A stretch of DNA of 64,000 nt, from positions 1 through 64,000 of the forward strand of contig NZ_JAPDPF010000007.1 of the NCBI RefSeq assembly GCF_026283925.1, given 5' to 3'. The notes beneath the pieces are model-generated. The model saw nothing but the letters and a program-made list of their open reading frames with translations, did no database searches and was not told the DNA's origin. The stretch comes from Dyella halodurans (lineage in GTDB: Bacteria; Pseudomonadota; Gammaproteobacteria; Xanthomonadales; Rhodanobacteraceae). Position 1 is the first letter of the stretch, and each line of letters starts with the position of its first letter. Positions 1-64,000 of this stretch are shown here, piece after piece. The position numbers and the translations under genes are program-made.

Positions 1-132
1 TCAACTCCAATGCGCGTAAGCTTCATGAGTGGACTCCTCTTCGCCAACGACTGGTTCTATCGCTTCCAGTCTGGCACTCGATGCCGAAGACGGAGAGGAG
101 TCCATCTCATTGCTGTGGGTCGGAAGCGGACA

Positions 133-594
133 TTAGTAAATGACTACCCGAGTCTGGAGCCTGCCGACAAGGCACCAGCCGCGCAACACGATGTAACCAG
201 CACCACCATCGATGCCGCTGAAAAGATCCGGGCGAGCCTCGTGGCGGATGCTTATGTCGTATGGATAGATTTCGTCGCCGGGTTTCATGCGGCTACTAAT
301 GGCGGACCATTCATGGTCGGCACTGAAGCGCCTGTCCATCTCATCCTTGCCCATGAGGTCGGGAGACAGGCGTATATCCTTGGGTAGAGCAACGCAATGA
401 ATGCCAGGATCCATTGACAATCCACTCGATGATCCAGAATCAGTGGCCCAAGGCGCCAATACGGTATCTGCTGAGTCGCCCAATAGTCTGACCTTCCGAT
501 GGCGCAGCGTCGCCAGGCTTGCAACAAGCAAGACCAAAGCCGCAGCCACCAGCACACACGACGTTAAGCCTACAGATTTCCAGTTCATTGTCAT
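133..594 (-). CDS. Predicted membrane-anchored protein, unknown function (chromosomal)
   Basis: 153 residues from the ATG at 594. The open frame extends upstream to 675, but the upstream residues look like untranslated sequence, whereas the chosen start is followed directly by a basic N-terminus and a hydrophobic segment (about residues 6-26, rich in V, A and L) ending in RHRK, typical of an N-terminal anchor. The rest is soluble and acidic. No family is recognised. It lies outside the left attachment repeat and is therefore chromosomal. A second ATG two codons downstream (588) is equally possible; no strong Shine-Dalgarno favours either. Confidence 0.55.
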   Translation of the reverse strand: MTMNWKSVGLTSCVLVAAALVLLVASLATLRHRKVRLLGDSADTVLAPWATDSGSSSGLSMDPGIHCVALPKDIRLSPDLMGKDEMDRRFSADHEWSAISSRMKPGDEIYPYDISIRHEARPDLFSGIDGGAGYIVLRGWCLVGRLQTRVVIY

Positions 595-707
595 GAAGGT
601 CTGGCGTCCTGATTTGGCAAGGCAGAACTTGTTAGGTGTCGGCAAATGTCCGCAATGGGTCGGAAACAGACACATCCGCTACTCTAACAACCCCCGATTA
701 CGGGCAC

Positions 708-736
708 AAAAAAGCCCCGGGGTTTCCCTCAGGGCT
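708..736 (-). terminator. Rho-independent terminator, originally of tRNA-Leu
   Basis: On the minus strand AGCCC (736-732) pairs with GGGCT (717-713), with an inner CCC/GGG pair, and is followed by a run of six U. There is no complete gene between it and the left attachment repeat at 814-877, which holds the displaced 3' end of the tRNA. Before insertion the tRNA would have been read straight into this terminator. Confidence 0.75.
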
Positions 737-813
737 CTCTTGATAGTGACCGGGCGGGTGACCTGATGTTCGCCAGGCCACTTCGACAATCACTCGAATT
801 ACAGGGTCTTTCT

Positions 814-877
814 ACCATTGGTACCGGTGATAGGACTCGAACCTACACGACATCGCTGCCAGTGGATTTTGAGTCCA
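814..877. repeat. Left attachment repeat (attL core), displaced 3' part of tRNA-Leu
   Basis: This 64-bp stretch is identical to 44240-44303. It corresponds to the tRNA from the anticodon stem to the CCA end plus five bases beyond. Similarity stops at 878, where the sequence becomes AT-rich and unrelated to the tRNA, so this copy is only a fragment and cannot fold into a tRNA. Confidence 0.95.
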
Positions 878-918
878 AGAGTCTATCGATTAAATATCAA
901 AGGCTTGCGACAAGCATT

Positions 919-989
919 GGTCCGCAAATATTCCGCCGATAGCCTCTAGAAACCGTTGGTGCAGTTAGAGGCCGCAGGGATTGCGGACC
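919..989. other. Candidate integrase arm-type sites, left end
   Basis: The 9-mer TTGCGGACC occurs inverted at 919-927 and direct at 981-989, within about 110 bp of the left attachment repeat. Two more direct copies lie next to the right repeat (44185-44193, 44204-44212). Such clusters on both sides of the core are what arm-type binding sites of a tyrosine integrase would look like. Binding is inferred, not shown. Confidence 0.5.
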
Positions 990-995
990 GGATTA

Positions 996-1340
996 TCACT
1001 TCGTGACGAAGGGCAACTCGCCGAACATCTGATTCACGCCGAGGAACGGGTAGCTCAACGGATGGTCGCGGCAGTATTTGTCCAGATAGATCTTGATCGT
1101 TTCACCGTCTGGCAAAGCTCGCATTGGACGGTTCCGGGACTGTTCGGAATCGTTGCGGGCGCTGAGGTAGCCTTGGGACCAAGAAATGAACATATCCGCA
1201 TAGGTTTTGTCGGGGCTTAAGCTCACATACTTCCCACAAGACAGCGTTCCAACGCCTACGATCACCAGTTCGTCGCTGCTGAAGGCAGCTGTAGATGCTC
1301 CGATCAAGACCAGGCCGATCGCGAGTAGCGCACTTCGCAT
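996..1340 (-). CDS. Small secreted protein, HdeA/Rap1a-like pattern (moron)
   Basis: 114 residues from the ATG at 1340, chosen because a GGGGGG tract lies 6-7 bases upstream and the next 20 residues form a clean signal peptide (LLAIGLVLIGASTAAFS). The mature part has two cysteines (in the SCGKY and KYCRDHP contexts) and a W..GYLSARN motif between them, the pattern of small periplasmic HdeA/Rap1a-like proteins. The cysteines probably form a disulfide. It is the first gene inside the phage, between the attachment site and integrase, a common place for lysogenic-conversion genes. The function in this phage is unknown. Confidence 0.6.
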   Translation of the reverse strand: MRSALLAIGLVLIGASTAAFSSDELVIVGVGTLSCGKYVSLSPDKTYADMFISWSQGYLSARNDSEQSRNRPMRALPDGETIKIYLDKYCRDHPLSYPFLGVNQMFGELPFVTK

Positions 1341-1394
1341 GTTTATCCCCCCAGGTTCGTCCCTCTCAGGGACCTGTTTATGCCCCAAGTGTAA

Positions 1395-2420
1395 CTACTT
1401 GGTCGGGGTGACTTTGGCCCCCCGGCGATTGCGAGTGTACTGCTCCGTCATCACAACTGACGAATGGCCCAGCTGCTTTTGAGCCTCGCGGATGTCGCCA
1501 GCTGAGTCCGCCTTGTCCGTTGCCGCCTTCGCTCTCAGGTCGCGCAACTGGAACGCCTCCGGCTCAATCCCCACTGATGTGCACGCTGCGCGGAATGCGC
1601 GGCGCAACCGGTCATAGCTCCATGGTTGACCGTCTTCGCCAATGACCAGGCGGGTGGCATGCACCTTGTAACCGCCCTTGCGATCGGCGATTCGATCCAG
1701 CAGCGCGGCGAGCTCCCCCACGATTTCAATGCGACGCTTCGCGCCAGTCTTGCTTTGCCGCACATGCAGGAAGCCGCCGCGAATGTCGCGCACGTCCATG
1801 GCGAGCGTGTCGGAGACGCGCTGCGCCGTCAGGTAGGCGAGGTCCATGGCGTCGCGCAGCGGCGCGCTGGCGAAGTCCCACACCGCCTGGTAGTCGACGT
1901 CTTCGATGTACACGTCGCGCCCGGTCTCCTTGAAGCCCTTAACGCCGGCGCAGGGATTGGGGAGGGCCGTGTAACCCTTCTCGCGCGCCCAGTTCCAGAT
2001 ATGGGACAGCAGCGCCTTGTCGCGGTTCGCGCGCACCTTCGCCTTGTCGCCACGCCAGTCCAAAAACGCCTTGACGTGCTGCGGCTCGATCCTCTCCAGA
2101 GCGCACGGCGGATCGTCGAAGTAGGCATTGAGCTGCTTGAGCGACTTCTCGTTGTCATCCTGCGTGCCCGGGCGCTTGGTCGGCATGACCACGGCCCGAT
2201 AGAGGTCCGCCACATACCGGAACGTGACGATGGCCTTGGGCTTCTCTGTGCCGTCGCGCCGGATCTTCGCCCACTTCGTAATGGCCAGGCCGTAGTCGCT
2301 GCCCAGCGCTTCCTCTCGACGCGGTTTTCCGCCGTGGTCGTAGTAATAGAAGGTCTTCTTGCCCTTCACGCGCACCCTCAGATTGGGAACGGCATCAGGG
2401 CGGGTCGGTCGGCGTCCCAT
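1395..2420 (-). CDS. int: Tyrosine-family site-specific integrase
   Basis: 341 residues. The N-terminal half is the arm/core-binding part; the catalytic domain follows from about residue 170. Visible active-site residues are R201 (TAQRVSDT), the beta-hairpin lysine K224, R296 (RDLR), H319 (LGHSS) and the nucleophile Y328 (EQYTR). The first histidine of the usual H-x-x-R box is an arginine (R293), giving RDLR, a variant some phage integrases also carry. It would recombine attP with the 3' end of tRNA-Leu. It starts 2 bases after the stop of the DUF4224 gene, so the two are probably co-transcribed. Confidence 0.95.
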   Translation of the reverse strand: MGRRPTRPDAVPNLRVRVKGKKTFYYYDHGGKPRREEALGSDYGLAITKWAKIRRDGTEKPKAIVTFRYVADLYRAVVMPTKRPGTQDDNEKSLKQLNAYFDDPPCALERIEPQHVKAFLDWRGDKAKVRANRDKALLSHIWNWAREKGYTALPNPCAGVKGFKETGRDVYIEDVDYQAVWDFASAPLRDAMDLAYLTAQRVSDTLAMDVRDIRGGFLHVRQSKTGAKRRIEIVGELAALLDRIADRKGGYKVHATRLVIGEDGQPWSYDRLRRAFRAACTSVGIEPEAFQLRDLRAKAATDKADSAGDIREAQKQLGHSSVVMTEQYTRNRRGAKVTPTK

Positions 2421-2422
2421 GG

Positions 2423-2635
2423 TTAGGCTGCGGCCTTGTTCGACTTCCAGGTGCCACTAGCCTGCGCCTGCTCAGGTTGACCTTCAACCGCGGCGCGGGT
2501 AACCACCGGCCAGCCGTGGGCGTCCAGGTAGTGCCGGATCCCGTTGAGGCGCAGGAACGCGACCTGGCCGGCCTTGCGGCTTGTCCGGCACAGCTCGGTC
2601 AGCTCGTCGCGGGTAAGGCATAGGGTCGTACTCAT
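2423..2635 (-). CDS. DUF4224-type protein upstream of integrase
   Basis: 70 residues. The first 45 residues (LTRDELTELC..., then an LNGIRHYLDAHGWPVV stretch) match the pattern of DUF4224, a short domain commonly encoded immediately before phage integrases. It may modulate integration, but no activity has been assigned from sequence. Its start codon overlaps the stop of the gene before it (2632-2635), and it ends 2 bases before integrase, so the three genes form one translational unit. Confidence 0.75.
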   Translation of the reverse strand: MSTTLCLTRDELTELCRTSRKAGQVAFLRLNGIRHYLDAHGWPVVTRAAVEGQPEQAQASGTWKSNKAAA

Positions 2636-2913
2636 ACCGTCACTCCCAAGAACTTCAGGTCCAGCGCATCGACGCGGTCCCTGAGCTTGTGGCGCAACTG
2701 GTTCACCTCGGTCGCCACTTGGCAGCGCTCAAAGTTCGCCGGGTCGAACCGTTTCATTTCAACGTGCAGCGTCCCGTTCAGATCGCGACGGAACAGCCGG
2801 TAGGTGACCGACTCGCCCAGTCCCGGCACGCGGGACCAGGTGAAGCCGGCGACCTTGCGAGGAGGGCGGTGCGCTATCCTGCCGCCACTCATCAGGGTGT
2901 GGAGTTCACGCAT
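2632..2913 (-). CDS. Unknown phage protein (93 aa)
   Basis: The start is placed at the ATG at 2913, which has GGAG eight bases upstream; the frame is open to 2982, but that region runs over the divergent gene. The protein is basic with a helical C-terminal half (LRHKLRDRVDALDLKFLG). It overlaps the DUF4224 start by four bases, which supports translation. Its start codon shares bases with the start of the rightward gene at 2912. No family recognised. Confidence 0.55.
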   Translation of the reverse strand: MRELHTLMSGGRIAHRPPRKVAGFTWSRVPGLGESVTYRLFRRDLNGTLHVEMKRFDPANFERCQVATEVNQLRHKLRDRVDALDLKFLGVTV

Positions 2914-3127
2914 GGCCAGTTTCTCCGTGACTCGCGGCGCTTGGACAGCGACCATTGAGCTGGATGTTGAAGGGCGGTACACGCAGTGGCATGCCGCCTT
3001 GATGACAGTCGATGGCGTTCATTTCGGATGGAAGGGTGAAATGAAGACAACGGAACTTCCGGATGGCGTCATACAGGACGCTGTTGGTCGCCTGGTACAT
3101 GAGCTGATGGGCGCACTGCCTGCCTAA
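2912..3127 (+). CDS. Unknown phage protein, lone rightward gene in leftward arm (71 aa)
   Basis: 71 residues from the ATG at 2912, preceded by GTGGAG at good spacing. The translation looks like a compact strand-rich domain (TATIELDVEGR, DGVHFGWKGEM) ending in an amphipathic helix (VGRLVHELMG). It fills the space between two leftward genes and stops 3 bases before the methyltransferase stop. The start overlaps the divergent ATG at 2913 by two bases. I do not recognise it. If expressed it needs its own promoter, because the leftward operon cannot supply it. Confidence 0.5.
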   Translation: MASFSVTRGAWTATIELDVEGRYTQWHAALMTVDGVHFGWKGEMKTTELPDGVIQDAVGRLVHELMGALPA

Positions 3128-3129
3128 CA

Positions 3130-4773
3130 TCACGCCGCCTCCCTGAGCATTTGCACTTCGTCCAGATTCGCGCGGGCGATTGCCACCAGTGGAGGCGGGC
3201 TGACGCTGTTGCCGACCATGCGCACGCTGGCGCTGATGCTGAGCTTCCGGCCATCCGCTGTGCGATCGATGATGTAGTCGGCCGGAAACCCCTGGGCCCG
3301 ATATAGCTCCTCACGGCGGAGCATGCGCAGGCCGATGTCCACGATCACATACGGTGTGCCCTTGATCGTCACCGTGACCAACGCCAGCCGGTCCTTGGTG
3401 GTGACCGTGGTCAGTGGCACATTAAGCTGCGCATGCTGTCCGCCGCAGCTGTGGTAGCGCATAAGGAAGGCTGCAACGCGGAGTGCGCCCGCCTCGTAAT
3501 TGGGGCTCAGCGTGCATTCGACGACGCGCTGCTGGCTGCCGGTGCCGGTGATCGAACTGACCGGCTCGCAAGCGCTTCGAGCGCGCGCCGGGTTCCCGTT
3601 CTCGCCGCCACCGTTGGCCTGTTCGAGAAAAGCCGTGATGACGCCCATCGCGTGCGCGGCGCCGGCAGGGCGTGCAGCACCAGCACCGCTGGTGATCGTT
3701 GGCATGGGCTTAGCCGCCGGCGCCCCGTCGCTATCACCGCGGAACTTGACCAGGTGCGTAGCCGCCAGGGCAAAGTGGCCGCCCTTCACGCCGGCGCACT
3801 GCGTGCGGAGCGGTTCCTTGCCTGACCAGGTGCGCTGGTTGCTGCCGTTGGCATGCTCGGTGATGAAGAACGGCTCCGCTGCGTCCAGGACGTACCGCTT
3901 CACCCCTTTGGCGATGCGCCGGCAGGTGGCCTCGGCCAGCGGGCGCTTGCGCTCGAAGATCGACGGGCAGGGCACGGACCAGTCGATGCAGTCGGCGGCT
4001 GTCACGTAGGGCTGCGCACGGTCCGGGCCGTGCGTAGGTTCGGGCCATTGCGGCGCCTCGCCATCGCAGCGCGCCAAGAGGAACAGCCGCTCCCTGCTGG
4101 TGCCGGCGCCAAAGTCGCTGGCGACCAGTAGACGGTGATCCACCTGGTAGCCAAGCCCGCGCAGCTCGGCGAGGAAGCTGCGCCAGGTCCGGCCGGCGTG
4201 CCGCTTGTCAGGAATCAGAAACTGGTTCGCGACCGGCACGCGCTCACCCTTCGCGGCAACGCTTCCATCGAGCTTCATCACGCGGCCGGTTACCTTGTCG
4301 CGCTTGGCGACCAGCGGGCCCCATGACCGGATCTGCTTCACATTCTCCAGGCTGACGATGCGCGGTGCGAGGCCGGCCTTCTTCAGGCTGCCGCACCACT
4401 TGAGCACGACCCAGCTGAGCGAGCGCGTCGCGCGGTCACGAGGCTGACCGCCTTTGGCCTGGCTGAAGTGGGTGCAATCGGGGCTTGAGTGGAACCAGCC
4501 CGGGCGGCGGCCCGCCACCTCGGTCACCGGGTCCGCCTCCCACACGTCCTCGCGCATATGCTTGGTGAATGGATGGTTCGCCGCGTGCATGCCGATGGCT
4601 TGCTCATCGTGATTGATCGCGATGTCGGGATCACGGCCGAGAGCCTGGCGAAGAGCCTCACTCGCGCCGCCGCCGCCAGCGAACAGATCGACGATAATCT
4701 CGCCCGGCCGCAATGCTGACGCGAAGGCCTTCCGCGGGAAGTTGAATCCATGCTGCTGGTTGCCATCAGCCAT
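3130..4773 (-). CDS. DNA (cytosine-5) methyltransferase, phage orphan type
   Basis: 547 residues from the ATG at 4773, preceded by AAGGAG seven bases upstream. The open frame to 5100 includes residues that are only shadows of neighbouring genes. Motif I is DLFAGGGG (29-36), the catalytic loop is SPDC (C100, with D instead of the usual P before C), motif VI is ENV (143-145), and the C-terminal motifs RAQGFP and GNSVSPP are present. It would methylate cytosine C5 in a short target. No restriction endonuclease is nearby, so it probably protects phage DNA from host restriction. It overlaps the upstream stop by eight bases. Confidence 0.9.
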   Translation of the reverse strand: MADGNQQHGFNFPRKAFASALRPGEIIVDLFAGGGGASEALRQALGRDPDIAINHDEQAIGMHAANHPFTKHMREDVWEADPVTEVAGRRPGWFHSSPDCTHFSQAKGGQPRDRATRSLSWVVLKWCGSLKKAGLAPRIVSLENVKQIRSWGPLVAKRDKVTGRVMKLDGSVAAKGERVPVANQFLIPDKRHAGRTWRSFLAELRGLGYQVDHRLLVASDFGAGTSRERLFLLARCDGEAPQWPEPTHGPDRAQPYVTAADCIDWSVPCPSIFERKRPLAEATCRRIAKGVKRYVLDAAEPFFITEHANGSNQRTWSGKEPLRTQCAGVKGGHFALAATHLVKFRGDSDGAPAAKPMPTITSGAGAARPAGAAHAMGVITAFLEQANGGGENGNPARARSACEPVSSITGTGSQQRVVECTLSPNYEAGALRVAAFLMRYHSCGGQHAQLNVPLTTVTTKDRLALVTVTIKGTPYVIVDIGLRMLRREELYRAQGFPADYIIDRTADGRKLSISASVRMVGNSVSPPPLVAIARANLDEVQMLREAA

Positions 4774-4987
4774 TGCCGTGCTCCTTGATGGCGCGCAGGA
4801 GGTCAGAGGTGCGGAATGCGAGGTAGCAGCGCTCGTTCCGGTCGGTGAACGCCACTTCGACGAACCCGTTGCCAGCGTCGGTGACTTCGAGCATGGGCGC
4901 CTGGGAATCGCACGCCTCATCTCCGTTGCCTTGGTTCTCGAAGCACAAGAGGCGGCCGGGGAAGTAGTTCTGCACCGGGTTATCCAC
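4766..4987 (-). CDS. Unknown phage protein (73 aa)
   Basis: 73 residues, acidic. Overlaps its neighbours on both sides (start within the end of 4980-5378, stop within the start of the methyltransferase), as expected for a tightly packed early operon. The middle (VEVAFTDRNERCYLAFRTSDLLRA split by a turn) suggests two strands and a helix. No family recognised; co-expression with recombination genes is the only hint to its role. Confidence 0.6.
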   Translation of the reverse strand: MDNPVQNYFPGRLLCFENQGNGDEACDSQAPMLEVTDAGNGFVEVAFTDRNERCYLAFRTSDLLRAIKEHGNG

Positions 4988-5378
4988 GGATTGCTCCCAT
5001 CATTCCGGCGCACAAGTCGCGCGCGCGGTGGCATGTGCGAATGTCGAAGAGGCCCCAGTGGCACAGGGCTGGGGTAAGCCCGAGCTTGGATGCAAGCCAC
5101 GCGTAGGCCTCGGTGCGATCCATCCCGCCCGACTGCCAGAGGCGTTCAAAGTGTGGCTTGCAAATCTTCCTCGCCTCACGCGTCGCTTCGTCGGCCAGCG
5201 TCTTGTACGCGACGCCCCAGAGAGCGCGGTTCTGGTCATCGCTGCGCCGCTTCTTCGCGACCTCGACCGTCACCTTCAGGCGCTTGCCGGGAAGGGCGGC
5301 AAGGACGAAGGTGCGCAGGCTCTCGGCGATGCGCTCGCGGTCTGCGGTCTCCGGCGGCAGGATGAACATCTGGCTCAA
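4980..5378 (-). CDS. Recombination-cluster protein with QN motif (DUF3268-like C-terminus)
   Basis: 132 residues. The N-terminal half carries KKRRSDDQNRALWG, a QN motif seen in small nucleic-acid proteins of phage recombination clusters, and the C-terminal half (AYAWLASKLGLT, CHWGLFDIRTC) resembles the DUF3268 type, with C and H residues that could bind zinc. It precedes the exonuclease end by a four-base overlap. A NinB assignment was considered, but the true NinB homologue lies at 14986. The role is inferred from position. Confidence 0.6.
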   Translation of the reverse strand: MSQMFILPPETADRERIAESLRTFVLAALPGKRLKVTVEVAKKRRSDDQNRALWGVAYKTLADEATREARKICKPHFERLWQSGGMDRTEAYAWLASKLGLTPALCHWGLFDIRTCHRARDLCAGMMGAIRG

Positions 5379-6034
5379 GCTGCGTCCTCCAGGTACTTAC
5401 TGACGATCGCGCGTACCTCGTCCTCGAGAGTCACGCAGGCCTCCTCCATCGTTGCGATGTATTGGTCATCGCGAGGCACCCGCTGGATGTAGAGCGCGCG
5501 CTTCGGAGGGAAGTAGGGGTGGAAGCTCACGAAGTCCCACCACTGGCGTCCGGTCACCCAGAGGCCTCCCTGGATTTGCTCGACGTGCTCTTCGGGCAGA
5601 CCCAGTTCCAGCGTCGCCAGATGCACTTCCTGATCCTTGGGACACTTGATCTCGCCGCCGCCATCGGCGCCAACCAGGAAGTCAGCCGAAGCACCGATAA
5701 AGTCGTGCACGGGGTGGAGAAGGAATCCAACGTCGCGAACCAGCACGCCGGTCTCTGTCTCGTAGGCGTTCTTCGCTACTGGCTCCCACTGCTTGCCCCA
5801 CTCGAGCGCGTCGGCGCGCACCTGGTTCTTCGCGCGGCCGGTGATGCGTTCCGCGGCGAGCTGGTGGATGTAGTCGATGCGGGCCTTTAGCGGCTTGACC
5901 TCTTTCTCCTGTCCCTTCCTCTTGCCCGACAGGTAGACGCCGCCGGGCGAGAACGCCAGGACGTCGCCGATGCGGGATGCGGTAATGCGCCCCGCACGCT
6001 GCGCGAACCAATCCTCGGTGCGCTGGAGATCCAT
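5375..6034 (-). CDS. YqaJ/lambda-type exonuclease
   Basis: 219 residues. Core nuclease signature: E84 (WEPVAKNAYE), D118 (GASADFLV), E128 and K130 (GGEIKCPK), then the EEHVEQIQGGLWVTG helix typical of the YqaJ viral recombinase fold. It is expected to degrade one strand of linear double-stranded DNA, producing 3' tails for strand annealing. Its ATG overlaps the stop of the ATPase gene by one base, so the two are translationally coupled and probably act together. Confidence 0.92.
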   Translation of the reverse strand: MDLQRTEDWFAQRAGRITASRIGDVLAFSPGGVYLSGKRKGQEKEVKPLKARIDYIHQLAAERITGRAKNQVRADALEWGKQWEPVAKNAYETETGVLVRDVGFLLHPVHDFIGASADFLVGADGGGEIKCPKDQEVHLATLELGLPEEHVEQIQGGLWVTGRQWWDFVSFHPYFPPKRALYIQRVPRDDQYIATMEEACVTLEDEVRAIVSKYLEDAA

Positions 6035-6894
6035 CAGGCCGCCTCGCGGAAGAGTTCATCCTTCCGATCGTTCTTGTCCTGTTCCAAGGCCTCGCGCGTA
6101 TCGCGGTCCATCTGGCCCCAGACCTCGATGAGCTTCTCGAGCGACGGCGCGGTCTTGATCTGCGCGCGCCACTCCGCGAACTGGTCAACCTTCGGCGCCG
6201 GCTCGTCGCCCGCCTCCAGCCACTCCAGAAGCTGCTCGCCGGTGCGCTCGGTGATGACGAAGTGCTGGCCGTCGAACATGCCGGTGCGGTCCTTGCTGGC
6301 CGAGGCAACGTGCGAATCGACAGCCAGATCAAGCACGCAAGTGAACTCGTACTCCATGCCCTGGCGCTGGATGGGTGCGAGGCCGATGCGCTTCGGCGCC
6401 TTCTTGCCGCGCTCGTCCTCGACAACCTCGTAGGCCGTCTTTGTCCGAATGGTCCCGATGACATGCACGGACGCACCAAGAATCGCGTTGATGATCCGCT
6501 CGTGCTGCGGCGTGACATCCTTCCACGCCATATAGCCGTTACCACTACGGCTGGCCTTGCTGGCGTTGTCGTGGATGTCGAGGATGCCACCCTCGCCAGC
6601 CCACGCATGGGACAGCGAGTCGATGATCACGACCGAATAGCCCTCGTCCTCTGCCGCCTTGATCGCCTGGATGTACTTCTGCGGCGTGAAGGGCGGCTCG
6701 AGCTGCAGGGTGTCGTACACGAAGCGGTCGGCGTACAGGTCACCGGAGCCGCGCTCGGTGTCGATCAGGGCAATCTTGCCGCCCAGGCCGGAAGCCAGCT
6801 CGAGCGCGGAGAAGGTCTTGCCGGAACCGGAGGGGCCGATCAGCGCCAGGCGCAGCTTTGCCTTTTTGCGCGTCGCTTTCTGGAACATGCTCAT
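6034..6894 (-). CDS. Sak4-like RecA-core ATPase, recombination
   Basis: 286 residues. Walker A is GPSGSGKT (20-27), followed by the ALIDTERGSGD segment and Walker B VVIIDS (D92). The single RecA-like ATPase core without RecA N- or C-terminal domains, and its place next to a YqaJ exonuclease, are the hallmarks of Sak4-type phage recombinases, which load on single-stranded DNA. The C-terminal 60 residues are charged and helical. No RecT/Erf/Sak annealing protein and no clear SSB were found in the cluster. Confidence 0.85.
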   Translation of the reverse strand: MSMFQKATRKKAKLRLALIGPSGSGKTFSALELASGLGGKIALIDTERGSGDLYADRFVYDTLQLEPPFTPQKYIQAIKAAEDEGYSVVIIDSLSHAWAGEGGILDIHDNASKASRSGNGYMAWKDVTPQHERIINAILGASVHVIGTIRTKTAYEVVEDERGKKAPKRIGLAPIQRQGMEYEFTCVLDLAVDSHVASASKDRTGMFDGQHFVITERTGEQLLEWLEAGDEPAPKVDQFAEWRAQIKTAPSLEKLIEVWGQMDRDTREALEQDKNDRKDELFREAA

Positions 6895-6953
6895 GGAATC
6901 CTCTTGCCGGAGTCCGCCGGCACGGTGTTAGGAATGGATGGCCAAGAAGCCGA

Positions 6954-7382
6954 TTACTGACCGGCCGGCGACACCGAACGACACGCCCGCACGCGGGCGA
7001 GGTCGTTCTGGCCGTTGCAGAAGGCGCCGCCGCCGCCGAAGTAGACGTACCACGCGTAGTCCGAAGGCGACGACGCATCGAGAGTGCTGGTCCAACACCA
7101 GTCATTCTTGGCGGACGGGAACGCGTCCGTATCGATTGCCGGGTCGAACTTCGTGCGATCAGCCAGGAGGAACAGCTCCTCGACGGTCGGCGCGCGCCAG
7201 TCGTTGAAGCCGGCGAGTTCCAGCGAGGCGCAGGCTTCCTGCGCGTCGGCGAAGGTGTGGCGCTCGCCGACATAATCAGCCGACCAGATCAGGCCCAGCT
7301 TCGTGTCGAGCACAGCGACGTGGTCAGTTGCTTCAGCAGCCAGCTGCGCGCCATCGGCGCCGATCTTCGTGAAACGTGACAT
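6954..7382 (-). CDS. DUF1566 (Lcl C-terminal type) domain protein
   Basis: 142 residues. The DUF1566 pattern is clear: LGLIWSAD near the N-terminus, NDWRAPTVEELFLLAD, a WCWTSTL core and a C-terminal AWYVYFGGGG...VRACRSV stretch. The fold is C-type-lectin/sulfatase-modifying-factor like and usually binds ligands. There is no signal peptide. No reverse transcriptase or template repeat is present, so it is not a target of a diversity-generating retroelement here. It is unusual to find it inside a recombination operon; its function in the phage is unknown. Confidence 0.75.
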   Translation of the reverse strand: MSRFTKIGADGAQLAAEATDHVAVLDTKLGLIWSADYVGERHTFADAQEACASLELAGFNDWRAPTVEELFLLADRTKFDPAIDTDAFPSAKNDWCWTSTLDASSPSDYAWYVYFGGGGAFCNGQNDLARVRACRSVSPAGQ

Positions 7383-7469
7383 GTGGATCTCCTTGGGAGG
7401 TGTAAGTTGGCGGCAGGCTGTGAAGTCAACCGGATCACCCCGTGCCCACGGGTGCCTGCCGCCGTGAAA

Positions 7470-7538
7470 TCAAATGAGAAGTAGCAGCGCTGCGCCGTCG
7501 ATCAGCAGCACGGGCCAGAAGGCGCGGAGGAGGGTCAT
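7470..7538 (-). CDS. Possible 22-residue hydrophobic peptide
   Basis: A 22-codon frame starts with an ATG overlapping the stop of the preceding gene (ATGA at 7535-7538) and encodes an almost entirely hydrophobic peptide (AFWPVLLIDGAALLLLI) ending just after the hydrophobic run. Coupled overlap argues for translation, but the size is near the limit of what can be supported. Downstream, 7383-7469 shows nothing else. Confidence 0.3.
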   Translation of the reverse strand: MTLLRAFWPVLLIDGAALLLLI

Positions 7539-7738
7539 GCGTGCTGCTCATGAAAAAAGGCGCCGGCCTCGGCGGGACCGCAGGGAGGGGATTGCGAACC
7601 CGCTCCGGCCGGCAAACTGTTGAGAAACGACGTGACGCGATACAGCGCGAACGACTTGCGCATCTGCGCGATGGTTCGCTCGATTTCCTGGTCGCGGACG
7701 TCGGGCGGGAGGTCGGAGGGCGAGAGGCCGGCGTTCAT
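7535..7738 (-). CDS. Unknown phage protein (67 aa)
   Basis: 67 residues, start overlapping the upstream stop (ATGA at 7735-7738). The first 45 residues look like helices (RDQEIERTIAQMRKSFALYRVTSFL); the tail is proline/glycine-rich. No family recognised. Member of the leftward early operon. Confidence 0.5.
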   Translation of the reverse strand: MNAGLSPSDLPPDVRDQEIERTIAQMRKSFALYRVTSFLNSLPAGAGSQSPPCGPAEAGAFFHEQHA

Positions 7739-8049
7739 GCGGCACCGACGCGGGCGAGGGCGGCGTTTGCCGTGTCGACAGCTTCAGTCAGCGCGTCGGA
7801 CAGGCCTTCCAAGTCAACCGGGTCCGGGCCGCCGACACGCAGCGCACGAGACATGGCGCCGATGTTGTCCAGTGTCTCGATCAGTTCGGCCACGGCGGCG
7901 CGGGCTGCGTCGAAATTAGCCAGCGCGCTAGTCACGTCCGCGAGAGAACATGCGCGGGCACGAACGGCGATCTCAAAGGATTTGCTCAACCCATCGCGCG
8001 TCACGTCCAGCACGTTGAGCACATCCACCTTCTTCGTCTCGCCACTCAT
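7735..8049 (-). CDS. Unknown helical phage protein (104 aa)
   Basis: 104 residues, almost wholly helical by composition (long A/L/D/E-rich stretches such as SALANFDAARAAVAELIETL). Linked on both sides by four-base stop-start overlaps. It could be a small coiled-coil adaptor, but no family is recognised. Confidence 0.6.
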   Translation of the reverse strand: MSGETKKVDVLNVLDVTRDGLSKSFEIAVRARACSLADVTSALANFDAARAAVAELIETLDNIGAMSRALRVGGPDPVDLEGLSDALTEAVDTANAALARVGAA

Positions 8050-8222
8050 GCCGCCAACTCCTGCTTTTCCTGGTACGTCCGCCGAGCTGCCTCTTTCGCG
8101 ACAGTCGGGTCCGAGTAGTTGTGCGGGGTGATAAACACGGGAAGGCCGGTCGCGGTGTCGATGACCATGCCGCGATATGCGGTGCCCACGCGCTCGGCCT
8201 GATAGGTGACTTCGCGGCTCAT
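8046..8222 (-). CDS. Unknown phage protein (58 aa)
   Basis: 58 residues from the ATG at 8222. Begins MSREVTYQAERVGTAYRG and ends with a basic helix (EAARRTYQEKQELAA). Both ends overlap neighbours by four bases (ATGA), strong support for translation despite its size. Function unknown. Confidence 0.55.
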   Translation of the reverse strand: MSREVTYQAERVGTAYRGMVIDTATGLPVFITPHNYSDPTVAKEAARRTYQEKQELAA

Positions 8223-8368
8223 GCTGCGCGGCCTCCGGTGGTGACCAGCGCGCGGAACTTGATGCTCCAGCCCGCAGGCGTTTGGTCGACGGGACCGATG
8301 TAGGTGATCGTCTGCATCACGCCGTCCACGAGGCGGCAGATGCGGCAGCGAAAGGTGCGCTTCTTCAC
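8219..8368 (-). CDS. Small basic phage protein with C-x-x-C (49 aa, GTG start)
   Basis: 49 residues. The GTG at 8368 overlaps the upstream TGA (GTGA). N-terminus is KKRTFRCRICRLVDG, with one C-x-x-C pair, followed by a strand-rich part. One pair alone is not enough for a zinc site unless the protein dimerises. The coupling by overlap on both sides supports it as a gene. Confidence 0.5.
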   Translation of the reverse strand: MKKRTFRCRICRLVDGVMQTITYIGPVDQTPAGWSIKFRALVTTGGRAA

Positions 8369-8772
8369 GGCGTGTACTCCCTAGCTTCTTCTGCGGCTTC
8401 GCGGTTGAGGTCGTCCTCGGCGGCTTGGCGCACCAGGACGTCGCGCTGGGTGATCAGCGGCTTCAGGGCCCGGAAGAGGGCCGGCAGTGCCATGGCCTCG
8501 TCGGGCGTCAGGTCCAGGCCGGCGAGCGACTTCTCGAACACCGGCCATGCGTTCATGGCCAGCACCGACAGCTCGATCAGCTCCAGACCGCCTTCGCCGA
8601 GTCCCTGAGCACGGAGGCCGATGGCCTCGTCCATGAACAGTTCGGATACGCGGCTGGTGTCGGCGTTGATCACCTTGCAGCGCTCGTTGAGCTGCCACTC
8701 GGCGCGCTGCTCGCGGGTCGTGCGCGGCAGGGGCTGGGCCGGGGCAATGGCGTGGCGGGCGAGGGCGTTCAT
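8365..8772 (-). CDS. Unknown phage protein (135 aa)
   Basis: 135 residues from the ATG at 8772, which overlaps the upstream TAA (TAATG). The open frame extends much further upstream, but that part is arginine-rich shadow of the neighbouring gene. The protein is helical and acidic (LGEGGLELIELSVLAMNAW, LTPDEAMALPALFRALKPL). No family recognised. Confidence 0.6.
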   Translation of the reverse strand: MNALARHAIAPAQPLPRTTREQRAEWQLNERCKVINADTSRVSELFMDEAIGLRAQGLGEGGLELIELSVLAMNAWPVFEKSLAGLDLTPDEAMALPALFRALKPLITQRDVLVRQAAEDDLNREAAEEAREYTP

Positions 8773-8981
8773 TACTCGGTCTCCGACTGGGACTGCAGGA
8801 CCCATGCAGCGCCCTGGCAAAGGGCGGCGGCTATGGCGATGGCGTGAAGCGGCGACATGTGGAGGTCCTCGAGCCAGGCGTCTCCGTGCTGACCGAGCAC
8901 AACGCGGCGCTCGTCTGCGGTGACATCGACGCCGGTGTCGGCATTGATCTGGATCGTTTGGGAAACCCATGGACTGCCCAC
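8772..8981 (-). CDS. First gene of PL-like operon, unknown (69 aa, GTG start)
   Basis: The frame is open to an ATG at 9035, but a near-consensus promoter at 9043-9015 predicts a transcript starting near 9008, inside that frame. The GTG at 8981 has GGAG eight bases upstream and lies downstream of the predicted transcript start, so it is preferred. The 69-residue product ends with a hydrophobic helix (LHAIAIAAALCQGAAWVL). Being the first gene under repressor control it may be an early regulator, but no family is recognised. Confidence 0.55.
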   Translation of the reverse strand: MGSPWVSQTIQINADTGVDVTADERRVVLGQHGDAWLEDLHMSPLHAIAIAAALCQGAAWVLQSQSETE

Positions 8982-9014
8982 GACACTTGCTCCGGTTGCC
9001 TTGAGGTTGAAGCG

Positions 9015-9055
9015 ATTATGGAATGCCATAATCATCCTGTCAATGGAATCCCATA
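9015..9055 (-). promoter_or_regulatory. PL-like promoter with two repressor operators
   Basis: Minus-strand -35 TTGACA (9043-9038), 17-base spacer, -10 CATAAT (9020-9015). The palindrome ATTATGGAATGCCATAAT (9015-9032) covers the -10 and spacer; a second, ATGGAATCCCAT (9043-9054), covers the -35. Centres are 25 bp apart. The same palindrome recurs between the repressor and cro genes. Repressor bound here would block the leftward early operon. Confidence 0.8.
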
Positions 9056-9084
9056 AATATTTTTCAGTTGGTGAGATTCGGGCA

Positions 9085-9113
9085 ATAAAAAAGCCCGCTC
9101 GAGGCGGGCTTTG
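9085..9113 (-). terminator. Rho-independent terminator of the immunity operon
   Basis: Stem AAGCCCGC (9091-9098) with GCGGGCTT (9104-9111), loop of five bases, followed in the minus direction by a U-run. It separates the lipoprotein gene from the PL-like promoter. The same stem-loop sequence recurs at 30047-30069 in the late region. Confidence 0.85.
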
Positions 9114-9136
9114 GATCGTCGTGCCTAGGTTGCCGG

Positions 9137-9505
9137 TTACTGGCTGGAGAACATCCCGGCCTTCGCCTGAGAGGTCGACGAGGTCGACTGCACGTACTTT
9201 CCGGCTTTGTCGAAGGTGAGGGAGGCGGTCACGGTGTTCGCGTCGGAGTGGCCGACGAAGGGACCGACAAGCGGGATAAAGCTGGAGCCGCTCGCCTGTG
9301 CGTGCGAGAAGGCATAGACGATGATGGTCGAGCCGTCCGGCAGCTTGGTCACTGCGTTCGGTGTGCCGAGCTTGGCCTCGGCCTGGTCGATCGTGGTCAC
9401 TCCAGGCTGAAACGCGTTGACGACATTCGGATCCACCTTGGTGCCGGCAGAGACGCAGCCGGCGAGAAGGGCGGTTGCGACGAGTACTGCGGACGGCTTG
9501 AGCAT
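9137..9505 (-). CDS. SmpA/OmlA (BamE-like) phage lipoprotein
   Basis: 122 residues. A lipobox LAGC (C16) follows a short hydrophobic signal, so the mature protein is acylated. The domain after it (GVTTIDQAEAKLGTP, DGSTIIVYAF) is the helix-helix-strand pattern of SmpA/OmlA/BamE-like lipoproteins. It is the last gene of the operon headed by the repressor and ends before a strong terminator, so it should be expressed in the lysogen. A role in cell-envelope conversion or superinfection exclusion is inferred, not shown. Confidence 0.75.
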   Translation of the reverse strand: MLKPSAVLVATALLAGCVSAGTKVDPNVVNAFQPGVTTIDQAEAKLGTPNAVTKLPDGSTIIVYAFSHAQASGSSFIPLVGPFVGHSDANTVTASLTFDKAGKYVQSTSSTSQAKAGMFSSQ

Positions 9506-9517
9506 GTCGGCGGTTCC

Positions 9518-9955
9518 TTAGGAAGCTTGGCGATATAGGTTGAGGAGGCGGTCCAGATGCATGATGAAGTCAGGCGGCAGAGCTTCGGCTAGAGCATCAG
9601 CAATGCGCGTGACGTCTTGGAGCGCGGGTGAATTGGGTGGGGGCGAACTTGCCGTGCGCGCTGGCAGTGCATGCACGACACGATTGCGAGCTGCGCGGAT
9701 CGCTGCGGGCGCTGCCCACGATGTTCCTCGCGTGCCTTCTTCGACAAGTCGGGCGTTGAAGTAGTCCAGAAACGCGCGCGACGCATCTTGACGCCTGCGC
9801 CATTCGCGAGTGGTTATCTCGTTGGATCCGGTCGTTTCGCCGGTAGGTTTCTGCTGCTTTCTTCCGACCAACCGGAGCTTAGGCTTTACGGCCAGCTCGG
9901 GATAAGCCTTTCTTACTTCCGCCACCATTCGCCGCCGAATCCCCTCGTTCTCCAC
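9518..9955 (-). CDS. Unknown protein of immunity operon (145 aa)
   Basis: 145 residues if it starts at the GTG at 9955 (purine-rich upstream sequence), or 136 from the ATG at 9928. Either start overlaps the end of the repressor gene by 50-77 bases in another frame, an unusually long overlap. The middle is basic; the C-terminal part (IADALAEALPPDFIMHLDRLLNLYR) is helical. No family recognised. Confidence 0.5.
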   Translation of the reverse strand: MENEGIRRRMVAEVRKAYPELAVKPKLRLVGRKQQKPTGETTGSNEITTREWRRRQDASRAFLDYFNARLVEEGTRGTSWAAPAAIRAARNRVVHALPARTASSPPPNSPALQDVTRIADALAEALPPDFIMHLDRLLNLYRQAS

Positions 9956-10406
9956 CCTCGTCCCCTTTCTGAGCCACGCCAGCCGCTTTAAGCACGAGGC
10001 GCGCCATATTGTTCGGCGTCCTCTCCTGAGTCATTTGCATACGAGCTACGTACATCTCTACAAAGCGCTCCGGCTCTTCCTCGATGTTGTAGACAAGGCC
10101 GGCTTCCTCGTACGCGGTACGAAGTGCCCAGGCAGTGTCAGCAATCATCTGGGGGTCCAATCTCACGGACTGAGAGACGCTGTCCGGTGCGGGTTCCGAG
10201 GCTTCCTTCGCGCCCTTGCCGGTCTCAAGCCAATCGGCGCGTAGGCCCAAGGCTTTAGCGATTACGTGCAGGCGCGTGGTCGAATCCTGGTCGCCGTTCT
10301 CAATACCGGCCAACGTGGGGTAGGGGATGCCGGTGGCGCGCGCCAGCTCTGACCGGCTCATGTGCCGGTCGGTTCTGGCTTGTTTGATTCGGGCGCCAAT
10401 CGTCAT
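9879..10406 (-). CDS. CI-like phage repressor without peptidase domain
   Basis: 175 residues from the ATG at 10406. HTH_3-type DNA-binding domain at residues 6-60 (IKQARTDRHMSRSELARATG, YPTLAGIENGD). The rest is charged and helical, with no S24 serine/lysine dyad or cleavage site, so RecA-triggered self-cleavage is not expected from the sequence. An upstream in-frame ATG at 10430 is inside the operator region; a predicted -10 (CATAAT, 10421-10416) puts transcription near 10409, so the shorter start is preferred and the mRNA would be almost leaderless. Confidence 0.85.
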   Translation of the reverse strand: MTIGARIKQARTDRHMSRSELARATGIPYPTLAGIENGDQDSTTRLHVIAKALGLRADWLETGKGAKEASEPAPDSVSQSVRLDPQMIADTAWALRTAYEEAGLVYNIEEEPERFVEMYVARMQMTQERTPNNMARLVLKAAGVAQKGDEGGERGDSAANGGGSKKGLSRAGRKA

Positions 10407-10415
10407 GTGCGAATG

Positions 10416-10472
10416 ATTATGGAATCGCATTATGGGATGCCGTTGACAGCGCCCTATGGGATGCCATAGAGT
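10416..10472. promoter_or_regulatory. PR/PRM-like control region with three operators
   Basis: Three copies of the TATGG-N4-CCATA type: 10418-10431 (right half degenerate), 10431-10444 (right half CCGTT) and the perfect CTATGGGATGCCATAG at 10454-10469. Rightward: -35 TTGACA at 10443-10448 and a weak -10 TAGAGT at 10467-10472 (18-base spacer). Leftward: -10 CATAAT at 10421-10416 without a good -35, as is usual for a repressor maintenance promoter. The two strongest operators overlap the rightward promoter. Confidence 0.75.
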
Positions 10473-10479
10473 AGTAGCT

Positions 10480-10719
10480 ATGGACACTTGGAAAGACAAA
10501 ATCGTAGCCCTCGAAGCACGCGGCTGGACCCTTACGGGCATCGGCAACGCGGTCGATCTGTCGCCGTCTTCGATCAGTGACATCAAGCAGGGCCGCTGCA
10601 AAAACCCCGGCGGCATGGCTGCAGTGAAGATTCACAACCTGTTCTCCACCGGCGCACTCCCTCCAGGGCGTGAAGTCGCCGCGAATGCTCCCCACAGCAA
10701 GCGGAAGAGGGCGGCCTAG
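10480..10719 (+). CDS. Cro-like DNA-binding protein
   Basis: 79 residues from the ATG at 10480. Residues 14-40 (GWTLTGIGNAVDLSPSSISD plus IKQGR) are a helix-turn-helix of the Cro/YdaS type; the C-terminus is basic (SKRKRAA). The frame is open from an ATG at 10456, but that lies within the promoter. There is no Shine-Dalgarno; with the -10 at 10467-10472 the transcript would begin at or next to this ATG, so a leaderless mRNA is likely. Divergent from the repressor, first rightward gene. Confidence 0.8.
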   Translation: MDTWKDKIVALEARGWTLTGIGNAVDLSPSSISDIKQGRCKNPGGMAAVKIHNLFSTGALPPGREVAANAPHSKRKRAA

Positions 10720-10786
10720 CCCGTCCGTTGTCGTCCCCAGCACATCAAGACCCACTGCCATAGCAACGCCTCAAAGGAATAGAGCC

Positions 10787-10975
10787 ATGTACGCCGATCC
10801 GACCCATCTGCGAAACAAGGTCATCAAGGTCCGCTTGAACGATGACGAGCGCGACCTTGTTGATGCTCTCGCTCGCGTGAACAAAACGCAGCCCGCCGTC
10901 CTGCTGCGCGAACTGGTCCTTCAGGGCCTGTCGTTGTTCGAGCAAGAGAGTAACGACACGCGCCATGTCGCATGA
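10787..10975 (+). CDS. Small ribbon-helix-helix-like regulator
   Basis: 62 residues from the ATG at 10787, with AAAGGA upstream. A strand (KVIKVRLNDDE) followed by two helices (RDLVDALARVN, PAVLLRELVLQG) fits a ribbon-helix-helix (Arc/CopG-type) DNA-binding fold. In this position, after cro, it may act like an early regulator such as CII, but the fold differs and the role is unproven. Confidence 0.65.
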   Translation: MYADPTHLRNKVIKVRLNDDERDLVDALARVNKTQPAVLLRELVLQGLSLFEQESNDTRHVA

Positions 10976-11005
10976 AGGTCCCACACCCGGCCCTAGGGAG
11001 GCCCT

Positions 11006-11197
11006 GTGCGCCATGAACCCGATATCGATCTGACGCCAACTGAGCTGGCGCGCATCGCAAGTTTTGCGGAGCAGCGCGGTGTTTCCGTTGAGGAAGCCGC
11101 CACGCAGCTCGCTCAGAAGACCATCACGAAGTTCTTCGTGATCCCCCGGAAGGCTTCAGCAGTGGTGCCCTTGAGGGCCCTGAAGAGGGAAAGCTAG
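11006..11197 (+). CDS. Unknown small early protein (63 aa, GTG start)
   Basis: 63 residues from GTG at 11006, preceded by AGGGAGG. Helical first half (LTPTELARIASFAEQRGVSV) followed by EEAATQLAQK, which resembles a small DNA-binding or antitoxin-like helical fold. Its stop shares a base with the next start (TAGTG). No family recognised. Confidence 0.55.
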   Translation: MRHEPDIDLTPTELARIASFAEQRGVSVEEAATQLAQKTITKFFVIPRKASAVVPLRALKRES

Positions 11198-11682
11198 TGA
11201 ACCTGATCATCGACCACGGCCACTCACTGCCGCCGCTTGAGCCTGATCTCAGCGGCTGGCGCCCCGTGGTCGACCACATCCGCACGCATATCGCGCAGCA
11301 GCGCGAAGGGGATTCCTCCGTGAATGCCATCCGCCAAGAATCGTTCTGGGATCGCGAGCCGCCGATGCGCCGCATCGAGACGCCGGCTGCGCGCGCCACC
11401 GACCCTGACACCTCACACGAGGCAGCCAACGAGGTCACGGCTACCGGTCTGCGTGCCGAGCAGCAGGCCCGGACCCTGGCCGCGGTGCGCGCCTTCCCAG
11501 GCCGGACCATGCAGGAGCTGTCGGAGCTGACCGGCCTCGATCGCTACATGCTCGGACGCCGCATCAGCGAGTGTGAAACCTCGGGTGTCGTTTTTCGGGG
11601 CCTCAAAAGGCGTTGTTCCGTCACTGGACGCATGGCTGAGCCGTGGTTCGCCGTCTCTGGGCAGGGGAGGGCTGCAGCATGA
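11197..11682 (+). CDS. Winged-helix phage regulator
   Basis: 161 residues from GTG at 11197. After a variable N-terminus comes the conserved ATDPDTSHEAA motif, then a winged helix (RTMQELSELTGLDRYMLGRRI) and a basic C-terminal strand pair (RRCSVTGRMAEPW). Proteins of this type are common near phage replication genes and are thought to bind DNA. Coupled to both neighbours. Confidence 0.65.
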   Translation: MNLIIDHGHSLPPLEPDLSGWRPVVDHIRTHIAQQREGDSSVNAIRQESFWDREPPMRRIETPAARATDPDTSHEAANEVTATGLRAEQQARTLAAVRAFPGRTMQELSELTGLDRYMLGRRISECETSGVVFRGLKRRCSVTGRMAEPWFAVSGQGRAAA

Positions 11683-11846
11683 GCTGGCATCCCGCCTCTT
11701 GGCATGACCGTCAGCTTGCGCATGTTCGCGAGTGCATCGCTGAAGCCGACAAGATTCACACTCCCGAGGAGCTGGCAGCTGCACGCGCCTTCCTCGCGGC
11801 CACCAACGACGACCAGATGCAGCCTTCGCTGTTCGAGGCTGCGTAA
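11679..11846 (+). CDS. Unknown small protein (55 aa)
   Basis: 55 residues from the ATG at 11679 (ATGA overlap with the upstream stop, GGGGAGGG upstream). Helical with a W/H-rich N-terminus (MSWHPASWHDRQLAHV) and the end QPSLFEAA, which resembles a beta-clamp-binding motif (QxxLF). The clamp-binding idea is inference from this short motif near replication genes. Confidence 0.5.
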   Translation: MSWHPASWHDRQLAHVRECIAEADKIHTPEELAAARAFLAATNDDQMQPSLFEAA

Positions 11847-12550
11847 TGCCGACCCGCATTCTCCGCGACGGAATCCTCACCAGTGAACGAGTGAACGAAC
11901 TCGGCGCGCTGGAGGAGGTGTTCTATCGCCGTCTCATGTCCGTGGTCGATGACCATGGGCGGTACTACGGGAATCACTCGCTCATTCGTGCGGCGTGCTT
12001 CCCGCTCAAGCTGGACAAGGTATCCGACTCGGACATTGGCAAGTGGCTTCTGGTGACAGAAAAAGCGGGCCTTGTAAGACAGTATCTGGCGACAGACGGA
12101 AAACGATACCTCCAGCTGATCGACTTCGGCCAGCGCATCCAGGCGAAGTCGAAATTCCCCGAACCTGATGGTGACTCACTTGATTCCACCGTTATCCACG
12201 GTGACTCACCGTGCGATACGGGAAACAACGGTCTAGTCGTAGTCGAAGGCGGAGTCGTAGTCGAAGGCGGGAAAGCGCACACACGCAAACCCCGAGTGAC
12301 GAAGACTGCTCTCGCCGATGACTTCGGCATCTCCGAACGCGTTCAAGCCTGGGCGAAGGAGAAGGGGCACACCCGTCTACCTGAGCACCTTGAGTCATTC
12401 CGCGCGAAGGCAAAAGCCAACGGCTACACCTACGCCGACTGGGATAGCGCCTTCATGGAAGCCATCCGTAACGACTGGGCAAAGCTCGGTAGTTCACAGA
12501 AATCCACCGTGAGCAACGGTAATTCCGTCGCCGCTTCGAGGCCCCTATGA
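11846..12550 (+). CDS. Phage replication initiator (O-like)
   Basis: 234 residues. The N-terminal region (RILRDGILTSERVNELG, EEVFYRRLMSVVDDHGRYYG, LIRAACFPL) is the winged-helix origin-binding domain found in many phage replisome organisers; the C-terminal region (FGISERVQAWAKEKG to AFMEAIRNDWAKL) resembles helicase-loading domains. It overlaps the DnaB gene by four bases. The linker contains a perfect 18-bp tandem duplication (VVVEGG twice, about 12235-12270) and a cluster of short repeats that may be the origin. Confidence 0.8.
   Translation: MPTRILRDGILTSERVNELGALEEVFYRRLMSVVDDHGRYYGNHSLIRAACFPLKLDKVSDSDIGKWLLVTEKAGLVRQYLATDGKRYLQLIDFGQRIQAKSKFPEPDGDSLDSTVIHGDSPCDTGNNGLVVVEGGVVVEGGKAHTRKPRVTKTALADDFGISERVQAWAKEKGHTRLPEHLESFRAKAKANGYTYADWDSAFMEAIRNDWAKLGSSQKSTVSNGNSVAASRPL
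12170..12210. other. Candidate phage replication origin inside the initiator gene
   Basis: Within 41 bp there are two direct copies of GGTGACTCAC (12170-12179, 12200-12209), a DnaA-box-like TTATCCACG (12192-12200, one mismatch to TTATCCACA), and two inverted repeats (CACCGT-N5-ACGGTG at 12187-12203; GGTGA-C-TCACC at 12200-12210). Lambda-type phages carry their origin as repeats inside gene O, so this is a plausible ori. It remains inference. Confidence 0.45.
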
Positions 12551-13839
12551 GCAAACCGCACGACAGCACCATCCTCGACATCGAGCGCACGCTACTGGCG
12601 ACGCTCATGCTTCGCCCGGGCGACTGCTTCAGGGTGAACGTCTCGCCCGAGTATTTCGTCAGCGAGCTCCATGCCGACCTGTTCGCCGCCATCCGTTCGC
12701 TGAGCTCCGAGGGAAAGCCGGCCGACCCTGTGTCGATCGCCGACCACTTCGAGCAGCAGGGGCGCAGGGAGCTTGGCGCGCTGGCCGTGACCGTCGCCCA
12801 CGAGGCCCTGCTGACCGCCGTGCCGGACGCCTTCGCGCACCGTGTCACCACAGCATGGCGCCAGCGCCGGGCCCGCGAGATCGGCATGGGCCTGGTGGAA
12901 TCCACCGACGAGCGCGCCGTCGACCAGGCCATCGCCGCGCTGATGAACCTGCACGCCACCGAGCAGAACCACGAGTGGGATGCGAAGGAGGCGACCCGGG
13001 CCGCGTTCCAGGAGCTGACGGTCATCCACGAGAGCGGCGGCAAGCTCCCGGGCGTCACCACGGGCCTGAAGGATCTCGACGACAAGCTGGGCGGCCTGCA
13101 CAACGGCGACATGATTGTCGTCGGCGCGCGCGCTGCCATGGGCAAGACCGCAATGCTGGGCGGCATGGCGCGCTGCGCTGCCGAGGCTGGTATCCCGGTG
13201 GGCGTCATCTCCGGTGAGCAGCCGGTCGAGCAGCTCACCCTGCGCACGTTCTCGGCCCTGTCGAACGTGGACGCCAAGAAGTTCCGCACCGCGCAATTTG
13301 ACGAGGCCGAATGGACGCGAGTCTACGGCGCCATCGCCAAGGCCGGCGGCCTGCCGATGTGGTTCCTCGATCGCTCGGCGCCGACCCTGGCCGAAGTAGT
13401 CCGCGTCGCGCGCCGCTGGAAGCACAAGCACGGCATCAAGGCCCTGTACGTCGACTACCTGCAGCGCATCACTGGCGAAGGTGAGCGCAAGCACGAGCAG
13501 GTGGGCTTCGTCGCCCGCGGCCTGAAGAACCTGGCCCGCGACCTGGACATCCCGGTCGTCGTGCTGGCCCAGGTATCCCGCGCCGTCGAGGGCCGCACGA
13601 ACCAGTCCCCACGCATGGGCGACCTGTCCGACAGCTCCGAGATCGAGAAGGAAGCCGACCAGGTGCTGATGCTCTTCCGCCCTGGCTACTACGACGAGAA
13701 CGAAGACCAGTCCGTCGCCAAGGTCATCGTCGAGAAGAACCGCCACGGTCCGACCGGTTACGTCGACGTGCGCTGGCACGGCGGAACGATGGTGTTCGGT
13801 GACCTGGATCACCGCTACGACGAAGCATTCGGAGGCTAG
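12547..13839 (+). CDS. dnaB: Replicative DNA helicase, DnaB family
   Basis: 430 residues. N-terminal DnaB domain (residues 8-110: ERTLLATLMLRPGDC, ELHADLFAAIRSL), then the RecA-like helicase core with the TTGLKDLDDKLGGLHNGD entry, Walker A GARAAMGKT (193-201), Walker B ALYVDY (D303) and the VVLAQVSR arginine-finger region. It would unwind the phage fork after loading by the upstream O-like protein. Length matches bacterial DnaB without extra domains. Confidence 0.95.
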   Translation: MSKPHDSTILDIERTLLATLMLRPGDCFRVNVSPEYFVSELHADLFAAIRSLSSEGKPADPVSIADHFEQQGRRELGALAVTVAHEALLTAVPDAFAHRVTTAWRQRRAREIGMGLVESTDERAVDQAIAALMNLHATEQNHEWDAKEATRAAFQELTVIHESGGKLPGVTTGLKDLDDKLGGLHNGDMIVVGARAAMGKTAMLGGMARCAAEAGIPVGVISGEQPVEQLTLRTFSALSNVDAKKFRTAQFDEAEWTRVYGAIAKAGGLPMWFLDRSAPTLAEVVRVARRWKHKHGIKALYVDYLQRITGEGERKHEQVGFVARGLKNLARDLDIPVVVLAQVSRAVEGRTNQSPRMGDLSDSSEIEKEADQVLMLFRPGYYDENEDQSVAKVIVEKNRHGPTGYVDVRWHGGTMVFGDLDHRYDEAFGG

Positions 13840-13841
13840 AC

Positions 13842-14069
13842 ATGGCGAACATGAAACCAGACGGAAAGCTGACCAGCGTGCTCAACCTCCTCAAGGAGGG
13901 CCCGGGCACCACGCGCGAACTCGCCATCGAGCTTGAAATCCCGTCGCGTTCTGTCGGCGCACTGCTGTGCGACCTCAAGCGCCGGAAGAAGATCACCAGC
14001 GAGCCGTTCGTTAGGACCGTGGGCAAGCGTCCGGTCAGCTTGTGGCGCGTCGTGGAGCAGGCCGCATGA
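13842..14069 (+). CDS. Small winged-helix protein (75 aa)
   Basis: 75 residues with GGAGG upstream. A winged-helix pattern is visible: TSVLNLLKEGPGTTREL, LEIPSRSVGALLCDL, then a wing ending in SLWRV. Next to an independent, similar winged-helix gene (14066-14266). DNA-binding role likely, target unknown. Confidence 0.6.
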   Translation: MANMKPDGKLTSVLNLLKEGPGTTRELAIELEIPSRSVGALLCDLKRRKKITSEPFVRTVGKRPVSLWRVVEQAA

Positions 14070-14266
14070 CCGTCCCCAACACCTACCTACGCCGCAAGAT
14101 CGTCGACGTCCTCGGCGAGATTGGCCCGGCCACATCCGAAACGGTGGCCCTGAAGGTCAATGGCGAGCATCACTCGGTATTGCCTGCGCTTCGGGCTATG
14201 GCCGCTCAAGGCGTGCTGCGCAAGTCCATTCCCCGCAACCAGATTCCGGTTTGGAGGTTGGCGTGA
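14066..14266 (+). CDS. Small winged-helix protein (66 aa)
   Basis: 66 residues from the ATG at 14066 (ATGA overlap). LRRKIVDVLGEIGPATSE, VLPALRAMAAQGVLRK and a final VWRL give the same helix-turn-helix-wing layout as the preceding gene, though sequence identity is low. The two may be diverged duplicates or act together. Confidence 0.6.
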   Translation: MTVPNTYLRRKIVDVLGEIGPATSETVALKVNGEHHSVLPALRAMAAQGVLRKSIPRNQIPVWRLA

Positions 14267-14565
14267 TCCTCAAACAACTAGACATTCGCGTCATCGAATG
14301 GGGTGACGACAAGGGCAAATACAAGGGAACCGCCAAGTTTGGCGACGACCGCGGCGAAGTTGCCCTCAACCTGTCACCCGATCACATCGATGAGATCTTC
14401 AAGGTGTGCGCTGTCGGCATCATCGAGACGGCAAGGCGCGCCGCCAGCGACATGACGTGCGCGATCATCGAGCAGAAAACGACGATTGATCCCCCGTCTC
14501 CGGTACAGATCGACAAGTCTGTTGGCGGCCGTCTCAAGCGTCTGCTTAGCGGAGACGCCCAATGA
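14263..14565 (+). CDS. Unknown phage protein (100 aa, GTG start)
   Basis: 100 residues from GTG at 14263, overlapping the upstream TGA and preceded by GGAGG. Begins with strands (LDIRVIEWGDDKGKYKGTAKF) and continues as a helix containing two cysteines. No family recognised. The longer open frame (from 13933) belongs to shadows of the two winged-helix genes. Confidence 0.55.
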   Translation: MILKQLDIRVIEWGDDKGKYKGTAKFGDDRGEVALNLSPDHIDEIFKVCAVGIIETARRAASDMTCAIIEQKTTIDPPSPVQIDKSVGGRLKRLLSGDAQ

Positions 14566-14611
14566 CTACCCACATCGCGCGCGCGTCTGAGGGCTGGGTT
14601 GGGGGTGAGTT

Positions 14612-14989
14612 GTGGTGATTGATGACCAGGGTGGAAACGTCACCAAGCTGCCGACAGCAAAGCGGCCCAAGCCTGATGCTGCCTTCGAGATCGTCCACAG
14701 CTACAAGTGCCAGCATGGCAAGTTCCTTGTGGACGAGAAGAAGGCCGAGGTCGAGTGTGGCCTTTGTCACGAGAAGCTGAACCCCATATGGGTTCTCCTC
14801 GCCTTGGCGCGAGAAGACGCGCGGTTGCGTGACCACTGGTCGCAGATGAAGGCAGAGCTTGCCTTGATGGGTGAGCGCGTCCGGACGAAGTGCGACAACT
14901 GCGGAAAGATCACGCGCATCCACAGCAACGTCCGCGCAATGGACCGCGACAGTCTGGCCGCCAAGTTCCGCAACGGTGAAAGCGCATGA
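14612..14989 (+). CDS. Phage protein with two zinc-binding Cys clusters (125 aa)
   Basis: 125 residues from GTG at 14612, with GGGGGTGAG upstream. One cluster is formed by KCQHG and CGLCH (around residues 33-52), a second C-x-x-C is CDNCGK near residue 94. This suggests one or two zinc fingers. It is coupled to NinB by a four-base overlap, so it is part of the nin-like region. Function not assigned. Confidence 0.55.
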   Translation: MVIDDQGGNVTKLPTAKRPKPDAAFEIVHSYKCQHGKFLVDEKKAEVECGLCHEKLNPIWVLLALAREDARLRDHWSQMKAELALMGERVRTKCDNCGKITRIHSNVRAMDRDSLAAKFRNGESA

Positions 14990-15393
14990 CCGCCCAGGTG
15001 ATCAACAGCGCCGACTGGCAGCTGCAGGGTAGGGGGCGCATGACGGATGCGCAGCGGCGGCTGCTCAATGCCGCTTGCGGGGACTTGGCCAAGCACCTGC
15101 GATGGCATGGCCGGCGCTGGACGAAAGATTCCTACCGGCATTTCTTCAGCGGCATCGTTCTCGGCGCTGACATGGTGCCCAGCGTCGACATGGGCCACGG
15201 TCCCGCCGGCTTCGTGATGATGCACCGCTCCAGCCTGGAGATGAGCATGTCGCAAGCAACCGACGCGATACAGATGGCGTTCTACGTGGGCGACTGTCCC
15301 GATCAGCAGGGCCTCAAAAGCGCCCCCGTCCGCTGGTGCGACGTCGTGTGTTTGGCGCGCGGGATCAGTGACAGCGAGAGGTTGGCGGCATGA
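14986..15393 (+). CDS. ninB: NinB-family recombination protein
   Basis: 135 residues. The family pattern is clear: MTDAQRRLLNAACGDLAKHL, a DSYRHFFSGIVLGADMVPSVD core and the SSLEMSMSQATDAIQMAFYVG helix. NinB proteins bind single-stranded DNA and assist phage recombination. The usual C-terminal WNDP-like end is replaced by an extension (PVRWCDVVCLARGI). Located in the nin-like region before Q, as in lambda. Confidence 0.85.
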   Translation: MTAQVINSADWQLQGRGRMTDAQRRLLNAACGDLAKHLRWHGRRWTKDSYRHFFSGIVLGADMVPSVDMGHGPAGFVMMHRSSLEMSMSQATDAIQMAFYVGDCPDQQGLKSAPVRWCDVVCLARGISDSERLAA

Positions 15394-15647
15394 ACCTGGT
15401 ATCGATCAACAATCGGGTGAGGCTTTTCGTGCATGCAGGACTGTTTCGTGTCGAGCGGCCAGATAACGATCTCTTCCGCTGCTGGCGTGTGCGCCCTAAG
15501 GGAAGCCCAACTTCGAAGCGCATGTTTGATCGCTTGCGAGCCGCGCAAGATCCAGACAAGCGGCACCACGCACCGTGCTGCCCAGCCAACCGATGGGCGG
15601 GCGCGGAGCTTGTCTTCCAGCACTGCACCTGCGGAGCCCGCGCATGA
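15390..15647 (+). CDS. Unknown basic phage protein (85 aa)
   Basis: 85 residues, start overlapping the NinB stop and stop overlapping the DUF1364 start, both by four bases. Basic, with C-C pairs near the end (HAPCCPANRW, FQHCTCGARA) that could bind zinc. No family recognised. Confidence 0.5.
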   Translation: MNLVSINNRVRLFVHAGLFRVERPDNDLFRCWRVRPKGSPTSKRMFDRLRAAQDPDKRHHAPCCPANRWAGAELVFQHCTCGARA

Positions 15648-16018
15648 AGCGCAGCACCCCCATCGCCAGGACCGCCATGAAGCGCAGCTCGCGGCCGAAG
15701 ATGACGCCGGCTCGGAAGGCTGCGGCTGGCGAGGACTGCACGCTGAATGTCGCGGGCGTGTGCAACTACAACGCCGAGACGGTGATCCTCGCTCACTTCC
15801 GCTGGCTCGGTGACTGCGGCGGCAGCATGAAGCCGACCGACCTGCAGGCCGCCTATGGCTGCTCGGAATGCAACCGCTGGACCGACAGCCCGACGCCGGC
15901 CGAGCGCAACGCGACATACGAGTCAGACCGGAACTTCTACGCCCTCCGCGCCATGGTTCGCACACAGCTGCGCATGGTGGCCAAGGGAATCATCCAGGTG
16001 AAGGGGGTAGCGGCATGA
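15644..16018 (+). CDS. DUF1364 nuclease-like protein
   Basis: 124 residues from the ATG at 15644. Motifs of DUF1364: C-x6-C (DCTLNVAGVC), ETVILAHFRWLGDCG, AAYGCSECNRW, with H and paired cysteines in an HNH-like arrangement. Such proteins sit in phage nin regions and are regarded as putative Holliday-junction or structure-specific nucleases; activity is inferred from the fold. The longer frame from 15575 is not used because the overlap start at 15644 is coupled. Confidence 0.8.
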   Translation: MKRSTPIARTAMKRSSRPKMTPARKAAAGEDCTLNVAGVCNYNAETVILAHFRWLGDCGGSMKPTDLQAAYGCSECNRWTDSPTPAERNATYESDRNFYALRAMVRTQLRMVAKGIIQVKGVAA

Positions 16019-16200
16019 GCGCACCAGACAAGGTCATGTACTGGGGTGGGACGATGATCACTGAGCTTGATCGTGACGGTCTACTCAAGGTGATCGACCA
16101 CCTCGTTCGAGAGAATGGACAGCTACGTGACGACTGCGCCAGCTACCGGAAGCACGTCGACTGGGAAAGCTTCGTGCGCGATCCGAGGCAGCGCATATGA
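16015..16200 (+). CDS. Unknown small phage protein (61 aa)
   Basis: 61 residues from the ATG at 16015, which overlaps the upstream stop; AGGGGGTAG upstream. Contains a predicted amphipathic helix (DRDGLLKVIDHLVRENGQL). No family recognised; position in the nin-like block is the only context. Confidence 0.5.
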   Translation: MSAPDKVMYWGGTMITELDRDGLLKVIDHLVRENGQLRDDCASYRKHVDWESFVRDPRQRI

Positions 16201-16352
16201 AAACCACCTGCGCCCTCTGCCGCCACTACCAGCCCGACCCCATCAACCCAGTCGCCGGTCTAGGCCGCTGCATGCACCCAGCTCGCCACGGCTACTTCTA
16301 CCCGGATCAGCAGCATGCGTGTCGGGATAGGGAGGAGGTGAAGGGTGAGTGA
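16197..16352 (+). CDS. Cys4 zinc-finger-like small protein (51 aa)
   Basis: 51 residues from the ATG at 16197 (ATGA overlap). Cysteines at 5, 8, 25 and 42 (CALCRHY, GRCMHP, HACRD) are spaced C-x2-C-x16-C-x16-C, consistent with one zinc site. The stop overlaps the next start at 16345. Small Cys4 proteins are frequent in phage nin regions. Confidence 0.6.
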   Translation: MKTTCALCRHYQPDPINPVAGLGRCMHPARHGYFYPDQQHACRDREEVKGE

Positions 16353-16581
16353 CCTCCTGACTGCCCCCGAGCGCGCCACGGAGCGCGACCAGGCTAAGCG
16401 CGTTCGCGCGCAGATCTACCGCCTCGGCGGCTGCGGCGCCTGCAAGCACGCCGTCCACGGCTGGGGCAAGTCGGCCTGCAACACCATCGGCCGCACCTTC
16501 CCGCGCTGCATGAGCACGCCGGGCATTGGCTTCGAACTCGATCCTGACCAACTCAAGGGGAATACCAATGCATGTCGGTAA
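16345..16581 (+). CDS. Second Cys-rich small protein (78 aa, GTG start)
   Basis: 78 residues from GTG at 16345. Cysteines at GCGACKH, KSACN, FPRCM and the C-terminus (NACR) could bind zinc. Same architecture and neighbourhood as the preceding 51-residue protein, but little sequence similarity. The end overlaps the start of the Q-like gene by 14 bases. Function unknown. Confidence 0.55.
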   Translation: MSDLLTAPERATERDQAKRVRAQIYRLGGCGACKHAVHGWGKSACNTIGRTFPRCMSTPGIGFELDPDQLKGNTNACR

Positions 16582-17233
16582 ATTGATGGCGCGACTGAAT
16601 CCGAAGAACGTCCGCTTCGATGTCGGCTCCGGCGGCATCCCTGAGTTGACCAGCACCGACATCGCTGCAGCGCTGGCATTCGTGGATCGGGGACTGGGCC
16701 GGGAGCTGCTGTGCAAGGTCTGGTGGCCGGACGGCGCGGCGCTCACCGAGCGGCAGCTATTCGACTTCCTTGAGACGATCCAGCGGGACGAATGGAGTCG
16801 GCGTGAGTCGGCCATGCTGGACGGTCTGCTGGCTGTGGCGACACGGGGAAGCAGGGGGCAGGGGAGCTACGCCGCGGCACACGAGAACCGCTGGCCGCGC
16901 ATGGTGCTGGTCGAGCATGGCCTTCCCGTTTTGGCGGATGCCTACGGGCGCGTCCGCAAGGCCGTGGTGGCTGAGGTGTGTAGCACTGGGTTGTGCCCCA
17001 AATGCGCAGGCCGCGGCCTCGTCTGCAACAGCATGGGCGTGCACTCGGCCTGCTCGACCTGTGAGGGTAGTGGCCACCACCGCATCAGCGAGCGGGAGCG
17101 CGGGGAGGCGTGCGGTATGGCATGGAAAACCTACCGGGAGACGTGGGTTCGCGTCTATGACTGGACCTTCCAGCAATGCATGGACGCGGTGCACCAGGCG
17201 ACTCGGCAATTCGAGGCAGCAGTGGGTGGGTGA
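16568..17233 (+). CDS. Q-like late antiterminator with DnaJ-type zinc finger
   Basis: 221 residues from the ATG at 16568, preceded by AAGGGG. A central zinc-finger region (LCPKCAGRGLVC ... ACSTCEGSGHH) resembles the CxxCxGxG repeats of DnaJ, followed by a C-terminal helical domain (YRETWVRVYDWTFQQCMDAV). This combination occurs in phage antitermination proteins placed last before the late genes. A terminator follows 50 bases downstream, the expected target. Expected role: let RNA polymerase read through into lysis and structural genes. Confidence 0.7.
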   Translation: MHVGKLMARLNPKNVRFDVGSGGIPELTSTDIAAALAFVDRGLGRELLCKVWWPDGAALTERQLFDFLETIQRDEWSRRESAMLDGLLAVATRGSRGQGSYAAAHENRWPRMVLVEHGLPVLADAYGRVRKAVVAEVCSTGLCPKCAGRGLVCNSMGVHSACSTCEGSGHHRISERERGEACGMAWKTYRETWVRVYDWTFQQCMDAVHQATRQFEAAVGG

Positions 17234-17284
17234 TGCCCACCCACTTTCTGCGTAATCTCGCGCCTAGTCATACACGCGACCAAC

Positions 17285-17318
17285 GAAGCCCTGCCATCTG
17301 GTGGGGCTTCTTCGTTTT
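17285..17318 (+). terminator. Terminator after the Q-like gene (tR'-like)
   Basis: GAAGCCC (17285-17291) pairs with GGGCTTC (17304-17310), the stem extended inward by CC/GG and G-U pairs, and followed by TTCGTTTT. It stands alone in the 259-base gap (17234-17492) before the lysis genes, the place of a Q-sensitive late terminator. A convincing late promoter was not identified; TTGACG at 17354 lacks a -10 at proper spacing. Nothing else is seen in the gap. Confidence 0.65.
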
Positions 17319-17492
17319 GCGGTGCCGCAGTGAGTAGGCCGCCTCGGCGGTTCTTGACGAAAGCTGCGGAAAGCACGGCATAGAGAGCCCGACGTCGGAC
17401 TGGCACCCGACCACCGCAAACCATTGAGCCGGCCGCAGCCTCCGCGCTGACGAAGCCCTCGCAAGAGGCGCCGGACCTATCGGGGTATCACC

Positions 17493-17750
17493 ATGCACGG
17501 ACATTTCCCGCCGTTTACTCGGAAGGATACGGCTGAGCCTGTTGAGCCTGTTGAGCCTGTTGCGGCCGTTTCGAACACCGAGGCACAGCTGCGCACCCTG
17601 AAGCACTACCTGTACCACGCTGGCCTGCTGGTCGACGACCTCCTCGCCGCCGAGTGCCACATCCCGCCGCCGAACTGCGACGGATTCGGCAGTCATCACC
17701 CGATGCAGGCCGAGGCGCTGCGTCAGGCTGACGAGCTGATTCGGAACTGA
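17493..17750 (+). CDS. Unknown first late protein (85 aa)
   Basis: 85 residues. A tandem 9-base repeat gives (EPV)x3 near residue 15-23. The rest is helical (AQLRTLKHYLYHAGLLVDDLLAAE) with a short C-H-rich loop. First gene after the tR'-like terminator. Ribosome-binding sequence is weak. No family recognised. Confidence 0.5.
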   Translation: MHGHFPPFTRKDTAEPVEPVEPVAAVSNTEAQLRTLKHYLYHAGLLVDDLLAAECHIPPPNCDGFGSHHPMQAEALRQADELIRN

Positions 17751-17753
17751 CGC

Positions 17754-18848
17754 GTGATCTGTCCGAAATGCGGTGCCGAGGGCGCGAAACGTAACGGCAA
17801 CGGCCGTGGGTCGTGTATCGCCAATGGCAAGCGGCATACGTTCGAGTGGCCGACCGCATCACTGACCCAGCCTGACAACCTTCCCGAGGGCATCAAGCTG
17901 CGTGGCACGTCCACGCTGACCGATCTGCGCACGGGCGAGACGGTGATGCAGTGGGTCAAGACCACGGCCGACGCTGAGGCGCAGCGCCTGGTATTCGAGG
18001 CCGCAGTCGCTGCCATGAGCGAGAAGCTGCCGCGCGAGAAGCCGCGCAAGGCTACCGCCAACGTACACGACGAGCTTCTGAACCAGTACACGATCACCGA
18101 CTACCACCTCGGCATGCTTGCCTGGGGCGAGGAGACGGGCGCGGACTGGGACATCGGCATCGCCGAGCGCATGCTGGTCGACTGGTTCGCTGCGGCAATT
18201 GCCCAGGCTCCGGCCGCTGCCATAGCCGTGCTCGCACAGCTTGGTGACTTTCTCCATTGGGATGGCATGGACGCGGTAACGCCGGCCCACAAGCACCTTC
18301 TTGACGCTGACACCCGGTTCCAGAAGCTGGTCCGCGTGGCGATCCGAGTGATCCGCCGCGTGATCGGCATGCTGCTGGAAAAGCACGAATCGGTGGTGGT
18401 GATCATCGCCGAGGGCAACCACGACCCGGCCAGCTCGATCTGGCTGCGCGAATGGCTGGCCGCGATCTACGAGACCGAACCGCGCGTAACAGTCGACGTC
18501 TCGCCGGACCCCTATTACTGCGTGGAGCATGGCGATACGGCCTTGTTCTACCACCACGGACACAAGCGGAAGCTCGGCGACATCGACACGGTGTTCGCCG
18601 CCAAGTTCCGCGAGGTGTTCGGTCGTACCAAGCACGCCTACGCCCACATGGGCCACCTGCACCACGTCGACATCAAGGAGACCAACCTGATGATTGTGGA
18701 GCAGCACCGCACCCTGGCCGCGCCGGACGCATACGCGAGCCGCGGCGGCTGGATGTCGGGCCGTGACGCCCAGGTGATTACGTACCACAAGCGCCACGGT
18801 GAAGTCGGTCGCGTGCGCGTGTCGCCGCAGATGTTGGCAGCGGCATGA
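17754..18848 (+). CDS. Calcineurin-like metallophosphoesterase with zinc ribbon
   Basis: 364 residues from GTG at 17754. N-terminal zinc-ribbon-like start (CPKCGAEG, a third Cys at 21). All metallophosphoesterase motifs are present: D116-x-H118 (TDYHLG), G164-D165 (LGDFLH), G221-N-H223-D (EGNHDP), GH270 (YHHGHK) and GHLH (300-303). These residues bind two metal ions for hydrolysis of phosphoesters. Phage homologues are found near terminase genes and are suspected to act on DNA or nucleotides; the substrate is not known. The zinc ribbon suggests DNA contact. Confidence 0.85.
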   Translation: MICPKCGAEGAKRNGNGRGSCIANGKRHTFEWPTASLTQPDNLPEGIKLRGTSTLTDLRTGETVMQWVKTTADAEAQRLVFEAAVAAMSEKLPREKPRKATANVHDELLNQYTITDYHLGMLAWGEETGADWDIGIAERMLVDWFAAAIAQAPAAAIAVLAQLGDFLHWDGMDAVTPAHKHLLDADTRFQKLVRVAIRVIRRVIGMLLEKHESVVVIIAEGNHDPASSIWLREWLAAIYETEPRVTVDVSPDPYYCVEHGDTALFYHHGHKRKLGDIDTVFAAKFREVFGRTKHAYAHMGHLHHVDIKETNLMIVEQHRTLAAPDAYASRGGWMSGRDAQVITYHKRHGEVGRVRVSPQMLAAA

Positions 18849-19084
18849 CGGACGAGACCGAAGACGCACGCGACGCCGAGCCGCTGGTCCTGGGCGACGG
18901 CGACTGCATGCTCGCTGACGGTCCGGAGTTCTACGAGCTGACGAAATCCGTGGCCGCCAAGTTCATCGACGGCTGCCTGTATGTACTCGAACGCGACACC
19001 CTGAAGTGGGTGGACGTCGAAACAATCATCAAACCAGCCGCCAAGGTGCGTGCAATCAGGGGAAGCACCGATGGAGCAAAGTGA
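18845..19084 (+). CDS. Unknown acidic phage protein (79 aa)
   Basis: 79 residues, start overlapping the upstream stop (ATGA). Very acidic N-terminus (TDETEDARDAEPLVLGDGD), then a strand-rich part. Its last codons overlap the start of the holin candidate. No family recognised. Confidence 0.5.
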   Translation: MTDETEDARDAEPLVLGDGDCMLADGPEFYELTKSVAAKFIDGCLYVLERDTLKWVDVETIIKPAAKVRAIRGSTDGAK

Positions 19085-19286
19085 TCTGGTCCGGGAATTG
19101 ACCGTCGCCGGCGCGAAGGCAAGTCCGATCGCCGGTTTCGCGATCGCCCACATTTCCGGATGGGGGCCGCAGGACTGGTCCTACGTGTTCATTGGCATGT
19201 ATGCCGCCGCCCAGACCGCCTACCTGATCTGGAAGTGGCGCCGCGAGGCCAAGGGCAAGTCTATCCCGAGCCTTCCGAGCGCCTGA
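19071..19286 (+). CDS. Probable holin
   Basis: 71 residues from the ATG at 19071 with AGGGGAAG upstream. A moderately hydrophobic segment (SPIAGFAIAHISGWG) and a clear membrane helix (YVFIGMYAAAQTAYLIW) followed by KWRREAKGK. Size, charged C-terminus and position three bases before the endolysin gene fit a holin, which would make lesions in the inner membrane to release the endolysin. The class cannot be decided. Confidence 0.65.
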   Translation: MEQSDLVRELTVAGAKASPIAGFAIAHISGWGPQDWSYVFIGMYAAAQTAYLIWKWRREAKGKSIPSLPSA

Positions 19287-19289
19287 GAT

Positions 19290-19772
19290 ATGGCCGATTT
19301 CGACCACGCCTTCGCTGCCTTGCTGGGCAACGAGGGCGGGTACAGCAATAACCCGGCAGATCCAGGTGGGGAAACGATGTGGGGCGTCACAGCCCGCGTC
19401 GCTCGCGCCCACGGGTATGCCGGGCAGATGAAAGACCTGCCGCTGTCGTTCGGCCGCGCGATCGCCAAGGCCGAATACTGGGACGTCATCCACGGCGATG
19501 ACCTGCCCGAAGAGATCGCGTTCCAAGCCTTTGACGCCGCTTACAACGGCGGCCATCCGGTGCAGTGGCTGCAGCAAGCGGCCAGCGTGACGGTCGATGG
19601 CAACTTCGGCCCTGTCACGCTGGCCGCGGTGCTCGCCGCTGACCCGGACAAGATCGTGATGCGCTTCGACGCGTATCGCCTGAAGTACATGAAGGATCTT
19701 CCGACGTGGCCGAACTTCTCGCGCGGCTGGGCGGATCGCATCGCAAACAACCTTCTGAGGGCAGCATCATGA
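19290..19772 (+). CDS. Endolysin, glycoside hydrolase family 108
   Basis: 160 residues. The GH108 signature is at the N-terminus: LLGNEGGYSNNPADPGGETMWGVT split over residues 12-33, with catalytic E15. A C-terminal peptidoglycan-binding-type helix pair (WLQQAASVTVDGNFGPVTLAAV) follows. No signal peptide, so it should need the holin. It would hydrolyse the glycan strands of peptidoglycan. Confidence 0.93.
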   Translation: MADFDHAFAALLGNEGGYSNNPADPGGETMWGVTARVARAHGYAGQMKDLPLSFGRAIAKAEYWDVIHGDDLPEEIAFQAFDAAYNGGHPVQWLQQAASVTVDGNFGPVTLAAVLAADPDKIVMRFDAYRLKYMKDLPTWPNFSRGWADRIANNLLRAAS

Positions 19773-20035
19773 AGATGAGTCCGCAGACGCTGGCGTTCCT
19801 CCAGCGCGTCCTGACCAAGCTCAACGAGAAGTCCTCGGTCTACGGCTATCTGATGCTGTTCGCCAGCTACCTCGCGGTCCAGCACCGGGGTGATCTGGCG
19901 AACATCGCATCGATCGTCTCGGCGACCTCGGGCATCGGCCTGTTCATCCTCAGCGACGCGCAGGTCAGGGCGTGGCTCACCGGTGAGAAGCCGTCCCTGC
20001 CGCCGCCCACCGTCCCGGAAGACCAGAAGTCCTAA
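19769..20035 (+). CDS. Small membrane protein of lysis cassette (88 aa)
   Basis: 88 residues from the ATG at 19769 (ATGA overlap with the endolysin). Two possible membrane segments (SVYGYLMLFASYLAV and IASIVSATSGIGLFIL) and a proline-rich tail. It could be a second holin/antiholin or a spanin-like component, but lacks the long coiled coil of Rz. Assignment to lysis rests on position. Confidence 0.55.
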   Translation: MKMSPQTLAFLQRVLTKLNEKSSVYGYLMLFASYLAVQHRGDLANIASIVSATSGIGLFILSDAQVRAWLTGEKPSLPPPTVPEDQKS

Positions 20036-20074
20036 GCGCGCATGTCGCGCACAACCTCATTCACGGGTAGCCCC

Positions 20075-20551
20075 ATGAAACTCAAACTCATGATCGTGGC
20101 TCTGATGGTCGCGTGCGTCGCGCTGTTCGCCGGCTGCGCCACCAATGCGGCCCAACCGTTGAGTCCGGCGCAGGTCGCAGCCGTGGCCTGTCCGCAGCTG
20201 AAGCTGGTGGGCACGCAGCTCCAGGCTTTCAACTCAGTACTGATCGGCGACCCCGCCACGCAGGCGCTCGGCACGAAAGCGAATGCAGATCTGGCCGCCA
20301 TTGCCCCGGCTGTGGATGCGGTGTGTGCCGCCGGCGCCACTGTGACCGCGACGAATCTCCAGGCGCTCGCCCAGCAGGCGCTGCCGGCCCTCGGCGCGAT
20401 CGTCGGTTCCTTGCCGCTGCCGCCCGCACAAGAGGCCCAGATCCAGGGCGCACTGGTACTGGCTGAAACGGCTGCCGGCCTGGTCGGCGTGGTGGAGTCA
20501 CAGATCAAGGCCGCGCAGGCAGCCCCGGCGGCGGCTGCCAGTTCTCCGTGA
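20075..20551 (+). CDS. Alanine-rich lipoprotein of lysis region (158 aa)
   Basis: 158 residues from the ATG at 20075, chosen because a signal peptide with lipobox LFAGC (C21) begins directly there; the open frame starts 33 bases upstream. Mature part is alanine-rich and helical. It might be the outer-membrane part of a spanin, but such proteins are usually short and proline-rich, so this is only a possibility. Its stop overlaps the lipase GTG. Confidence 0.6.
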   Translation: MKLKLMIVALMVACVALFAGCATNAAQPLSPAQVAAVACPQLKLVGTQLQAFNSVLIGDPATQALGTKANADLAAIAPAVDAVCAAGATVTATNLQALAQQALPALGAIVGSLPLPPAQEAQIQGALVLAETAAGLVGVVESQIKAAQAAPAAAASSP

Positions 20552-21129
20552 ACCCCGTCGATTACGCACTGCTGGCCAAGCGCGCCTACACGGACGCGCC
20601 TACGGTAGGGAATCCGGGGAGTGCCTCGCGCATGCATGTGTACGGTGACGTGCACTGCTTCCGCGGTACGGACGGGGTGATGTCGGACATGGCGGATGCC
20701 AAGGTGCTGACGACGAACGTGTGGGGTATCGGCTCGGTTCACTCTGGGTTCTACGCTGCACTCGCCGCGATCCTCCCGGCCTGCCTGGCGTTGCCTCGCC
20801 CGAAAGCGATTGCTGGGCACAGTCTCGGCGCCGCCATGGCAATTCTGTACGCCGCGGTCCTAGCGCAGCTGGGGTCGATCGTGCCGGTGTTCGCCTTCGA
20901 ACCGCCGCGGCTTTGCGCCGACGGTGGACTGGAGGCATTACTCCAAGACAAGCAGGTCCCGTTCTTTGCCACGCGCAACGGATGTGACCTAGTGACTCAG
21001 GTGCCTCCCGGCATGACATTGCCCGGCCCGCTGACGCTGATCGGCAAGGCAACGGTGCCGTTCGACAACATCGCCGACCACGGCATTGACCGGGTGATCG
21101 CGGCACTGGCAGGCGGCCGCCATGTATAG
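20548..21129 (+). CDS. Class-3 lipase-like hydrolase encoded by phage
   Basis: 193 residues from GTG at 20548 (GTGA overlap). Alpha/beta-hydrolase features of class-3 lipases: FRGTDG oxyanion region (38-43), the nucleophile elbow GHSLGA with S92, a probable acid D147 (NGCDLVTQVPP, matching the family N..D.V...P) and H178 (DHGIDRV). No signal peptide. It sits within the lysis block, so it may hydrolyse membrane lipids at the end of infection. A lysogenic-conversion role is also possible, but the gene is in the late operon. Confidence 0.8.
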   Translation: MNPVDYALLAKRAYTDAPTVGNPGSASRMHVYGDVHCFRGTDGVMSDMADAKVLTTNVWGIGSVHSGFYAALAAILPACLALPRPKAIAGHSLGAAMAILYAAVLAQLGSIVPVFAFEPPRLCADGGLEALLQDKQVPFFATRNGCDLVTQVPPGMTLPGPLTLIGKATVPFDNIADHGIDRVIAALAGGRHV

Positions 21130-21223
21130 CCTGCTCAGCTGGCTCTATGTGGCGTCCTGGGTCACCGTGGTTGTTTGCGCCTTCGGCCTGATCGGACTTA
21201 TTGAATGGAGTCGATGGAAATGA
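21122..21223 (+). CDS. 33-residue single-span membrane microprotein
   Basis: The ATG at 21122 overlaps the end of the lipase gene, and the stop at 21221-21223 overlaps the next ATG (AAATGA). The peptide is a single membrane helix (WVTVVVCAFGLIGLI) flanked by aromatic residues and ending WSRWK. The coupling on both sides and the membrane-like composition support translation. It could regulate lysis, like small phage membrane peptides. Function is inference. Confidence 0.5.
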   Translation: MYSLLSWLYVASWVTVVVCAFGLIGLIEWSRWK

Positions 21224-21699
21224 CCGCGGAACACGTAGAGAGCCGCACGCTGAAGGACTTCGTGGTTGATCCTGACCATGACCAGCGTACTGAGAGCCCT
21301 GAGTTCCGCCATACCAAGAAGCGCCTGCACGATGATGGTCACATGCAGTGCTGGGTGTGCGGGTCTCTGGATAAGCTCCAGGTGCACCACCTGTTCTGCG
21401 AGTACATGTTTGCCAACGTGGTTGACTACGACAACCTGAAGGCGATGGCAGAAGAGTGGGATGTGTACGGTTACGGTCGCTTGCTCAAGAAGCAGCCCGT
21501 GCTCACCCCGGACGACATCCGCAACATGATGGTCCTCTGTCAGACACACCACACCGGGGTCAGTCGTGGTATCCACGACATCACGTTCCCGACCTGGATA
21601 AGTCAGAAGATGGCTTTGAAGGGCGCCTGCCCGGTGCCGATGCTAGGCGAGACCTTTGACCAGGCGATGGCTCGGATCAAGAAGCACGAACGCACATAA
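21220..21699 (+). CDS. HNH-type endonuclease candidate
   Basis: 159 residues from the ATG at 21220, with GGAG nine bases upstream and ATGA coupling to the microprotein. CWVCG and the LQVHHLFCEYMF stretch give the first Cys pair and the HH of an HNH motif; NLKA and VLCQTHHTGV supply the N and second metal-ligand cluster. Phage HNH proteins next to terminase assist DNA packaging or cutting; a homing role is less likely for a coupled gene. Confidence 0.7.
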   Translation: MTAEHVESRTLKDFVVDPDHDQRTESPEFRHTKKRLHDDGHMQCWVCGSLDKLQVHHLFCEYMFANVVDYDNLKAMAEEWDVYGYGRLLKKQPVLTPDDIRNMMVLCQTHHTGVSRGIHDITFPTWISQKMALKGACPVPMLGETFDQAMARIKKHERT

Positions 21700-21757
21700 G
21701 ACACCCGGCCCCGATGGGTCGATCCAGGAGGGGCGGCCAGGTGCCGACCTGTAACGC

Positions 21758-22174
21758 ATGGGCCTGACGGTAAAGCAGGAAAAGTTCTGCCAGGCATATA
21801 TCGAGACGGGGAACGCCAGCGAGGCCTACCGTCAGGTGTACAGCGCCAAGGGCAACGCGGCGACTGTTGCTCGCTCTGCCCACGAGGTTCTGGAAAACCC
21901 CAAGGTTGCCGCAAGGGTCGCGGAGCTTAAGGAGGACCAGAAGGATCGGCACAACGTCACGGTCGATAGCCTTCTCGGTGAGCTTGAAGAGGCTCGGAAG
22001 GTGGGCAAAGAGAAGGGGCAGGCGGCTGCGATGGTCACTGCCACCATGAGTAAAGCAAAGCTGCTCGGCATGGAGGGCAGTTCACCGGATGACGAGACCC
22101 CCACTTCGGTGAAGGTTACCGTCCAAGTACAGGACGCGCGCCGTGAGCCAAAGCGAGATCCGGCCACGGCTTAA
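21758..22174 (+). CDS. Terminase small subunit
   Basis: 138 residues. N-terminal LTVKQEKFCQAYIETGNASEAYRQVY is the Terminase_2 DNA-binding helix-turn-helix (residues 3-28), followed by a helical oligomerisation part. It recognises the packaging site and delivers DNA to the large subunit. It overlaps the large-subunit gene by 32 bases. An AGGAGGGG at 21727 lies too far upstream to be its ribosome-binding site. The gap 21700-21757 is a natural place for cos/pac, but no site was recognised. Confidence 0.85.
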   Translation: MGLTVKQEKFCQAYIETGNASEAYRQVYSAKGNAATVARSAHEVLENPKVAARVAELKEDQKDRHNVTVDSLLGELEEARKVGKEKGQAAAMVTATMSKAKLLGMEGSSPDDETPTSVKVTVQVQDARREPKRDPATA

Positions 22175-23468
22175 CGTTCCGCAGGCCGATTTCCTGGCGC
22201 TGCCGCACAAGTTCAGGGCTTTCGTTGCGGGCTTCGGTTCGGGCAAGACGTTCGTAGGCTGCGCAGGCCAGTGTCAACACTTCTGGGAATTCCCGAAGGT
22301 CAACACTGGCTACTTCGCGCCGACGTACGCGATGATCCGGGACATTTTCTACCCGACCATGGATGAGGTCGCCCATGACTGGGGGATGCGCACGGTAGCG
22401 CGCGAGGCGAACAAAGAGGTCCACGTCTACGCTGGCCGGCAGTACCGCGGCACGGTGATATGCCGGTCGATGGAAAAGCCCGAGACGATCGTCGGCTTCA
22501 AGATCGGACGGGCATTGGTCGACGAGCTCGACGTGCTGAAGAAGGTGAAAGCGCAGGCAGCTTGGCGGAAGATCATCGCCCGCTTGCGTCAGAAGTCGGA
22601 CGGATTGCTGAATGGCATCGACGTCACCACGACGCCGGAGGGCTTCCAGTTCGTCCACCAGCAATGGGTGAAAGAGGTTCGCGACAAGCCGGCTCTCGCT
22701 TCGATGTACGGCATGGTCCAGGCCAGCACGTACGACAACGAGGCGAACCTGCCTGACGACTACATTGGATCGCTGCTCGCCAGCTACCCGCCGCAGCTGA
22801 TTCAGGCCTATCTCGACGGCCAGTTCGTCAACCTGCTCAGTGGCACGGTGTATCACCAGTACGACCGGAAGTTGAACAACTGTTTCGACGCCATGGCTGA
22901 CGGCGAAGCCCTACATATCGGCATGGACTTCAACGTCGGCAAGATGGCGGCTATCACCCATGTGCAGCGCGAAAACTCGCCGCGCGCTGTGGATGAGATC
23001 ATTGGCGCCTACGACACGCCGGACATGATTCGGCAGATCAAAGAGCGGTACTGGCGCCACGACGGCTCGCAGTACCTTAAGACGCGAGAAATCACGATTT
23101 ACCCAGATGCATCGGGTGGCTCACGCAAGTCGGTCAATGCTTCAGAGACCGATATCGCGCTGCTCAAGGCGGCTGGCTTCAAGGTGTCTGCACCCGAAGC
23201 TAACCCGCCGGTGAAAGACCGCATCAACGCCATGAACGCTATGTTCTGTAACGCGATTGGCGAGCGGCGCTACCTGGTCAATGCTTTGCGATGCCCGACC
23301 TATGCTGACCATCTGGAGCAGCAGATCTGGGCAGAGAACGGCGAGCCGGACAAGAGTTCGGGCGCCGACCATACGAACGATGCCGGAGGGTATTTCATCC
23401 ACCGGAAGTACCCGCTGATTAAACCGACCATCGCGCGGACTGTTCCGCTCATCCACATGGCCCGCTGA
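22143..23468 (+). CDS. Terminase large subunit
   Basis: 441 residues from GTG at 22143. ATPase: Walker A GFGSGKT (30-36), Walker B ALVDELD (D127, E128). Nuclease: D262 (GMDFNVG), D322 (YPDASG) and D413 (HTNDAGGY) form the RNase-H-like metal site. It pumps DNA into the procapsid and cuts concatemers. Length is normal for the family. It sits between TerS and portal, the standard order. Confidence 0.95.
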   Translation: MSQSEIRPRLNVPQADFLALPHKFRAFVAGFGSGKTFVGCAGQCQHFWEFPKVNTGYFAPTYAMIRDIFYPTMDEVAHDWGMRTVAREANKEVHVYAGRQYRGTVICRSMEKPETIVGFKIGRALVDELDVLKKVKAQAAWRKIIARLRQKSDGLLNGIDVTTTPEGFQFVHQQWVKEVRDKPALASMYGMVQASTYDNEANLPDDYIGSLLASYPPQLIQAYLDGQFVNLLSGTVYHQYDRKLNNCFDAMADGEALHIGMDFNVGKMAAITHVQRENSPRAVDEIIGAYDTPDMIRQIKERYWRHDGSQYLKTREITIYPDASGGSRKSVNASETDIALLKAAGFKVSAPEANPPVKDRINAMNAMFCNAIGERRYLVNALRCPTYADHLEQQIWAENGEPDKSSGADHTNDAGGYFIHRKYPLIKPTIARTVPLIHMAR

Positions 23469-23471
23469 CAC

Positions 23472-24920
23472 ATGCTTGAGACACTGCGCAAACAGCTACC
23501 GGCAGACAAGGATCTGCCGGCGCGCGCCGCGCGGATCGACCTGCTCATGCGGGTGCTGGATGGAACGATCTATGACGTGCTCCAGTACGAATTCCATCAG
23601 GAGCAGAACGGGGCAGGCGAGTACGTGCGGCTGTGCGAGCGCCGGCCCAGCGTACGGACCGGCATCATCCGCACAGTGGTCGACGACAGTGTCTCCCTGC
23701 TGTTCAGTGAGGGCCACTTCCCGACCGTCCAGGCGGAGAACGAGAGGGTCGTCGAGGCGCTCAAGGCCGTCACCAAGGACATGCAGCTCAACCTGATCAT
23801 GGTTGATGCGGCAACCCGCGGGAGTGTCGGCAGCATCTGCATCTGGATCCGCTTTCTATCGAAGCGCGTGTTCGCCACGGTGCTCGACACCGGCATGCTC
23901 ACGCCGATCTGGAAGAAGGACGAGCCTGATGTGCTCGAGCGGGTCGAGGAGCGCCGAAAGGTCACCGGCAAGCAGTTGACCGCCGCCGGCTACGCCGGCA
24001 TGGACGACGCAACGACCTATTGGTTCCAGCGGCACTGGGATGCAAGCGCGGAGACGTGGTTCGTTCCGCTGCCGGTTTCCGACGCCGAGGCCCAGCCCGC
24101 GGTCGACGAGGGCAAGACGGTAACCCACAACCTCGGCTTCGTGCCGATGGTCTGGATCAAGAATCTTCCTGGCGGCAACGACATCGACGGTCAGGCGACC
24201 TTCGACGATGACGCAGTCAATACGGTGATGGAGGCCGACTACCAGCTCTCACAGGCTGGCCGCGGCCTGAAGTACAGCTCGGAACCCACGCTTCTCCTGA
24301 AGGAGCCAGCACAGTCCGAGGGCAATTTCGTTCGCTCCGCAACTAACGCGATCGTCGTGGACAAGGATGGCGACGCCAAGTTGCTGGAGATCAACGGCAC
24401 CGCATCCGAGGCCGTCATCAAGTACGTCGAGAAGCTGCGCGAGCTCGCGATCGAGCATCTGCACGGCAATCGAAGCAATGCTGACAAGCTGAGTGCCGCA
24501 CAGTCCGGCCGGGCGCTGGAACTGCTGCATCAGCCACTTATCTGGCTGGCTGACCGCCTGCGCGTCACGTATGGCGAGGGCGGACTGCTGAAGCTTTACC
24601 GGATGATCGTCGCGGGTAGCCAGAAGTTTCCCCTGACGATCGATGGCGAGAACTTCGGCAAGCTCGACACCTCACCGAAGCTTTCACTGAACTGGCCAGC
24701 ATGGTTCCCGCCGACTGCGGGAGATCTGCAGACACTTGCCCAGGCCCTGTCGGAGCTGATCGACGGCGGCGTGCTGAGCCGCCAGACCGCAATCAAATCC
24801 ATCGCCGCGGTCTTCGATATTGAGGACGTGGCAGCTGAGCAGCTACTCATCGACGCCGAGCGCAAGAAGCTCCTGGCTGAATTGCCGACGCCGCAGACAA
24901 AAGTTTCAGTCAACGAATAA
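23472..24920 (+). CDS. Portal protein
   Basis: 482 residues, immediately after terminase. Features of the SPP1-gp6-like portal class: N-terminal LLMRVLDGTIYDVLQYE, a central core with repeated beta strands, the long helix region VIKYVEKLRELAIEHLHGNRSN and SAAQSGRALELLHQPLIWLADRL. Twelve copies would form the channel for DNA entry and tail attachment. Assigned by position and these features; motif-level conservation is low in the family. Confidence 0.85.
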   Translation: MLETLRKQLPADKDLPARAARIDLLMRVLDGTIYDVLQYEFHQEQNGAGEYVRLCERRPSVRTGIIRTVVDDSVSLLFSEGHFPTVQAENERVVEALKAVTKDMQLNLIMVDAATRGSVGSICIWIRFLSKRVFATVLDTGMLTPIWKKDEPDVLERVEERRKVTGKQLTAAGYAGMDDATTYWFQRHWDASAETWFVPLPVSDAEAQPAVDEGKTVTHNLGFVPMVWIKNLPGGNDIDGQATFDDDAVNTVMEADYQLSQAGRGLKYSSEPTLLLKEPAQSEGNFVRSATNAIVVDKDGDAKLLEINGTASEAVIKYVEKLRELAIEHLHGNRSNADKLSAAQSGRALELLHQPLIWLADRLRVTYGEGGLLKLYRMIVAGSQKFPLTIDGENFGKLDTSPKLSLNWPAWFPPTAGDLQTLAQALSELIDGGVLSRQTAIKSIAAVFDIEDVAAEQLLIDAERKKLLAELPTPQTKVSVNE

Positions 24921-24974
24921 CCGCGTGGGTCGATCCCGCGTGTCCGCCCGCAAGGACATCCCTGGAGATAGCAG

Positions 24975-25544
24975 ATGCTGATCCGCAAATACCGCGGCCG
25001 CTTGTTCATGGCCGAAAACGATGGCAATGGCAACGGCGGCGGTGGTGGCAACGCGCCCGCCCCGCATAACCCGCCCGAGCCCGAAACCTTCTCGAAGGAA
25101 TACGTGCGCGAGCTGCGCAACGAGAACAAGGGTTGGCGCCTGAAGGCTGACGAACAGGCCAAGCGGGCAGACGCCGCAGAGGCCGCATCAAAGAAGGCTG
25201 GCGAGGATGCCCAGGCCTCCATCGCCGAGCACACAAGCAAGGCCGACCAGCGAATCATCCGTGCCGAGCTGAAGGCAGTCGCCATCAAGGCCGGCATCGT
25301 CGATCTCGACGGCCTGAGGCTGGTCGACCTGAAAGACGTCAAGTTGAATGACGACGGCGAAGTCGAGGGCGCTGATGCGCTGATCGAAGGCCTGAAGAAG
25401 GCGAAGCCGTACCTGTTCGGCGCGCCAGCCAGTAGCAGCACGGCCACGCCGCCGAGCAAAGATCCGCTGCCTGCCAAGCCGGCGAAGGATATGACGAAAG
25501 AGGAATACGCAGCCGCCAGGAAGAAAGCGACCGGCGGCCGCTAA
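24975..25544 (+). CDS. Capsid scaffolding-type protein
   Basis: 189 residues with GGAGATAG upstream of the ATG. Glycine/asparagine-rich linker near the N-terminus, long charged helical region (residues 35-90: LRNENKGWRLKADEQAKRAD), and a C-terminal lysine-rich end. Composition and the place between portal and capsid are those of phage scaffolding proteins, which direct procapsid assembly and then leave. Confidence 0.75.
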   Translation: MLIRKYRGRLFMAENDGNGNGGGGGNAPAPHNPPEPETFSKEYVRELRNENKGWRLKADEQAKRADAAEAASKKAGEDAQASIAEHTSKADQRIIRAELKAVAIKAGIVDLDGLRLVDLKDVKLNDDGEVEGADALIEGLKKAKPYLFGAPASSSTATPPSKDPLPAKPAKDMTKEEYAAARKKATGGR

Positions 25545-25619
25545 CACATGTACTACCGACCCATCGGGGCCAGACGCCCAGGGGATTGCGCAACTCAATC
25601 CACTTGGAGATGACCCCTC

Positions 25620-26948
25620 ATGGGTATCCAGAACTTCCCGGCTGCCCTGCAGCCGATCATCCAGCAAGGCTTCCTGGAGCGCGAGTTCCAGGATCAGATC
25701 GAATCCGAGCTTGGCTTCCGCCAGATCGCTCGTCGCGAAGTGTTCCCGAACAAGATCGGTGAAACCGTCACCAAGACCCGCCCGGGTCTGAAGGCGCCGG
25801 TCACCACGCCGATCACCCCGTCGAGCAACACGAACCTGGACAACGGCCTCTCGCCGTCGACCTGGACCGTCGAGCAGTACCAGCTGGCGATTGCCATGTA
25901 CGGCGACACCATCGACCTGAACACGGTCACCAATCGCGTCGGCATCGTGGAACAGTTCCTCCAGAACGCGAAGACGAACGGCATTCAGGCCGCACAGTCG
26001 CTCGATCGCCTGGCCCGCAATGCCCTGTTCAACGCGTATCTTGGCGGCAATACCCGCGTGCGCGTCACGCTTGGTGCGACGGGACCCACCATCTCGGTGG
26101 ACGACGTGCGCGGCTTCCAGCAGGTGTTCGTTAATGGCCAGCTGACGGCCGTGAGCGGCACCAACACCATGGCGGTGCTCGTTAACGGCGACCCGTACAC
26201 GCTCACTGCGGTGGCCGTGGATGGCTCGAACGTATCGACCGCTCCGGGCGGCGTCTCCGGCACGCTGACCTTCTCGGGCAACGTGACGGTGGCCGATGGC
26301 ACGGCACTGAACACCGTGACGGCTTACAACGCCGGCGCTGGCGTGGCTCCGTTCATCCTGCGCCCGAACGGCCGCGGCAACACCTCGGCCATTGTCGGCA
26401 CCGACCTGCTGACCATGGGCAGCGCGCTCGATGGCGTGGCCTACCTGCGCCGCAACGGCGTGCCGACCATCAACGGCATGTACAACTTCTACCTGGACCC
26501 GGTGTCGGCCCGTCAGTTCTTCGCGGATCCCGACTTCAAGCAGCTGTTCCAAGGCGCCACTGCGGCGGCCAAGGAATTCCGCATGGGTCGTGTCGTCGAA
26601 CTGGTCGACATGCGCATCATCCCGACCACCGAGGCCTACGTGCAGAACTTGGGCAGCGTCACCGTGCGCCGTCCGATCCTGTGCGGCGCCGAGGCGCTCG
26701 TCGAGGGTGACTTCGAGGGCATCGGTGCGACCGACGTTGCCCCGGCCGACTCGATCATCGACATCGTCGACGGCATCGCCCAGGTGACCCGTGAGCCGCT
26801 TGACCGCCTGCAGCAGATCATCGCTCAGTCCTGGTACTGGATCGGCGGATTCACCGCTCCGACCGACCAGACGGTGAACACCAACATCGTGCCGACCGCC
26901 TCCGCGAGCTACTACAAGCGCGCGGTGTGCTTCGAGCACGCGGGCTAA
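25620..26948 (+). CDS. Major capsid protein
   Basis: 442 residues with TGGAGATG upstream. Placed between scaffold and small head-related genes. The N-terminal arm (residues 1-60) is followed by a helix (VGIVEQFLQNAKTNGIQAAQ) and the shell domain. Residues about 150-235 (VNGQLTAVSGTNTMAVLVNG, GVSGTLTFSGNVTVAD) read like an inserted Ig-like or beta-sandwich domain exposed on the capsid. The HK97-like fold is assumed from position and size. Confidence 0.85.
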   Translation: MGIQNFPAALQPIIQQGFLEREFQDQIESELGFRQIARREVFPNKIGETVTKTRPGLKAPVTTPITPSSNTNLDNGLSPSTWTVEQYQLAIAMYGDTIDLNTVTNRVGIVEQFLQNAKTNGIQAAQSLDRLARNALFNAYLGGNTRVRVTLGATGPTISVDDVRGFQQVFVNGQLTAVSGTNTMAVLVNGDPYTLTAVAVDGSNVSTAPGGVSGTLTFSGNVTVADGTALNTVTAYNAGAGVAPFILRPNGRGNTSAIVGTDLLTMGSALDGVAYLRRNGVPTINGMYNFYLDPVSARQFFADPDFKQLFQGATAAAKEFRMGRVVELVDMRIIPTTEAYVQNLGSVTVRRPILCGAEALVEGDFEGIGATDVAPADSIIDIVDGIAQVTREPLDRLQQIIAQSWYWIGGFTAPTDQTVNTNIVPTASASYYKRAVCFEHAG

Positions 26949-26987
26949 GGGGGATAGGGCGGGGGCTCCGGCCTCCGCCCACTACCT

Positions 26988-27209
26988 ATGAGCGATCCCA
27001 TCGAAGTCGAAGTCGGCGGCGACGTATCCGTCGACACCACGGCGCAATTCGACGCGCAATTCTCCGGTAAGACGGCGACGGCTACTGCGGCCTTCGCCTT
27101 CCCATTCAACGGCTCGATTCTCCAGTTTGCGCAGGGCGACTCCTTTGTAGTCACTCCTGACTTGCTGGCTGCGTTGACGTCCGCTGGGGCTCCCTTCTCG
27201 CAGCCTTGA
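26988..27209 (+). CDS. Small head-region protein A (73 aa)
   Basis: 73 residues. The C-terminal part (ILQFAQGDSFVVTP, then DLLAALTSAGAPF) shares a pattern with the next two small proteins. The N-terminal half is strand-rich (VEVGGDVSVDTTAQF). Head decoration or completion is suggested by position after the capsid gene; no family recognised. Confidence 0.6.
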   Translation: MSDPIEVEVGGDVSVDTTAQFDAQFSGKTATATAAFAFPFNGSILQFAQGDSFVVTPDLLAALTSAGAPFSQP

Positions 27210-27219
27210 GGGTTTCGGC

Positions 27220-27459
27220 ATGTCCGACTACACAGGCGCTCCGACGAGCATCCCGCATGCGGCCGGCCTCGGTCAGCTGCAGGAACTGACGGCCGCGCAG
27301 CTCACGACCAAATACGGCGCCGGTAACATCAAGACGCCGACGAAGAACTTCAGCATCAACTACAAAGGCCAGCACTTGGTCGGCTACAAGAACATCCCGA
27401 TCGTATGCGATGCCCCCTTGCTTGCCGCCCTAGCTGCGGCTGGCGCACCGGTGGTCTGA
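27220..27459 (+). CDS. Small head-region protein B (79 aa)
   Basis: 79 residues. The C-terminal LLAALAAAGAPVV matches the LLAALTSAGAPF end of protein A, while the N-terminal half is different. The repeated end in adjacent genes suggests duplication of a module. Ribosome-binding sequence GAGGG upstream. Unknown family. Confidence 0.6.
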   Translation: MSDYTGAPTSIPHAAGLGQLQELTAAQLTTKYGAGNIKTPTKNFSINYKGQHLVGYKNIPIVCDAPLLAALAAAGAPVV

Positions 27460-27460
27460 C

Positions 27461-27637
27461 ATGGCGAAACAGAAAGGCGAACAGGCGGCGCTGCCGTCCT
27501 CCATCCTGGTCGATGAGTCCATCGGCTGGATGGAGAACGGCATCCTGCGCCAATTCCACGAAGGGCAGCACGTCACCAATGCGGCTGACATCGAGTCCCT
27601 GGTCAACCACGGCGCGCAGTATCTGGAGCTGAAATGA
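27461..27637 (+). CDS. Small head-region protein C (58 aa)
   Basis: 58 residues from the ATG at 27461. Its stop overlaps the next start (AAATGA). The region ILRQFHEGQHVTNAADIESL ending VNHGAQY has the same spacing of F-x2-G...V...(D)-I/L-x2-L-x3-GA as proteins A and B. Function unknown. Confidence 0.55.
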   Translation: MAKQKGEQAALPSSILVDESIGWMENGILRQFHEGQHVTNAADIESLVNHGAQYLELK

Positions 27638-27942
27638 GCGATGGCATCTACATCCGACAAGGCAAGAGCCGGTCGCTGAACATCGCTACGGCGACTGTGG
27701 TAGCTACGGTGCCCGGTGACTTCTCGCTTGGCCAGTGTCGCCTTGTGCGCGTCCAGGTACTGGTAGCCGGAACCGCCGGTGGCGCGGCCTACGACACGGC
27801 GGCCCAGGCCGGCGGGACCGCGGCCAACCAGATCGGCGCATGGCCGAACACCGTCGGCTCGTACTTGATCGACATGCCATGCCTGGCTGGCATCTGCATC
27901 GTGCCGGGCGCCGGCCAGACCGTCGCCGTCTCGTACGACTGA
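27634..27942 (+). CDS. Unknown head-region protein (102 aa)
   Basis: 102 residues, strand-rich with repeated glycine/alanine (LVAGTAGGAAYDTAAQAGG). ATGA overlap with protein C. Composition resembles a decoration or stabilising protein, but this is inferred from position and composition only. Confidence 0.5.
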   Translation: MSDGIYIRQGKSRSLNIATATVVATVPGDFSLGQCRLVRVQVLVAGTAGGAAYDTAAQAGGTAANQIGAWPNTVGSYLIDMPCLAGICIVPGAGQTVAVSYD

Positions 27943-27949
27943 GGCCACC

Positions 27950-28327
27950 ATGTTCACCAACGCGCAGAAGGTCGACATTCGCCGCTTCTGCGGCTACCCC
28001 GTGTATGGCGGTACTCCATCGTCGTTCCAGTCCTATCGCTTCTTCCAGGAGTACGGAACCCTCGAGTACCGGATGAACAACCTCCTGGCCGAGGAAGAGG
28101 CGGTCATCACGGCCACCTATCTGGCCAACCTCTACACGCTGGAGACGGCCATCCCTGCCACCGGTGCCAATCTGGATACCGACCAGGCAGCCGTCTGGAC
28201 CCACAACAAGAACGAGCAGCGCGACCGCGAGCGACTGTTCGACAGCTGGCGTCGGAAGCTGTGCGGTTTCCTTGGCGTGCCACCCGGCCCGGATCTTGGC
28301 CAGCCTGGCCTGCGACTGGTGGTCTGA
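27950..28327 (+). CDS. Probable head-tail connector protein (125 aa)
   Basis: 125 residues. Helical (FFQEYGTLEYRMNNLLAEEEAV, KNEQRDRERLFDSWRRKL). The position between head and tail genes and the size fit a connector/adaptor that binds the portal. No signature motif visible. Confidence 0.5.
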   Translation: MFTNAQKVDIRRFCGYPVYGGTPSSFQSYRFFQEYGTLEYRMNNLLAEEEAVITATYLANLYTLETAIPATGANLDTDQAAVWTHNKNEQRDRERLFDSWRRKLCGFLGVPPGPDLGQPGLRLVV

Positions 28328-28328
28328 C

Positions 28329-28970
28329 ATGGACGGCAATACGCTCCAGGCCAAAATCTACGGCGGCTATGCCAAGGCCGCTACGCGTATTGGCCTGTCA
28401 TTCGCCCAATATCGGCCGACCAGCGCAACCAACCCGTTGGCGACCTCACTCGGCTCGCTCCTGGCCAGCTTCAACGCGCAGGACTGGACCTACAAGAAGC
28501 CGCAGGGCTACGGCAAAGCTGTCTGGTACTGCGTGGCAGATGGCACGCAGCTCGCGGTAGGCGACTACCTCGTCGGCGCGCCAGGCACGTTCTTCATCGC
28601 CTCAATGCAGCCGGCGCTACCGATCCAGGCCGTGCTGTGCAATCGGACGGTCACGCTGTATCGGCCGCAGCAGGAAGCAAGCACCGGCATCGGTGCCTAC
28701 GGCGGCAACACCGCACAGAACCAAACGGTTCTAGCACAGGGATTCCCCGCTTCGGTGCTGCAAGGCTCGAAGTCTGAGAGCAGTGTCGCCAGGCTTCCCG
28801 GCGATCCGCGGCAGGGCTGGTGGAACATGCTTCTGCCACCTCTGCCGGGCGGCGTGCTAATCAATTACGCCGACGTGGTAACTGACGACATCGGGAAGCG
28901 CTATCTCGTATCGAGTGCCGAGCAGACAAGCATGGGCTGGCGGATGGCGGTGACGGAGGCTGAGACGTAA
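28329..28970 (+). CDS. Unknown head-tail junction or minor structural protein (213 aa)
   Basis: 213 residues from the ATG at 28329, one base after the upstream stop. Strand-rich with many tyrosines and glycines. It ends with a TAATG overlap to the next gene. Likely a neck or minor virion protein by position. Confidence 0.5.
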   Translation: MDGNTLQAKIYGGYAKAATRIGLSFAQYRPTSATNPLATSLGSLLASFNAQDWTYKKPQGYGKAVWYCVADGTQLAVGDYLVGAPGTFFIASMQPALPIQAVLCNRTVTLYRPQQEASTGIGAYGGNTAQNQTVLAQGFPASVLQGSKSESSVARLPGDPRQGWWNMLLPPLPGGVLINYADVVTDDIGKRYLVSSAEQTSMGWRMAVTEAET

Positions 28971-29824
28971 TGGCTGACGTCATCGACGTGATGAACGCCC
29001 TGGTTGCGACCATGGCGCAGGTCATCTATCCGAACGGCACCGCGCAGCCGCCGTCGACGGGGCTTCAGACGGTGATCTATCCCGGGTGGCCGCAAAGTTC
29101 ACAGCTTGATGCGGACCTGGCCGGCTTCTCGAACGGGAAGGGTGGACGGATCCACGTCACTGTATACGCCTCGGGCAACGAGAAGAACACGACCCGGTAT
29201 TCGAACGACTGGCAGACGCTGAGCGTGCCTAACCCGACGCTGACGGCCTCCATTGCCGGGCAGACGGTGACCATCGGCGGCACGGTATCGACGCCGCAGA
29301 ACATGGCTCTGCTGGTCAATGGTGCGGGATATACCTATGCCGTCCAGCCGGCCGATACGCTGACTTCGATCGCCACCGCGCTGGCTGCGCTCGTGCCGGG
29401 CGCGAGCAATACGGGACCAGTGATCACCTTCCCGGCGACAGCGCGCATCCAGGCGGCGCGCGTGGGCGGTGTCGGCACGGCATTCCGCGAAGTTCGCCGA
29501 CAGCAGCGGCTTTTTCAGGTGACCATCTGGGCCGATACGCAGGCGGATCGAGAGACGACCGCGCAGGCAATCGATGTGCCCCTTGCGGCGACCGAGTTTC
29601 TGACCATGTCCGATGGCACCGCTGCTCGCATCATCTACCAGTCCTCCCGGCTGGACGACATGACGCAGAAAGCCAACCTCTACCGCCGCGACCTGACGTA
29701 CTTGGTCGAGTACGCGACGACCCAAACCGCGCAGGCGACGCAGGTCGTGATGACGCAGGAAAACATCCATACCGGCGTGTCGGGTAGCTCCGCCACGACC
29801 ACGACACAAACCACTTACCAGTGA
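28970..29824 (+). CDS. Unknown tail-completion-like structural protein (284 aa)
   Basis: 284 residues. Residues about 85-130 contain an Ig-like or LysM-like stretch (TLTASIAGQTVTIGGTV, AVQPADTLTSIATALA). The C-terminal part (REVRRQQRLFQVTIWAD, LYRRDLTYLVEYATT) resembles tail terminator-type proteins. The C-terminus is threonine-rich. The order neck-terminator-sheath supports a tail completion role. Confidence 0.55.
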   Translation: MADVIDVMNALVATMAQVIYPNGTAQPPSTGLQTVIYPGWPQSSQLDADLAGFSNGKGGRIHVTVYASGNEKNTTRYSNDWQTLSVPNPTLTASIAGQTVTIGGTVSTPQNMALLVNGAGYTYAVQPADTLTSIATALAALVPGASNTGPVITFPATARIQAARVGGVGTAFREVRRQQRLFQVTIWADTQADRETTAQAIDVPLAATEFLTMSDGTAARIIYQSSRLDDMTQKANLYRRDLTYLVEYATTQTAQATQVVMTQENIHTGVSGSSATTTTQTTYQ

Positions 29825-29831
29825 GATCGCC

Positions 29832-30023
29832 ATGAGCCTTGTCCTGACCGTCGTCAACGCCTTTGGCGACTACCCCCGCGGCGCGCAGATCACCGACGCC
29901 GAGAAGGTGGCCGAGGTCCTGGCCTCCGACTTCGCCGCCAATGTCGTGAAAACGAGTGCCACCACCACCGAGGCGCCCGATGCGCCAGCACCGAGCGCTC
30001 AGAGCAAGCCCCTCAAGGGCTAA
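29832..30023 (+). CDS. Unknown small structural-region protein (63 aa)
   Basis: 63 residues. A short folded N-terminal part (VVNAFGDYPRGAQITDAEKV) followed by a threonine/proline/alanine tail. The N-terminal part loosely resembles the C-terminal module of the small head-region proteins. It is followed by a terminator. No family recognised. Confidence 0.5.
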   Translation: MSLVLTVVNAFGDYPRGAQITDAEKVAEVLASDFAANVVKTSATTTEAPDAPAPSAQSKPLKG

Positions 30024-30046
30024 GCCTGCGGCCTCCAACGTCCTTT

Positions 30047-30071
30047 AGCCCGCCTCGAGCGGGCTTTTTCA
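30047..30071 (+). terminator. Terminator before the tail sheath gene
   Basis: AGCCCGCCTCGAGCGGGCT followed by TTTT. The stem-loop is the exact reverse complement of the one at 9091-9111. It separates head genes from the sheath gene and probably sets the level of sheath and tube mRNA. Confidence 0.85.
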
Positions 30072-30087
30072 TTTCTGGAGACACCAC

Positions 30088-31617
30088 ATGCCGCAGATCT
30101 TTCCCGCCGGCGCGATCAATACGACCGCGCTGATCGTCCCCGATCTCTATGTGCAGATCGTTCCCCCCGCCGTCAGCCAGCTCAATGGCGTGCCGTCCAA
30201 CGTCCTTGGCGTGGTTGGCACGGCGACCTGGGGCCCGGTCAATGCACCGACCGTCGTCGGCAATATGGCGCAGTACGCGGCGCTGTTTGGCGCCATCCAA
30301 CCGCGCAAGTACGACATGGGCACGGCGATTGCCGCCGCGGTACTGCAGGGGGCGCAGAACTTCCGCTGTGTGCGCGCCACTGATGGCACGGATACGGCTG
30401 CGACCATCGTTGCGCAGTCGACCTGCATCACCTTCACTTCGATCTATACCGGCACGCTGGGCAATAGCCAGACTGTGCAGGTGGCCGCCGGCAGTGCCGC
30501 GGGTACGTCCAAGGTCATCGTGGGGATGCCTGGCCAGGCATCGGAAGTGTTCGACAACATCCCGGGCGTAGGCAACGCGCTGTGGGTCAACATGGCCGCA
30601 GCGATCAATAACGGCAATACGGCTCTGCGCGGCCCGTCGAAACTGATCGTTGCCACGGCCGGCGCGGGCGTCACAGCTCCCGCCTTGGCTACCTACACGC
30701 TAGCCGGCGGTGCGGATGGCGCGACCACGATCACCGGCTCGGTGTTGGTCGGCGTCGACACTGGCACGCGCAAGGGCATGTATAGCCTGCGCGGCACCGG
30801 TGCAGCGGTTGCCATGCTGGCTGACTGCGACGACTCGACGACGTGGGCGACCCAGGTCTCCTACGGTCTGTCCGAAGGCACGTACATGATCGCCACGGGT
30901 CCAGCTGGCGACAACATCGCCAACGCTGCCACGACCAAGTCCACGGCAGGCATCGATACGTACGCGATGAAGCTACTGTTCGGCGACTGGGTGTACTTCC
31001 TGGACACCGTGAACGGCCTGACGCGCCTAATCTCACCGCAGGGCTTCATCGCTGGCCTGCTTTCTAACTTGGCGCCGCAGAACTCGACGCTCAACAAGCC
31101 GCTGTACGGCGTCGTCGGCACGCAGCGCAGCTATCAGAACCTGCCGTATTCCAGCGCAGAGCTTCAGCTGCTCGGCGCAGCCGGCATCGATGTCATCGCC
31201 AACCCGAGCCCGGGTGGCAGCTACTTCGGTGCACGCTTCGGCCACAACTCCAGTTCTAGCAGCGTGGCGAACGGCGACAACTACACGCGCATGACGAACT
31301 ACCTTGCCGCTACCTTTGGCGCCGGCATGGGCAAGTTCGTCGGCAAGCTCCAGGGCAGCTCTCCGACCGACCCGACGCGCAGGCAGGTTGCTGGCACCGT
31401 GGGTTCGTTCCTCCAGGGCATGGTGGACCAGGCGCAGATCGACAGCTTCACCGTGCAATGCGACCTCAACAACAACTCGCTGGCACGCATCGCTACCGGC
31501 TATCTGCAGGCCGACGTCAGCGTGAAGTACCTTGCCGTCGTCGAGAAGTTCCTGCTCAACCTGCAGGGTGGCCAGTCGGTCACCGTCAATAAGGTCTCGT
31601 CCACCGGCGTGGCCTGA
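30088..31617 (+). CDS. Tail sheath protein
   Basis: 509 residues, GGAG seven bases upstream. Pattern of contractile sheaths: N-terminal VSQLNGVPSNVLGVVGTATWGPVN (split), VVGNMAQYAALFG, and a conserved C-terminal domain (LNNNSLARIATGYLQADVSV, VEKFLLNLQGGQSVTV). It forms the outer, contracting tube. Its presence defines the phage as a myovirus type. Confidence 0.93.
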   Translation: MPQIFPAGAINTTALIVPDLYVQIVPPAVSQLNGVPSNVLGVVGTATWGPVNAPTVVGNMAQYAALFGAIQPRKYDMGTAIAAAVLQGAQNFRCVRATDGTDTAATIVAQSTCITFTSIYTGTLGNSQTVQVAAGSAAGTSKVIVGMPGQASEVFDNIPGVGNALWVNMAAAINNGNTALRGPSKLIVATAGAGVTAPALATYTLAGGADGATTITGSVLVGVDTGTRKGMYSLRGTGAAVAMLADCDDSTTWATQVSYGLSEGTYMIATGPAGDNIANAATTKSTAGIDTYAMKLLFGDWVYFLDTVNGLTRLISPQGFIAGLLSNLAPQNSTLNKPLYGVVGTQRSYQNLPYSSAELQLLGAAGIDVIANPSPGGSYFGARFGHNSSSSSVANGDNYTRMTNYLAATFGAGMGKFVGKLQGSSPTDPTRRQVAGTVGSFLQGMVDQAQIDSFTVQCDLNNNSLARIATGYLQADVSVKYLAVVEKFLLNLQGGQSVTVNKVSSTGVA

Positions 31618-31642
31618 GTCTCCGCCAATCCCTGACACCTGA

Positions 31643-31667
31643 TGCCCCGCCCTGAGCGGGGCTTTTC
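31643..31667 (+). terminator. Terminator between sheath and tube genes
   Basis: GCCCCGC (31644-31650), loop CCTGA, GCGGGGC (31656-31662), then TTTT. Located in the short gap after the sheath gene. It may reduce transcription of the genes that follow or mark the end of a strongly expressed mRNA. Confidence 0.8.
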
Positions 31668-31684
31668 ATTTTCGGAGAATCCTC

Positions 31685-32119
31685 ATGCCTTTCGGTAATT
31701 TCAACACCGGCAAAGACGTAGTCATCGACGTCATTACGCCATCCGGCGTCCTTCAGCTGCCGGCGACCGTGACCAGCTTCGAATCGAAGCCGATCTACAA
31801 CCGCATCAAGTCCAAGCCTCTCAACGGCATCAACCTTGAGGTAGATATTCCCGAGGGCTGGGAGGGTTCGATCGGCCTTGATCGCCAGAACAGCGCGATC
31901 GATGACTTCTTCGCCCAGCAGGAACTGGCGTACTACGCCGGCCAGAACGTCCTGATGGGCACGCTGACCGAGACCATCGCTGAAGCCAGTGGCGCGATCA
32001 GCCAGTATCGCTACACCAATGTCTCACTGCGCTTTGATGAGGCTGGCAAAAAGACCGGCGACAATAAGATCACGCAGACGATCGGCTTCTTCGCCTCGCA
32101 GCGCGTCAAGGTGTCCTGA
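31685..32119 (+). CDS. Tail tube protein
   Basis: 144 residues with GGAG upstream. Strand-rich, starting VVIDVITPSGVLQLP and including GWEGSIGLDRQN; the tube protein follows sheath in most contractile-tail phages. It forms the inner tube through which DNA passes. The stop overlaps the chaperone ATG (TGATG). Confidence 0.88.
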   Translation: MPFGNFNTGKDVVIDVITPSGVLQLPATVTSFESKPIYNRIKSKPLNGINLEVDIPEGWEGSIGLDRQNSAIDDFFAQQELAYYAGQNVLMGTLTETIAEASGAISQYRYTNVSLRFDEAGKKTGDNKITQTIGFFASQRVKVS

Positions 32120-32487
32120 TGAGCGACGACGTGAAGGTTGAGCTCACCCCGAGCCAGGAGCTTGTCGGCGCAGCCAATGCCGAAGTGACCGTGGCCGACG
32201 CCAAGGGCCGGCAGATCCTGCTCAAGAAGCCGGGCACGCTCGCGCAGTTCCGCTTGGTTGAGCTGATGGGTGACTCGGCGAGAAACGTCGTCTACATGAA
32301 CATGGTGCTTCCGCTGATCTTCGTGGCGAGCATCGATGGCGATCCGGTCGCCAAATCGACCAAGGCGCAGATCGAGGCACTGATTCAGCGTCTCGACGAT
32401 GAGGGCGTAGAAGCGGTGGCCGAAGGCGTTCAGGCCAACTGGGGCAAGCAAGACCCCGCCGCTGACAAGGCCGCCGTAAAAAACTAG
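32119..32487 (+). CDS. Tail assembly chaperone, short form (gpG-like)
   Basis: 122 residues. Helical protein of the type encoded between tube and tape measure (RFRLV-like LAQFRLVELMGDSARN, then TKAQIEALIQRLDDEGVEAV). It helps the tape-measure protein fold and start tail assembly. Near the end its coding sequence contains A AAA AAC at 32478-32484, the classical -1 frameshift heptamer, which yields a longer form (see 32119-32657). Confidence 0.8.
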   Translation: MSDDVKVELTPSQELVGAANAEVTVADAKGRQILLKKPGTLAQFRLVELMGDSARNVVYMNMVLPLIFVASIDGDPVAKSTKAQIEALIQRLDDEGVEAVAEGVQANWGKQDPAADKAAVKN

Positions 32488-32657
32488 CCACGGCTGCGCC
32501 GATCAGAGAATGCCTGTGGCTGGTACGGCACGGGGTTCCCTTCGACGTGGCCTTCGGGCTGGATGACATCAAGCGGACGGCATTTTCGATCATCGTCAGC
32601 GAGCAGGGCGGGGCGGTCTTTGACTGGGACCGAATGCAGTTTCAGGAGCCGAAATGA
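32119..32657 (+). CDS. Tail assembly chaperone, frameshifted long form (gpGT-like)
   Basis: After the -1 shift on A AAA AAC at 32478-32484, reading continues from 32484 without a stop for 57 codons and ends at TGA 32655-32657, overlapping the ATG of the next gene (ATGA). The long form would have 179 residues. The extension (APIRECLWLVRHGVPFDVAF, IIVSEQGGAVFDWD) has no suitable start of its own, so only frameshifting would express it. A 9-bp hairpin (32485-32493 with 32514-32522) begins right after the heptamer. Programmed frameshifting in this gene pair is widely conserved in long-tailed phages. Confidence 0.8.
32478..32484 (+). other. Programmed -1 ribosomal frameshift site, A AAA AAC
   Basis: The zero frame reads GTA AAA AAC TAG. 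The seven bases A-AAA-AAC allow both tRNAs to slip back one base, and the stop of the zero frame follows at once. The downstream stem-loop 32485-32522 lies closer than the typical 5-9 base spacing, so its role as stimulator is uncertain. Confidence 0.8.
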
Positions 32658-33151
32658 AGCATGAGTTCGGCTCCTTCGGCGAGTTCGCTGGCCACCTTCT
32701 GGAGCTTCAAGTCACTGAGGCGCTAGCGCTTCACAAGGCGCTCGACGTGGTCGGGCGCGTTGTCGAGAACACTGCACAGGCTGAAATCGGCTTCTACCAG
32801 GAGGCCGTTGGCAGCTTCGAGGCATGGGCCCCGTTGGCGGACAGCACGGAGCAGGAGAAGGCGCGGCTGGGGTTTGAGCCGGACGCGCCACTGCTGCGAA
32901 CCGGCGAAATGAGGGATTCCATCGGGCATGAGGTCGGCGCGCTCGAGGTCGTCATCGGCAGCACGGCAGACGAGATGGTCTACCAGGAACTGGGAACGGA
33001 GACCATCCCGCCGCGCGCAGTGCTCGGGCCGGCGGCCATCCATAACCATGAGCGAATCGAGCGGATTCTCGGTGGCGCAGCGATCGCCGGCCTAATAGGC
33101 CGCGACCGAATTCACCAGGCGCTGGGTTATGACTTCGAAACGGGCATCTGA
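32654..33151 (+). CDS. HK97 gp10-like tail/morphogenesis protein
   Basis: 165 residues. Helical N-terminal half (LALHKALDVVGRVVENTAQAE), then LLRTGEMRDSIGHEV, VVIGSTADEMVYQELGT and IPPRAVLGPAAIHN, the pattern of HK97-gp10-like or virion morphogenesis proteins (LR.GxLr.Si, vG...YA.yqE.GT..mparPFl). Usually involved in tail or neck completion. Its 3' end overlaps the convergent lipoprotein gene by 25 bases. Confidence 0.75.
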   Translation: MKHEFGSFGEFAGHLLELQVTEALALHKALDVVGRVVENTAQAEIGFYQEAVGSFEAWAPLADSTEQEKARLGFEPDAPLLRTGEMRDSIGHEVGALEVVIGSTADEMVYQELGTETIPPRAVLGPAAIHNHERIERILGGAAIAGLIGRDRIHQALGYDFETGI

Positions 33152-33498
33152 ACGGTCACGAATTCCAGCGCGGTCCAGGCGCTGACGCTTGGCGCGTCGA
33201 CGTTGGGGGCGACTTCGATCCTCCCGTGCTCGACGTGTAGCACGCGCAGGGTGACGTCGTCGGCCATTGGCCAGCACGATCCATCGTCAAACATGGCCTT
33301 GAGTTTCGTCTTCTCGCCTGAAACGGAGTGCGTGAAGGCTTCCGTGAGCTGATCGGATGTGCCGCACACGAAGCCCGTTGTCAGCTTGACCAGATCCTCG
33401 GCCTTTACTTCCGGCCCTGCGGCAACCGCGGGCACATCGTCGGAGCAGCCGGCCAAAAGCAGGAGGCAGGCTGCGATAGCTGCATGGGAAAGCCGCAT
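33127..33498 (-). CDS. Moron lipoprotein, leftward in late operon (123 aa)
   Basis: 123 residues from the ATG at 33498, with AAGGA upstream and a signal peptide ending in the lipobox LLAGC (C17). Two further cysteines (FVCGT, GSCWP) may pair in the periplasm. Oriented against the late genes and forming a pair with the membrane protein at 33510-33749. Likely expressed from its own promoter in the lysogen. Function unknown; possibilities are superinfection exclusion or envelope modification. Confidence 0.7.
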   Translation of the reverse strand: MRLSHAAIAACLLLLAGCSDDVPAVAAGPEVKAEDLVKLTTGFVCGTSDQLTEAFTHSVSGEKTKLKAMFDDGSCWPMADDVTLRVLHVEHGRIEVAPNVDAPSVSAWTALEFVTVQMPVSKS

Positions 33499-33509
33499 AT
33501 CGGTCCTTG

Positions 33510-33749
33510 TCAGCGCGGGAAGAAGAGGTAGATACCTAGGGCCAGCAGGCCCAGAACAAAAAAGCCGATCAGCAACGCAAGCACCGAAATCAGCACCAGG
33601 CTGATGCGGTTGAGCGGACTCATCACGTTCTCGAACTGCCACGCCGGCGGCCGCGCGCGGCGCGCTACAGACCGCTGCGCCGGGTACTGAGCCCAGCTGT
33701 AACGGTCAGCAAACCACTCTTGGATGCGGAAACGCAAAGGTTGCGTCAT
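33510..33749 (-). CDS. Moron membrane protein, leftward (79 aa)
   Basis: 79 residues. The N-terminal half is soluble with aromatic residues (FRIQEWFADRYSWAQYPA); residues about 49-77 form one long hydrophobic segment (LVLISVLALLIGFFVLGLLA). Its ATG (33749) shares two bases with the tape-measure ATG (33748). An internal start at 33623 would keep only the membrane part. Upstream ribosome-binding sequence is weak. Twelve bases separate it from the lipoprotein gene. Confidence 0.55.
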   Translation of the reverse strand: MTQPLRFRIQEWFADRYSWAQYPAQRSVARRARPPAWQFENVMSPLNRISLVLISVLALLIGFFVLGLLALGIYLFFPR

Positions 33750-35655
33750 GTTCGAAGCCTGGAAAATTGGCGTACGCGTCAGTGTCTTAGATTACGCCAG
33801 TATTGGGCTTCGCGCGATATCGGGCGCGTTCATGCGTACCGAGGCCGACGCCGCCAAGCTGGAAGGCCGGATCAAATCGATTCATGGCCAGCTCCTGAAG
33901 GGCGGGCTGATGGTCGGTGCCGGCGTGGGCATCCTGGCGGCCTTCAAGACCCCACTCGACGAGGCCAAGAAGTTCCAGACCGAGGTGGCAAAGTTCAGCC
34001 TGTACGGCATGGGCGACCAGGTCGACGCTCAGGCGGTCAAGTTCGCCAAGGGTATGAACGTCATAGGCACCTCGGCGACGGAAGCCATGCGCTCGCTGAC
34101 GGAGGCTCAGGGCGTCTTCCGTGAGTCCGGACTGAGCGGCTCTGCCGCGCTCGACGGCGCCAAGCTGGCTGCGCCGGTGTTGGCCAAAATTGCCTTCGCC
34201 ACGGCCGGCCTGGACGGCGACGCCAAGGAGAAGATGCACACGCAAAGCCTTGCGATGCTGCGCTTCGTGGAAATGCGGGGCGGTCTGAAGGACGCCGCCA
34301 CCTTCAATGGCATCGCTGATGCCGGCTGGAAGGCCATCCGCAGCTCCGGTGGCAATGTGAACTGGGAGCAGTTGCGCCAGTTCATGGCCCGCGGCGGTGT
34401 GGCGGCGCAAGGCCTGACCGATCAGGCGCTGTTCGGCAAGCTCGAGCCAGTCATCGGTGAGCTGAAGGGTAGCGGCGCCGGCACGGCCTGGATGACCTCA
34501 TACAACCGCCTGATCGGCGGCGTGCGCGTGCCGAACCAGGTGGCGCATCTGCTCGCTGACAACGGTATCTGGGACAAATCAAAGATCGAGTGGAACTCGC
34601 AGGGCGGGATCAAGCGCTTCAACGGCAAACCGCTGCGCGACATAAAGACGCTGTCCAGCGACCCGGTCGAGTTCTACGAAAAGAACATCCTTCCGATGTA
34701 CGCCAAGCTGGGCATCAAGTCGCAGGAGGACAAGGGGCGCGAGAACCTCCTAATCTTCGGTCGCACCGGCGGCGCCATGTTCAGCCTGATCGATCGCCAG
34801 CTGGCCACGATCCACCGCTCAGTTGACGCTCAGAGCAAGGCCTTGGGCATTGACGCGTCGGTGAAACAGGTGGGCGGCACGCTCGGCGGGAAGGAGATCG
34901 ACTTCCACGCCAAGTTCAACAACCTGCTACTGCAGACCGGCGATGTGATCCTGCCCATGGCCGTTCGCGCGCTGGAGATCCTCAACCCGATGCTGCAGCG
35001 CATGGCTAACTGGATGCAGGCGCATCCACGCATGTTTGGCCTGGTCATCCAGGGTCTTATCGGACTGGCCGGGGCGCTGATCGGCTTCGGCGCGCTCAAC
35101 ATTATCGCCGGTGGCTTCCGTGGGCTTGGCTTGGCGCTGAAGGGCATTGGCGGGCTGACTCAGCTCGCAACCGGCCTCACGAGCGTGGCTGGGGGACTCA
35201 AGGCCCTCGGCGTCGCTGCTGCCGCATTCGCCGCTGCCTACGCTGGCTGGAAGATCGGCACCGTCATCAGCGACAAGATGGACGGCACCAAATTCGGCGA
35301 TAAGTTCAGCCACTACAACACCAAGTACCTCGGCGCTGCGTTGGATCTCGTCGGGATCAAGAACGACTACTCCCTGGCAGCCAAGTACGACGGCTATGAC
35401 CAGAAGTACAACGGTGCAGCTCCACTTCCGGGGCAGGCGGGGTATGTGAAGCCGGGCGCCACGAGGAGCCCGTTCATCGCCTCACCAACCCAGCAGACCG
35501 TCCAGGTGAATTCAACGATCACCCTGGACGGCAAGGCCATCGCCAAATCGACCACCATGCATCAGGCCCGCGCCGCCGCCGCTCCACAGACCGGCATGTC
35601 CGGCCTCGATTCCTCGCAGGGTCCGCTGCCGATCGGCGCGACAGGTAGCTGGTAA
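33748..35655 (+). CDS. Tail tape-measure protein
   Basis: 635 residues from the ATG at 33748, AAAGG seven bases upstream. The N-terminus (LRAISGAFMRTEADAAKLEG) is helical; hydrophobic membrane-like segments are present (GLMVGAGVGILAAF; VIQGLIGLAGALIGFGALNIIA; ALGVAAAAFAAAYAGW). It sets tail length, implying a short tail shaft, and may insert in the membrane during DNA entry. Confidence 0.88.
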   Translation: MFEAWKIGVRVSVLDYASIGLRAISGAFMRTEADAAKLEGRIKSIHGQLLKGGLMVGAGVGILAAFKTPLDEAKKFQTEVAKFSLYGMGDQVDAQAVKFAKGMNVIGTSATEAMRSLTEAQGVFRESGLSGSAALDGAKLAAPVLAKIAFATAGLDGDAKEKMHTQSLAMLRFVEMRGGLKDAATFNGIADAGWKAIRSSGGNVNWEQLRQFMARGGVAAQGLTDQALFGKLEPVIGELKGSGAGTAWMTSYNRLIGGVRVPNQVAHLLADNGIWDKSKIEWNSQGGIKRFNGKPLRDIKTLSSDPVEFYEKNILPMYAKLGIKSQEDKGRENLLIFGRTGGAMFSLIDRQLATIHRSVDAQSKALGIDASVKQVGGTLGGKEIDFHAKFNNLLLQTGDVILPMAVRALEILNPMLQRMANWMQAHPRMFGLVIQGLIGLAGALIGFGALNIIAGGFRGLGLALKGIGGLTQLATGLTSVAGGLKALGVAAAAFAAAYAGWKIGTVISDKMDGTKFGDKFSHYNTKYLGAALDLVGIKNDYSLAAKYDGYDQKYNGAAPLPGQAGYVKPGATRSPFIASPTQQTVQVNSTITLDGKAIAKSTTMHQARAAAAPQTGMSGLDSSQGPLPIGATGSW

Positions 35656-36611
35656 TGGCGCTCGTCCAAGTCACCCTCGGCGACATCACGTTTGCCGGCA
35701 CGGAAGTCCCTGATCGGATCTCTTTCGGCGGCGATCAGGCGCTGACCATCCACAAGCTGATCGGCGGACAGCGTGTCATCGACGCGATGGGGCAGGACGA
35801 CATGCCCATAGAGTGGTCGGGCCTGTTTCTTGGCCCGACTGCCATGGATCGCGCGCTGTACCTCGACACGCAGCGGACGCTAGGCCAGCAGTTGACGCTG
35901 ACCTGGGACCGTCTGCGCTATCTTGTCGTAATTCGTCACTTCGAGGCCTGTTACGACTTCGCTACGCGCATCTCGTATCGCATCTGTTGCGAGGTCGCGG
36001 AAAATCAGGTCCAGCCGGTTACGACCGTGGCGCCAGCCTCGATCGACGACCAAATGGACGGCGACATGAACGCAGCCAACGGCTATGGGTCGCTGATCGG
36101 TGACGGGCCGCTGTCCGCGGCGCTGGGGACGCTTGGTACGGCGATCAGTGCCGTATCGACCTTCGCCAACGCCTCACAGGCAACGATCAACAGCGTACTG
36201 CAGCCGATCGCCGCAGTGCAGAGTAGGGCGCAAACGCTGCTCAGCTCCGCAATCAATACGACGCAGAACGTCGCCACAGTCGGTGGGGTACTTCCAAATT
36301 CGCCGATTGCCCAGTCGGTTGCCTCTCTCAATAGCCAGGCAGTCGCGTTCTCAAGCCAGCCAGCGATCTCCGGACTGCAGAGCGTTATGGGCCGGATGAC
36401 GGCCAATCTCGGCAGCGTGTCGGGTAACTCCACGACGGTGACCGTGGCCGGCGGCAACCTCTACTCGATAGCCTCACAGCAGTACGGCGACCCGACTTCA
36501 TGGACCGCCATCGCCAAGGCCAACGGCCTGACCGACCCTGTGCTGAGCGGCGTCCAGAGCGTCGTGGTGCCGAAGCAGCCGGATACGGCCGGAGGCATCC
36601 TTGGTCAGTAG
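35655..36611 (+). CDS. Tail/baseplate protein with C-terminal LysM-like domain
   Basis: 318 residues. N-terminal strand-rich part (VTLGDITFAGTEVPDRISFGG) followed by a long helical linker (residues 155-250) and a C-terminal LysM-like module (VAGGNLYSIASQQYGDPTSW, then VLSGVQSVVVPK). Such proteins attach the tape measure to the baseplate hub. The LysM module may contact peptidoglycan. Confidence 0.75.
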   Translation: MALVQVTLGDITFAGTEVPDRISFGGDQALTIHKLIGGQRVIDAMGQDDMPIEWSGLFLGPTAMDRALYLDTQRTLGQQLTLTWDRLRYLVVIRHFEACYDFATRISYRICCEVAENQVQPVTTVAPASIDDQMDGDMNAANGYGSLIGDGPLSAALGTLGTAISAVSTFANASQATINSVLQPIAAVQSRAQTLLSSAINTTQNVATVGGVLPNSPIAQSVASLNSQAVAFSSQPAISGLQSVMGRMTANLGSVSGNSTTVTVAGGNLYSIASQQYGDPTSWTAIAKANGLTDPVLSGVQSVVVPKQPDTAGGILGQ

Positions 36612-37710
36612 CACAGACAACACCGTTCGCCAGCCGCGCGGCATGGTGAAGATCAACGGGACGCCGGTGCAGGGCTGGCTGGACTGGGAGATCGAAAGCA
36701 ACTCATACCGCGAGGCTGACACCTTTCGCGTGACGTTTGTCCTTTCCGGCCTGGTCGCTCCGTTCGACGAGGCGTGGTTCGTTTCTCAGACTACGATCGG
36801 CGTCGAGATCCTCGCAGGCTTCCCAGCGGACCCGGCGAACTACGGTGCGTCCGAACTCGACAGCCTGATCATCGGCAACGTCGACGAGGTGAGTTATGAC
36901 CCGGCGCAGCGCACGCTGGAGCTGTCGGGGAGGGATCTCACCTCGCTGCTGATCGATGCCAAGACGGCGGAGAAATGGCAGAACCAGACGGCCAGCGAGA
37001 TTGCTACGACTCTGGCCAAGCGTCACGGGTTGACGCCGGTGGTGACGGCTACGACGGACACCATTGGACGGTTCTATCAGATCGACCATGTGTCGACGAC
37101 TTGCGTTGAGACCGAGTGGGACTTCCTCTGCTGGATCGCCCAGCAGACGCAGTTCGTCGTTTATGTGAAGGGCAACGAGCTCCACTTCGGGCCGCAGCCT
37201 GACCCGGCGAGCGCTCCGCAATACCCGATCACGTGGACGCCCGCCGACGATTCGCAGCCGTTCACCTCGAACACCAAGCAGCTGAGCTTCACGCGCACCC
37301 TCACGGTCGGCAACACGATCAGCGTCACGGTGCGCTCTTGGAACGCCAAGCAGCGCGCCGGTTTCAATGCTACCTACCCGCAAGGGCACGCCAAAGGCAT
37401 CCGCCCAGGCACCGCGACCCAGCCCTCCCAGGCATACTCCTACCAGATCCCGAACCTGACCCAGGACCAAGCAACCAAGCGGGCGCGGGCGATCTACAAC
37501 GAGCTGATCAAGAACGAGATGCGGATGCGCGCCGAACTTCCGGGCGACAACGAGTTGAGCACGCTTCATGTGATTCCGGTGAGCGGTACAGGGACATCGT
37601 TCGATCAGAACTATTTCCCCGAGGCGATCACCCGTCGCATGGACTTCCACGCGGGTTACACAATGGAGGCGCGGTGCCGTAATCACTCGTCTGATGTGGT
37701 GCCGGCATGA
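36601..37710 (+). CDS. Baseplate hub protein, gpD-like (TTG start)
   Basis: 369 residues if started at TTG 36601, which has GGAGG five bases upstream and overlaps the previous gene; an ATG at 36643 lacks such a site. Pattern of late-control gpD/gp27-like hubs: ESNSYREADTFRVTF, VEILAGFP, VSYDPAQRTLELSGRDLTSLL, and DFLCWIAQQTQFVVYVKG. It forms the hub that carries the spike. Confidence 0.82.
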   Translation: MVSSTDNTVRQPRGMVKINGTPVQGWLDWEIESNSYREADTFRVTFVLSGLVAPFDEAWFVSQTTIGVEILAGFPADPANYGASELDSLIIGNVDEVSYDPAQRTLELSGRDLTSLLIDAKTAEKWQNQTASEIATTLAKRHGLTPVVTATTDTIGRFYQIDHVSTTCVETEWDFLCWIAQQTQFVVYVKGNELHFGPQPDPASAPQYPITWTPADDSQPFTSNTKQLSFTRTLTVGNTISVTVRSWNAKQRAGFNATYPQGHAKGIRPGTATQPSQAYSYQIPNLTQDQATKRARAIYNELIKNEMRMRAELPGDNELSTLHVIPVSGTGTSFDQNYFPEAITRRMDFHAGYTMEARCRNHSSDVVPA

Positions 37711-38312
37711 GCATGGCTCACCTTAAGAATTCGATGCGCGCACAGGCTAACCTGGCCAATCAGTCGCGCACATTTTCACGGCTCGGCGAGGTCAGTGCCT
37801 ACGATCCGAACACTTACAGCGTCAAGGTAACGTTTCAGCCAGACGGCAACGAGACCGGGTGGATTCCCCTCGGAACGCTCCAGGTCGGCAGCGGCTTCGG
37901 CATCTATGCGGCGCCGAACATCGGCGACCAGATCGAGGTGCGATTCCAGGAGGGCGACCGCGATACGGGCGTCGCCGGCCCGGTGGTATTCGACAACCAA
38001 AGCCCCCCGGCAAAAGTACCAGCGGGCGAGATCTGGGTACTCCACAAGAGCGGCGCGTTCTTCAAGCTTACCAATGACGGAAAGGCAGCGTTCAACGACG
38101 GCAAGGGCGGATCCGTCACACTCAATGGCGATGGCACTGTCACATCGACCGGAGCGTGGACGCATCAAGGTTCCATGCACGTAACGCAGACTCTGCAGGT
38201 CGACCAACAGGCGACTCTTGCGGCTGTTTCGTCGAACGGCCACGACGTGGGCAATACGCACAAGCACACCGGCGTCAGCACCGGAAGCGGCGTCTCCGGA
38301 CAGCCACAGTAA
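37707..38312 (+). CDS. Baseplate spike protein, gpV-like
   Basis: 201 residues. OB-fold region (VTFQPDGNETGWIPLGTL, IGDQIEVRFQEGD), then a beta-helix-like stem (TNDGKAAFNDGKGGSVTLNG) and a C-terminal tip NTHKHTGVSTGSG. The H-x-H of the tip is the iron-binding signature of P2/phi92-type spikes, which puncture the outer membrane. Confidence 0.9.
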   Translation: MSMAHLKNSMRAQANLANQSRTFSRLGEVSAYDPNTYSVKVTFQPDGNETGWIPLGTLQVGSGFGIYAAPNIGDQIEVRFQEGDRDTGVAGPVVFDNQSPPAKVPAGEIWVLHKSGAFFKLTNDGKAAFNDGKGGSVTLNGDGTVTSTGAWTHQGSMHVTQTLQVDQQATLAAVSSNGHDVGNTHKHTGVSTGSGVSGQPQ

Positions 38313-38321
38313 GGAATGACC

Positions 38322-38696
38322 ATGGCGTTGATCAACGACATCTCCCATTTATGGGGGAACGATATCGGCGTGTCCGCCGTAGGCGACCTCGGCCTGGCAT
38401 CCGACACCCTTCGCGGCCAGCAGCGCGTTTTGAGGCGGCTGTTGACCAACCCGGGCGACAACATCTTTCACCCGACTTATGGGGCAGGTTTGGCGCGATT
38501 CGTCGGCAGCACGGCGACCGCGGAGGAGATCAAGGCCTTGATCCGCGGGCAGATGCTTCTCGAGGAAGCGGTCGCCAAGAGTCCCGCCCCGGTCATCGAA
38601 GTGCACCGAATCACGAATGGGATCGCGGTCCAGGTCAATTACAACGATGCGCCAACCGGGCAGCCGGTCGTGTTGTCGTTCAACGTCAGCCAGTGA
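38322..38696 (+). CDS. Baseplate wedge protein, gp25/gpW-like
   Basis: 124 residues from the ATG at 38322; AAGGA is six bases upstream of it and too close to the ATG at 38316. Pattern: DTLRGQQRVLRRLLTNPGDN, IFHPTYGAGL and EEIKALIRGQMLLEEAV are typical of gp25-like proteins, which form the inner wedge and start sheath polymerisation. Confidence 0.88.
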   Translation: MALINDISHLWGNDIGVSAVGDLGLASDTLRGQQRVLRRLLTNPGDNIFHPTYGAGLARFVGSTATAEEIKALIRGQMLLEEAVAKSPAPVIEVHRITNGIAVQVNYNDAPTGQPVVLSFNVSQ

Positions 38697-38704
38697 GCAA
38701 ATAA

Positions 38705-39832
38705 ATGCCCAGCATGTCCTCTAAGAGCTTCACCCAGATCGTCTCCGATATGGTGACGGCGGTGCAGGGTAAGGCGACGGCGCTGATCGACTTTGCCATT
38801 GGCTCGGTCTTGCGCAGCGTCATCGAAGCTGTCGCCTCGGTGGTGGTCTGGCTCGAAAGTCTGATTCTTGTCCTGCTGCAGACCACTCGGCTCGCCACCT
38901 CGAGTGGAAGCGATGTGGACAGCTTTGTGGCTGACTTCGGGCTCACTCGGCTGCCCGCCCAGGCTGCGACGGGACAGGTCACCTTTGCTCGCTTCACATC
39001 CACCCTGCAGGCGGTTATTCCGGTCGGCACGCTGGTGCAGACGGGCGATGGAACCCAGCAGTTCACGGTGATCGCCGACGCGAGCCAGACCGCCTATAAC
39101 GCAGCACTCAATGCCTACGTCATCGCCGCCGGGGCAAGTAGCGCCACCGCAACGGTGCAGGCGGTGACCGTGGGATCCGGCGGAAATGTCGCTGCCTCGA
39201 CGATTACCGTCATCGCCCAGGCGCTCACCTACGTCGACACGGTGACGAATGCGCTCGGCTTCACGAACGGCGCAAATGCCGAGACCGACGCGGCGCTGCG
39301 CACCCGCTTTGTCGCGTATATCGCTAGCTTGTCAAAGGCCACGAAGGCGGCGATCAACAATGCAGTCCTCAGCCTGAAGACTGGTGCAGCGTGCGCGCTC
39401 ACCGAGAACTACGCCTACAACGGCACCTATCAGCCAGGCTACTTCTACGCTGTCGTGGACGATGGAACCGGCACCCCCAATTCGACCTTTTTGTCGTCGG
39501 CGTCCAACGCGATCGACGCGGTCCGACCCTTCACATCGTCCTTCGGTGTGTTTGCGCCGGTCGTCGAAACAGCTTCGGTAGCCATGACGGCATCCATTGC
39601 AGCCGGCTATGACCCGGTGGCTACGAAGGCTGTCGTGCAGTCGGCAGTGCTGGCATATCTCGGGATGCTGACGCTCGGGCAGTCGCTCCCCTATAGCCGC
39701 CTTCTCCAGGTCGCCTATGACGCCTCGCCGGGCGTGCTGAACATCACTGGCCTGACGCTCAATGGCGGCACCGCCGATCTCGCAGCTACGGCGCAGCAGC
39801 GCATCCTGGCCGGCACGGTGACCGTATCGTGA
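38705..39832 (+). CDS. Baseplate J-like protein
   Basis: 375 residues. Pattern of baseplate J: N-terminal ALIDFAIGSVLRSVIEAVAS, TGQVTFARFTSTLQAVIPVG, GGNVAASTITVI, ETDAALRTRFVAYIASLSKA and a C-terminal NITGLTLNGG. It links wedge and fibre in the baseplate. GTGA overlap with the next gene. Confidence 0.9.
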   Translation: MPSMSSKSFTQIVSDMVTAVQGKATALIDFAIGSVLRSVIEAVASVVVWLESLILVLLQTTRLATSSGSDVDSFVADFGLTRLPAQAATGQVTFARFTSTLQAVIPVGTLVQTGDGTQQFTVIADASQTAYNAALNAYVIAAGASSATATVQAVTVGSGGNVAASTITVIAQALTYVDTVTNALGFTNGANAETDAALRTRFVAYIASLSKATKAAINNAVLSLKTGAACALTENYAYNGTYQPGYFYAVVDDGTGTPNSTFLSSASNAIDAVRPFTSSFGVFAPVVETASVAMTASIAAGYDPVATKAVVQSAVLAYLGMLTLGQSLPYSRLLQVAYDASPGVLNITGLTLNGGTADLAATAQQRILAGTVTVS

Positions 39833-40506
39833 CCGGTGACCAGTCCGATGTCTTCAGCCGCCTGAAGGGCATGCTGCCCTCCAGGTGGTTCGGTACGCCG
39901 ACGGACCCCGTTCCGCTGGTCGACGCCGTTTTGACAGGCTTGTCGACTTCGCTAGCCTTTATTTATTCGCTGTATCTCTACGCGAAGCAGCAGACGCGGA
40001 TTAGCACGGCAACCGATGGCTGGCTTGACATGATAGCCGCTGACTTCTTCGGGCCGGCTGGACTTTCGCGTAAGACCGGCCAGTCAGATGCCTCCTATCG
40101 CAACGCCATCAAGGTTACGCTGCTGCGAGAGAAGGCCACCCGAAACGCGATCATCAAAACGCTCGTTTCGCTCACGGGTCGGACGCCAACGATCATCGAG
40201 CCGCAGCGCCCAGCAGATACGGGGGCCTATGGCGCGCCCAATAGCGGCTATGGAGTAGCAGGGTCCTATGGCTCCCTATCTTTGCCCTATCAGGCATTCG
40301 TCATCGCTTACCGACCGCACAGCAGCACAGGGATCGCCAGTGTCGCCGGCTACGGCATTTCGACGGGCGGCTACGGACAAGCATCGCAGGCTGAGTACGC
40401 GTCAATGTCGATGGTGACGGGCGGCGTCGCCGACAGCGATATCTACGCTGCTGTCGCCGCAGTTAAGCCAGAAGGCACAACGATCTGGACCACCATCTCC
40501 AACTGA
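39829..40506 (+). CDS. Tail protein I-like baseplate component (GTG start)
   Basis: 225 residues. Helical N-terminal half (IYSLYLYAKQQTRISTAT, YRNAIKVTLLREKATRNAII) and a glycine/tyrosine-rich stretch (YGAPNSGYGVAGSYGS, then AGYGISTGGYGQ), resembling proteins at the position of gpI that connect the baseplate to the fibre. It ends before a terminator. Assigned from position and architecture. Confidence 0.65.
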   Translation: MTGDQSDVFSRLKGMLPSRWFGTPTDPVPLVDAVLTGLSTSLAFIYSLYLYAKQQTRISTATDGWLDMIAADFFGPAGLSRKTGQSDASYRNAIKVTLLREKATRNAIIKTLVSLTGRTPTIIEPQRPADTGAYGAPNSGYGVAGSYGSLSLPYQAFVIAYRPHSSTGIASVAGYGISTGGYGQASQAEYASMSMVTGGVADSDIYAAVAAVKPEGTTIWTTISN

Positions 40507-40534
40507 CCAAACACCGAAAAACAACCATCTACGA

Positions 40535-40558
40535 AGCCCGCCCTGTGCGGGCTTTTTT
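40535..40558 (+). terminator. Terminator before the tail fibre gene
   Basis: AGCCCGC (40535-40541), loop, GCGGGCT (40547-40553) followed by TTTTT. Located in the gap between baseplate and fibre genes. Confidence 0.85.
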
Positions 40559-40576
40559 ATTGCCTAGGAGAACCCC

Positions 40577-41890
40577 TTGGACCGATTGATTAACTACTCC
40601 GGCCAGATCCCGCTTGAGACGGATCTGCTCAACACGAACCGGAGCACAATGATCGCTCTGGGCAAGCTCGCCGGCGCCATCTTTGGTACTGGCAACATCA
40701 TTGTGAACGGTCTTGGCGTCGTGCCGACCGGCCCAGCGAGCCTCAACGTAAACGTTAATGCCGGCGAGATCTATTCGCTGCAGAACGTCGACAACGCGGC
40801 ATTCAGTTCGCTGCCGGCGGACACGACAGATACCGTTGTGAAGCAGGGCATTCAGTTGCAGCCCGCTGCGCTGGCTTGCCCCGCGCCTACGACGGCTGGT
40901 TTCTCGATCAACTACTTGATCGAGGCCACCTTCGCCGAAGTTGACAGCGTTCCGGTAGTTCTCCCGTACTACAACGCGAGCAACCCGACGCAGGCTTTCA
41001 GCGGGCCTAACAATACCGGCGTCGCGCAGAACACCAAGCGCGCTGGCACTGTTTCGCTTCAGGCAAAGGCAGGCGTCGCCGCCACTACGGGTACGCAAAC
41101 CACGCCAGCGGTCGACGTAGGTTATGTTGCCCTGGCTGTGGTGACCGTTGCCAATGGCCAGGCGACGATCACTGCCGGCAACATCGTGGCAGCGACCAAT
41201 GGGCAGATCTTGTCCTCCCCAGTTTCAGCCGGCCGCCTGCTAAACATTCAGAAGTTCACGACCGCTGGAACTTATACCTACACGCCGACGCCGGGCACGA
41301 ATAAGGTTCGCGTAACTGTCGTTGGAGCGGGCGGTGGTGGCGGCGCATGCGCGACAAACTCGGCGAGCCAGTGCTCGGCCGGATCCGGCGGCAGTGGCGG
41401 CGGCATGGCAATGAGCCTGCTGACGAGTGGATTCAGCGGCGTGACAATTACCGTTGGCGCAGGTGGTCCCGGTGGTGCTGCCGGCGTCAATGCGGGCTCG
41501 CCGGGCGGGTCGAGTTCCTTCGGCGCACTTCTGTCGGCTACGGGCGGCGGAAACGGGACGTCAAACCAAGGAACCACGGCGACCATTACCGGATGCAATG
41601 CGCCTGGAAGTGGGTCGTCTGGCAATCTCCTCAACGTGGCAGGTGGTGCCGGATCAGCCTCGACCTCGTCCACCAATTCTTTCATCATTGGCGGAAATGG
41701 TGGCGGATCCTATCTTGGTGGCGCGACTCTTTGTGGGTCGGCGGGTGGTGGCGCCATCAGCAATCCTGGCGTGAACGCAACAGGCAGCCCCGGCGTAGGC
41801 GGAAGCGGAGCTGCTGGTGCCATTTCCTCGACAGGAAAAGCGGGCGGCAATGGCGCCGATGGAGCGGTCCTCATTGAGGAATTCGCATGA
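40577..41890 (+). CDS. Tail fibre with glycine-rich tip (TTG start)
   Basis: 437 residues from TTG at 40577 with AGGAG six bases upstream. N-terminal part (RLINYSGQIPLETDLLNT) is the baseplate-attachment type found in many phage fibres; the middle is strand-rich. From about residue 245 to the end it is strongly glycine/serine/alanine-rich with many GGG and GxGG runs (GAGGGGGACAT, GGSGGGMAMS, GGNGGGSYLGG), resembling the polyglycine-helix adhesin tips of some phages. This tip probably binds the host receptor. Followed by its assembly protein. Confidence 0.82.
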   Translation: MDRLINYSGQIPLETDLLNTNRSTMIALGKLAGAIFGTGNIIVNGLGVVPTGPASLNVNVNAGEIYSLQNVDNAAFSSLPADTTDTVVKQGIQLQPAALACPAPTTAGFSINYLIEATFAEVDSVPVVLPYYNASNPTQAFSGPNNTGVAQNTKRAGTVSLQAKAGVAATTGTQTTPAVDVGYVALAVVTVANGQATITAGNIVAATNGQILSSPVSAGRLLNIQKFTTAGTYTYTPTPGTNKVRVTVVGAGGGGGACATNSASQCSAGSGGSGGGMAMSLLTSGFSGVTITVGAGGPGGAAGVNAGSPGGSSSFGALLSATGGGNGTSNQGTTATITGCNAPGSGSSGNLLNVAGGAGSASTSSTNSFIIGGNGGGSYLGGATLCGSAGGGAISNPGVNATGSPGVGGSGAAGAISSTGKAGGNGADGAVLIEEFA

Positions 41891-42321
41891 GTATCTATGC
41901 GCGCGTGCAGGGAGGCTTTGTTATGGAGATCATCGCCCCGGCGTTCGACTCAGACGGAGTTGAGGTGCAGATTTCAGATCGCTTCACGCCAGATATCGTT
42001 GCGATGTTGGCTGATGTAACAAAGGAAAATCCGGCACCTTTGCCTGGCTATGCCGCGGCCGAGGCAAATGGCTCATGGACGTTTGGTGTGTATGTACCGC
42101 CAGCACCAACGGCCACGGAGATTGTTGAACAGAATACCGCGACCATGGATTCGCTTTTATCGCAGGCAGCCTTATCGATAGCCCCACTGCAGGACTCAAT
42201 GGACCTCGGGATTGCAACTTCTGCTGAAACGTCGTTGCTTACTGCCTGGAAGCAATATCGCGTCGCTGTTAATCGGGTCGATCTGACGGCGTGGCCTGCA
42301 GCGTGGCCAGTGCACCCGTGA
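41887..42321 (+). CDS. Tail fibre assembly protein (Tfa-like)
   Basis: 144 residues, ATGA overlap with the fibre gene. Pattern VMEIIAPAFDSDGVEVQISDR, RFTPDIVAMLADVT, GSWTFGVYVPP and C-terminal LLTAWKQYRVAVNRVDL is typical of fibre-assembly chaperones. It probably helps fold the fibre tip. The 3' end overlaps a convergent acyltransferase gene by 53 bases. Confidence 0.82.
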   Translation: MSIYARVQGGFVMEIIAPAFDSDGVEVQISDRFTPDIVAMLADVTKENPAPLPGYAAAEANGSWTFGVYVPPAPTATEIVEQNTATMDSLLSQAALSIAPLQDSMDLGIATSAETSLLTAWKQYRVAVNRVDLTAWPAAWPVHP

Positions 42322-43288
42322 CGTCTGGACTGGGTTTGTAACGAATCGACCGACGAAGGGAGATGACTGGCTTCTCGACCAGCGTGAAGGTGATGTAGGA
42401 CATCACAATGGAAACCGCAATGATCGCGGCGGCGCTCGCTGGCCTCGATATGTCAGATCCAGAGGCCTTGAAGATCGTGACAATCACCGTGTGGTTTAGG
42501 AACACGCCATAGCTGAGATTTCCAAGAAGCGCATCGATCGATCCAGATTTTCGCCTCGACAGGGCGAGAACCGCGGGAAGCCCGACGATCATGCCGAGGA
42601 GGACCTCACGATTCCACGGAGCTTTCGCGGCATCAATCCGGAGTAAGCCTAGGAGGAGGGCGCTCATGCCGAGCCAGATGGCAAGTAGCGCTATTGCGCG
42701 GCGCGTGGATGCCTGCTCATAGATCAGGCTCCCCGTTAGGAAAATGAACAGCACGCCTGGCAGCAAGCGGTAGCCCCAGATGTCCGTATTGATGACGGAT
42801 AGGTAGGCCAAGAGGAAGACGACCACCGAAATCGCGAATGCTATCGACCTGCACTTGTAGATCAGCAGGAAGGGAATGATGGCGTAGAAGGTGCATTCCA
42901 GGCCAAGGGTCCATGCCGGGGGGACGATGAGGCAGTCGGACAGGCCAAACTGATAGAAGGCCAATGGAAGCATCAGAGCATTCATTGCAACTTTGAATGC
43001 TGTTATGCCCTGGGTGTAACTGGTGACAGGGCCAAGCCATAGGTCAACGGCTAGCGTCAACGCAAGGTAGAACAGATATTGAGGGAACAGTCTCATTACG
43101 CGGTCGGCATAGAACAGTCGAACGCGATCAAGTGATGCGAAGTTTCTGGAGATCAGGGCGGTCATAACGAAGCCGCTCAAAAGCAGAAACGACACCACAG
43201 CGACGACGCCCAAGTTCAAGCCGTAGGCCGTGATCCCGAGATGGGATAGAAGGACTAGTCCTGCCAAGAAAAGCCTGTAGGCTCCCAC
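42269..43288 (-). CDS. Acyltransferase 3 family membrane protein (lysogenic conversion)
   Basis: 339 residues from GTG at 43288 with AAGGGG upstream. About ten membrane segments. Family features: an N-terminal H (VLLSHLGITAYG), FLLLSGFVMTALI, the R-rich FYADRVMRLFP and PPAWTLGLECTFYAIIPF (the W-x-L-x-x-E box). Such enzymes acetylate O-antigen or other glycans. Placed beside the fibre, oriented leftward, it probably changes the receptor in the lysogen and so blocks further adsorption. Its GC content appears lower than neighbouring genes. Confidence 0.85.
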   Translation of the reverse strand: MGAYRLFLAGLVLLSHLGITAYGLNLGVVAVVSFLLLSGFVMTALISRNFASLDRVRLFYADRVMRLFPQYLFYLALTLAVDLWLGPVTSYTQGITAFKVAMNALMLPLAFYQFGLSDCLIVPPAWTLGLECTFYAIIPFLLIYKCRSIAFAISVVVFLLAYLSVINTDIWGYRLLPGVLFIFLTGSLIYEQASTRRAIALLAIWLGMSALLLGLLRIDAAKAPWNREVLLGMIVGLPAVLALSRRKSGSIDALLGNLSYGVFLNHTVIVTIFKASGSDISRPASAAAIIAVSIVMSYITFTLVEKPVISLRRSIRYKPSPDVTGALATLQATPSDRPD

Positions 43289-43407
43289 TCGCGACCCCTT
43301 TTGTATGGCGCTGCCGTATTCTGAGTGCGGATTCTACAGCTCCATCCCTTCGCGGCATGTGGGGCCCCATTCCCTGAGGCGCCCCATTTCCCCCTCTCCG
43401 GCGCGAC

Positions 43408-43647
43408 CTATAGTGCCATCGCCTTATCCGATGGCACGGCCAACGTCCCGCAGCCGCCGCAGGCCTGACACTCGCGATCCCGCGCACAGGTGCACTTCGT
43501 CTGCACCCATAGGCTTCGATGGGTGAACTCGGCCTGCCCGCAGTGGTAGCAGCGGATGCCGACCTGGTCCATCGTGCAGCAAGGTTTGCGGCAGGCCGGG
43601 CAGATGCCCGGGGCGCCCATGAGGAAAGGATCTACGCGTCTGCCCAT
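43408..43647 (-). CDS. Cysteine-rich zinc-binding small protein (79 aa)
   Basis: 79 residues. Twelve cysteines, arranged as CPACRKPCC, CYHCGQ, CTCARDREC and CGGC, suggesting one or two zinc sites. Located leftward between the acyltransferase and the excisionase-like gene. Ribosome-binding sequence is not clear; a start at 43620 is possible. No family recognised. Confidence 0.5.
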   Translation of the reverse strand: MGRRVDPFLMGAPGICPACRKPCCTMDQVGIRCYHCGQAEFTHRSLWVQTKCTCARDRECQACGGCGTLAVPSDKAMAL

Positions 43648-43694
43648 GGGGATAGGGTAGGCCGGCGTTGTCTCAGCGGCGTAGACTGGCCGCC

Positions 43695-43787
43695 ATGACG
43701 ACGCGCGCCGACCTCCAGAAGAAACTGGACCTGCTCGACTCGAGCATGGAGACCCTCAAGGCCGAGAACCCGGACGAGGGTGACTAG
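43695..43787 (+). CDS. Possible 30-residue protein, perhaps truncated
   Basis: Starts with ATG at 43695 and codes for a short charged helix (RADLQKKLDLLDSSMETL) followed by ENPDEGD and a stop. It resembles the beginning of small phage helical proteins that usually go on after the DEGD segment, so it may be a truncated gene. Its stop overlaps by three to four bases the convergent stop of the excisionase-like gene. No good ribosome-binding site. Confidence 0.3.
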   Translation: MTTRADLQKKLDLLDSSMETLKAENPDEGD

Positions 43788-43987
43788 TTCGCAGCAGGGG
43801 CAATTTTGCGCGCCCGGATGAACGCCATCACCTCGGTGTAGTCCCAGACAGTCACCCCAGGGCTCAGTTTGATCGCAGCCGGGGTCTTCCCGGCGGCAGC
43901 CCAGGCCCACCAGGTCGAGACAGAGATGCCCAGCATCGGGGCAATTTCACTAACGCGGACGTAGCGCGTGGTCGAATCGGATGTCAC
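43784..43987 (-). CDS. AlpA/excisionase-like DNA-binding protein (GTG start)
   Basis: 67 residues from GTG at 43987, chosen because GGAGGA lies eight bases upstream; the open frame continues to an ATG at 44020 without such a site. MerR/AlpA-type winged helix: YVRVSEIAPMLGISVSTWWAW, then KLSPGVTVWDYTEVMAFI. It lies 250 bases from the right attachment repeat, at the other end of the prophage from integrase; in circular phage DNA both would flank attP. A role in excision is inferred. Confidence 0.7.
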   Translation of the reverse strand: MTSDSTTRYVRVSEIAPMLGISVSTWWAWAAAGKTPAAIKLSPGVTVWDYTEVMAFIRARKIAPAAN

Positions 43988-44135
43988 AGGTCCGTCCTCC
44001 ATTGGTTTGGACGGGACCATATTGCGTTCTAGGGCAGCCTCAAATAAATGCTCGAAGTGGACCTCTTTTGGGGCTCTTCGCGCATCAAATCATTTCGAGG
44101 TCGCTGTTCAGCTCCAGATCGGTCCAGTCGGGCAT

Positions 44136-44165
44136 GAAAAAGCCGCCTCGCGGCGGCCTTCATTT
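44136..44165. terminator. Bidirectional terminator near the right end of the prophage
   Basis: GCCGCC (44142-44147), loop TCGC, GGCGGC (44152-44157), with an A-run before and CTTCATTTT after. It stands in the otherwise empty region 43988-44184 between the excisionase-like gene and the arm sites and could insulate both directions, including transcripts from the tRNA promoter running leftward. Confidence 0.7.
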
Positions 44166-44184
44166 TCGTCAATATCTACAGGAA

Positions 44185-44212
44185 TTGCGGACCAAATCCT
44201 TTTTTGCGGACC
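44185..44212. other. Candidate integrase arm-type sites, right end
   Basis: Two direct copies of TTGCGGACC (44185-44193 and 44204-44212) spaced 19 bp apart, 28 bp from the right attachment repeat. They match the pair near the left end (919-927, 981-989). Confidence 0.5.
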
Positions 44213-44239
44213 AGATTTGGAACCTCAAAAACCTCGTAA

Positions 44240-44303
44240 ACCATTGGTACCGGTGATAGGACTCGAACCTACACGACATCGCTGCCAGTGGATTTTGAGT
44301 CCA
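44240..44303. repeat. Right attachment repeat (attR core) inside intact tRNA-Leu
   Basis: Identical to 814-877 over 64 bp. It covers tRNA positions 28 to 86 plus five bases downstream. The tRNA 3' end here is therefore of phage origin but unchanged in sequence, so the gene remains functional. Confidence 0.95.
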
Positions 44304-44330
44304 CCGCGTCTACCATTCCGCCACACCGGC
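44245..44330 (-). tRNA. tRNA-Leu (anticodon CAA)
   Basis: 86 nt with encoded CCA. The acceptor stem is GCCGGTG with CACCGGT (first pair G-U); the anticodon stem-loop GTGGA-CTCAAAA-TCCAC gives anticodon CAA, reading UUG; a long variable arm and the T-loop GGTTCGAGTCC follow. Class II tRNA as expected for leucine. It is the integration site of the prophage. Confidence 0.96.
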
Positions 44331-44355
44331 ACAACGAACGCTAATTATGCCCAGT

Positions 44356-44937
44356 TCAGTGGACCGGGTCGAGCCCCAATTTGCGGTCGGTGCGCTGGTA
44401 GTGCTCTTTGTCGTCCAGCGGCTGGAAGGTCGCGCAGTGCGTCATCTGGCCCGAGTAGATGTGCAGGCTGACCGCAACGGCGTCGTCGCTGGGGTTGCGG
44501 ATGGTGTGGTACTCGTGCGGTGGAATCAGGCTGCCGGCGGAGCCGGGGCCGGCCTGGATCGAGCCGACCGGCTGGAAGCGATAGAGGCCGTCCTCGTCTT
44601 CCAGGCGCTCGTACTGCACCACTTCCAGCGCGCCGCTCCAGACGCCTTCCACGCACCACATGCCGCAGTGGTCGTGGATGGGCGTACCCTGGCCCGGGCC
44701 CCAGGTCATGGCGACCACGCAATAGCCATGGTCCTCGCTGCGGTACAGCTCGCGGCGCGCGTAGCGGCCTTCGGCGGTTTCGAACACGCAGTTGGGCAAG
44801 CGCACTTCCTGGCCGCGGATGAGCTTGCACAGGCTGTTGCGCAGGCTGTCGGTGACCTCGCGGGTGCTGTCGTGGGCGACAGCGGCGTCGATGGCATCGA
44901 TCAGTTGGCGGGAGCCGGGGAAATCGAGGGTGAGCAT
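44356..44937 (-). CDS. Cysteine dioxygenase family (cupin thiol dioxygenase)
   Basis: 193 residues. The cupin iron site is H88 and H90 (TPIHDHCGMW) with H144 (PPHEYHTIRN); Y161 (HIYSG) corresponds to the active-site tyrosine and C95 may form the Cys-Tyr cross-link. It would oxidise cysteine (or another thiol such as 3-mercaptopropionate) to the sulfinic acid in the cytoplasm. Single gene between the tRNA and the MetX/ccm group, same direction. Confidence 0.85.
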   Translation of the reverse strand: MLTLDFPGSRQLIDAIDAAVAHDSTREVTDSLRNSLCKLIRGQEVRLPNCVFETAEGRYARRELYRSEDHGYCVVAMTWGPGQGTPIHDHCGMWCVEGVWSGALEVVQYERLEDEDGLYRFQPVGSIQAGPGSAGSLIPPHEYHTIRNPSDDAVAVSLHIYSGQMTHCATFQPLDDKEHYQRTDRKLGLDPVH

Positions 44938-45004
44938 GATGTTCTCGGGTTGCGGTGCTACCCGGCCATCTTAGCAGCGCGGGGCGGCGACCGCTGTGGG
45001 GCGT

Positions 45005-46108
45005 TCAGAGTCTGGCGAGGAAACCGCCAATGGCGCGGCTGTAATTGGGGATGTCGACGAGGAAGGCGTCATGGCCCTGCGGCGAATTCAGCGCCACGAA
45101 TTCCACCGCAGCACCGGCCGCGCGAAGGCCCTCGGCGATCTGTTCCTGCTGTTCCAACGGGAACAGGATGTCGGTGCTGACGCCGATCACCATGGCCTGT
45201 TCGATGCGGATGCGCTTGAGGCCTTCCATCACGCTGCCGTCACCGTATTCGGCGATGTCGAACCAATCGCTGGCGCGCGAGAGGTAGAGGTAGCTGTTGG
45301 GGTCGAACGTGCGCACGAAGCGTTGGGCATGTCCTTCGAGATACGACTCCACCTCGAATTCCAGGCCGAACGGATTGTCGTCGCGTTGTTCCGCATCGAG
45401 GCGGATGCGGGCGAAGCGGCCGTTCCATTCCATCGCCGAGCGATAGGTGATGACGCCCAGCTTGCGCGCAATGCTCATGCCGTCTTCGGGATAGCTGTCG
45501 GCGCCGTAGTGACCGCGGTTCCAGTGCGGATCGAGCCGGATCGCCTCGCGTTGAAGCGAGCGAATGGCGATGGCAAACGGCTGCGCCTGCGGCGCGGTAT
45601 CCACGCTGATATGGGCGCGCACGCTACCCGGGTGCAGCACCATATAGGCCAGCGCGCTCATGCCGCCCATCGAGCAGCCGATCAGGCAGGCCAGTTGCGC
45701 GATGCCGAGGCCGCTGACGGCCGCGTGCGCGGCATGGGCGACGTCTTCCAGCGACAGTTCCGGAAAGTCGAGGCGATAGGGTTCGCCGGTGGCCGGGTTA
45801 ATTGATGCGGCGCAGGTCGAACCCTTGTCGCTGCCCAGCGAGTTCACGCAGATCACGAACCAGCGTGCGGTGTCGATGGCCTTGCCGGGGCCGATCATCG
45901 CCTCCCACCAGCCGGCCGAGGGATCGTCGGCGTTGGACGCCGCGTGGGCGCTGGGCGACAGGCCGGTGAGGATCAGCACGGCGTTGTCGCGTGCGGGACT
46001 CAGCTCGCCCCAGGTTTCGTAGGCAACGCGGGCGCCGTGGAGCTCGCCGCCTCGCTTCATCGCAAAGGGCGAGGGCAGGGCGCAGTACCGGCGGGCGTCG
46101 CGATTCAT
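45005..46108 (-). CDS. metX: MetX-family acyltransferase, probably serine O-succinyltransferase
   Basis: 367 residues, alpha/beta-hydrolase. Nucleophile S146 (GCSMGGM), D313 (STDILFP) and H346 (QGHDAF). The active-site loop reads VNSLGSDKGST instead of the GGCxGSTGP of true homoserine O-acetyltransferases; this is the pattern of the MetX-like serine O-succinyltransferases described for Xanthomonas and relatives, which feed cysteine synthesis. The start overlaps the ccmI stop (ATGA). Substrate is inferred from the loop. Confidence 0.85.
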   Translation of the reverse strand: MNRDARRYCALPSPFAMKRGGELHGARVAYETWGELSPARDNAVLILTGLSPSAHAASNADDPSAGWWEAMIGPGKAIDTARWFVICVNSLGSDKGSTCAASINPATGEPYRLDFPELSLEDVAHAAHAAVSGLGIAQLACLIGCSMGGMSALAYMVLHPGSVRAHISVDTAPQAQPFAIAIRSLQREAIRLDPHWNRGHYGADSYPEDGMSIARKLGVITYRSAMEWNGRFARIRLDAEQRDDNPFGLEFEVESYLEGHAQRFVRTFDPNSYLYLSRASDWFDIAEYGDGSVMEGLKRIRIEQAMVIGVSTDILFPLEQQEQIAEGLRAAGAAVEFVALNSPQGHDAFLVDIPNYSRAIGGFLARL

Positions 46109-47160
46109 CTATGAACCTTGTCGATGCTGATCTTGATGGGAGTGTGGATGTTGACGTCGACGACACCGGCATCGCCTTCCAGATCGCCCGCCTGGGCGAT
46201 GCCCTGGCCGCTCCTGCTGATGCGTGCGCCGACGAACACGCGCGGCACGGAGGATAGTTTGAGTTGGGGTGTCATGCCCATCGCGTCAGTCAACGTGACG
46301 GTGGCAGGCAGGGCGGTGGCATCGAGGCGCGCCACCGCCAGCGGCATCGGCGGGCCTTGTTCGGCGCGCGCGTAGACGAACAGCGTATCGCCGGGCGCCA
46401 GCTGGCTCTTCAGCGCCGGGGCGAGGGCGACTTGCACCTGCAAGGCGGGGCCCTGAGCCTCGCCGGTGGCGGCGGGTGCTTCGGGAGCGAGCTTGCCACC
46501 GTCGCGCACGCGGGCGTCGGCCACGGCGATCTGTTCGCTGACGGCCTTGGCGACGGTGGAGTCTGGATCCAGCATCGGCTGCAGCTGGCGCCAGGTGGCG
46601 GCGGCTTCGCTGTAGTGATCATGCTGGAACTGGCTGATGCCGAGCAGCCACAGGCCACGCTGGCTTTGTGGGTCCAGCTTGACGGCGCGCTCCAGCAACT
46701 CGAGCGAGCGGCCTTCGATGCGATGGTCCTGGCGAGCCAGCGAATCGGCTTCGGCCCAGCCCACCATGGCCACGCTGTTGTTCGGGTCCAGACGCAGCGC
46801 CTGATCATAGGCGTCACGGGCATCGGCCGGGCGCCGCATGGCGCCATAGGTCTGCGCCAGCAGCATCCAGCCCTGCTGGTCATCAGGCTTCTGCGCGAGG
46901 TGCGCCTTCAGTTCGCTGACGGCCTGGTCGATGCTCATGCCGGCATCGGGGCGTTGCACGCCATCCAGCGCGACCGGCGTGCCGACCAGTCGGTACAGCC
47001 CGACGGCTGCCAGCGGCAGCACGAGGGCCACCATCAGGGCGAGCACAAAGATGCTGCGGGGGCGGCCTTGCTGGCGACCGTGACGTATCAACGGCAGCAG
47101 CAACAAGGCCAGCGCCACGGCGATCATCGCCGTAGCGATCAGAAAGAAAGCGAGTTTCAC
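46105..47160 (-). CDS. ccmI: Cytochrome c biogenesis protein CcmI (CycH)
   Basis: 351 residues. Two N-terminal membrane segments (residues 1-25 and about 38-60), then a tetratricopeptide region (DQQGWMLLAQTYGAMRRPAD, YDQALRLDPNNSVAMVGWAE) that presents apocytochrome c to the lyase, and a C-terminal strand-rich domain. It overlaps the CcmH stop by four bases. Confidence 0.88.
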   Translation of the reverse strand: MKLAFFLIATAMIAVALALLLLPLIRHGRQQGRPRSIFVLALMVALVLPLAAVGLYRLVGTPVALDGVQRPDAGMSIDQAVSELKAHLAQKPDDQQGWMLLAQTYGAMRRPADARDAYDQALRLDPNNSVAMVGWAEADSLARQDHRIEGRSLELLERAVKLDPQSQRGLWLLGISQFQHDHYSEAAATWRQLQPMLDPDSTVAKAVSEQIAVADARVRDGGKLAPEAPAATGEAQGPALQVQVALAPALKSQLAPGDTLFVYARAEQGPPMPLAVARLDATALPATVTLTDAMGMTPQLKLSSVPRVFVGARISRSGQGIAQAGDLEGDAGVVDVNIHTPIKISIDKVHR

Positions 47161-47615
47161 CAGTCGTCCCCTTCGTCGGTCGACTTGTCATCCATGCTGG
47201 CGACCGGCGCCACGCGACTGCGACGGCGTACCGTCACCACGACCACCACTGCGCCCGCCAGCAAGATGGCGAGCGGACCGAACCACAGCAACAGCGTGCT
47301 GGATTGCACCGGCGGGTCGTACAACACGAAGTCCGAATAACGGTCGACCAGGTATTGCTTGATCTCGTCGTCGCTCTTGCCCGACTGCATCAGCTCGAAC
47401 ACTTCATGACGCAGGTCGCGGGCGAGGTCGGCGTTGGAGTCGGCCAAGTTCTCGTTCTGGCAGACCAGGCAACGCAGCTCGCGCGTGAGGTTCTGGAAGC
47501 GCACTTCCTCGGCGTGATTCTTGAACGGCAGCGGGTCGATGGCCTGTCCCAATGCAATGCCGGTGAAAAACAGCAGCGCCAGCAGGAGCGCGCCTAGTGC
47601 GCGATGTCCCTTCAT
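47157..47615 (-). CDS. ccmH: Cytochrome c biogenesis protein CcmH (thiol reductase)
   Basis: 152 residues. Signal peptide, then the conserved LRCLVCQN motif (C49, C52) which reduces the heme-binding cysteines of apocytochrome c, helical SGKSDDEIKQYLVDRYSDFVLYDPP (split), and a C-terminal membrane segment. Overlaps CcmG by four bases. Confidence 0.93.
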   Translation of the reverse strand: MKGHRALGALLLALLFFTGIALGQAIDPLPFKNHAEEVRFQNLTRELRCLVCQNENLADSNADLARDLRHEVFELMQSGKSDDEIKQYLVDRYSDFVLYDPPVQSSTLLLWFGPLAILLAGAVVVVVTVRRRSRVAPVASMDDKSTDEGDDW

Positions 47616-48157
47616 GGCGAAGCTTCCTTGGCCAACGCCGCAATAGCCGGCTTGAGTTCCGTCTTGATCACGTCCGGCGTCAACGGCCCGATGTGCTTGT
47701 AGCGAATGATGCCCTTGCCATCAACCAGGAAACTCTCCGGCGCACCGTATACGCCAAAGTCGATGGCGGTGCGACCTTCCTGGTCAACGATGACCATGTC
47801 GTACGGATTGCCGTGTTCGGCCAGCCAGGCCTTGGCGTCGTTCGCGGCGTCTTTGTAGTTGTAGCCGATCAGCGGTACGCCGATGGACTTGCCGTCCGCC
47901 ATCAGCACCGGATGCTCGTCACCGCAGGCGATGCACCAGCTGGCGAAGACGTTGATCAGATAGGGCTTGCCCAGCAGCGAATCGCGGCTGACGGTCTGCG
48001 CCGGCTCATCGAGCTTGGGTAGCACAAAAGCAGGCGCCGGCTTGTTGATCAGCGGCGACGGCACTTCACGCTGATCGTGCTGCGTGTTCCACCAGATGCC
48101 GAAGCCGAACAGCGCCACCAGCAGCACGAAACCGAAGAACGGCAGCAGGCGACTCAT
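47612..48157 (-). CDS. ccmG: Thioredoxin-like protein CcmG/DsbE
   Basis: 181 residues. N-terminal anchor (FFGFVLLVALFGFGIWW), then a thioredoxin fold with active site W74-C75-I-A-C78 and the cis-proline region YGAPESFLVD. Periplasmic reductant in cytochrome c maturation. The CIAC pair is a rare variant of the usual WCPxC or WCxPC. Confidence 0.93.
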   Translation of the reverse strand: MSRLLPFFGFVLLVALFGFGIWWNTQHDQREVPSPLINKPAPAFVLPKLDEPAQTVSRDSLLGKPYLINVFASWCIACGDEHPVLMADGKSIGVPLIGYNYKDAANDAKAWLAEHGNPYDMVIVDQEGRTAIDFGVYGAPESFLVDGKGIIRYKHIGPLTPDVIKTELKPAIAALAKEASP

Positions 48158-50127
48158 GCGCGCGACTCCTGCAGCGCGCCTGCCGGCACTTCCGCCGTTT
48201 CCGCTACACGTTTGGCACGGAAGCGACGATCGGCGGCGGCGAAGAACCCGCCCAGCATCATCAGTAGGCCACCGGCCCAGATCCAGCGCACGAACGGCTT
48301 GTCGTAAAGACGCAAGGCCCAGGCGCCTTCCGGCTGGCTGCGATCCATCGGTTCGCCCAGGGCGACGTACAGGTCGCGGGTCACGCCAGGATCGATGGCC
48401 GACTCGGTCTGCACCTGGCCACGCGTATAGGTGCGCTTCTGCGGATGCATCACGGCGATTTGCTTGCCGTTGCGCATCACCGTGACCGTGCCCTGGTCGC
48501 CTTGCCAGTTCGGACCGGTGGTTTCCTGCACGCCGTCAAAGCGGAAGTCGTAGCCGCCGATGGATTCGGTCTGTCCCGGCGACAGGCGCACGTCGCGCTC
48601 GATGCTCAATGCATTGGTGAGCAGGACGCCGGCGAGGAAGACGCCCACGCCAAAGTGCGCCAGCAGCATGCCCGCCATCTCGGCGGGGTAGCGGCGGCCC
48701 GCCGGCATCTCGCGCCAGCGCTTGATCACAAAGAGCAGGGTGCCGAAGCCGCACCACACGGCGGCTGCGGTGCCGGCGATCACCTTGCTGGTGCCGTCGG
48801 TCAACACGCCCGCGACGATGGCGCAGGCCACCGCGGCCAGCCCGGCACGCAGCATCACGCCCTTGAGCAGCCAGGTATCGCCCTTGCCCCAGCGCAGATA
48901 CGGACCGAACGGCAGCAGCGCCACCACCGGCAACATCAGCAGGGTGAACAGGAAGCCGAAGTACGGCGGGCCCACCGAGATCTTGCCCAGGTTCAGCGCG
49001 TCGCCAATCAAGGGGAACAGCGTGCCCAGCAGCACCATGGCCGCGGCCACCGTGAGCATCAGGTTGCCAATGAGGATCGCGGTTTCGCGCGAGACCACGC
49101 TGAAGGGTTTGCCACCCGCCACCTTGGGTGCGCGCAACGCATACAGCAGCAGGGAGCCGCCGACCACGATGGCGAGGAAGCACAGGATGAACAAGCCGCG
49201 CTTCGGATCGGAGGCAAACGCATGCACCGAGGTGAGCACGCCCGAGCGCACCAGGAAGGTGCCCAGCAGGGACAGCGAGAACGCGAAGATCGACAGCAGG
49301 ATGGTCCATGCGCGCAAGCCACCGCGCTTTTCCGTCACCGCCTGCGCATGGATCAGCGCGGCACCGACCAGCCACGGCATGAAGCTGGCGTTCTCGACCG
49401 GATCCCAGAACCACCAGCCGCCCCAGCCCAGCTCGGCATACGCCCACCAGCTGCCGGCGACGATGCCGGCCGACAGGAAGGCCCAGGCCACATTGGTCCA
49501 CGGGCGCGCCCAGCGCACCCAGGCCTGCTCAAGTTCACCGCCCAACAAGGCGGCGATGGAGAACGCGAACGCCACCGAGAAGCCGACATAGCCCATGTAC
49601 AGCACGGGCGGATGGAAGGTCATGCCCGGGTCTTGCAGCACTGGATTCAGATCGCCGCCATCGGCGGGCATCGGCAGCAGGCGCTCGAACGGATTGGAGG
49701 TGAAGATGATGAAGGCGAGGAAGCCGACCGCCACCAGGCCAAGCACACCCAGCACGCGCGCCACGAACACCTCGGGCAGGTGCCGGCTCAGCGCGGCAAG
49801 CGCCAAGGTCCATACGTTGAGGATGAAGATCCACAGCAGCAGCGAACCTTCATGCGCGCCCCACACGGCCGCAATGCGGTAATACCAGGGCAGGGCAAGG
49901 TTGGAATTGTCGGCGACATAGCGCACCGAGAAATCGAATTGCATGAAGGCCCACACCAGCAGGCCAAACGCCAGCGCGACGAACACCGCCTGACCAGCAG
50001 CAGCAGGGCGGGCGACGGCCATCAGCGCACGGTTGTTGCGCCAGGCGCCAATCAGCGGCAGGAGGCCCTGCGCAAAGGCCAGCAGCAGGGCCAGGATCAG
50101 CGCGAGTTGACCGAGTTCGGGCGTCAT
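48154..50127 (-). CDS. ccmF: Heme lyase CcmF
   Basis: 657 residues with about 15 membrane segments. The tryptophan-rich heme-handling motif [12 protein letters not shown] is at 235-246. It attaches heme from CcmE to apocytochrome c together with CcmH and CcmI. Start and stop overlap the neighbours by four bases each. Confidence 0.95.
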
Positions 50128-50591
50128 TGCGGCTTGTCCTGCCCGGCGGCTTCATCCACCTGCTTGCCCGCGTGCGCCTTGGCCATGGCGTCCTTCAGCT
50201 CTTTCGGCATGTAGGTCTCGTCATGCTTGGCCAGCACTTCGGTGGCGATAAAGCGGGCGTTGTCCATATGACCGGTGGCGATCACCGACTGATTGTCGCG
50301 GAACAGGTCCGGCAGGATGCCGGTGTACTCCACCGGCATCGAACCGCTGGCGTCGATGACGGTGAAGGTGACCTTCAACGAATCGTTGCTGCGCTGGATC
50401 GAGCCGGCCTTGACCATGCCGCCGAGACGGAAGTTCTTGTAGCTGGTGGCCTGGCCCGTCTGCACCTGGCTCGGCGTGAACAGGTAGTTCATGTTCTGCT
50501 GCAGGGCGAACACGATCAAGCCGATCGCCACGGCGGCGGCCGCGATAACCGAAAGGACAATGGTGAGCCGACGTTTGCGAGTGGGGTTCAT
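50124..50591 (-). CDS. ccmE: Heme chaperone CcmE
   Basis: 155 residues from the ATG at 50591; the open frame continues to 50633 but that part is not conserved-looking and lacks a signal. N-terminal anchor ([21 protein letters not shown] split), beta-barrel region, and the heme-binding H123-x3-Y127 (AKHDETYMP). Carries heme from CcmC to CcmF. Confidence 0.92.
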
Positions 50592-50613
50592 GAATGACTC
50601 TTGCGGTGATCGC

Positions 50614-50814
50614 TCAAGGCGATGACGGAGCACGTTGGGCGCGCGCGCTCTGGCGCGCCATGCGGGCGCGCAGCTCGCGCAGGTCGCGGCGCCGGCGCAG
50701 GACGGGGCTGAGGTAGTCGGCGATCAGCACGAAGAAGAACACCGCATAGGCCGGCCACACGTAGGCGGCATAGCCACCCATGGCGATAAAGCTGTCCCAG
50801 GAAAACGCGCTCAT
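50614..50814 (-). CDS. ccmD: Heme exporter small subunit CcmD
   Basis: 66 residues. A single membrane segment ([20 protein letters not shown]) and a basic cytoplasmic tail ([15 protein letters not shown]). It overlaps the CcmC stop by four bases. Needed for release of holo-CcmE. Confidence 0.88.
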
Positions 50815-51569
50815 CGCTGGCTCTCCTGCGCTGCTATCTGGCGCACCCAGTCCTTGCCGCTTTCCATCGACAACAGGTCGGTGCGCACGCGGCCGAACAG
50901 GCTGGCGATGTAATAAAACTTGGTGGCGACCATCATGGTCAGCAGCGGCCACAACATCTCGCTGCTCATCTTGGATGGGCCCAGGATGCGCACGGTGGAA
51001 CCCTGGTGCAGGGTGTTCCACCAGTTCACCGAGAAATGCACGATCGGCACGTTGATGATGCCAATGATGGCGAGGAAGGCCGCGGCGCGTGCGCCCTGGC
51101 GACGATCCTCGAACGAGTGGTACAGGCCGATCACGCCCAGGTACAGGAAGAGCAGCACCAGCTCGGAGGTGAGCCGCGCGTCCCAGGTCCACCAGGTGCC
51201 CCACATCGGCTTGCCCCACAGCGAACCGGTGACCAGGGTGATGAAGGTGAAGGCCGCGCCGATCGGCGCCGATTCCATCGCCACCACTTCAGCCAGCTTG
51301 ATGCGCCAGACCAGCGAGATGAAGGAGGCGACCGCCATCACGCCGTAGATGAACAGGCCCATCCAGGCGCAGGGCACATGGATGAAGATGATGCGGTAGG
51401 CGTCGCCCTGCTGGTAATCGGCCGGCGCCAGCACCAGGCCGCCATACAGCGCCACCGCACCCAGCAGCAGCGCCAACACCAGGGCCCACGGGCGCAGCGT
51501 GCCGGCGAAGCGGTAGAAGTTCGGGGGCGAGCTGAGCTTGTGTACCCAGAGCGGGATCCAGTTGGCCAT
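50811..51569 (-). CDS. ccmC: Heme transporter CcmC
   Basis: 252 residues, six membrane segments. WWD motif MWGTWWTWDAR (about 122-132) binds heme, with flanking histidines (HVPCAW; HFSVNWW). It loads heme on CcmE. Six bases separate it from CcmB. Confidence 0.93.
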   Translation of the reverse strand: MANWIPLWVHKLSSPPNFYRFAGTLRPWALVLALLLGAVALYGGLVLAPADYQQGDAYRIIFIHVPCAWMGLFIYGVMAVASFISLVWRIKLAEVVAMESAPIGAAFTFITLVTGSLWGKPMWGTWWTWDARLTSELVLLFLYLGVIGLYHSFEDRRQGARAAAFLAIIGIINVPIVHFSVNWWNTLHQGSTVRILGPSKMSSEMLWPLLTMMVATKFYYIASLFGRVRTDLLSMESGKDWVRQIAAQESQR

Positions 51570-51575
51570 AGCGTC

Positions 51576-52262
51576 TCAGGCGTCCAAGGCAATTCGTAGG
51601 GCGGCGGCGCAGGCCAGCGGCGCCAGCACCAGGGCCATGGCCAGTGCGGCCCCCAGCCAGGCGATGGGCGCGAGCCACGGCAGTCCCTGTTGTGCCGCGG
51701 CGACGGCGCCAGCGGCAAAGATCACCACTGGCACGCAAAGCGGCAGCAGCATCAAGGCCAGCAGCATACCAGAGCGACGGCTCCCGGCCGTCAGCGCCAC
51801 CAGCACCGCACCCAGCAGGCTGAGCAGCGGCGTGGCGAGCAGCAGCGCGTAGATCAGCACCGGCATCACCGCCGCCGGCAGGTGCAGCATCCCGGCGAGC
51901 AGCGGCGCAATGATGATCAGCGGCAAGGCGGTGGTGATCCAGTGGGCGAGGATCTTCATGCCCATCATCAGGGCCAGCGGTTGCGGCGACAGCATCAGCT
52001 GCTCCAGCGAACCGTCCTCGATATCGCTGCGGAACATCGCGTCCAGCGCCAGCAACATGGCCAGCAGCATGGTCACCAGCACGGCTCCGCCCGCGATACG
52101 TTGCAGCAGGGCGTCTTCCGGGCCCAGCGCAAACGGAAACAAGGTGGTGACGATCAAGGCGTAAAGCACCGGCATGGCGATATCGCCACGGCGGCGCCAG
52201 GCCAGGGTGAGGTCGCGACGCAGCACGGCGGCGCAGGCGGGGGCAAGCGGAGCGTGACTCAT
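51576..52262 (-). CDS. ccmB: Heme exporter membrane subunit CcmB
   Basis: 228 residues, six membrane segments, with the typical RRDLTLAWRRRGDIAMPVLY start and the EDGSLEQLMLSP segment. Partner of CcmA ATPase. Its start overlaps the ccmA stop (ATGA). Confidence 0.92.
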   Translation of the reverse strand: MSHAPLAPACAAVLRRDLTLAWRRRGDIAMPVLYALIVTTLFPFALGPEDALLQRIAGGAVLVTMLLAMLLALDAMFRSDIEDGSLEQLMLSPQPLALMMGMKILAHWITTALPLIIIAPLLAGMLHLPAAVMPVLIYALLLATPLLSLLGAVLVALTAGSRRSGMLLALMLLPLCVPVVIFAAGAVAAAQQGLPWLAPIAWLGAALAMALVLAPLACAAALRIALDA

Positions 52263-52897
52263 GCGTGCATGCGCACCCGTTTCGGTTCCCCGTGCAGGAA
52301 GCTCACGGCGCCGTGACTGGTAACCAGCACCGCGCCGCCGCTGGACGAGTGTTCGGCGAGCAGGCGATTGACCAGGTCGATGCCGGTCCGGTCCAGGTTG
52401 GCGTAGGGCTCATCCAGCAGCCACAGCGTGGCAGGCAACAGCAGCAGGCGGGCCAGCGCCGCGCGTTTCTTCTGTCCGGCGGAGAGGCGGCGGACCGGTT
52501 CGTCTTCGTAGCCGGCCAGACCGACGTCCGCCAGGGCGCCGTCGACATGGCGACCGCAGCGCGTGCCGTAAAGACCCGCCGCCACCTGGAGGTTCTCGCG
52601 TGCGCTGAGATCCGACTTCAGCCCCAGGTGATGGCCCAGAAACACGGTGTCGCCCAGGTGTTCCTCGCGTCGCCAGGGGCGCCCACGCCAGTGCAGTTCA
52701 CCGTCATCGACGTGCAGCAGGCCAGCCAGGATGCGCAGCAAAGTGGTCTTGCCACTGCCGTTGTCGCCTTCGATCAAGGCGACCTCACCCGCGCGCACGC
52801 TGAAATCCAGCGGGCCGAACACGGGTTCGTCCTGGCGATAGTAGGAGAGCGCCCGTGCTTCCAGCAGGATAGGGGCGGCGTCGGGCGTGGCTGTCAT
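52259..52897 (-). CDS. ccmA: Cytochrome c biogenesis ATPase CcmA
   Basis: 212 residues from the ATG at 52897. Walker A GDNGSGKTT, signature LSAGQKKR, Walker B LWLLDEPYANLD. It energises release of heme-loaded CcmE by CcmCD. First gene of the ccm operon; upstream 52898-53014 shows no other gene. Confidence 0.92.
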   Translation of the reverse strand: MTATPDAAPILLEARALSYYRQDEPVFGPLDFSVRAGEVALIEGDNGSGKTTLLRILAGLLHVDDGELHWRGRPWRREEHLGDTVFLGHHLGLKSDLSARENLQVAAGLYGTRCGRHVDGALADVGLAGYEDEPVRRLSAGQKKRAALARLLLLPATLWLLDEPYANLDRTGIDLVNRLLAEHSSSGGAVLVTSHGAVSFLHGEPKRVRMHA

Positions 52898-53014
52898 CGC
52901 GCGATTGTCCGCAATGGCCGGCAAGCTTGTCCATGTGGCGCAGTGCCGCCAGTGAAATTCATCCGGCTCGTTGCCGCTTCGCGCCATCTGAGACGGCTTG
53001 GCTAGGTAGGCTGC

Positions 53015-53440
53015 TCAGGGTCCATCCGGAAGGGCTATCAGCCTCAGCTGCGCTGCGGCATGACCCTGGCCGTGAACATAGGCGTTCTGCCCGAAGCGCT
53101 GGGCCAGTCGATCCAGCAGGTCAGGATCGGGCCCGATGACGAACAGGCTGGGCTCTTTCCAGCCGTCGCCGCCAACGCCGATGGCGGCATGCACGGCGAT
53201 CGTTGCGGCGTGCTCCTGCACGGCGCCCAGCAGTTTTCGTTGTGCGCAGCGGTTGTCCGGCCGTGCCCGTTGTTGCGAACGAGGATTCCAGGCGGTGATA
53301 AAGCCCCAGTGGAGATCTCCCACCCAATCCGGCAGGGGATCGGGCAGGGGAAGATCGATGCGGATGGTGGCCCGGCCGCCGCCTGGCAGGCGCACGCGAT
53401 ACGCGGTGGCCCGGTAGGCGGCGAGCAGGGCCTCATCCAT
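53015..53440 (-). CDS. DUF3293 family protein
   Basis: 141 residues from the ATG at 53440, overlapping the kmo stop by eight bases. Pattern YRATAYRVRLP, FITAWNPRSQ, RCAQRKLLGAVQ, EPSLFVIG and RLAQRFGQNAYV is that of DUF3293. Function unknown; co-transcription with kmo is likely. Confidence 0.75.
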   Translation of the reverse strand: MDEALLAAYRATAYRVRLPGGGRATIRIDLPLPDPLPDWVGDLHWGFITAWNPRSQQRARPDNRCAQRKLLGAVQEHAATIAVHAAIGVGGDGWKEPSLFVIGPDPDLLDRLAQRFGQNAYVHGQGHAAAQLRLIALPDGP

Positions 53441-54839
53441 GCCGCAGGTCGGGCAGCGGCGGCAAGGTGGCTCGGAGGGCGGCAACCGCCGCGTCCAGGT
53501 CGACCGACGTTGCCTGGGTCGAGTCACGCAGCAATTGCTCCAGCAGCTGATCCTGGGCGCGGCCACGCTCGAACGCGTAGGCGTAGGGCAGGTGGGTGAA
53601 CGTAACCATGCGATAGCGCGCCATGAAATGCTGCGGTGCGCGCTCGGCCAGCAAGGCGCCCAGCTCGCGCTTGGCCAGATAGTGGGGATCGGCGACCGAG
53701 TCGCGCATCTCAACGTAGTTTTCCAGCGCCATCGCCGCGATGGCGTCGGCGTTGGGCTGGCGGATGCGCTGGAACTCCGCGAATGCGTCGGCGGTGTCGT
53801 TCGGCGATGCGGCCAGCAGCGAGGCCAGCACCACGGTGTCTTCGAAGCCACAGTTCATGCCCTGGCCGTGGAACGGCACGATGGCATGCGCCGCGTCGCC
53901 GACCAGGAGGGCGCGTCCATCCAGATGCCAGCGCTGCAGATACAGCGTGGACAGCGTGCCGACCGGATGACCCTCGTAGTCCGCGGCGAAATCGGGAATC
54001 AGGGGCAGCAGGTCGGGGAAGTCTTCCTCGAAGAACGCATGCGCCGCCTGCGTATCCGGCAAGGTCGCGAAACTTGGGTGGGCGCCCTGGGCCGGCAGGA
54101 ACAGGGTCACCGTGAAGCTGCCCTCAGTATTCGGCAGGGCAATGCACATATAGCCGCCGCGCGGCCAGATATGCAGGGCATGCGGTTCCAGTGCGAACTG
54201 GTCATGGCCGCCGCTACGGCCGACCAGGTCCGCCGCCAGCACGCCGGCGGAGGGGATCTCCAGTTCCTTGTAGGCATGGCCCAGCGCATCCACCCGCTCG
54301 CCCAAGGGGGTGTGGGCATTCATCGCCGCGCGCAGCGCCGAGCCGGCGCCATCCGCGCCGATGATCACGGGCGCGTCGAGGTCCCGCTCCACCCCTCGCT
54401 CGTCGGCCAGGCGGATGCGGCGCGCATCGAAATCGGCGTTCACCAGCGACTGGCCAAAATGGAAGCGCACGCCCGCCGCTTCCGCCGCGTCCAGCAGCAA
54501 CATGTTCAAGGCGCCGCGGGAGACCGACCAGATCACCTCGCTATCGTCCACGCCATAACGCTGCAGGCCGGAACGGCCATCGCGGGTATGCACCATGCGA
54601 CCGCGCATCATCACGGCACGTTGCAGCACGTCCTGCGCCAGCCCGGCTTCGCGCAGTGCCTGCAAACCACGTTCGGCCAGGGCCAGGTTGATCGAACGGC
54701 CGCCGACGAAACCGGCTATGCGGGGGTCGGGGCGTTTCTCGAACACCTCCACCGCAAACCCTCGCCCAGCCAATTGCTGGGCCAGCAAGGCGCCGACCAG
54801 GCCGCCGCCAATTAGGGTGATCGTTTGCTGCTGCGCCAT
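53433..54839 (-). CDS. kmo: Kynurenine 3-monooxygenase
   Basis: 468 residues. FAD-binding GGGLVG (11-16), RSINLALAERG, and the second FAD motif LLVGDAAHAIVPFHGQGMNC. Converts kynurenine to 3-hydroxykynurenine with NADPH and oxygen, a step in bacterial kynurenine-to-quinolinate (NAD) synthesis found in Xanthomonadales. No other pathway gene is in the window. Confidence 0.92.
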   Translation of the reverse strand: MAQQQTITLIGGGLVGALLAQQLAGRGFAVEVFEKRPDPRIAGFVGGRSINLALAERGLQALREAGLAQDVLQRAVMMRGRMVHTRDGRSGLQRYGVDDSEVIWSVSRGALNMLLLDAAEAAGVRFHFGQSLVNADFDARRIRLADERGVERDLDAPVIIGADGAGSALRAAMNAHTPLGERVDALGHAYKELEIPSAGVLAADLVGRSGGHDQFALEPHALHIWPRGGYMCIALPNTEGSFTVTLFLPAQGAHPSFATLPDTQAAHAFFEEDFPDLLPLIPDFAADYEGHPVGTLSTLYLQRWHLDGRALLVGDAAHAIVPFHGQGMNCGFEDTVVLASLLAASPNDTADAFAEFQRIRQPNADAIAAMALENYVEMRDSVADPHYLAKRELGALLAERAPQHFMARYRMVTFTHLPYAYAFERGRAQDQLLEQLLRDSTQATSVDLDAAVAALRATLPPLPDLRHG

Positions 54840-54900
54840 GCTGCGTTCCGTCGGGGCAATCGCGGCACTGTTCCCCAAGCTGCGGCGGACTGCAAGGCTC

Positions 54901-55020
54901 GGGGTGGGGGATAGGAGTGGGTAGTGGGGGCGCGAAGACCGGATGTTGCGGCTTGCGATCAGGAACTAGGCATGGCGCGCGATTTTTGCGTCCCCGCTAC
55001 CCATCCCCCATCCCCGCCCC
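54901..55020. repeat. Intergenic imperfect inverted repeat, G-rich/C-rich arms
   Basis: The left arm (54901-54937) is G-rich and the right arm (54983-55020) is its imperfect reverse complement, about three quarters matching, with about 45 bases between them. GGGTAG and CTACCC stretches align. The element fills the 181-base gap between kmo and phaB; it may be a dispersed repeat of this lineage or a transcription terminator. No gene is seen here. Confidence 0.5.
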
Positions 55021-55782
55021 TCAGAAGCTCATGAAGTAGCCGCCATTCACCGGCAGGTTCGCGCCGGTGATATAGCCGGCATCGTCCGCGGTGAGAAAGG
55101 ACACGGCTCGCGCGATATCGGCGGGCGAACCCAGGCGGCCGACCGGAATGTCCGAGATGATCTGGTCGCGGATGTCGGGCGCTACGGCGGCTACCAGGGC
55201 GGTGTCGCAATAGCCGGGCGAAACGGTGTTCACCGTGATGCCCTTGCGCGCCGTCTCGCGTGCCAGGGCCATGCCGAAGCCATGCACGCCAGCCTTGGCG
55301 GCGGAGTAATTGGTCTGGCCGAACTGGCCGGTCTGGCCGTTGACCGAGCTGAGGTTGACGATGCGGCCAAAGCCCCTCGTGCTCATGTTCTCGACCACAT
55401 GGCGGCAGGTATTGAAGACGCCGTCCAGGTTGACCCGCATCAGTTCGTGCCACTGCAGCGGCGTCATCTTGCGCAGGCTGGTATCGCGGGTAATGCCGGC
55501 GGCGTTGACCAGGATGTCGACGCTGCCGTGGCGGGCTTCGACGCGGCCGATCAATTCGCCGCAGCTGTCGAACTGGCTGACATCGCCGGGCTCGAATACC
55601 ACCGCGCCATTCAGGTCGGCCAGCTCGTGGCGAAAAGCGTCCAGCCGTTCCGCGCGTCCGGGCAGATCCACGGCGATGACCTGACGGCCTGCCTGGGCCA
55701 GTTGACGACAGATCTCGGTACCGAGACCGCCGATGCCGCCGGTCACGATGGCAACGCGTGGGGTACGCACGGAAGGATTCAT
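55021..55782 (-). CDS. phaB: Acetoacetyl-CoA reductase (SDR)
   Basis: 253 residues. Rossmann TGGIGGLG (14-21), catalytic S146, Y159 and K163 (NLSSVNGQ, NYSAAKAG), and the VNGQTGQFGQTNYSAAKAG region that is highly characteristic of PhaB/PhbB. Reduces acetoacetyl-CoA to 3-hydroxybutyryl-CoA for polyhydroxybutyrate synthesis. Next to PhaR, supporting this assignment over FabG. Confidence 0.9.
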   Translation of the reverse strand: MNPSVRTPRVAIVTGGIGGLGTEICRQLAQAGRQVIAVDLPGRAERLDAFRHELADLNGAVVFEPGDVSQFDSCGELIGRVEARHGSVDILVNAAGITRDTSLRKMTPLQWHELMRVNLDGVFNTCRHVVENMSTRGFGRIVNLSSVNGQTGQFGQTNYSAAKAGVHGFGMALARETARKGITVNTVSPGYCDTALVAAVAPDIRDQIISDIPVGRLGSPADIARAVSFLTADDAGYITGANLPVNGGYFMSF

Positions 55783-55886
55783 GGCAGGAACTCGTACACG
55801 GTCATGCCGCAGGGCAGCACGTGTTGTGCTGCAGCGGTTGATAGGCGGGGAGGTGGCTGGCGCCCTTGGGCACCAGCCACAAGGAA

Positions 55887-56369
55887 TTAGCCGGACTTCT
55901 TGCTGCCGCCTGGCGGCTTGGCCTGGGTGGCCGCATCCAGCAGGCCGCGCTGCATGTTGCGCCAGGCGTCCATATTGCGTTCGGTCAGCTCGTTCAGCAT
56001 CGACCAGGGCGTCTGCCCGAGCAGGCTGTTGAGCTGGGTACGGAACTGCTGCTGCTGGTCCAGGAACACCTGGAGGCTGCGCTCCAGATACGGTCCCATG
56101 AAGCCCTGCAAGGAGTCGCCGTAGAAGCGGATGATCTGGCTAAGCAGTTGGGGCGACAGCATCGGCTGCCCCTTTTCCTCGTGCTCAGAGATGATCTGCA
56201 GCAACACGGAGCGGGTCAGGTCCTCCCCGCTCTTGGCGTCGCGGACCTCGAAGGTTTCGCAGTCCAGCACCAGCTGACGGACCTCTTCCAGCGTGATGTA
56301 GCTGGAGATCTCCGTGTCATAGAGCCGACGGTTCGGATACTTCTTGATGATGCGGATCGTTTGTGCCAT
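55887..56369 (-). CDS. phaR: Polyhydroxyalkanoate synthesis repressor PhaR
   Basis: 160 residues. The PHB/PHA accumulation regulator DNA-binding domain is at the N-terminus (IIKKYPNRRLYDTEISSYI), followed by the accumulation domain (LLQIISEHEEKGQPMLSPQ) and a helical end. It represses phasin genes and usually its own; a perfect palindrome overlaps its start codon. Confidence 0.93.
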   Translation of the reverse strand: MAQTIRIIKKYPNRRLYDTEISSYITLEEVRQLVLDCETFEVRDAKSGEDLTRSVLLQIISEHEEKGQPMLSPQLLSQIIRFYGDSLQGFMGPYLERSLQVFLDQQQQFRTQLNSLLGQTPWSMLNELTERNMDAWRNMQRGLLDAATQAKPPGGSKKSG

Positions 56370-56380
56370 GCGGCACAAAC
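56359..56380. promoter_or_regulatory. Perfect 22-bp palindrome over the phaR start codon
   Basis: Arms GTTTGTGCC (56359-56367) and GGCACAAAC (56372-56380) with a four-base centre. The start codon of phaR lies inside. As PhaR family members control their own genes, it may be the operator; it could also form an RNA hairpin that hides the start. Confidence 0.55.
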
Positions 56381-56458
56381 TAGCAGAAGGTATTGCGCCG
56401 CACCAGTCGCCCATGACTTCGGCCATGTTGCAACCAGTTGTGCAGCAATCCTTATGGA

Positions 56459-58015
56459 TCAGTGGCCTGCTGCCGGACCACCTGCGCTGCCGAACGGCGG
56501 CCGGGCGAACCACAGCACCGGGATCAGCAGTACGAACAGGATGGCGCAGAGCCAGAAAATGTCGTTCACCGCCAGGGTCAGGGCCTCCTTGTTGACCAAC
56601 TGGTCGGTGATGCCCAGCGCCTGGGTCTGGCTGAATCCGCCCTGGGTCAGCGTCTGCAAGACCTGGCCGGCCGGTTGGCTGGCGGGGGTCACGTTTTCGG
56701 TCAGCGTGGCGTGGTGCCAGATGCCCCGGTGCTGCCACAGGGTGACCGAGACGGCGGTGGAAACGCTGGACCCCAGGGTGCGGAAGAAATTGGCCAAGCC
56801 GGTGGCGCTGGCGATTTCCTCGGCCGGCAGTCCCGCCAGGTAGATCTGGTTGAGCGGGATGAAGAAGCAGGGGATGGCGATGCCCATCACGAAGCGCGGC
56901 AGGATCAGCGAGTTGAACGAGGCCGAGCTGTCGAAGGTGGAAAACCAATAGGAGGTGCCGGCAAACACGATGAAGGCGAACGTGACCACGGCACGCAGCT
57001 CCAGCCGGTGCAGGTTGCGTCCAAGCAAGGGTGCGAGCAGGAAGGCCAGGATGCCGACCGGTGCCGTGGCCAGGCCCGCCCAGGTGGCCGTGTAGCCCAG
57101 GGTGGTCTGCAGCCACAGCGGGAACACCACGTTGATGCCGAAGAACGCGAACATGCCCAGCGATTGCGCGGAAACGCCCACGGTGAAATTGCGCCGTCGG
57201 AACAGGCCCAGGTCGACCACGGGATGCTTGGCGTTCAACTCCCACGCGACCAGGAAGGTGAGGCACACCAGGGCGATGAGGCCGAGCGTGGTGATCATCG
57301 GCGAGGAGAACCAGTCGTTGTCATTGCCGTTGTCCAGCATGAACTGCAGGGAGCCCACGCCAGCCACCAGCAGCACCAGGCCAATCACGTCGATCGGTGA
57401 CTTGAAGACTCTGGTCTCACGCTTGCGCAGCAGCGACCAGGTGATCGCTGCTGCGAGCAAGCCCACCGGCACGTTGATGTAGAAAATCCACGGCCACGAG
57501 AAATTGTCGGTCAACCAGCCGCCGAGGATGGGGCCGAAGATCGGCGCCACCACCACGGTCATCGCCCACAAGGCCAGCGCGATGCCTTGTTTCGCCTTGG
57601 GATAGCTGGACAGCAGCAGGGTCAGCGACAACGCCACCATCGGACCGGAGCCGGCGCCCTGCATCAGGCGACCGATCACCAGCATCGGCATGGAGGTGGC
57701 CAGGCCGCACAGCATCGAGAACACCACGAACAGCATCACCGAGAAGACGAAGGTCTTCACCTCACCGAAGCGCCGCGCGATCCAGCCGGTAAGCGGCTGC
57801 ATGATGGCGCTGGCCAGCGAATACGAGCTGATCGTCCAGGTGCCCTCGCTCGCACTGACGCCGAGGCTGCCGGCGATATGCGGCACGGCGACGTTGACGA
57901 TGGTCATGTCCAGCACTTCCATGAAGGTGCTGAATGCGACGGCGATGGTCAGCAGGACCAGCGCGCTGCCGTGCAGTGGCGGTAGCGGCTGCGTGTCGTT
58001 GGGGGTGGAGGCCAT
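56459..58015 (-). CDS. emrB: EmrB-type multidrug transporter (DHA2, 14 TM)
   Basis: 518 residues with 14 membrane segments. Motifs of the DHA2 family: LDMTIVNVAVPHIAGSLGVS, WTISSYSLASAIMQPLTGW, GRLMQGAGSGPMVALS, and the WPWIFYINVPVG segment. Forms a tripartite pump with the EmrA and OMF proteins encoded upstream. Confidence 0.92.
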   Translation of the reverse strand: MASTPNDTQPLPPLHGSALVLLTIAVAFSTFMEVLDMTIVNVAVPHIAGSLGVSASEGTWTISSYSLASAIMQPLTGWIARRFGEVKTFVFSVMLFVVFSMLCGLATSMPMLVIGRLMQGAGSGPMVALSLTLLLSSYPKAKQGIALALWAMTVVVAPIFGPILGGWLTDNFSWPWIFYINVPVGLLAAAITWSLLRKRETRVFKSPIDVIGLVLLVAGVGSLQFMLDNGNDNDWFSSPMITTLGLIALVCLTFLVAWELNAKHPVVDLGLFRRRNFTVGVSAQSLGMFAFFGINVVFPLWLQTTLGYTATWAGLATAPVGILAFLLAPLLGRNLHRLELRAVVTFAFIVFAGTSYWFSTFDSSASFNSLILPRFVMGIAIPCFFIPLNQIYLAGLPAEEIASATGLANFFRTLGSSVSTAVSVTLWQHRGIWHHATLTENVTPASQPAGQVLQTLTQGGFSQTQALGITDQLVNKEALTLAVNDIFWLCAILFVLLIPVLWFARPPFGSAGGPAAGH

Positions 58016-58033
58016 GGCGGTTGGGGTCGCTTG

Positions 58034-59236
58034 TCAGTTCGCGCTGCGCTGGCCCAGGTTGGCCTGGATGATCTTCTCGGCCTCCGCATCGGCCTTGCTG
58101 GCCATCTGCTCGTAGACGTCGGTCTGTGCGACGGGCTTGCCGTTGTTGACGGGCGCCATTACCGGACCGGAATCATCGGTGATGTCGACCGTGACTTCGG
58201 TGGACAGGCCCACGCGCAACGGATGCTTGTCGAGCTCCTTGTCGTCGAGCGCAATGCGCACCGGCACGCGCTGCACGACCTTGATCCAGTTGCCAGTGGC
58301 GTTCTGCGCCGGCAGCAGCGAGAACACGCTGCCGGTGCCGGCGCCGAGGCCGATCACCTTGCCGTGGTAGGTGACGCCGCTACCGTACAGGTCGGACACG
58401 ATCGTGGTCGGCTGGCCGACGCGGATGTGGCGCAACTGGTTTTCCTTGAAGTTCGCATCCACCCACAGGTCGTGTAGCGGCAACACCGTCATCAGCTGCT
58501 GGCCGGGCTGCACGCTATGGCCTAGCTGCACGCTGCGCTGCGCGACATAACCGGTGACGGGGGCCAGGATGGCGTTGCGCTGTGACGCCACCCAGGCCGC
58601 GCGGAAGTTCGCGCGTGCCTGTTCCACTGCCGGGTTGTTGGTGATCTCGGTGCCTTCGATGGAGGCGTGCGCTGCGGCGGCCTGTGCTTCCGCCGAGTTC
58701 AAGGCAGCCTGGGCCTGGTCGACGGCATCACGCAGATGCTGCACGTTCTCAGGCGCTTCCGCCTGTTCGGCAATCAACGGCAGGCGACGCTTCAGATCGG
58801 CCTGGGCCTTCTTCAAATCGACGCGAGCATTCGCCACCTGCGCATCGGCGCTGGACGCAGACTCGGTCTGCTGGCGCACCTGGCGCACGGCTTGCGCGAG
58901 CGCACTGCTGACCTGGTGCAGGCGCACGTCGGCATCGGTGCTGTCGAGTTTGACCAGTATCTGGCCGGCTTCAACGCGCTGAGTGTCGTCGGCGAGAATC
59001 GCCACGACCGTGCCGGAAACCTGGGCGGAAATCGCCACCTGGTTGCCGCCCACATAGGCGTTGTCGGTTTTTTCGCGGGTGGAGAACACGAAGATCCACA
59101 GCAGCACCCACGCCGCTCCCGCGGCAATGAACACGGAGGCGACGATCAACAGCGTGCGCCGACGCTTGGCCGGATCTTTCGCGGCCATGCCGCTGTCGTT
59201 GTCCTGCTGGTGGGCAGCGGATTCAGTGGCGCTCAT
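58034..59236 (-). CDS. emrA: EmrA-type periplasmic adaptor
   Basis: 400 residues from the ATG at 59236 (GGAG nine bases upstream); a TTG at 59254 is less likely. One N-terminal membrane anchor (LLIVASVFIAAGAAWVLLWI), a lipoyl domain (NQVAISAQVSGTVVAIL), a long coiled-coil hairpin rich in A/Q/E, and beta-barrel domain (LWVDANFKENQLRHIRVGQP). Bridges EmrB and the outer-membrane factor. Confidence 0.92.
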   Translation of the reverse strand: MSATESAAHQQDNDSGMAAKDPAKRRRTLLIVASVFIAAGAAWVLLWIFVFSTREKTDNAYVGGNQVAISAQVSGTVVAILADDTQRVEAGQILVKLDSTDADVRLHQVSSALAQAVRQVRQQTESASSADAQVANARVDLKKAQADLKRRLPLIAEQAEAPENVQHLRDAVDQAQAALNSAEAQAAAAHASIEGTEITNNPAVEQARANFRAAWVASQRNAILAPVTGYVAQRSVQLGHSVQPGQQLMTVLPLHDLWVDANFKENQLRHIRVGQPTTIVSDLYGSGVTYHGKVIGLGAGTGSVFSLLPAQNATGNWIKVVQRVPVRIALDDKELDKHPLRVGLSTEVTVDITDDSGPVMAPVNNGKPVAQTDVYEQMASKADAEAEKIIQANLGQRSAN

Positions 59237-60734
59237 GCGAGGCGTCTCCGGCAAAGTTCGAGGTGGAGTCAGAGGGGGAAGATGGGGTGGAGGCCTGCTT
59301 TGGCGACTCCGCGCGATAGCCGCCGCCCAGCGCCTTGATCAGCGCGAGATCGGTGGACAGCGCCTGTGCGTGCAGGTTGATGGCGTTGTCGCGTTGTTGC
59401 AGCAGCTGCGCTTCGGCGCCCAGCGACTCGCGGATATCGCGCACGCCCTGGCGGGCGCGTGCCTTGGCGCTGGCCAGCAGTCGTTCGTTGGCGTCCACTT
59501 CGGCTTGCTGTTCGTGACGTCGTCCGGCCAGCTGCTGGGCCGTGAGGCTTTGCGTCGAGACGTCGCGCGCGGCCGTAAGGACGGTGCTGTTGTATTGCGC
59601 GACGGCCGCGTCGAGCTGGGCCTTGCTCACGCCGTAATTGGCCTTGAGCAGTCCGCCGGTGAAGATTGGCAGATGCACGGCCGGCGTCAGCCCGAAAACA
59701 CGGCTGCCGGAGCTGAAGAACTTGTCCATGTCGATACTGGAAAGTCCTGCCATCGCACTGATGCTGATGTCGGGGAAGAATTCGGCACGCGCGACATCGG
59801 TCTGGCGCAGCGCGGATTCCACCTGCCAGCGGCTGGCGGCGATATCCGGGCGGCGGGCGATCAGATCCACGCCCACGTCGTCGGGCAAGCCACTATCGAT
59901 GTCGGGGAGCGCTCTCGGCTGCAATGGCGGCAGCTCGGCGGGCGCGACGCCCAGCAGGCTGGCCAGCGCGGCCAGGCGGACCTTGGCCGAGCCTTCGAGG
60001 GTCACCAGCATCTCGCGTGCCGCGGCGAGCTGGGCCCGTGCCGATTGGGCGGTATCGGGCAGGTCGACGCCCTGGCGTACGCGGAGTTCGGCAAGGTGGG
60101 TCAGCTGTTCCTGGGTGCGCACGGCCTGGCGCGCGATATCGATGCGCGCCTCGTCGGCCAGCCAGCCAAAATAGGTGTCCGCCACCATGTTCTGGATGGT
60201 GAGCGCGGCTGCGCTGTGCTGAGCCTCGGCGGCATGCGCCTGGTCAGTGGCCGCTTCGATGGCGGCGCGCTTCTTGCCCCACAGGTCGAAGTCGTATTGC
60301 GCCTGCACGCCGAGATCGGCCTGGTTGTACCAGGTGAAGCCGAGGAACTTGGGCGGAATCAGGCCGGTTTCGCTCAGGCGCTGGCGTTCGAACTGGCCGC
60401 TGCCGCTCACGCTGAGGCCGGCTTGCGCTGCCGTGGCGCGAGTCGACTGCAGGGCCGAGTCCACCCGCGAGCGCGCCTGGGCGAGGTCAGGCGAGCCTTT
60501 CATGGCCGTGGCGATCAGTGTGTCGAGCTGCGGGTCGTTGTATTGGCGCCACCATTCCGCGTCGGGCCAGCCGGCGCGCATGGTGGCATCGAGCCCCGCG
60601 AGCGGCACGTCATCGCGGATGGCTGGATGGCTCAGCTTGGAGGGAATCGAACAGCCCGCCACAGCGAGGGCGATGGCACCGGCCAGTGCCGCCCGATAGC
60701 CGAGTCCGTGGCGAATCGCGGAGTGTGCAGTCAT
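59223..60734 (-). CDS. Outer-membrane efflux lipoprotein, NodT family
   Basis: 503 residues. Lipobox VAGC in the signal region (C28), then two repeated outer-membrane-factor halves (WWRQYNDPQLDTLIATAMKG; LIARRPDIAASRWQVESALR). TolC-like channel of the Emr pump. Overlaps emrA by 14 bases and the MarR stop by four. Confidence 0.92.
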   Translation of the reverse strand: MTAHSAIRHGLGYRAALAGAIALAVAGCSIPSKLSHPAIRDDVPLAGLDATMRAGWPDAEWWRQYNDPQLDTLIATAMKGSPDLAQARSRVDSALQSTRATAAQAGLSVSGSGQFERQRLSETGLIPPKFLGFTWYNQADLGVQAQYDFDLWGKKRAAIEAATDQAHAAEAQHSAAALTIQNMVADTYFGWLADEARIDIARQAVRTQEQLTHLAELRVRQGVDLPDTAQSARAQLAAAREMLVTLEGSAKVRLAALASLLGVAPAELPPLQPRALPDIDSGLPDDVGVDLIARRPDIAASRWQVESALRQTDVARAEFFPDISISAMAGLSSIDMDKFFSSGSRVFGLTPAVHLPIFTGGLLKANYGVSKAQLDAAVAQYNSTVLTAARDVSTQSLTAQQLAGRRHEQQAEVDANERLLASAKARARQGVRDIRESLGAEAQLLQQRDNAINLHAQALSTDLALIKALGGGYRAESPKQASTPSSPSDSTSNFAGDASHERH

Positions 60735-61258
60735 GGACGAGGGTCCGGATGGGTAAGCGAATCGATATTGAGGGCGACCTGGCGCAGCAGGCGATCCAAC
60801 GTGCGCTTGTCACTCGCGCTCAGCGAAGCGAATGCGCCGAGCACTTGGGGATAAAGCGGAGGGAGGATCTTGCGCACCAGGCGCTTTCCCGCCGGCGTGA
60901 TGCTCAGCACCACGCGACGACGATCCTCGACACTGGATGCGCGGGTCACCAGGCCGGCCTTCACCAGTACATTCGCGATGCGCGTCATGTTGGTGGCGCC
61001 CTGTTGGGCGTACTCGCACAGCTCGCTGGGGCTGGCGCTGCCGGACGGGCTGCTGTGGATCATCATCAGCGTGCGGAAGTCGCTGTCGTTCAAGCCATAA
61101 GGCTTGAGGTTGCGCTCCAGCTCTTCCAGCAGGGTGCCACCCACCAGCAGCAACAGCCGCGTGAGCTTCACCTCCTGCAAGGGGATGTCCGGAAGGATTT
61201 CGCCCGCGCGGGCGATTCCGGCATCCATGTGCTCGAGGCACTCGTTCATCCGCTTCAT
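60731..61258 (-). CDS. MarR-family repressor of the emr operon
   Basis: 175 residues. Winged-helix domain of the MarR type: FRTLMMIHSSPSGSASPSELCE (split), NMTRIANVLVKAGLVTRASS and EDRRRVVLSITPAGKRL. First gene of an operon with OMF, emrA and emrB; EmrR/MprA-like. It probably represses the operon until a drug binds. Confidence 0.9.
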   Translation of the reverse strand: MKRMNECLEHMDAGIARAGEILPDIPLQEVKLTRLLLLVGGTLLEELERNLKPYGLNDSDFRTLMMIHSSPSGSASPSELCEYAQQGATNMTRIANVLVKAGLVTRASSVEDRRRVVLSITPAGKRLVRKILPPLYPQVLGAFASLSASDKRTLDRLLRQVALNIDSLTHPDPRP

Positions 61259-61274
61259 TTCATCAGAGGATATT

Positions 61275-61296
61275 TAGCCAGTGAAGTATTAGGCTA
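61275..61296. promoter_or_regulatory. Candidate MarR operator upstream of the emr operon
   Basis: TAGCC (61275-61279) and GGCTA (61292-61296) form an inverted repeat with a 12-base AT-rich centre in the 65-base gap before the MarR gene. Size and position fit a MarR-family operator. Promoter elements could not be placed with confidence. Confidence 0.4.
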
Positions 61297-61323
61297 GCAC
61301 TGTACCGGCGGGTTCAACAAGTC

Positions 61324-62091
61324 TCAGTCGAGCTTGAACAGGCGCCGTGCGTTCGCGGTGGTGGCAGTGGCCACGGCAGCCTCGTCTTCTCCTCGAAGCT
61401 GCGCGACGACACGCAGTATGTCGGCAAGCCGCATCGGCTCATTGCGCTGGCCTCGATGCATGGCATCCGGTTGATCGGGTGCATCGGTCTCGAGCAACAA
61501 GCGTTCAATCGGCATCGTGCCGACGATGTGGCGAAGTCGTTGTGCCCGGTCATAGGTGACAGGGCCGCCGATGCCGATGTGAAAGCCGAGCTCCCACAAT
61601 CGTTCGGCCTGCTGCAGGCTGCCCGAGAAGCTATGCACGACGCCACGCAGGCCGCCGATGCGCTTGATCGTGGAGGTGACTTCATCCATGGCGCGCCGTG
61701 CATGGACGATCACCGGCAGGTCGAAATCGCGGGCAATGCGGAGCTGGCGAAGAAAGTACTCGCGCTGCCGCACGGGATCGAGATCGGTCAGGAAAAAGTC
61801 GAGCCCGATCTCGCCCACCGCGATGGCGTGATGGTCCTGCAATTGGGTGACGAGTTCGTCGAGGTGCTCCGGACGATGCTGGTCAAGGAACATCGGGTGC
61901 AGGCCATAGGCCGGGTGAGCCTGGGCATGCCTGGCGCAGATCGAGGCGATGCGCGGCCACGAGGCCTGGTCGACCGCCGGCACCACGATATGCCGGATGC
62001 CTGCTTCGCCAGCCCTCGCGAACATCTGCTCGCGGTCGGCGTCGAAACTCCCGTCATCGATATGGGCGTGGCTGTCAGTGAGTTCGAGCAT
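61324..62091 (-). CDS. TatD-family metal-dependent deoxyribonuclease
   Basis: 255 residues from the ATG at 62091 (an upstream TTG at 62100 adds three residues). Metal ligands H8 and H10 (DSHAHID), E (VGEIGLDF), H (VIVHARR), H (VHSFSG) and D (LLETDAP). TIM-barrel hydrolase of the TatD type, 3'-5' DNA exonuclease. Convergent arrangement with nothing; separate from the emr operon. Confidence 0.9.
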   Translation of the reverse strand: MLELTDSHAHIDDGSFDADREQMFARAGEAGIRHIVVPAVDQASWPRIASICARHAQAHPAYGLHPMFLDQHRPEHLDELVTQLQDHHAIAVGEIGLDFFLTDLDPVRQREYFLRQLRIARDFDLPVIVHARRAMDEVTSTIKRIGGLRGVVHSFSGSLQQAERLWELGFHIGIGGPVTYDRAQRLRHIVGTMPIERLLLETDAPDQPDAMHRGQRNEPMRLADILRVVAQLRGEDEAAVATATTANARRLFKLD

Positions 62092-62230
62092 AGATTGCAA
62101 GGTCCTGTCCCGGGAAAATGGCCGATTTCGATCTAAGCGAATATTCAGTGAATGAGAGGTTCAATGGGTGCACGTTCGGATCGAATCTGGCGGAAGCGGG
62201 GTGCTCCGCCGATCCAGACAGGAGAGCATT

Positions 62231-62815
62231 ATGAACAGGTTGGTCGTTACAGCGTTGAATCTCGGAATCGGCGCCGTACTGGTTTTTGGTCTATCGGCGT
62301 GTAATCGCGACGCCAATGCCGATGGTGGCGTGGATGCTACGACGCAGCAGGCGCCGGCCCAGGATGCTCCCGCTTACGCCCGTGTGGTGAGCGTGACGCC
62401 GGTCCATCAGGCGGCGAGTGCTCCACGACAGGAGTGTCATGACGAAGTCGTCACGCAAAAGGCACCCGTCAAGGACACCCATCAGATTGCCGGTACCGCC
62501 ATCGGTGCTGTCGTGGGTGGCCTGCTCGGCAATCAGGTGGGCGGTGGCAAGGGGCGTACGCTGGCGACGGTGGCCGGTGCCGCCGGCGGCGGCTACGCCG
62601 GTCATGAAATCCAGAAGAATCACCAGGAAAACAACACCGTCTCGAGCACGCAAAAGCACTGCACCACGGTGAACGACAACACAGGTGACCGCGTCGTGGC
62701 GTACGACGTGAGTTACGAGTACAAGGGCGTGACCCGCACGGTGCGAATGGATCATGACCCGGGCGACAGGTTGCAGGTACAGGAAGGGGTGGTGTCCGTT
62801 TCCGACGCTCACTGA
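62231..62815 (+). CDS. Glycine-zipper lipoprotein A
   Basis: 194 residues from the ATG at 62231, AGGAGAG upstream. Lipobox LSAC (C23). Central glycine zipper (IAGTAIGAVVGGLLGNQVGG, GRTLATVAGAAGGGYAG), of the Rick_17kDa/SlyB type that inserts in membranes. The C-terminal domain (YDVSYEYKGVTRTVRMDHDP) is strand-rich. Probable outer-membrane integrity protein. Confidence 0.85.
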   Translation: MNRLVVTALNLGIGAVLVFGLSACNRDANADGGVDATTQQAPAQDAPAYARVVSVTPVHQAASAPRQECHDEVVTQKAPVKDTHQIAGTAIGAVVGGLLGNQVGGGKGRTLATVAGAAGGGYAGHEIQKNHQENNTVSSTQKHCTTVNDNTGDRVVAYDVSYEYKGVTRTVRMDHDPGDRLQVQEGVVSVSDAH

Positions 62816-62826
62816 GGATTCACGCC

Positions 62827-63291
62827 ATGCAGACACGTCGTAGACAGTTTGCAGTTGCTGGGCTCGTTTCTGTTGCTGCCATCGTTTCCGGATGCACGCC
62901 GCCGCCGCAGCGTCCGCCGGTGGCCTTCAACAGCTACCCGGCCTCCAGCGAGCACTGCGAATTGTGCGGCGTGGTGAATGACGTGCGGCAGGTGGCCGTG
63001 CCGAAGGGCGTATCGCCTGGGGGCATGGTGATTGGTGCCATCGCTGGTGGCCTGCTAGGCAGCACCATCGGCGGTGGCAGTGGTCGTACGGCTGCCACCG
63101 TCGTGGGTGCGGTCGCCGGCGGCGCTGTTGGCAACGAGGTCGGCAAGAACACCGGAAGTCCCGACATGCAATGGCAGGTCACGATTCGTCTCGATGATGG
63201 CCGTGATGCGACGGTGACGCAGGCAAGCGATCCGCAGGTCAGGCCTGGTGATTACGTGCAGATTCGTGGCAATCAGGTTTTCAGGATGTGA
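62827..63291 (+). CDS. Glycine-zipper lipoprotein B (SlyB-like)
   Basis: 154 residues, 11 bases after gene A. Lipobox VSGC, then CELCG, and a zipper (MVIGAIAGGLLGSTIGGG, GRTAATVVGAVAGGAVG) closely resembling that of gene A, followed by a strand-rich domain (VTIRLDDGRDATVTQ) as in SlyB. Tandem duplication with gene A is likely. Confidence 0.85.
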   Translation: MQTRRRQFAVAGLVSVAAIVSGCTPPPQRPPVAFNSYPASSEHCELCGVVNDVRQVAVPKGVSPGGMVIGAIAGGLLGSTIGGGSGRTAATVVGAVAGGAVGNEVGKNTGSPDMQWQVTIRLDDGRDATVTQASDPQVRPGDYVQIRGNQVFRM

Positions 63292-63316
63292 CCTTATAAG
63301 CGTCTAGACGTCCATA

Positions 63317-63349
63317 ACAAAAAAGGCCCTCAATGAGGGCCTTTTTTTA
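63317..63349. terminator. Bidirectional terminator
   Basis: AAAAAAGGCCCT (63319-63330) and AGGGCCTTTTTTT (63336-63348) form a strong stem with A- and T-runs on both sides. It ends the glycine-zipper pair and the convergent hydrolase gene. Confidence 0.92.
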
Positions 63350-63362
63350 TTATTTTTCGAGA

Positions 63363-63797
63363 TCAGTTGACGGCGTAGAAGGCGTGTTCGCCGATCGTCT
63401 TTACGATGCGTCGCGTTGACCATGTTGGCGCGACTGCGAGCGTGGCGAAATGATCTGCTTGCGGCACATACACCGTGCGCTCACCCTTCGGCAGGCTCCA
63501 GTTGCTGATCGAGTCGCCGGCAATCTTCCATGCCTTGGTCCAAGAGTTCAGGTCGGTGACTTCGAAACTGCTTGCGGTTGTGGTCAATGCGAATTGATTT
63601 GGCGAGGTGACTACCTTGCAGACGCTGCCGCCCCATGTGCCGCGGTCCCGGCGGCGAAGTGCAACTTCCGCCACCGCGTACTGGCCAATGGTCGACTCAC
63701 TGCGTGCCTCGAGATACACCGTCGTGGCCAGGCAGGTCTGGTCCGCAAGGGGTTGGGGTAGCACGGACGCTAGCCACAACAGCATGGAAAGTTTCAT
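63363..63797 (-). CDS. Cell-wall hydrolase, SleB/Hydrolase_2 type
   Basis: 144 residues from the ATG at 63797, with GGAGG eight bases upstream; the frame continues to 63812. Signal peptide (LSMLLWLASVLPQPLA), then CLATTVYLEARSES, QYAVAEVALRRR and SVCKVVTSPNQFA, the pattern of the Hydrolase_2 (SleB C-terminal) domain, with the glutamate of YLEAR catalytic. The two cysteines may pair. The remaining 63798-64000 shows no supported gene. Confidence 0.8.
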   Translation of the reverse strand: MKLSMLLWLASVLPQPLADQTCLATTVYLEARSESTIGQYAVAEVALRRRDRGTWGGSVCKVVTSPNQFALTTTASSFEVTDLNSWTKAWKIAGDSISNWSLPKGERTVYVPQADHFATLAVAPTWSTRRIVKTIGEHAFYAVN

Positions 63798-64000
63798 TAG
63801 ATCTGCCTCCAACGTGCTGTACGCGTGAGTTCGATGCTGCTGAGCTCATGCGCCGTTGCGGTGGACGGGCGGGCAGGCCGTTCCACCTGGATTAAACGCA
63901 CCGAACCGAAACTTGTGGTCGGGCGGTTTGCCACGGGATTGTGGCCAGTCGAGCGGCTGATCCGGTGCCACTCTCAACATGTTGTGCTGCAAAGGCATTG

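Follow-up and report, generated by a model that had tools for sequence, protein, structure and literature searches.

In phage lambda, the immunity system has three operators of 17 bp in each of its two control regions, spaced 23 to 24 bp apart, and the OR operators are centered at about −19, −42, and −66 relative to PRM, with OR2 being the site near −42. The 434 repressor recognizes operators of 14 bp with a half-site other than the one described below. For the immB regions of N15 and phiKO2, five operators with a TA-N10-TA motif are reported (three in OR and two in OL), the repressors of both phages are said to be without self-cleavage residues, and phiKO2 Cro is said to bind OR3 only (PMC4997575). 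The Shiga toxin phage 933W is reported to have no OL3 and to rely on intrinsic differences in affinity (PMC3317979).

The DNA analyzed here (the window; 64,000 nucleotides from Dyella halodurans) contains five palindromes that, judged by their sequence and placement, very probably serve as operators in an immunity system with two control regions, OL and OR. Their coordinates at the two control regions agree with the original prediction. The operators (no strand) and their promoters are as follows.

9017-9030 (core), no strand: OL1 operator, TATGGAATGCCATA, no mismatch to TATGG-N4-CCATA; in its extended form covers the −10 element of PL
9042-9055, no strand: OL2 operator, AATGGAATCCCATA, one mismatch, 25 bp from OL1
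10418-10431, no strand: OR3 operator, TATGGAATCGCATT, two mismatches (ATGG..GCAT), lies over the probable −10 region of PRM
10431-10444, no strand: OR2 operator, TATGGGATGCCGTT, two mismatches (hybrid, ATGG..CCGT)
10455-10468, no strand: OR1 operator, TATGGGATGCCATA, no mismatch to TATGG-N4-CCATA
9043-9015, minus strand: PL promoter, −35 TTGACA (9043-9038), spacer of 17, −10 CATAAT (9020-9015), 11/12 consensus positions
10443-10472, plus strand: PR promoter, −35 TTGACA (10443-10448), spacer of 18, −10 TAGAGT (10467-10472), 10/12 consensus positions
10412-10421, minus strand: probable PRM −10 region, either AATCAT (10417-10412) or CATAAT (10421-10416)

The sites had been described as five near-identical copies of TATGG-N4-CCATA covering the −10 and −35 elements. 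Two are exact copies and one carries a single mismatch, while "near-identical" is too strong for OR3 and OR2, with two mismatches each. Coverage in the full sense applies to OL1, whose perfect arms reach GATTATGG..CCATAATC (about 9014-9033) so that the extended palindrome spans the PL −10; elsewhere the overlap amounts to two bases, between OL2 and the PL −35, between OR2 and the PR −35, and between the PR −10 and OR1, the core of which lies mainly inside the PR spacer. OR3 and OR2 share one base, and OL and OR are 1,415 bp apart. A promoter scan returned two promoters, PL and PR, against a mean of 0.4 in shuffled sequence; the same scan gave no match for PRM, which has no recognizable −35.

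The genes around these sites include the following.

1395-2420, minus strand: integrase, leftward
2423-2635, minus strand: excisionase, leftward
8772-8981, minus strand: first leftward gene, probable start GTG at 8981 with GGAG 8 nt before it (listed start, ATG at 9035)
9090-9112, minus strand: terminator-like hairpin with a 9-bp stem and T-rich tail, between the cargo genes and PL
9137-9505, minus strand: small lipoprotein-like gene (phrog_3135, a family of unknown function, E 7.5e-13; BamE, E 0.021, below the Pfam cutoff)
9518-9955, minus strand: open frame of 145 aa downstream of CI; its 5' end overlaps CI, and its start is unsure
9879-10406, minus strand: CI-like repressor, 175 aa, helix-turn-helix (HTH) within residues 1-65 (HTH_3, E 1.2e-9; PHROG transcriptional repressors)
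10480-10719, plus strand: Cro-like protein, 79 aa (phrog_6223, transcriptional repressor, E 8.7e-14)
10787-10975: small ribbon-helix-helix-like gene after cro (phrog_4113; weak match to Arc-like phrog_3431, E 0.018)

Further leftward genes encode a DNA methyltransferase, a RecE-like exonuclease, and an AAA-protein, and the rightward genes are cro followed by those for replication initiation and DnaB helicase. For the first leftward gene, the GTG at 8981 is preferred because the ATG at 9035 precedes the expected PL start and lies between the OL operators. The hairpin is weak evidence on its own because three such structures occur in the region, against 1.9 expected. The lipoprotein-like gene lies between CI and PL, which we take to be the position of rex in lambda, and is possibly an exclusion or conversion gene. 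Whether the 145-aa frame is a gene can be said with low confidence at best, and it had no Pfam or PHROG match at an E value of ≤0.1. The two small frames after cro, the only ones searched in this respect, match phrog_4113 and phrog_5333 and not CII. A single tRNA was found in the window, a tRNA-Leu(CAA) at 44245-44330 on the minus strand.

Within the window, matches to the motif with up to two mismatches number 19, against 9.1 expected. Spacing is more distinctive: the window has two pairs at 23 to 25 bp and one trio spaced 13 and 24 bp, while 60 first-order Markov windows averaged 0.03 pairs and contained no trio. It had been expected that a motif scan of the whole genome (4.69 Mb) would find only these sites. 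This did not hold for the bare 14-mer, which has exact copies in three places, one of them outside the prophage and inside an ABC transporter ATPase frame. When one mismatch is allowed, it matches 48 places and the reversed control 36. An extended motif derived from the five sites had one outside place at two mismatches and four at three (reversed control, three and one). Because of such near-background copies, the bare motif is uninformative as a specificity test, and a composite unit was used instead, in which the right arm of one operator continues into TTGACA and a second operator then extends as far as the −10. This unit is present in exactly two places in the genome, both of them here (reversed control, none), and is absent from all 60 Markov windows. 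Across 233 genomes of the family, it was found at 10 places in six genomes, with no reversed control among the matches listed; that scan used a fixed spacer and thus did not count the window's own OL. Chance palindromes over ordinary promoters would be in keeping with the near-background frequency of the bare motif, but the composite unit and its spacing lie far above all controls and the unit recurs at the same place in relatives, and we regard a chance origin as next to impossible. It is the arrangement, not the bare 14-mer, that sets these sites apart from chance.

A first set of relatives assembled by protein search had matches in 53/297 genomes, mostly to the HTH, and several of its members share the layout with other half-sites. 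The repressor as a query retrieved one related viral locus and none in the genome_contigs collection; cro as a query gave one related locus. Although 67 records of named phages match the repressor, none does so over 80% of its length, and at the DNA level the region matches only the helicase genes of two cyanophages among named phages. In the same genus, one locus (L039, from genome G009) has diverged ACGG-N4-ACGT-like sites (TACG..CGTA) beside a 143-residue repressor.

The layout itself can be found by DNA pattern. Scanning with AYGG-N4-CCRTTGAC-N7-WAYGG-N4-CCRTA retrieved 86 stretches with the unit from viral_contigs and 14 from genome_contigs, the latter from Stenotrophomonas, Pseudoxanthomonas, Luteibacter, Rhodanobacter, Luteimonas, Xanthomonas sp., a Lysobacteraceae bacterium, and metagenome-assembled genomes. 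Because these collection scans restricted the halves to A-Y-G-G and the spacer to N7, other half-sites and spacings are undersampled. A looser unit was then applied to 109 sequences (L036-L142, L005, and the first 20 kb of the window) and gave 160 matches, for 77 of which an HTH gene in divergent orientation lies no more than 120 bp away; these represent 62 distinct OR regions, many of them close kin. The window, L038 (ACAG), and L041 entered this set from the window or the protein search rather than from the collection scans. Many of the 83 matches with no adjacent HTH hit are OL sites or lie on cut contigs, and 31 loci had no match with an adjacent HTH hit. OL and OR could be paired, facing outward, in 45 systems at distances of 510 to 3,438 bp, and each system uses one half-site type except for single-half departures in five sites. 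The inner spacer of the OL pair is 7 in 40 of these systems, 6 in 3, and 8 in 2 (the window among them), a distribution to be read in light of scans that favored a spacer of 7. As tested here, the composite unit is findable by DNA pattern and recurs at the same place in relatives.

The OL-OR interval resembles the position of rex in lambda. In the window and its relatives, 61 frames were listed in this interval, and the 53 longer ones, from loci that include L036 to L119, were searched, with eight short frames dropped. Single frames match AbiGi, a HipA-like kinase, PD-Lambda-5_B, PtuA/AriA-like ATPases, and a methyltransferase in Pfam or PADLOC (one of the listings gives 25 of 114 families).

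In Pfam at an E value of ≤0.1, the window's repressor matches only HTH families, with no S24 peptidase match, and its C-terminal part has no match in phage records at an E value of ≤0.01. In a structural model built from three sequences (pTM 0.40), the HTH is good and the C-terminal part forms three helices, predicted with moderate confidence. An S24 motif of the G-x-SM type is present in 49/62 repressors (33 by motif rule and 16 variants read by eye); three repressors are cut short, and 10 have no such motif, including the window's. The nearest solved structures by sequence are the 434 repressor and a variant of it, and Gly34 of the window's repressor aligns with Gln33 of the 434 repressor.

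The residue of the recognition helix at this position and the OR1 half-site go together in all 61 classifiable ORs, the 62nd repressor being truncated: Gly with ATGG (24/24), Asp with ACGG (25/25), Asn with ACGG (11/11), and Glu with ACAG (1/1; a case found by protein, as the scan pattern excludes ACAG). Like the layout and its recurrence, this association is read directly from the sequences. The tree, built from 59 columns with the recognition helix left out, is poorly resolved; on it, Gly versus non-Gly amounts to a single change and one independent pair, so that descent alone could keep residue and half-site together. Fisher's test takes no account of this shared descent and is given no weight here. 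Hall, Lefevre, and Cordes are said to have correlated Cro recognition helices with half-sites in 2005, and the idea of such a code is reportedly theirs or older. From co-occurrence and covariation, we infer that the repressor binds these sites. Another protein might bind the palindromes in its place, such as the small Arc-like product of 10787-10975, the ribbon-helix-helix-like gene of which follows cro; however, half-site changes track the recognition helix of CI and the matches adjoin a CI gene in 62 distinct cases, which leaves this option very improbable.

The original prediction was that the OL/OR logic of lambda is reproduced here; the spacing of lambda is not. Rather than three sites about 23 to 24 bp apart, OR3 and OR2 are separated by 13 bp, and OR2 and OR1 by 24 bp. 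In 55/60 ORs, a site is found at a distance of exactly 13 bp from OR2, as against 1/69 other matches, and a single OR (1/60) has a further site at another offset (8 to 45 bp). The 13-bp site is missing from L038, L044, L045, L046, and L138; L038 is an ACAG system, which escapes the rule. The 24-bp distance between OR1 and OR2 is partly by construction because the search pattern fixes the N7 spacer. By its sequence pattern, the switch is a widespread variant with OL sites about 24 bp apart and OR spacings of 13 and 24 bp. No 13-plus-24 layout was found in the literature as judged from titles and the openings of abstracts, some of them in partial listings.

This geometry bears on PRM. The repressor ATG is 25 bp from OR2 in 45/56 readable ORs, and the consensus of those 45 has an AT-ending element about 6 nt before the ATG, with no visible −35. 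Taking the AUG as the start of the repressor message would center OR3, OR2, and OR1 at −18.5, −31.5, and −55.5. Compared with lambda, OR2 and OR1 would thus lie about one helical turn nearer to the repressor start, and OR2 would fall where sigma would touch the −35, which makes lambda-type activation of PRM from OR2 appear unlikely. Self-limitation by CI bound at OR2 would be a simpler reading than stimulation of PRM.

The cro ATG follows the PR −10 by 7 nt in the window (10472-10480), a distance suggesting that cro is probably leaderless. With the cro start defined as the first ATG opening a frame no shorter than 55 codons, this ATG is 9 to 13 nt past the unit (about 7 nt past the −10) in 51/62 systems and 30 to 31 nt past it in 8; it was not found in 3. 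A motif rule located the recognition residue of Cro in 48/62 systems as Asp (n = 45) or Glu (n = 3). Among the 24 systems with a Gly-type repressor, Cro was found in 22, all with Asp. No system of this type has an ACGG half at OR1. A CCGT half is present on the −35 side of OR2 in 22/24 (the window included), and one or both halves of OR3 are ACGG in 19/24. In the same −35 context, OL2 has CCAT in 20/23 and CCGT in 3/23; within pairs, 19 have CCGT at OR2 with CCAT at OL2, one has the reverse, and three are alike. Because OL2 is mostly CCAT in this setting, promoter context does not account for CCGT at OR2.

These counts suggest that CI and Cro may divide the operators between them, with CCGT fitting either the Asp of Cro or a tuned weakness toward CI. 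The claim that all five sites are primarily repressor sites need not hold, as CCGT at OR2 in most Gly-type systems fits the Cro residue. Alternatively, all five could be CI sites of graded strength, as reported for 933W with its intrinsic affinity differences and missing OL3 (PMC3317979), and the CCGT halves would then be weakened sites that set the order of filling, unrelated to Cro. Five of the 24 Gly-type systems (the window, L037, L045, L067, and L138) speak for this alternative, as a complete ACGG half is missing from their OR3 despite the Asp of Cro. Any base would serve for weakening, however, and what is seen at OR2 is predominantly CCGT and at OL2 predominantly CCAT, with ACGG halves common at OR3; these counts are not independent because the systems form one clade. 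We consider graded CI sites quite possible, if somewhat short of probable.

As a whole, the locus is best explained as the lambda-like switch by which an integrated temperate phage controls lysogeny, a reading that its sequence features make highly likely. In the assignment of proteins to sites and the directions of effect that we infer, the 175-residue CI would bind OR1, OL1, and OL2 and shut PR and PL. PR would drive cro and the replication genes, and PL would drive recombination, excisionase, and integrase. Cro, as the first product of PR, would bind OR3 and OR2 and shut PRM, and CI bound at OR2 would repress PRM instead of activating it. We tentatively outline, as a rather doubtful generalization, a class of switches in which one residue encodes which operators go to CI (ATGG) and which to Cro (ACGG), and in which the loss of a turn between OR3 and OR2 puts OR2 on PRM and makes CI self-limiting without positive autoregulation; some members, the window's included, would be without S24 and so without a response to RecA in the manner of lambda.

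Because the layout can be recognized from a DNA pattern and needs no protein similarity, it allows lysogeny regions, their operators, and the intervening genes to be annotated across many prophages. It also brings together some 60 repressor/operator pairs from nature, with a single apparent specificity residue, and lets natural systems show whether stable lysogeny requires activation of PRM by CI at OR2. The 13-bp OR3-OR2 spacing and the possible operator code of CI and Cro may be its most interesting parts.

In comparison with lambda, the logic originally predicted for two regions 1.4 kb apart is supported in general, while lambda's spacing is not reproduced. CI and Cro are divergent with OR between them, and operators lie on their promoters (PR by scan and PRM by position); by gene order, OL is the second cluster, on a leftward promoter facing the exonuclease, excisionase, and integrase genes, and PR faces cro and replication. 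Such outward-facing pairs recur in the 45 systems. Lambda likewise has extra genes between CI and PL and a repressor message starting at or near its AUG. Unlike lambda, the window has three plus two sites of 14 bp, 13 bp between OR3 and OR2, and a repressor without a match to the self-cleaving S24 C-terminal domain. Unlike the 434 repressor, the window's repressor has a C-terminal part that matches nothing found here. Two S24-bearing relatives of the window's repressor have Pseudomonas phage D3 among their own named relatives with the highest scores; the D3 repressor is 31% identical to the window's over 93 residues, and D3 has three annotated putative OR operators of 14 bp, but these are spaced 24 and 24 bp apart. 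The absence of OL3 is shared with 933W (PMC3317979). In N15 and phiKO2, the operators are 16 bp long and OL precedes repA (PMC4997575), whereas the leftward matches in the window are to recombination, methyltransferase, excisionase, and integrase genes; the window nevertheless resembles immB in its number of operators, three in OR and two in OL.
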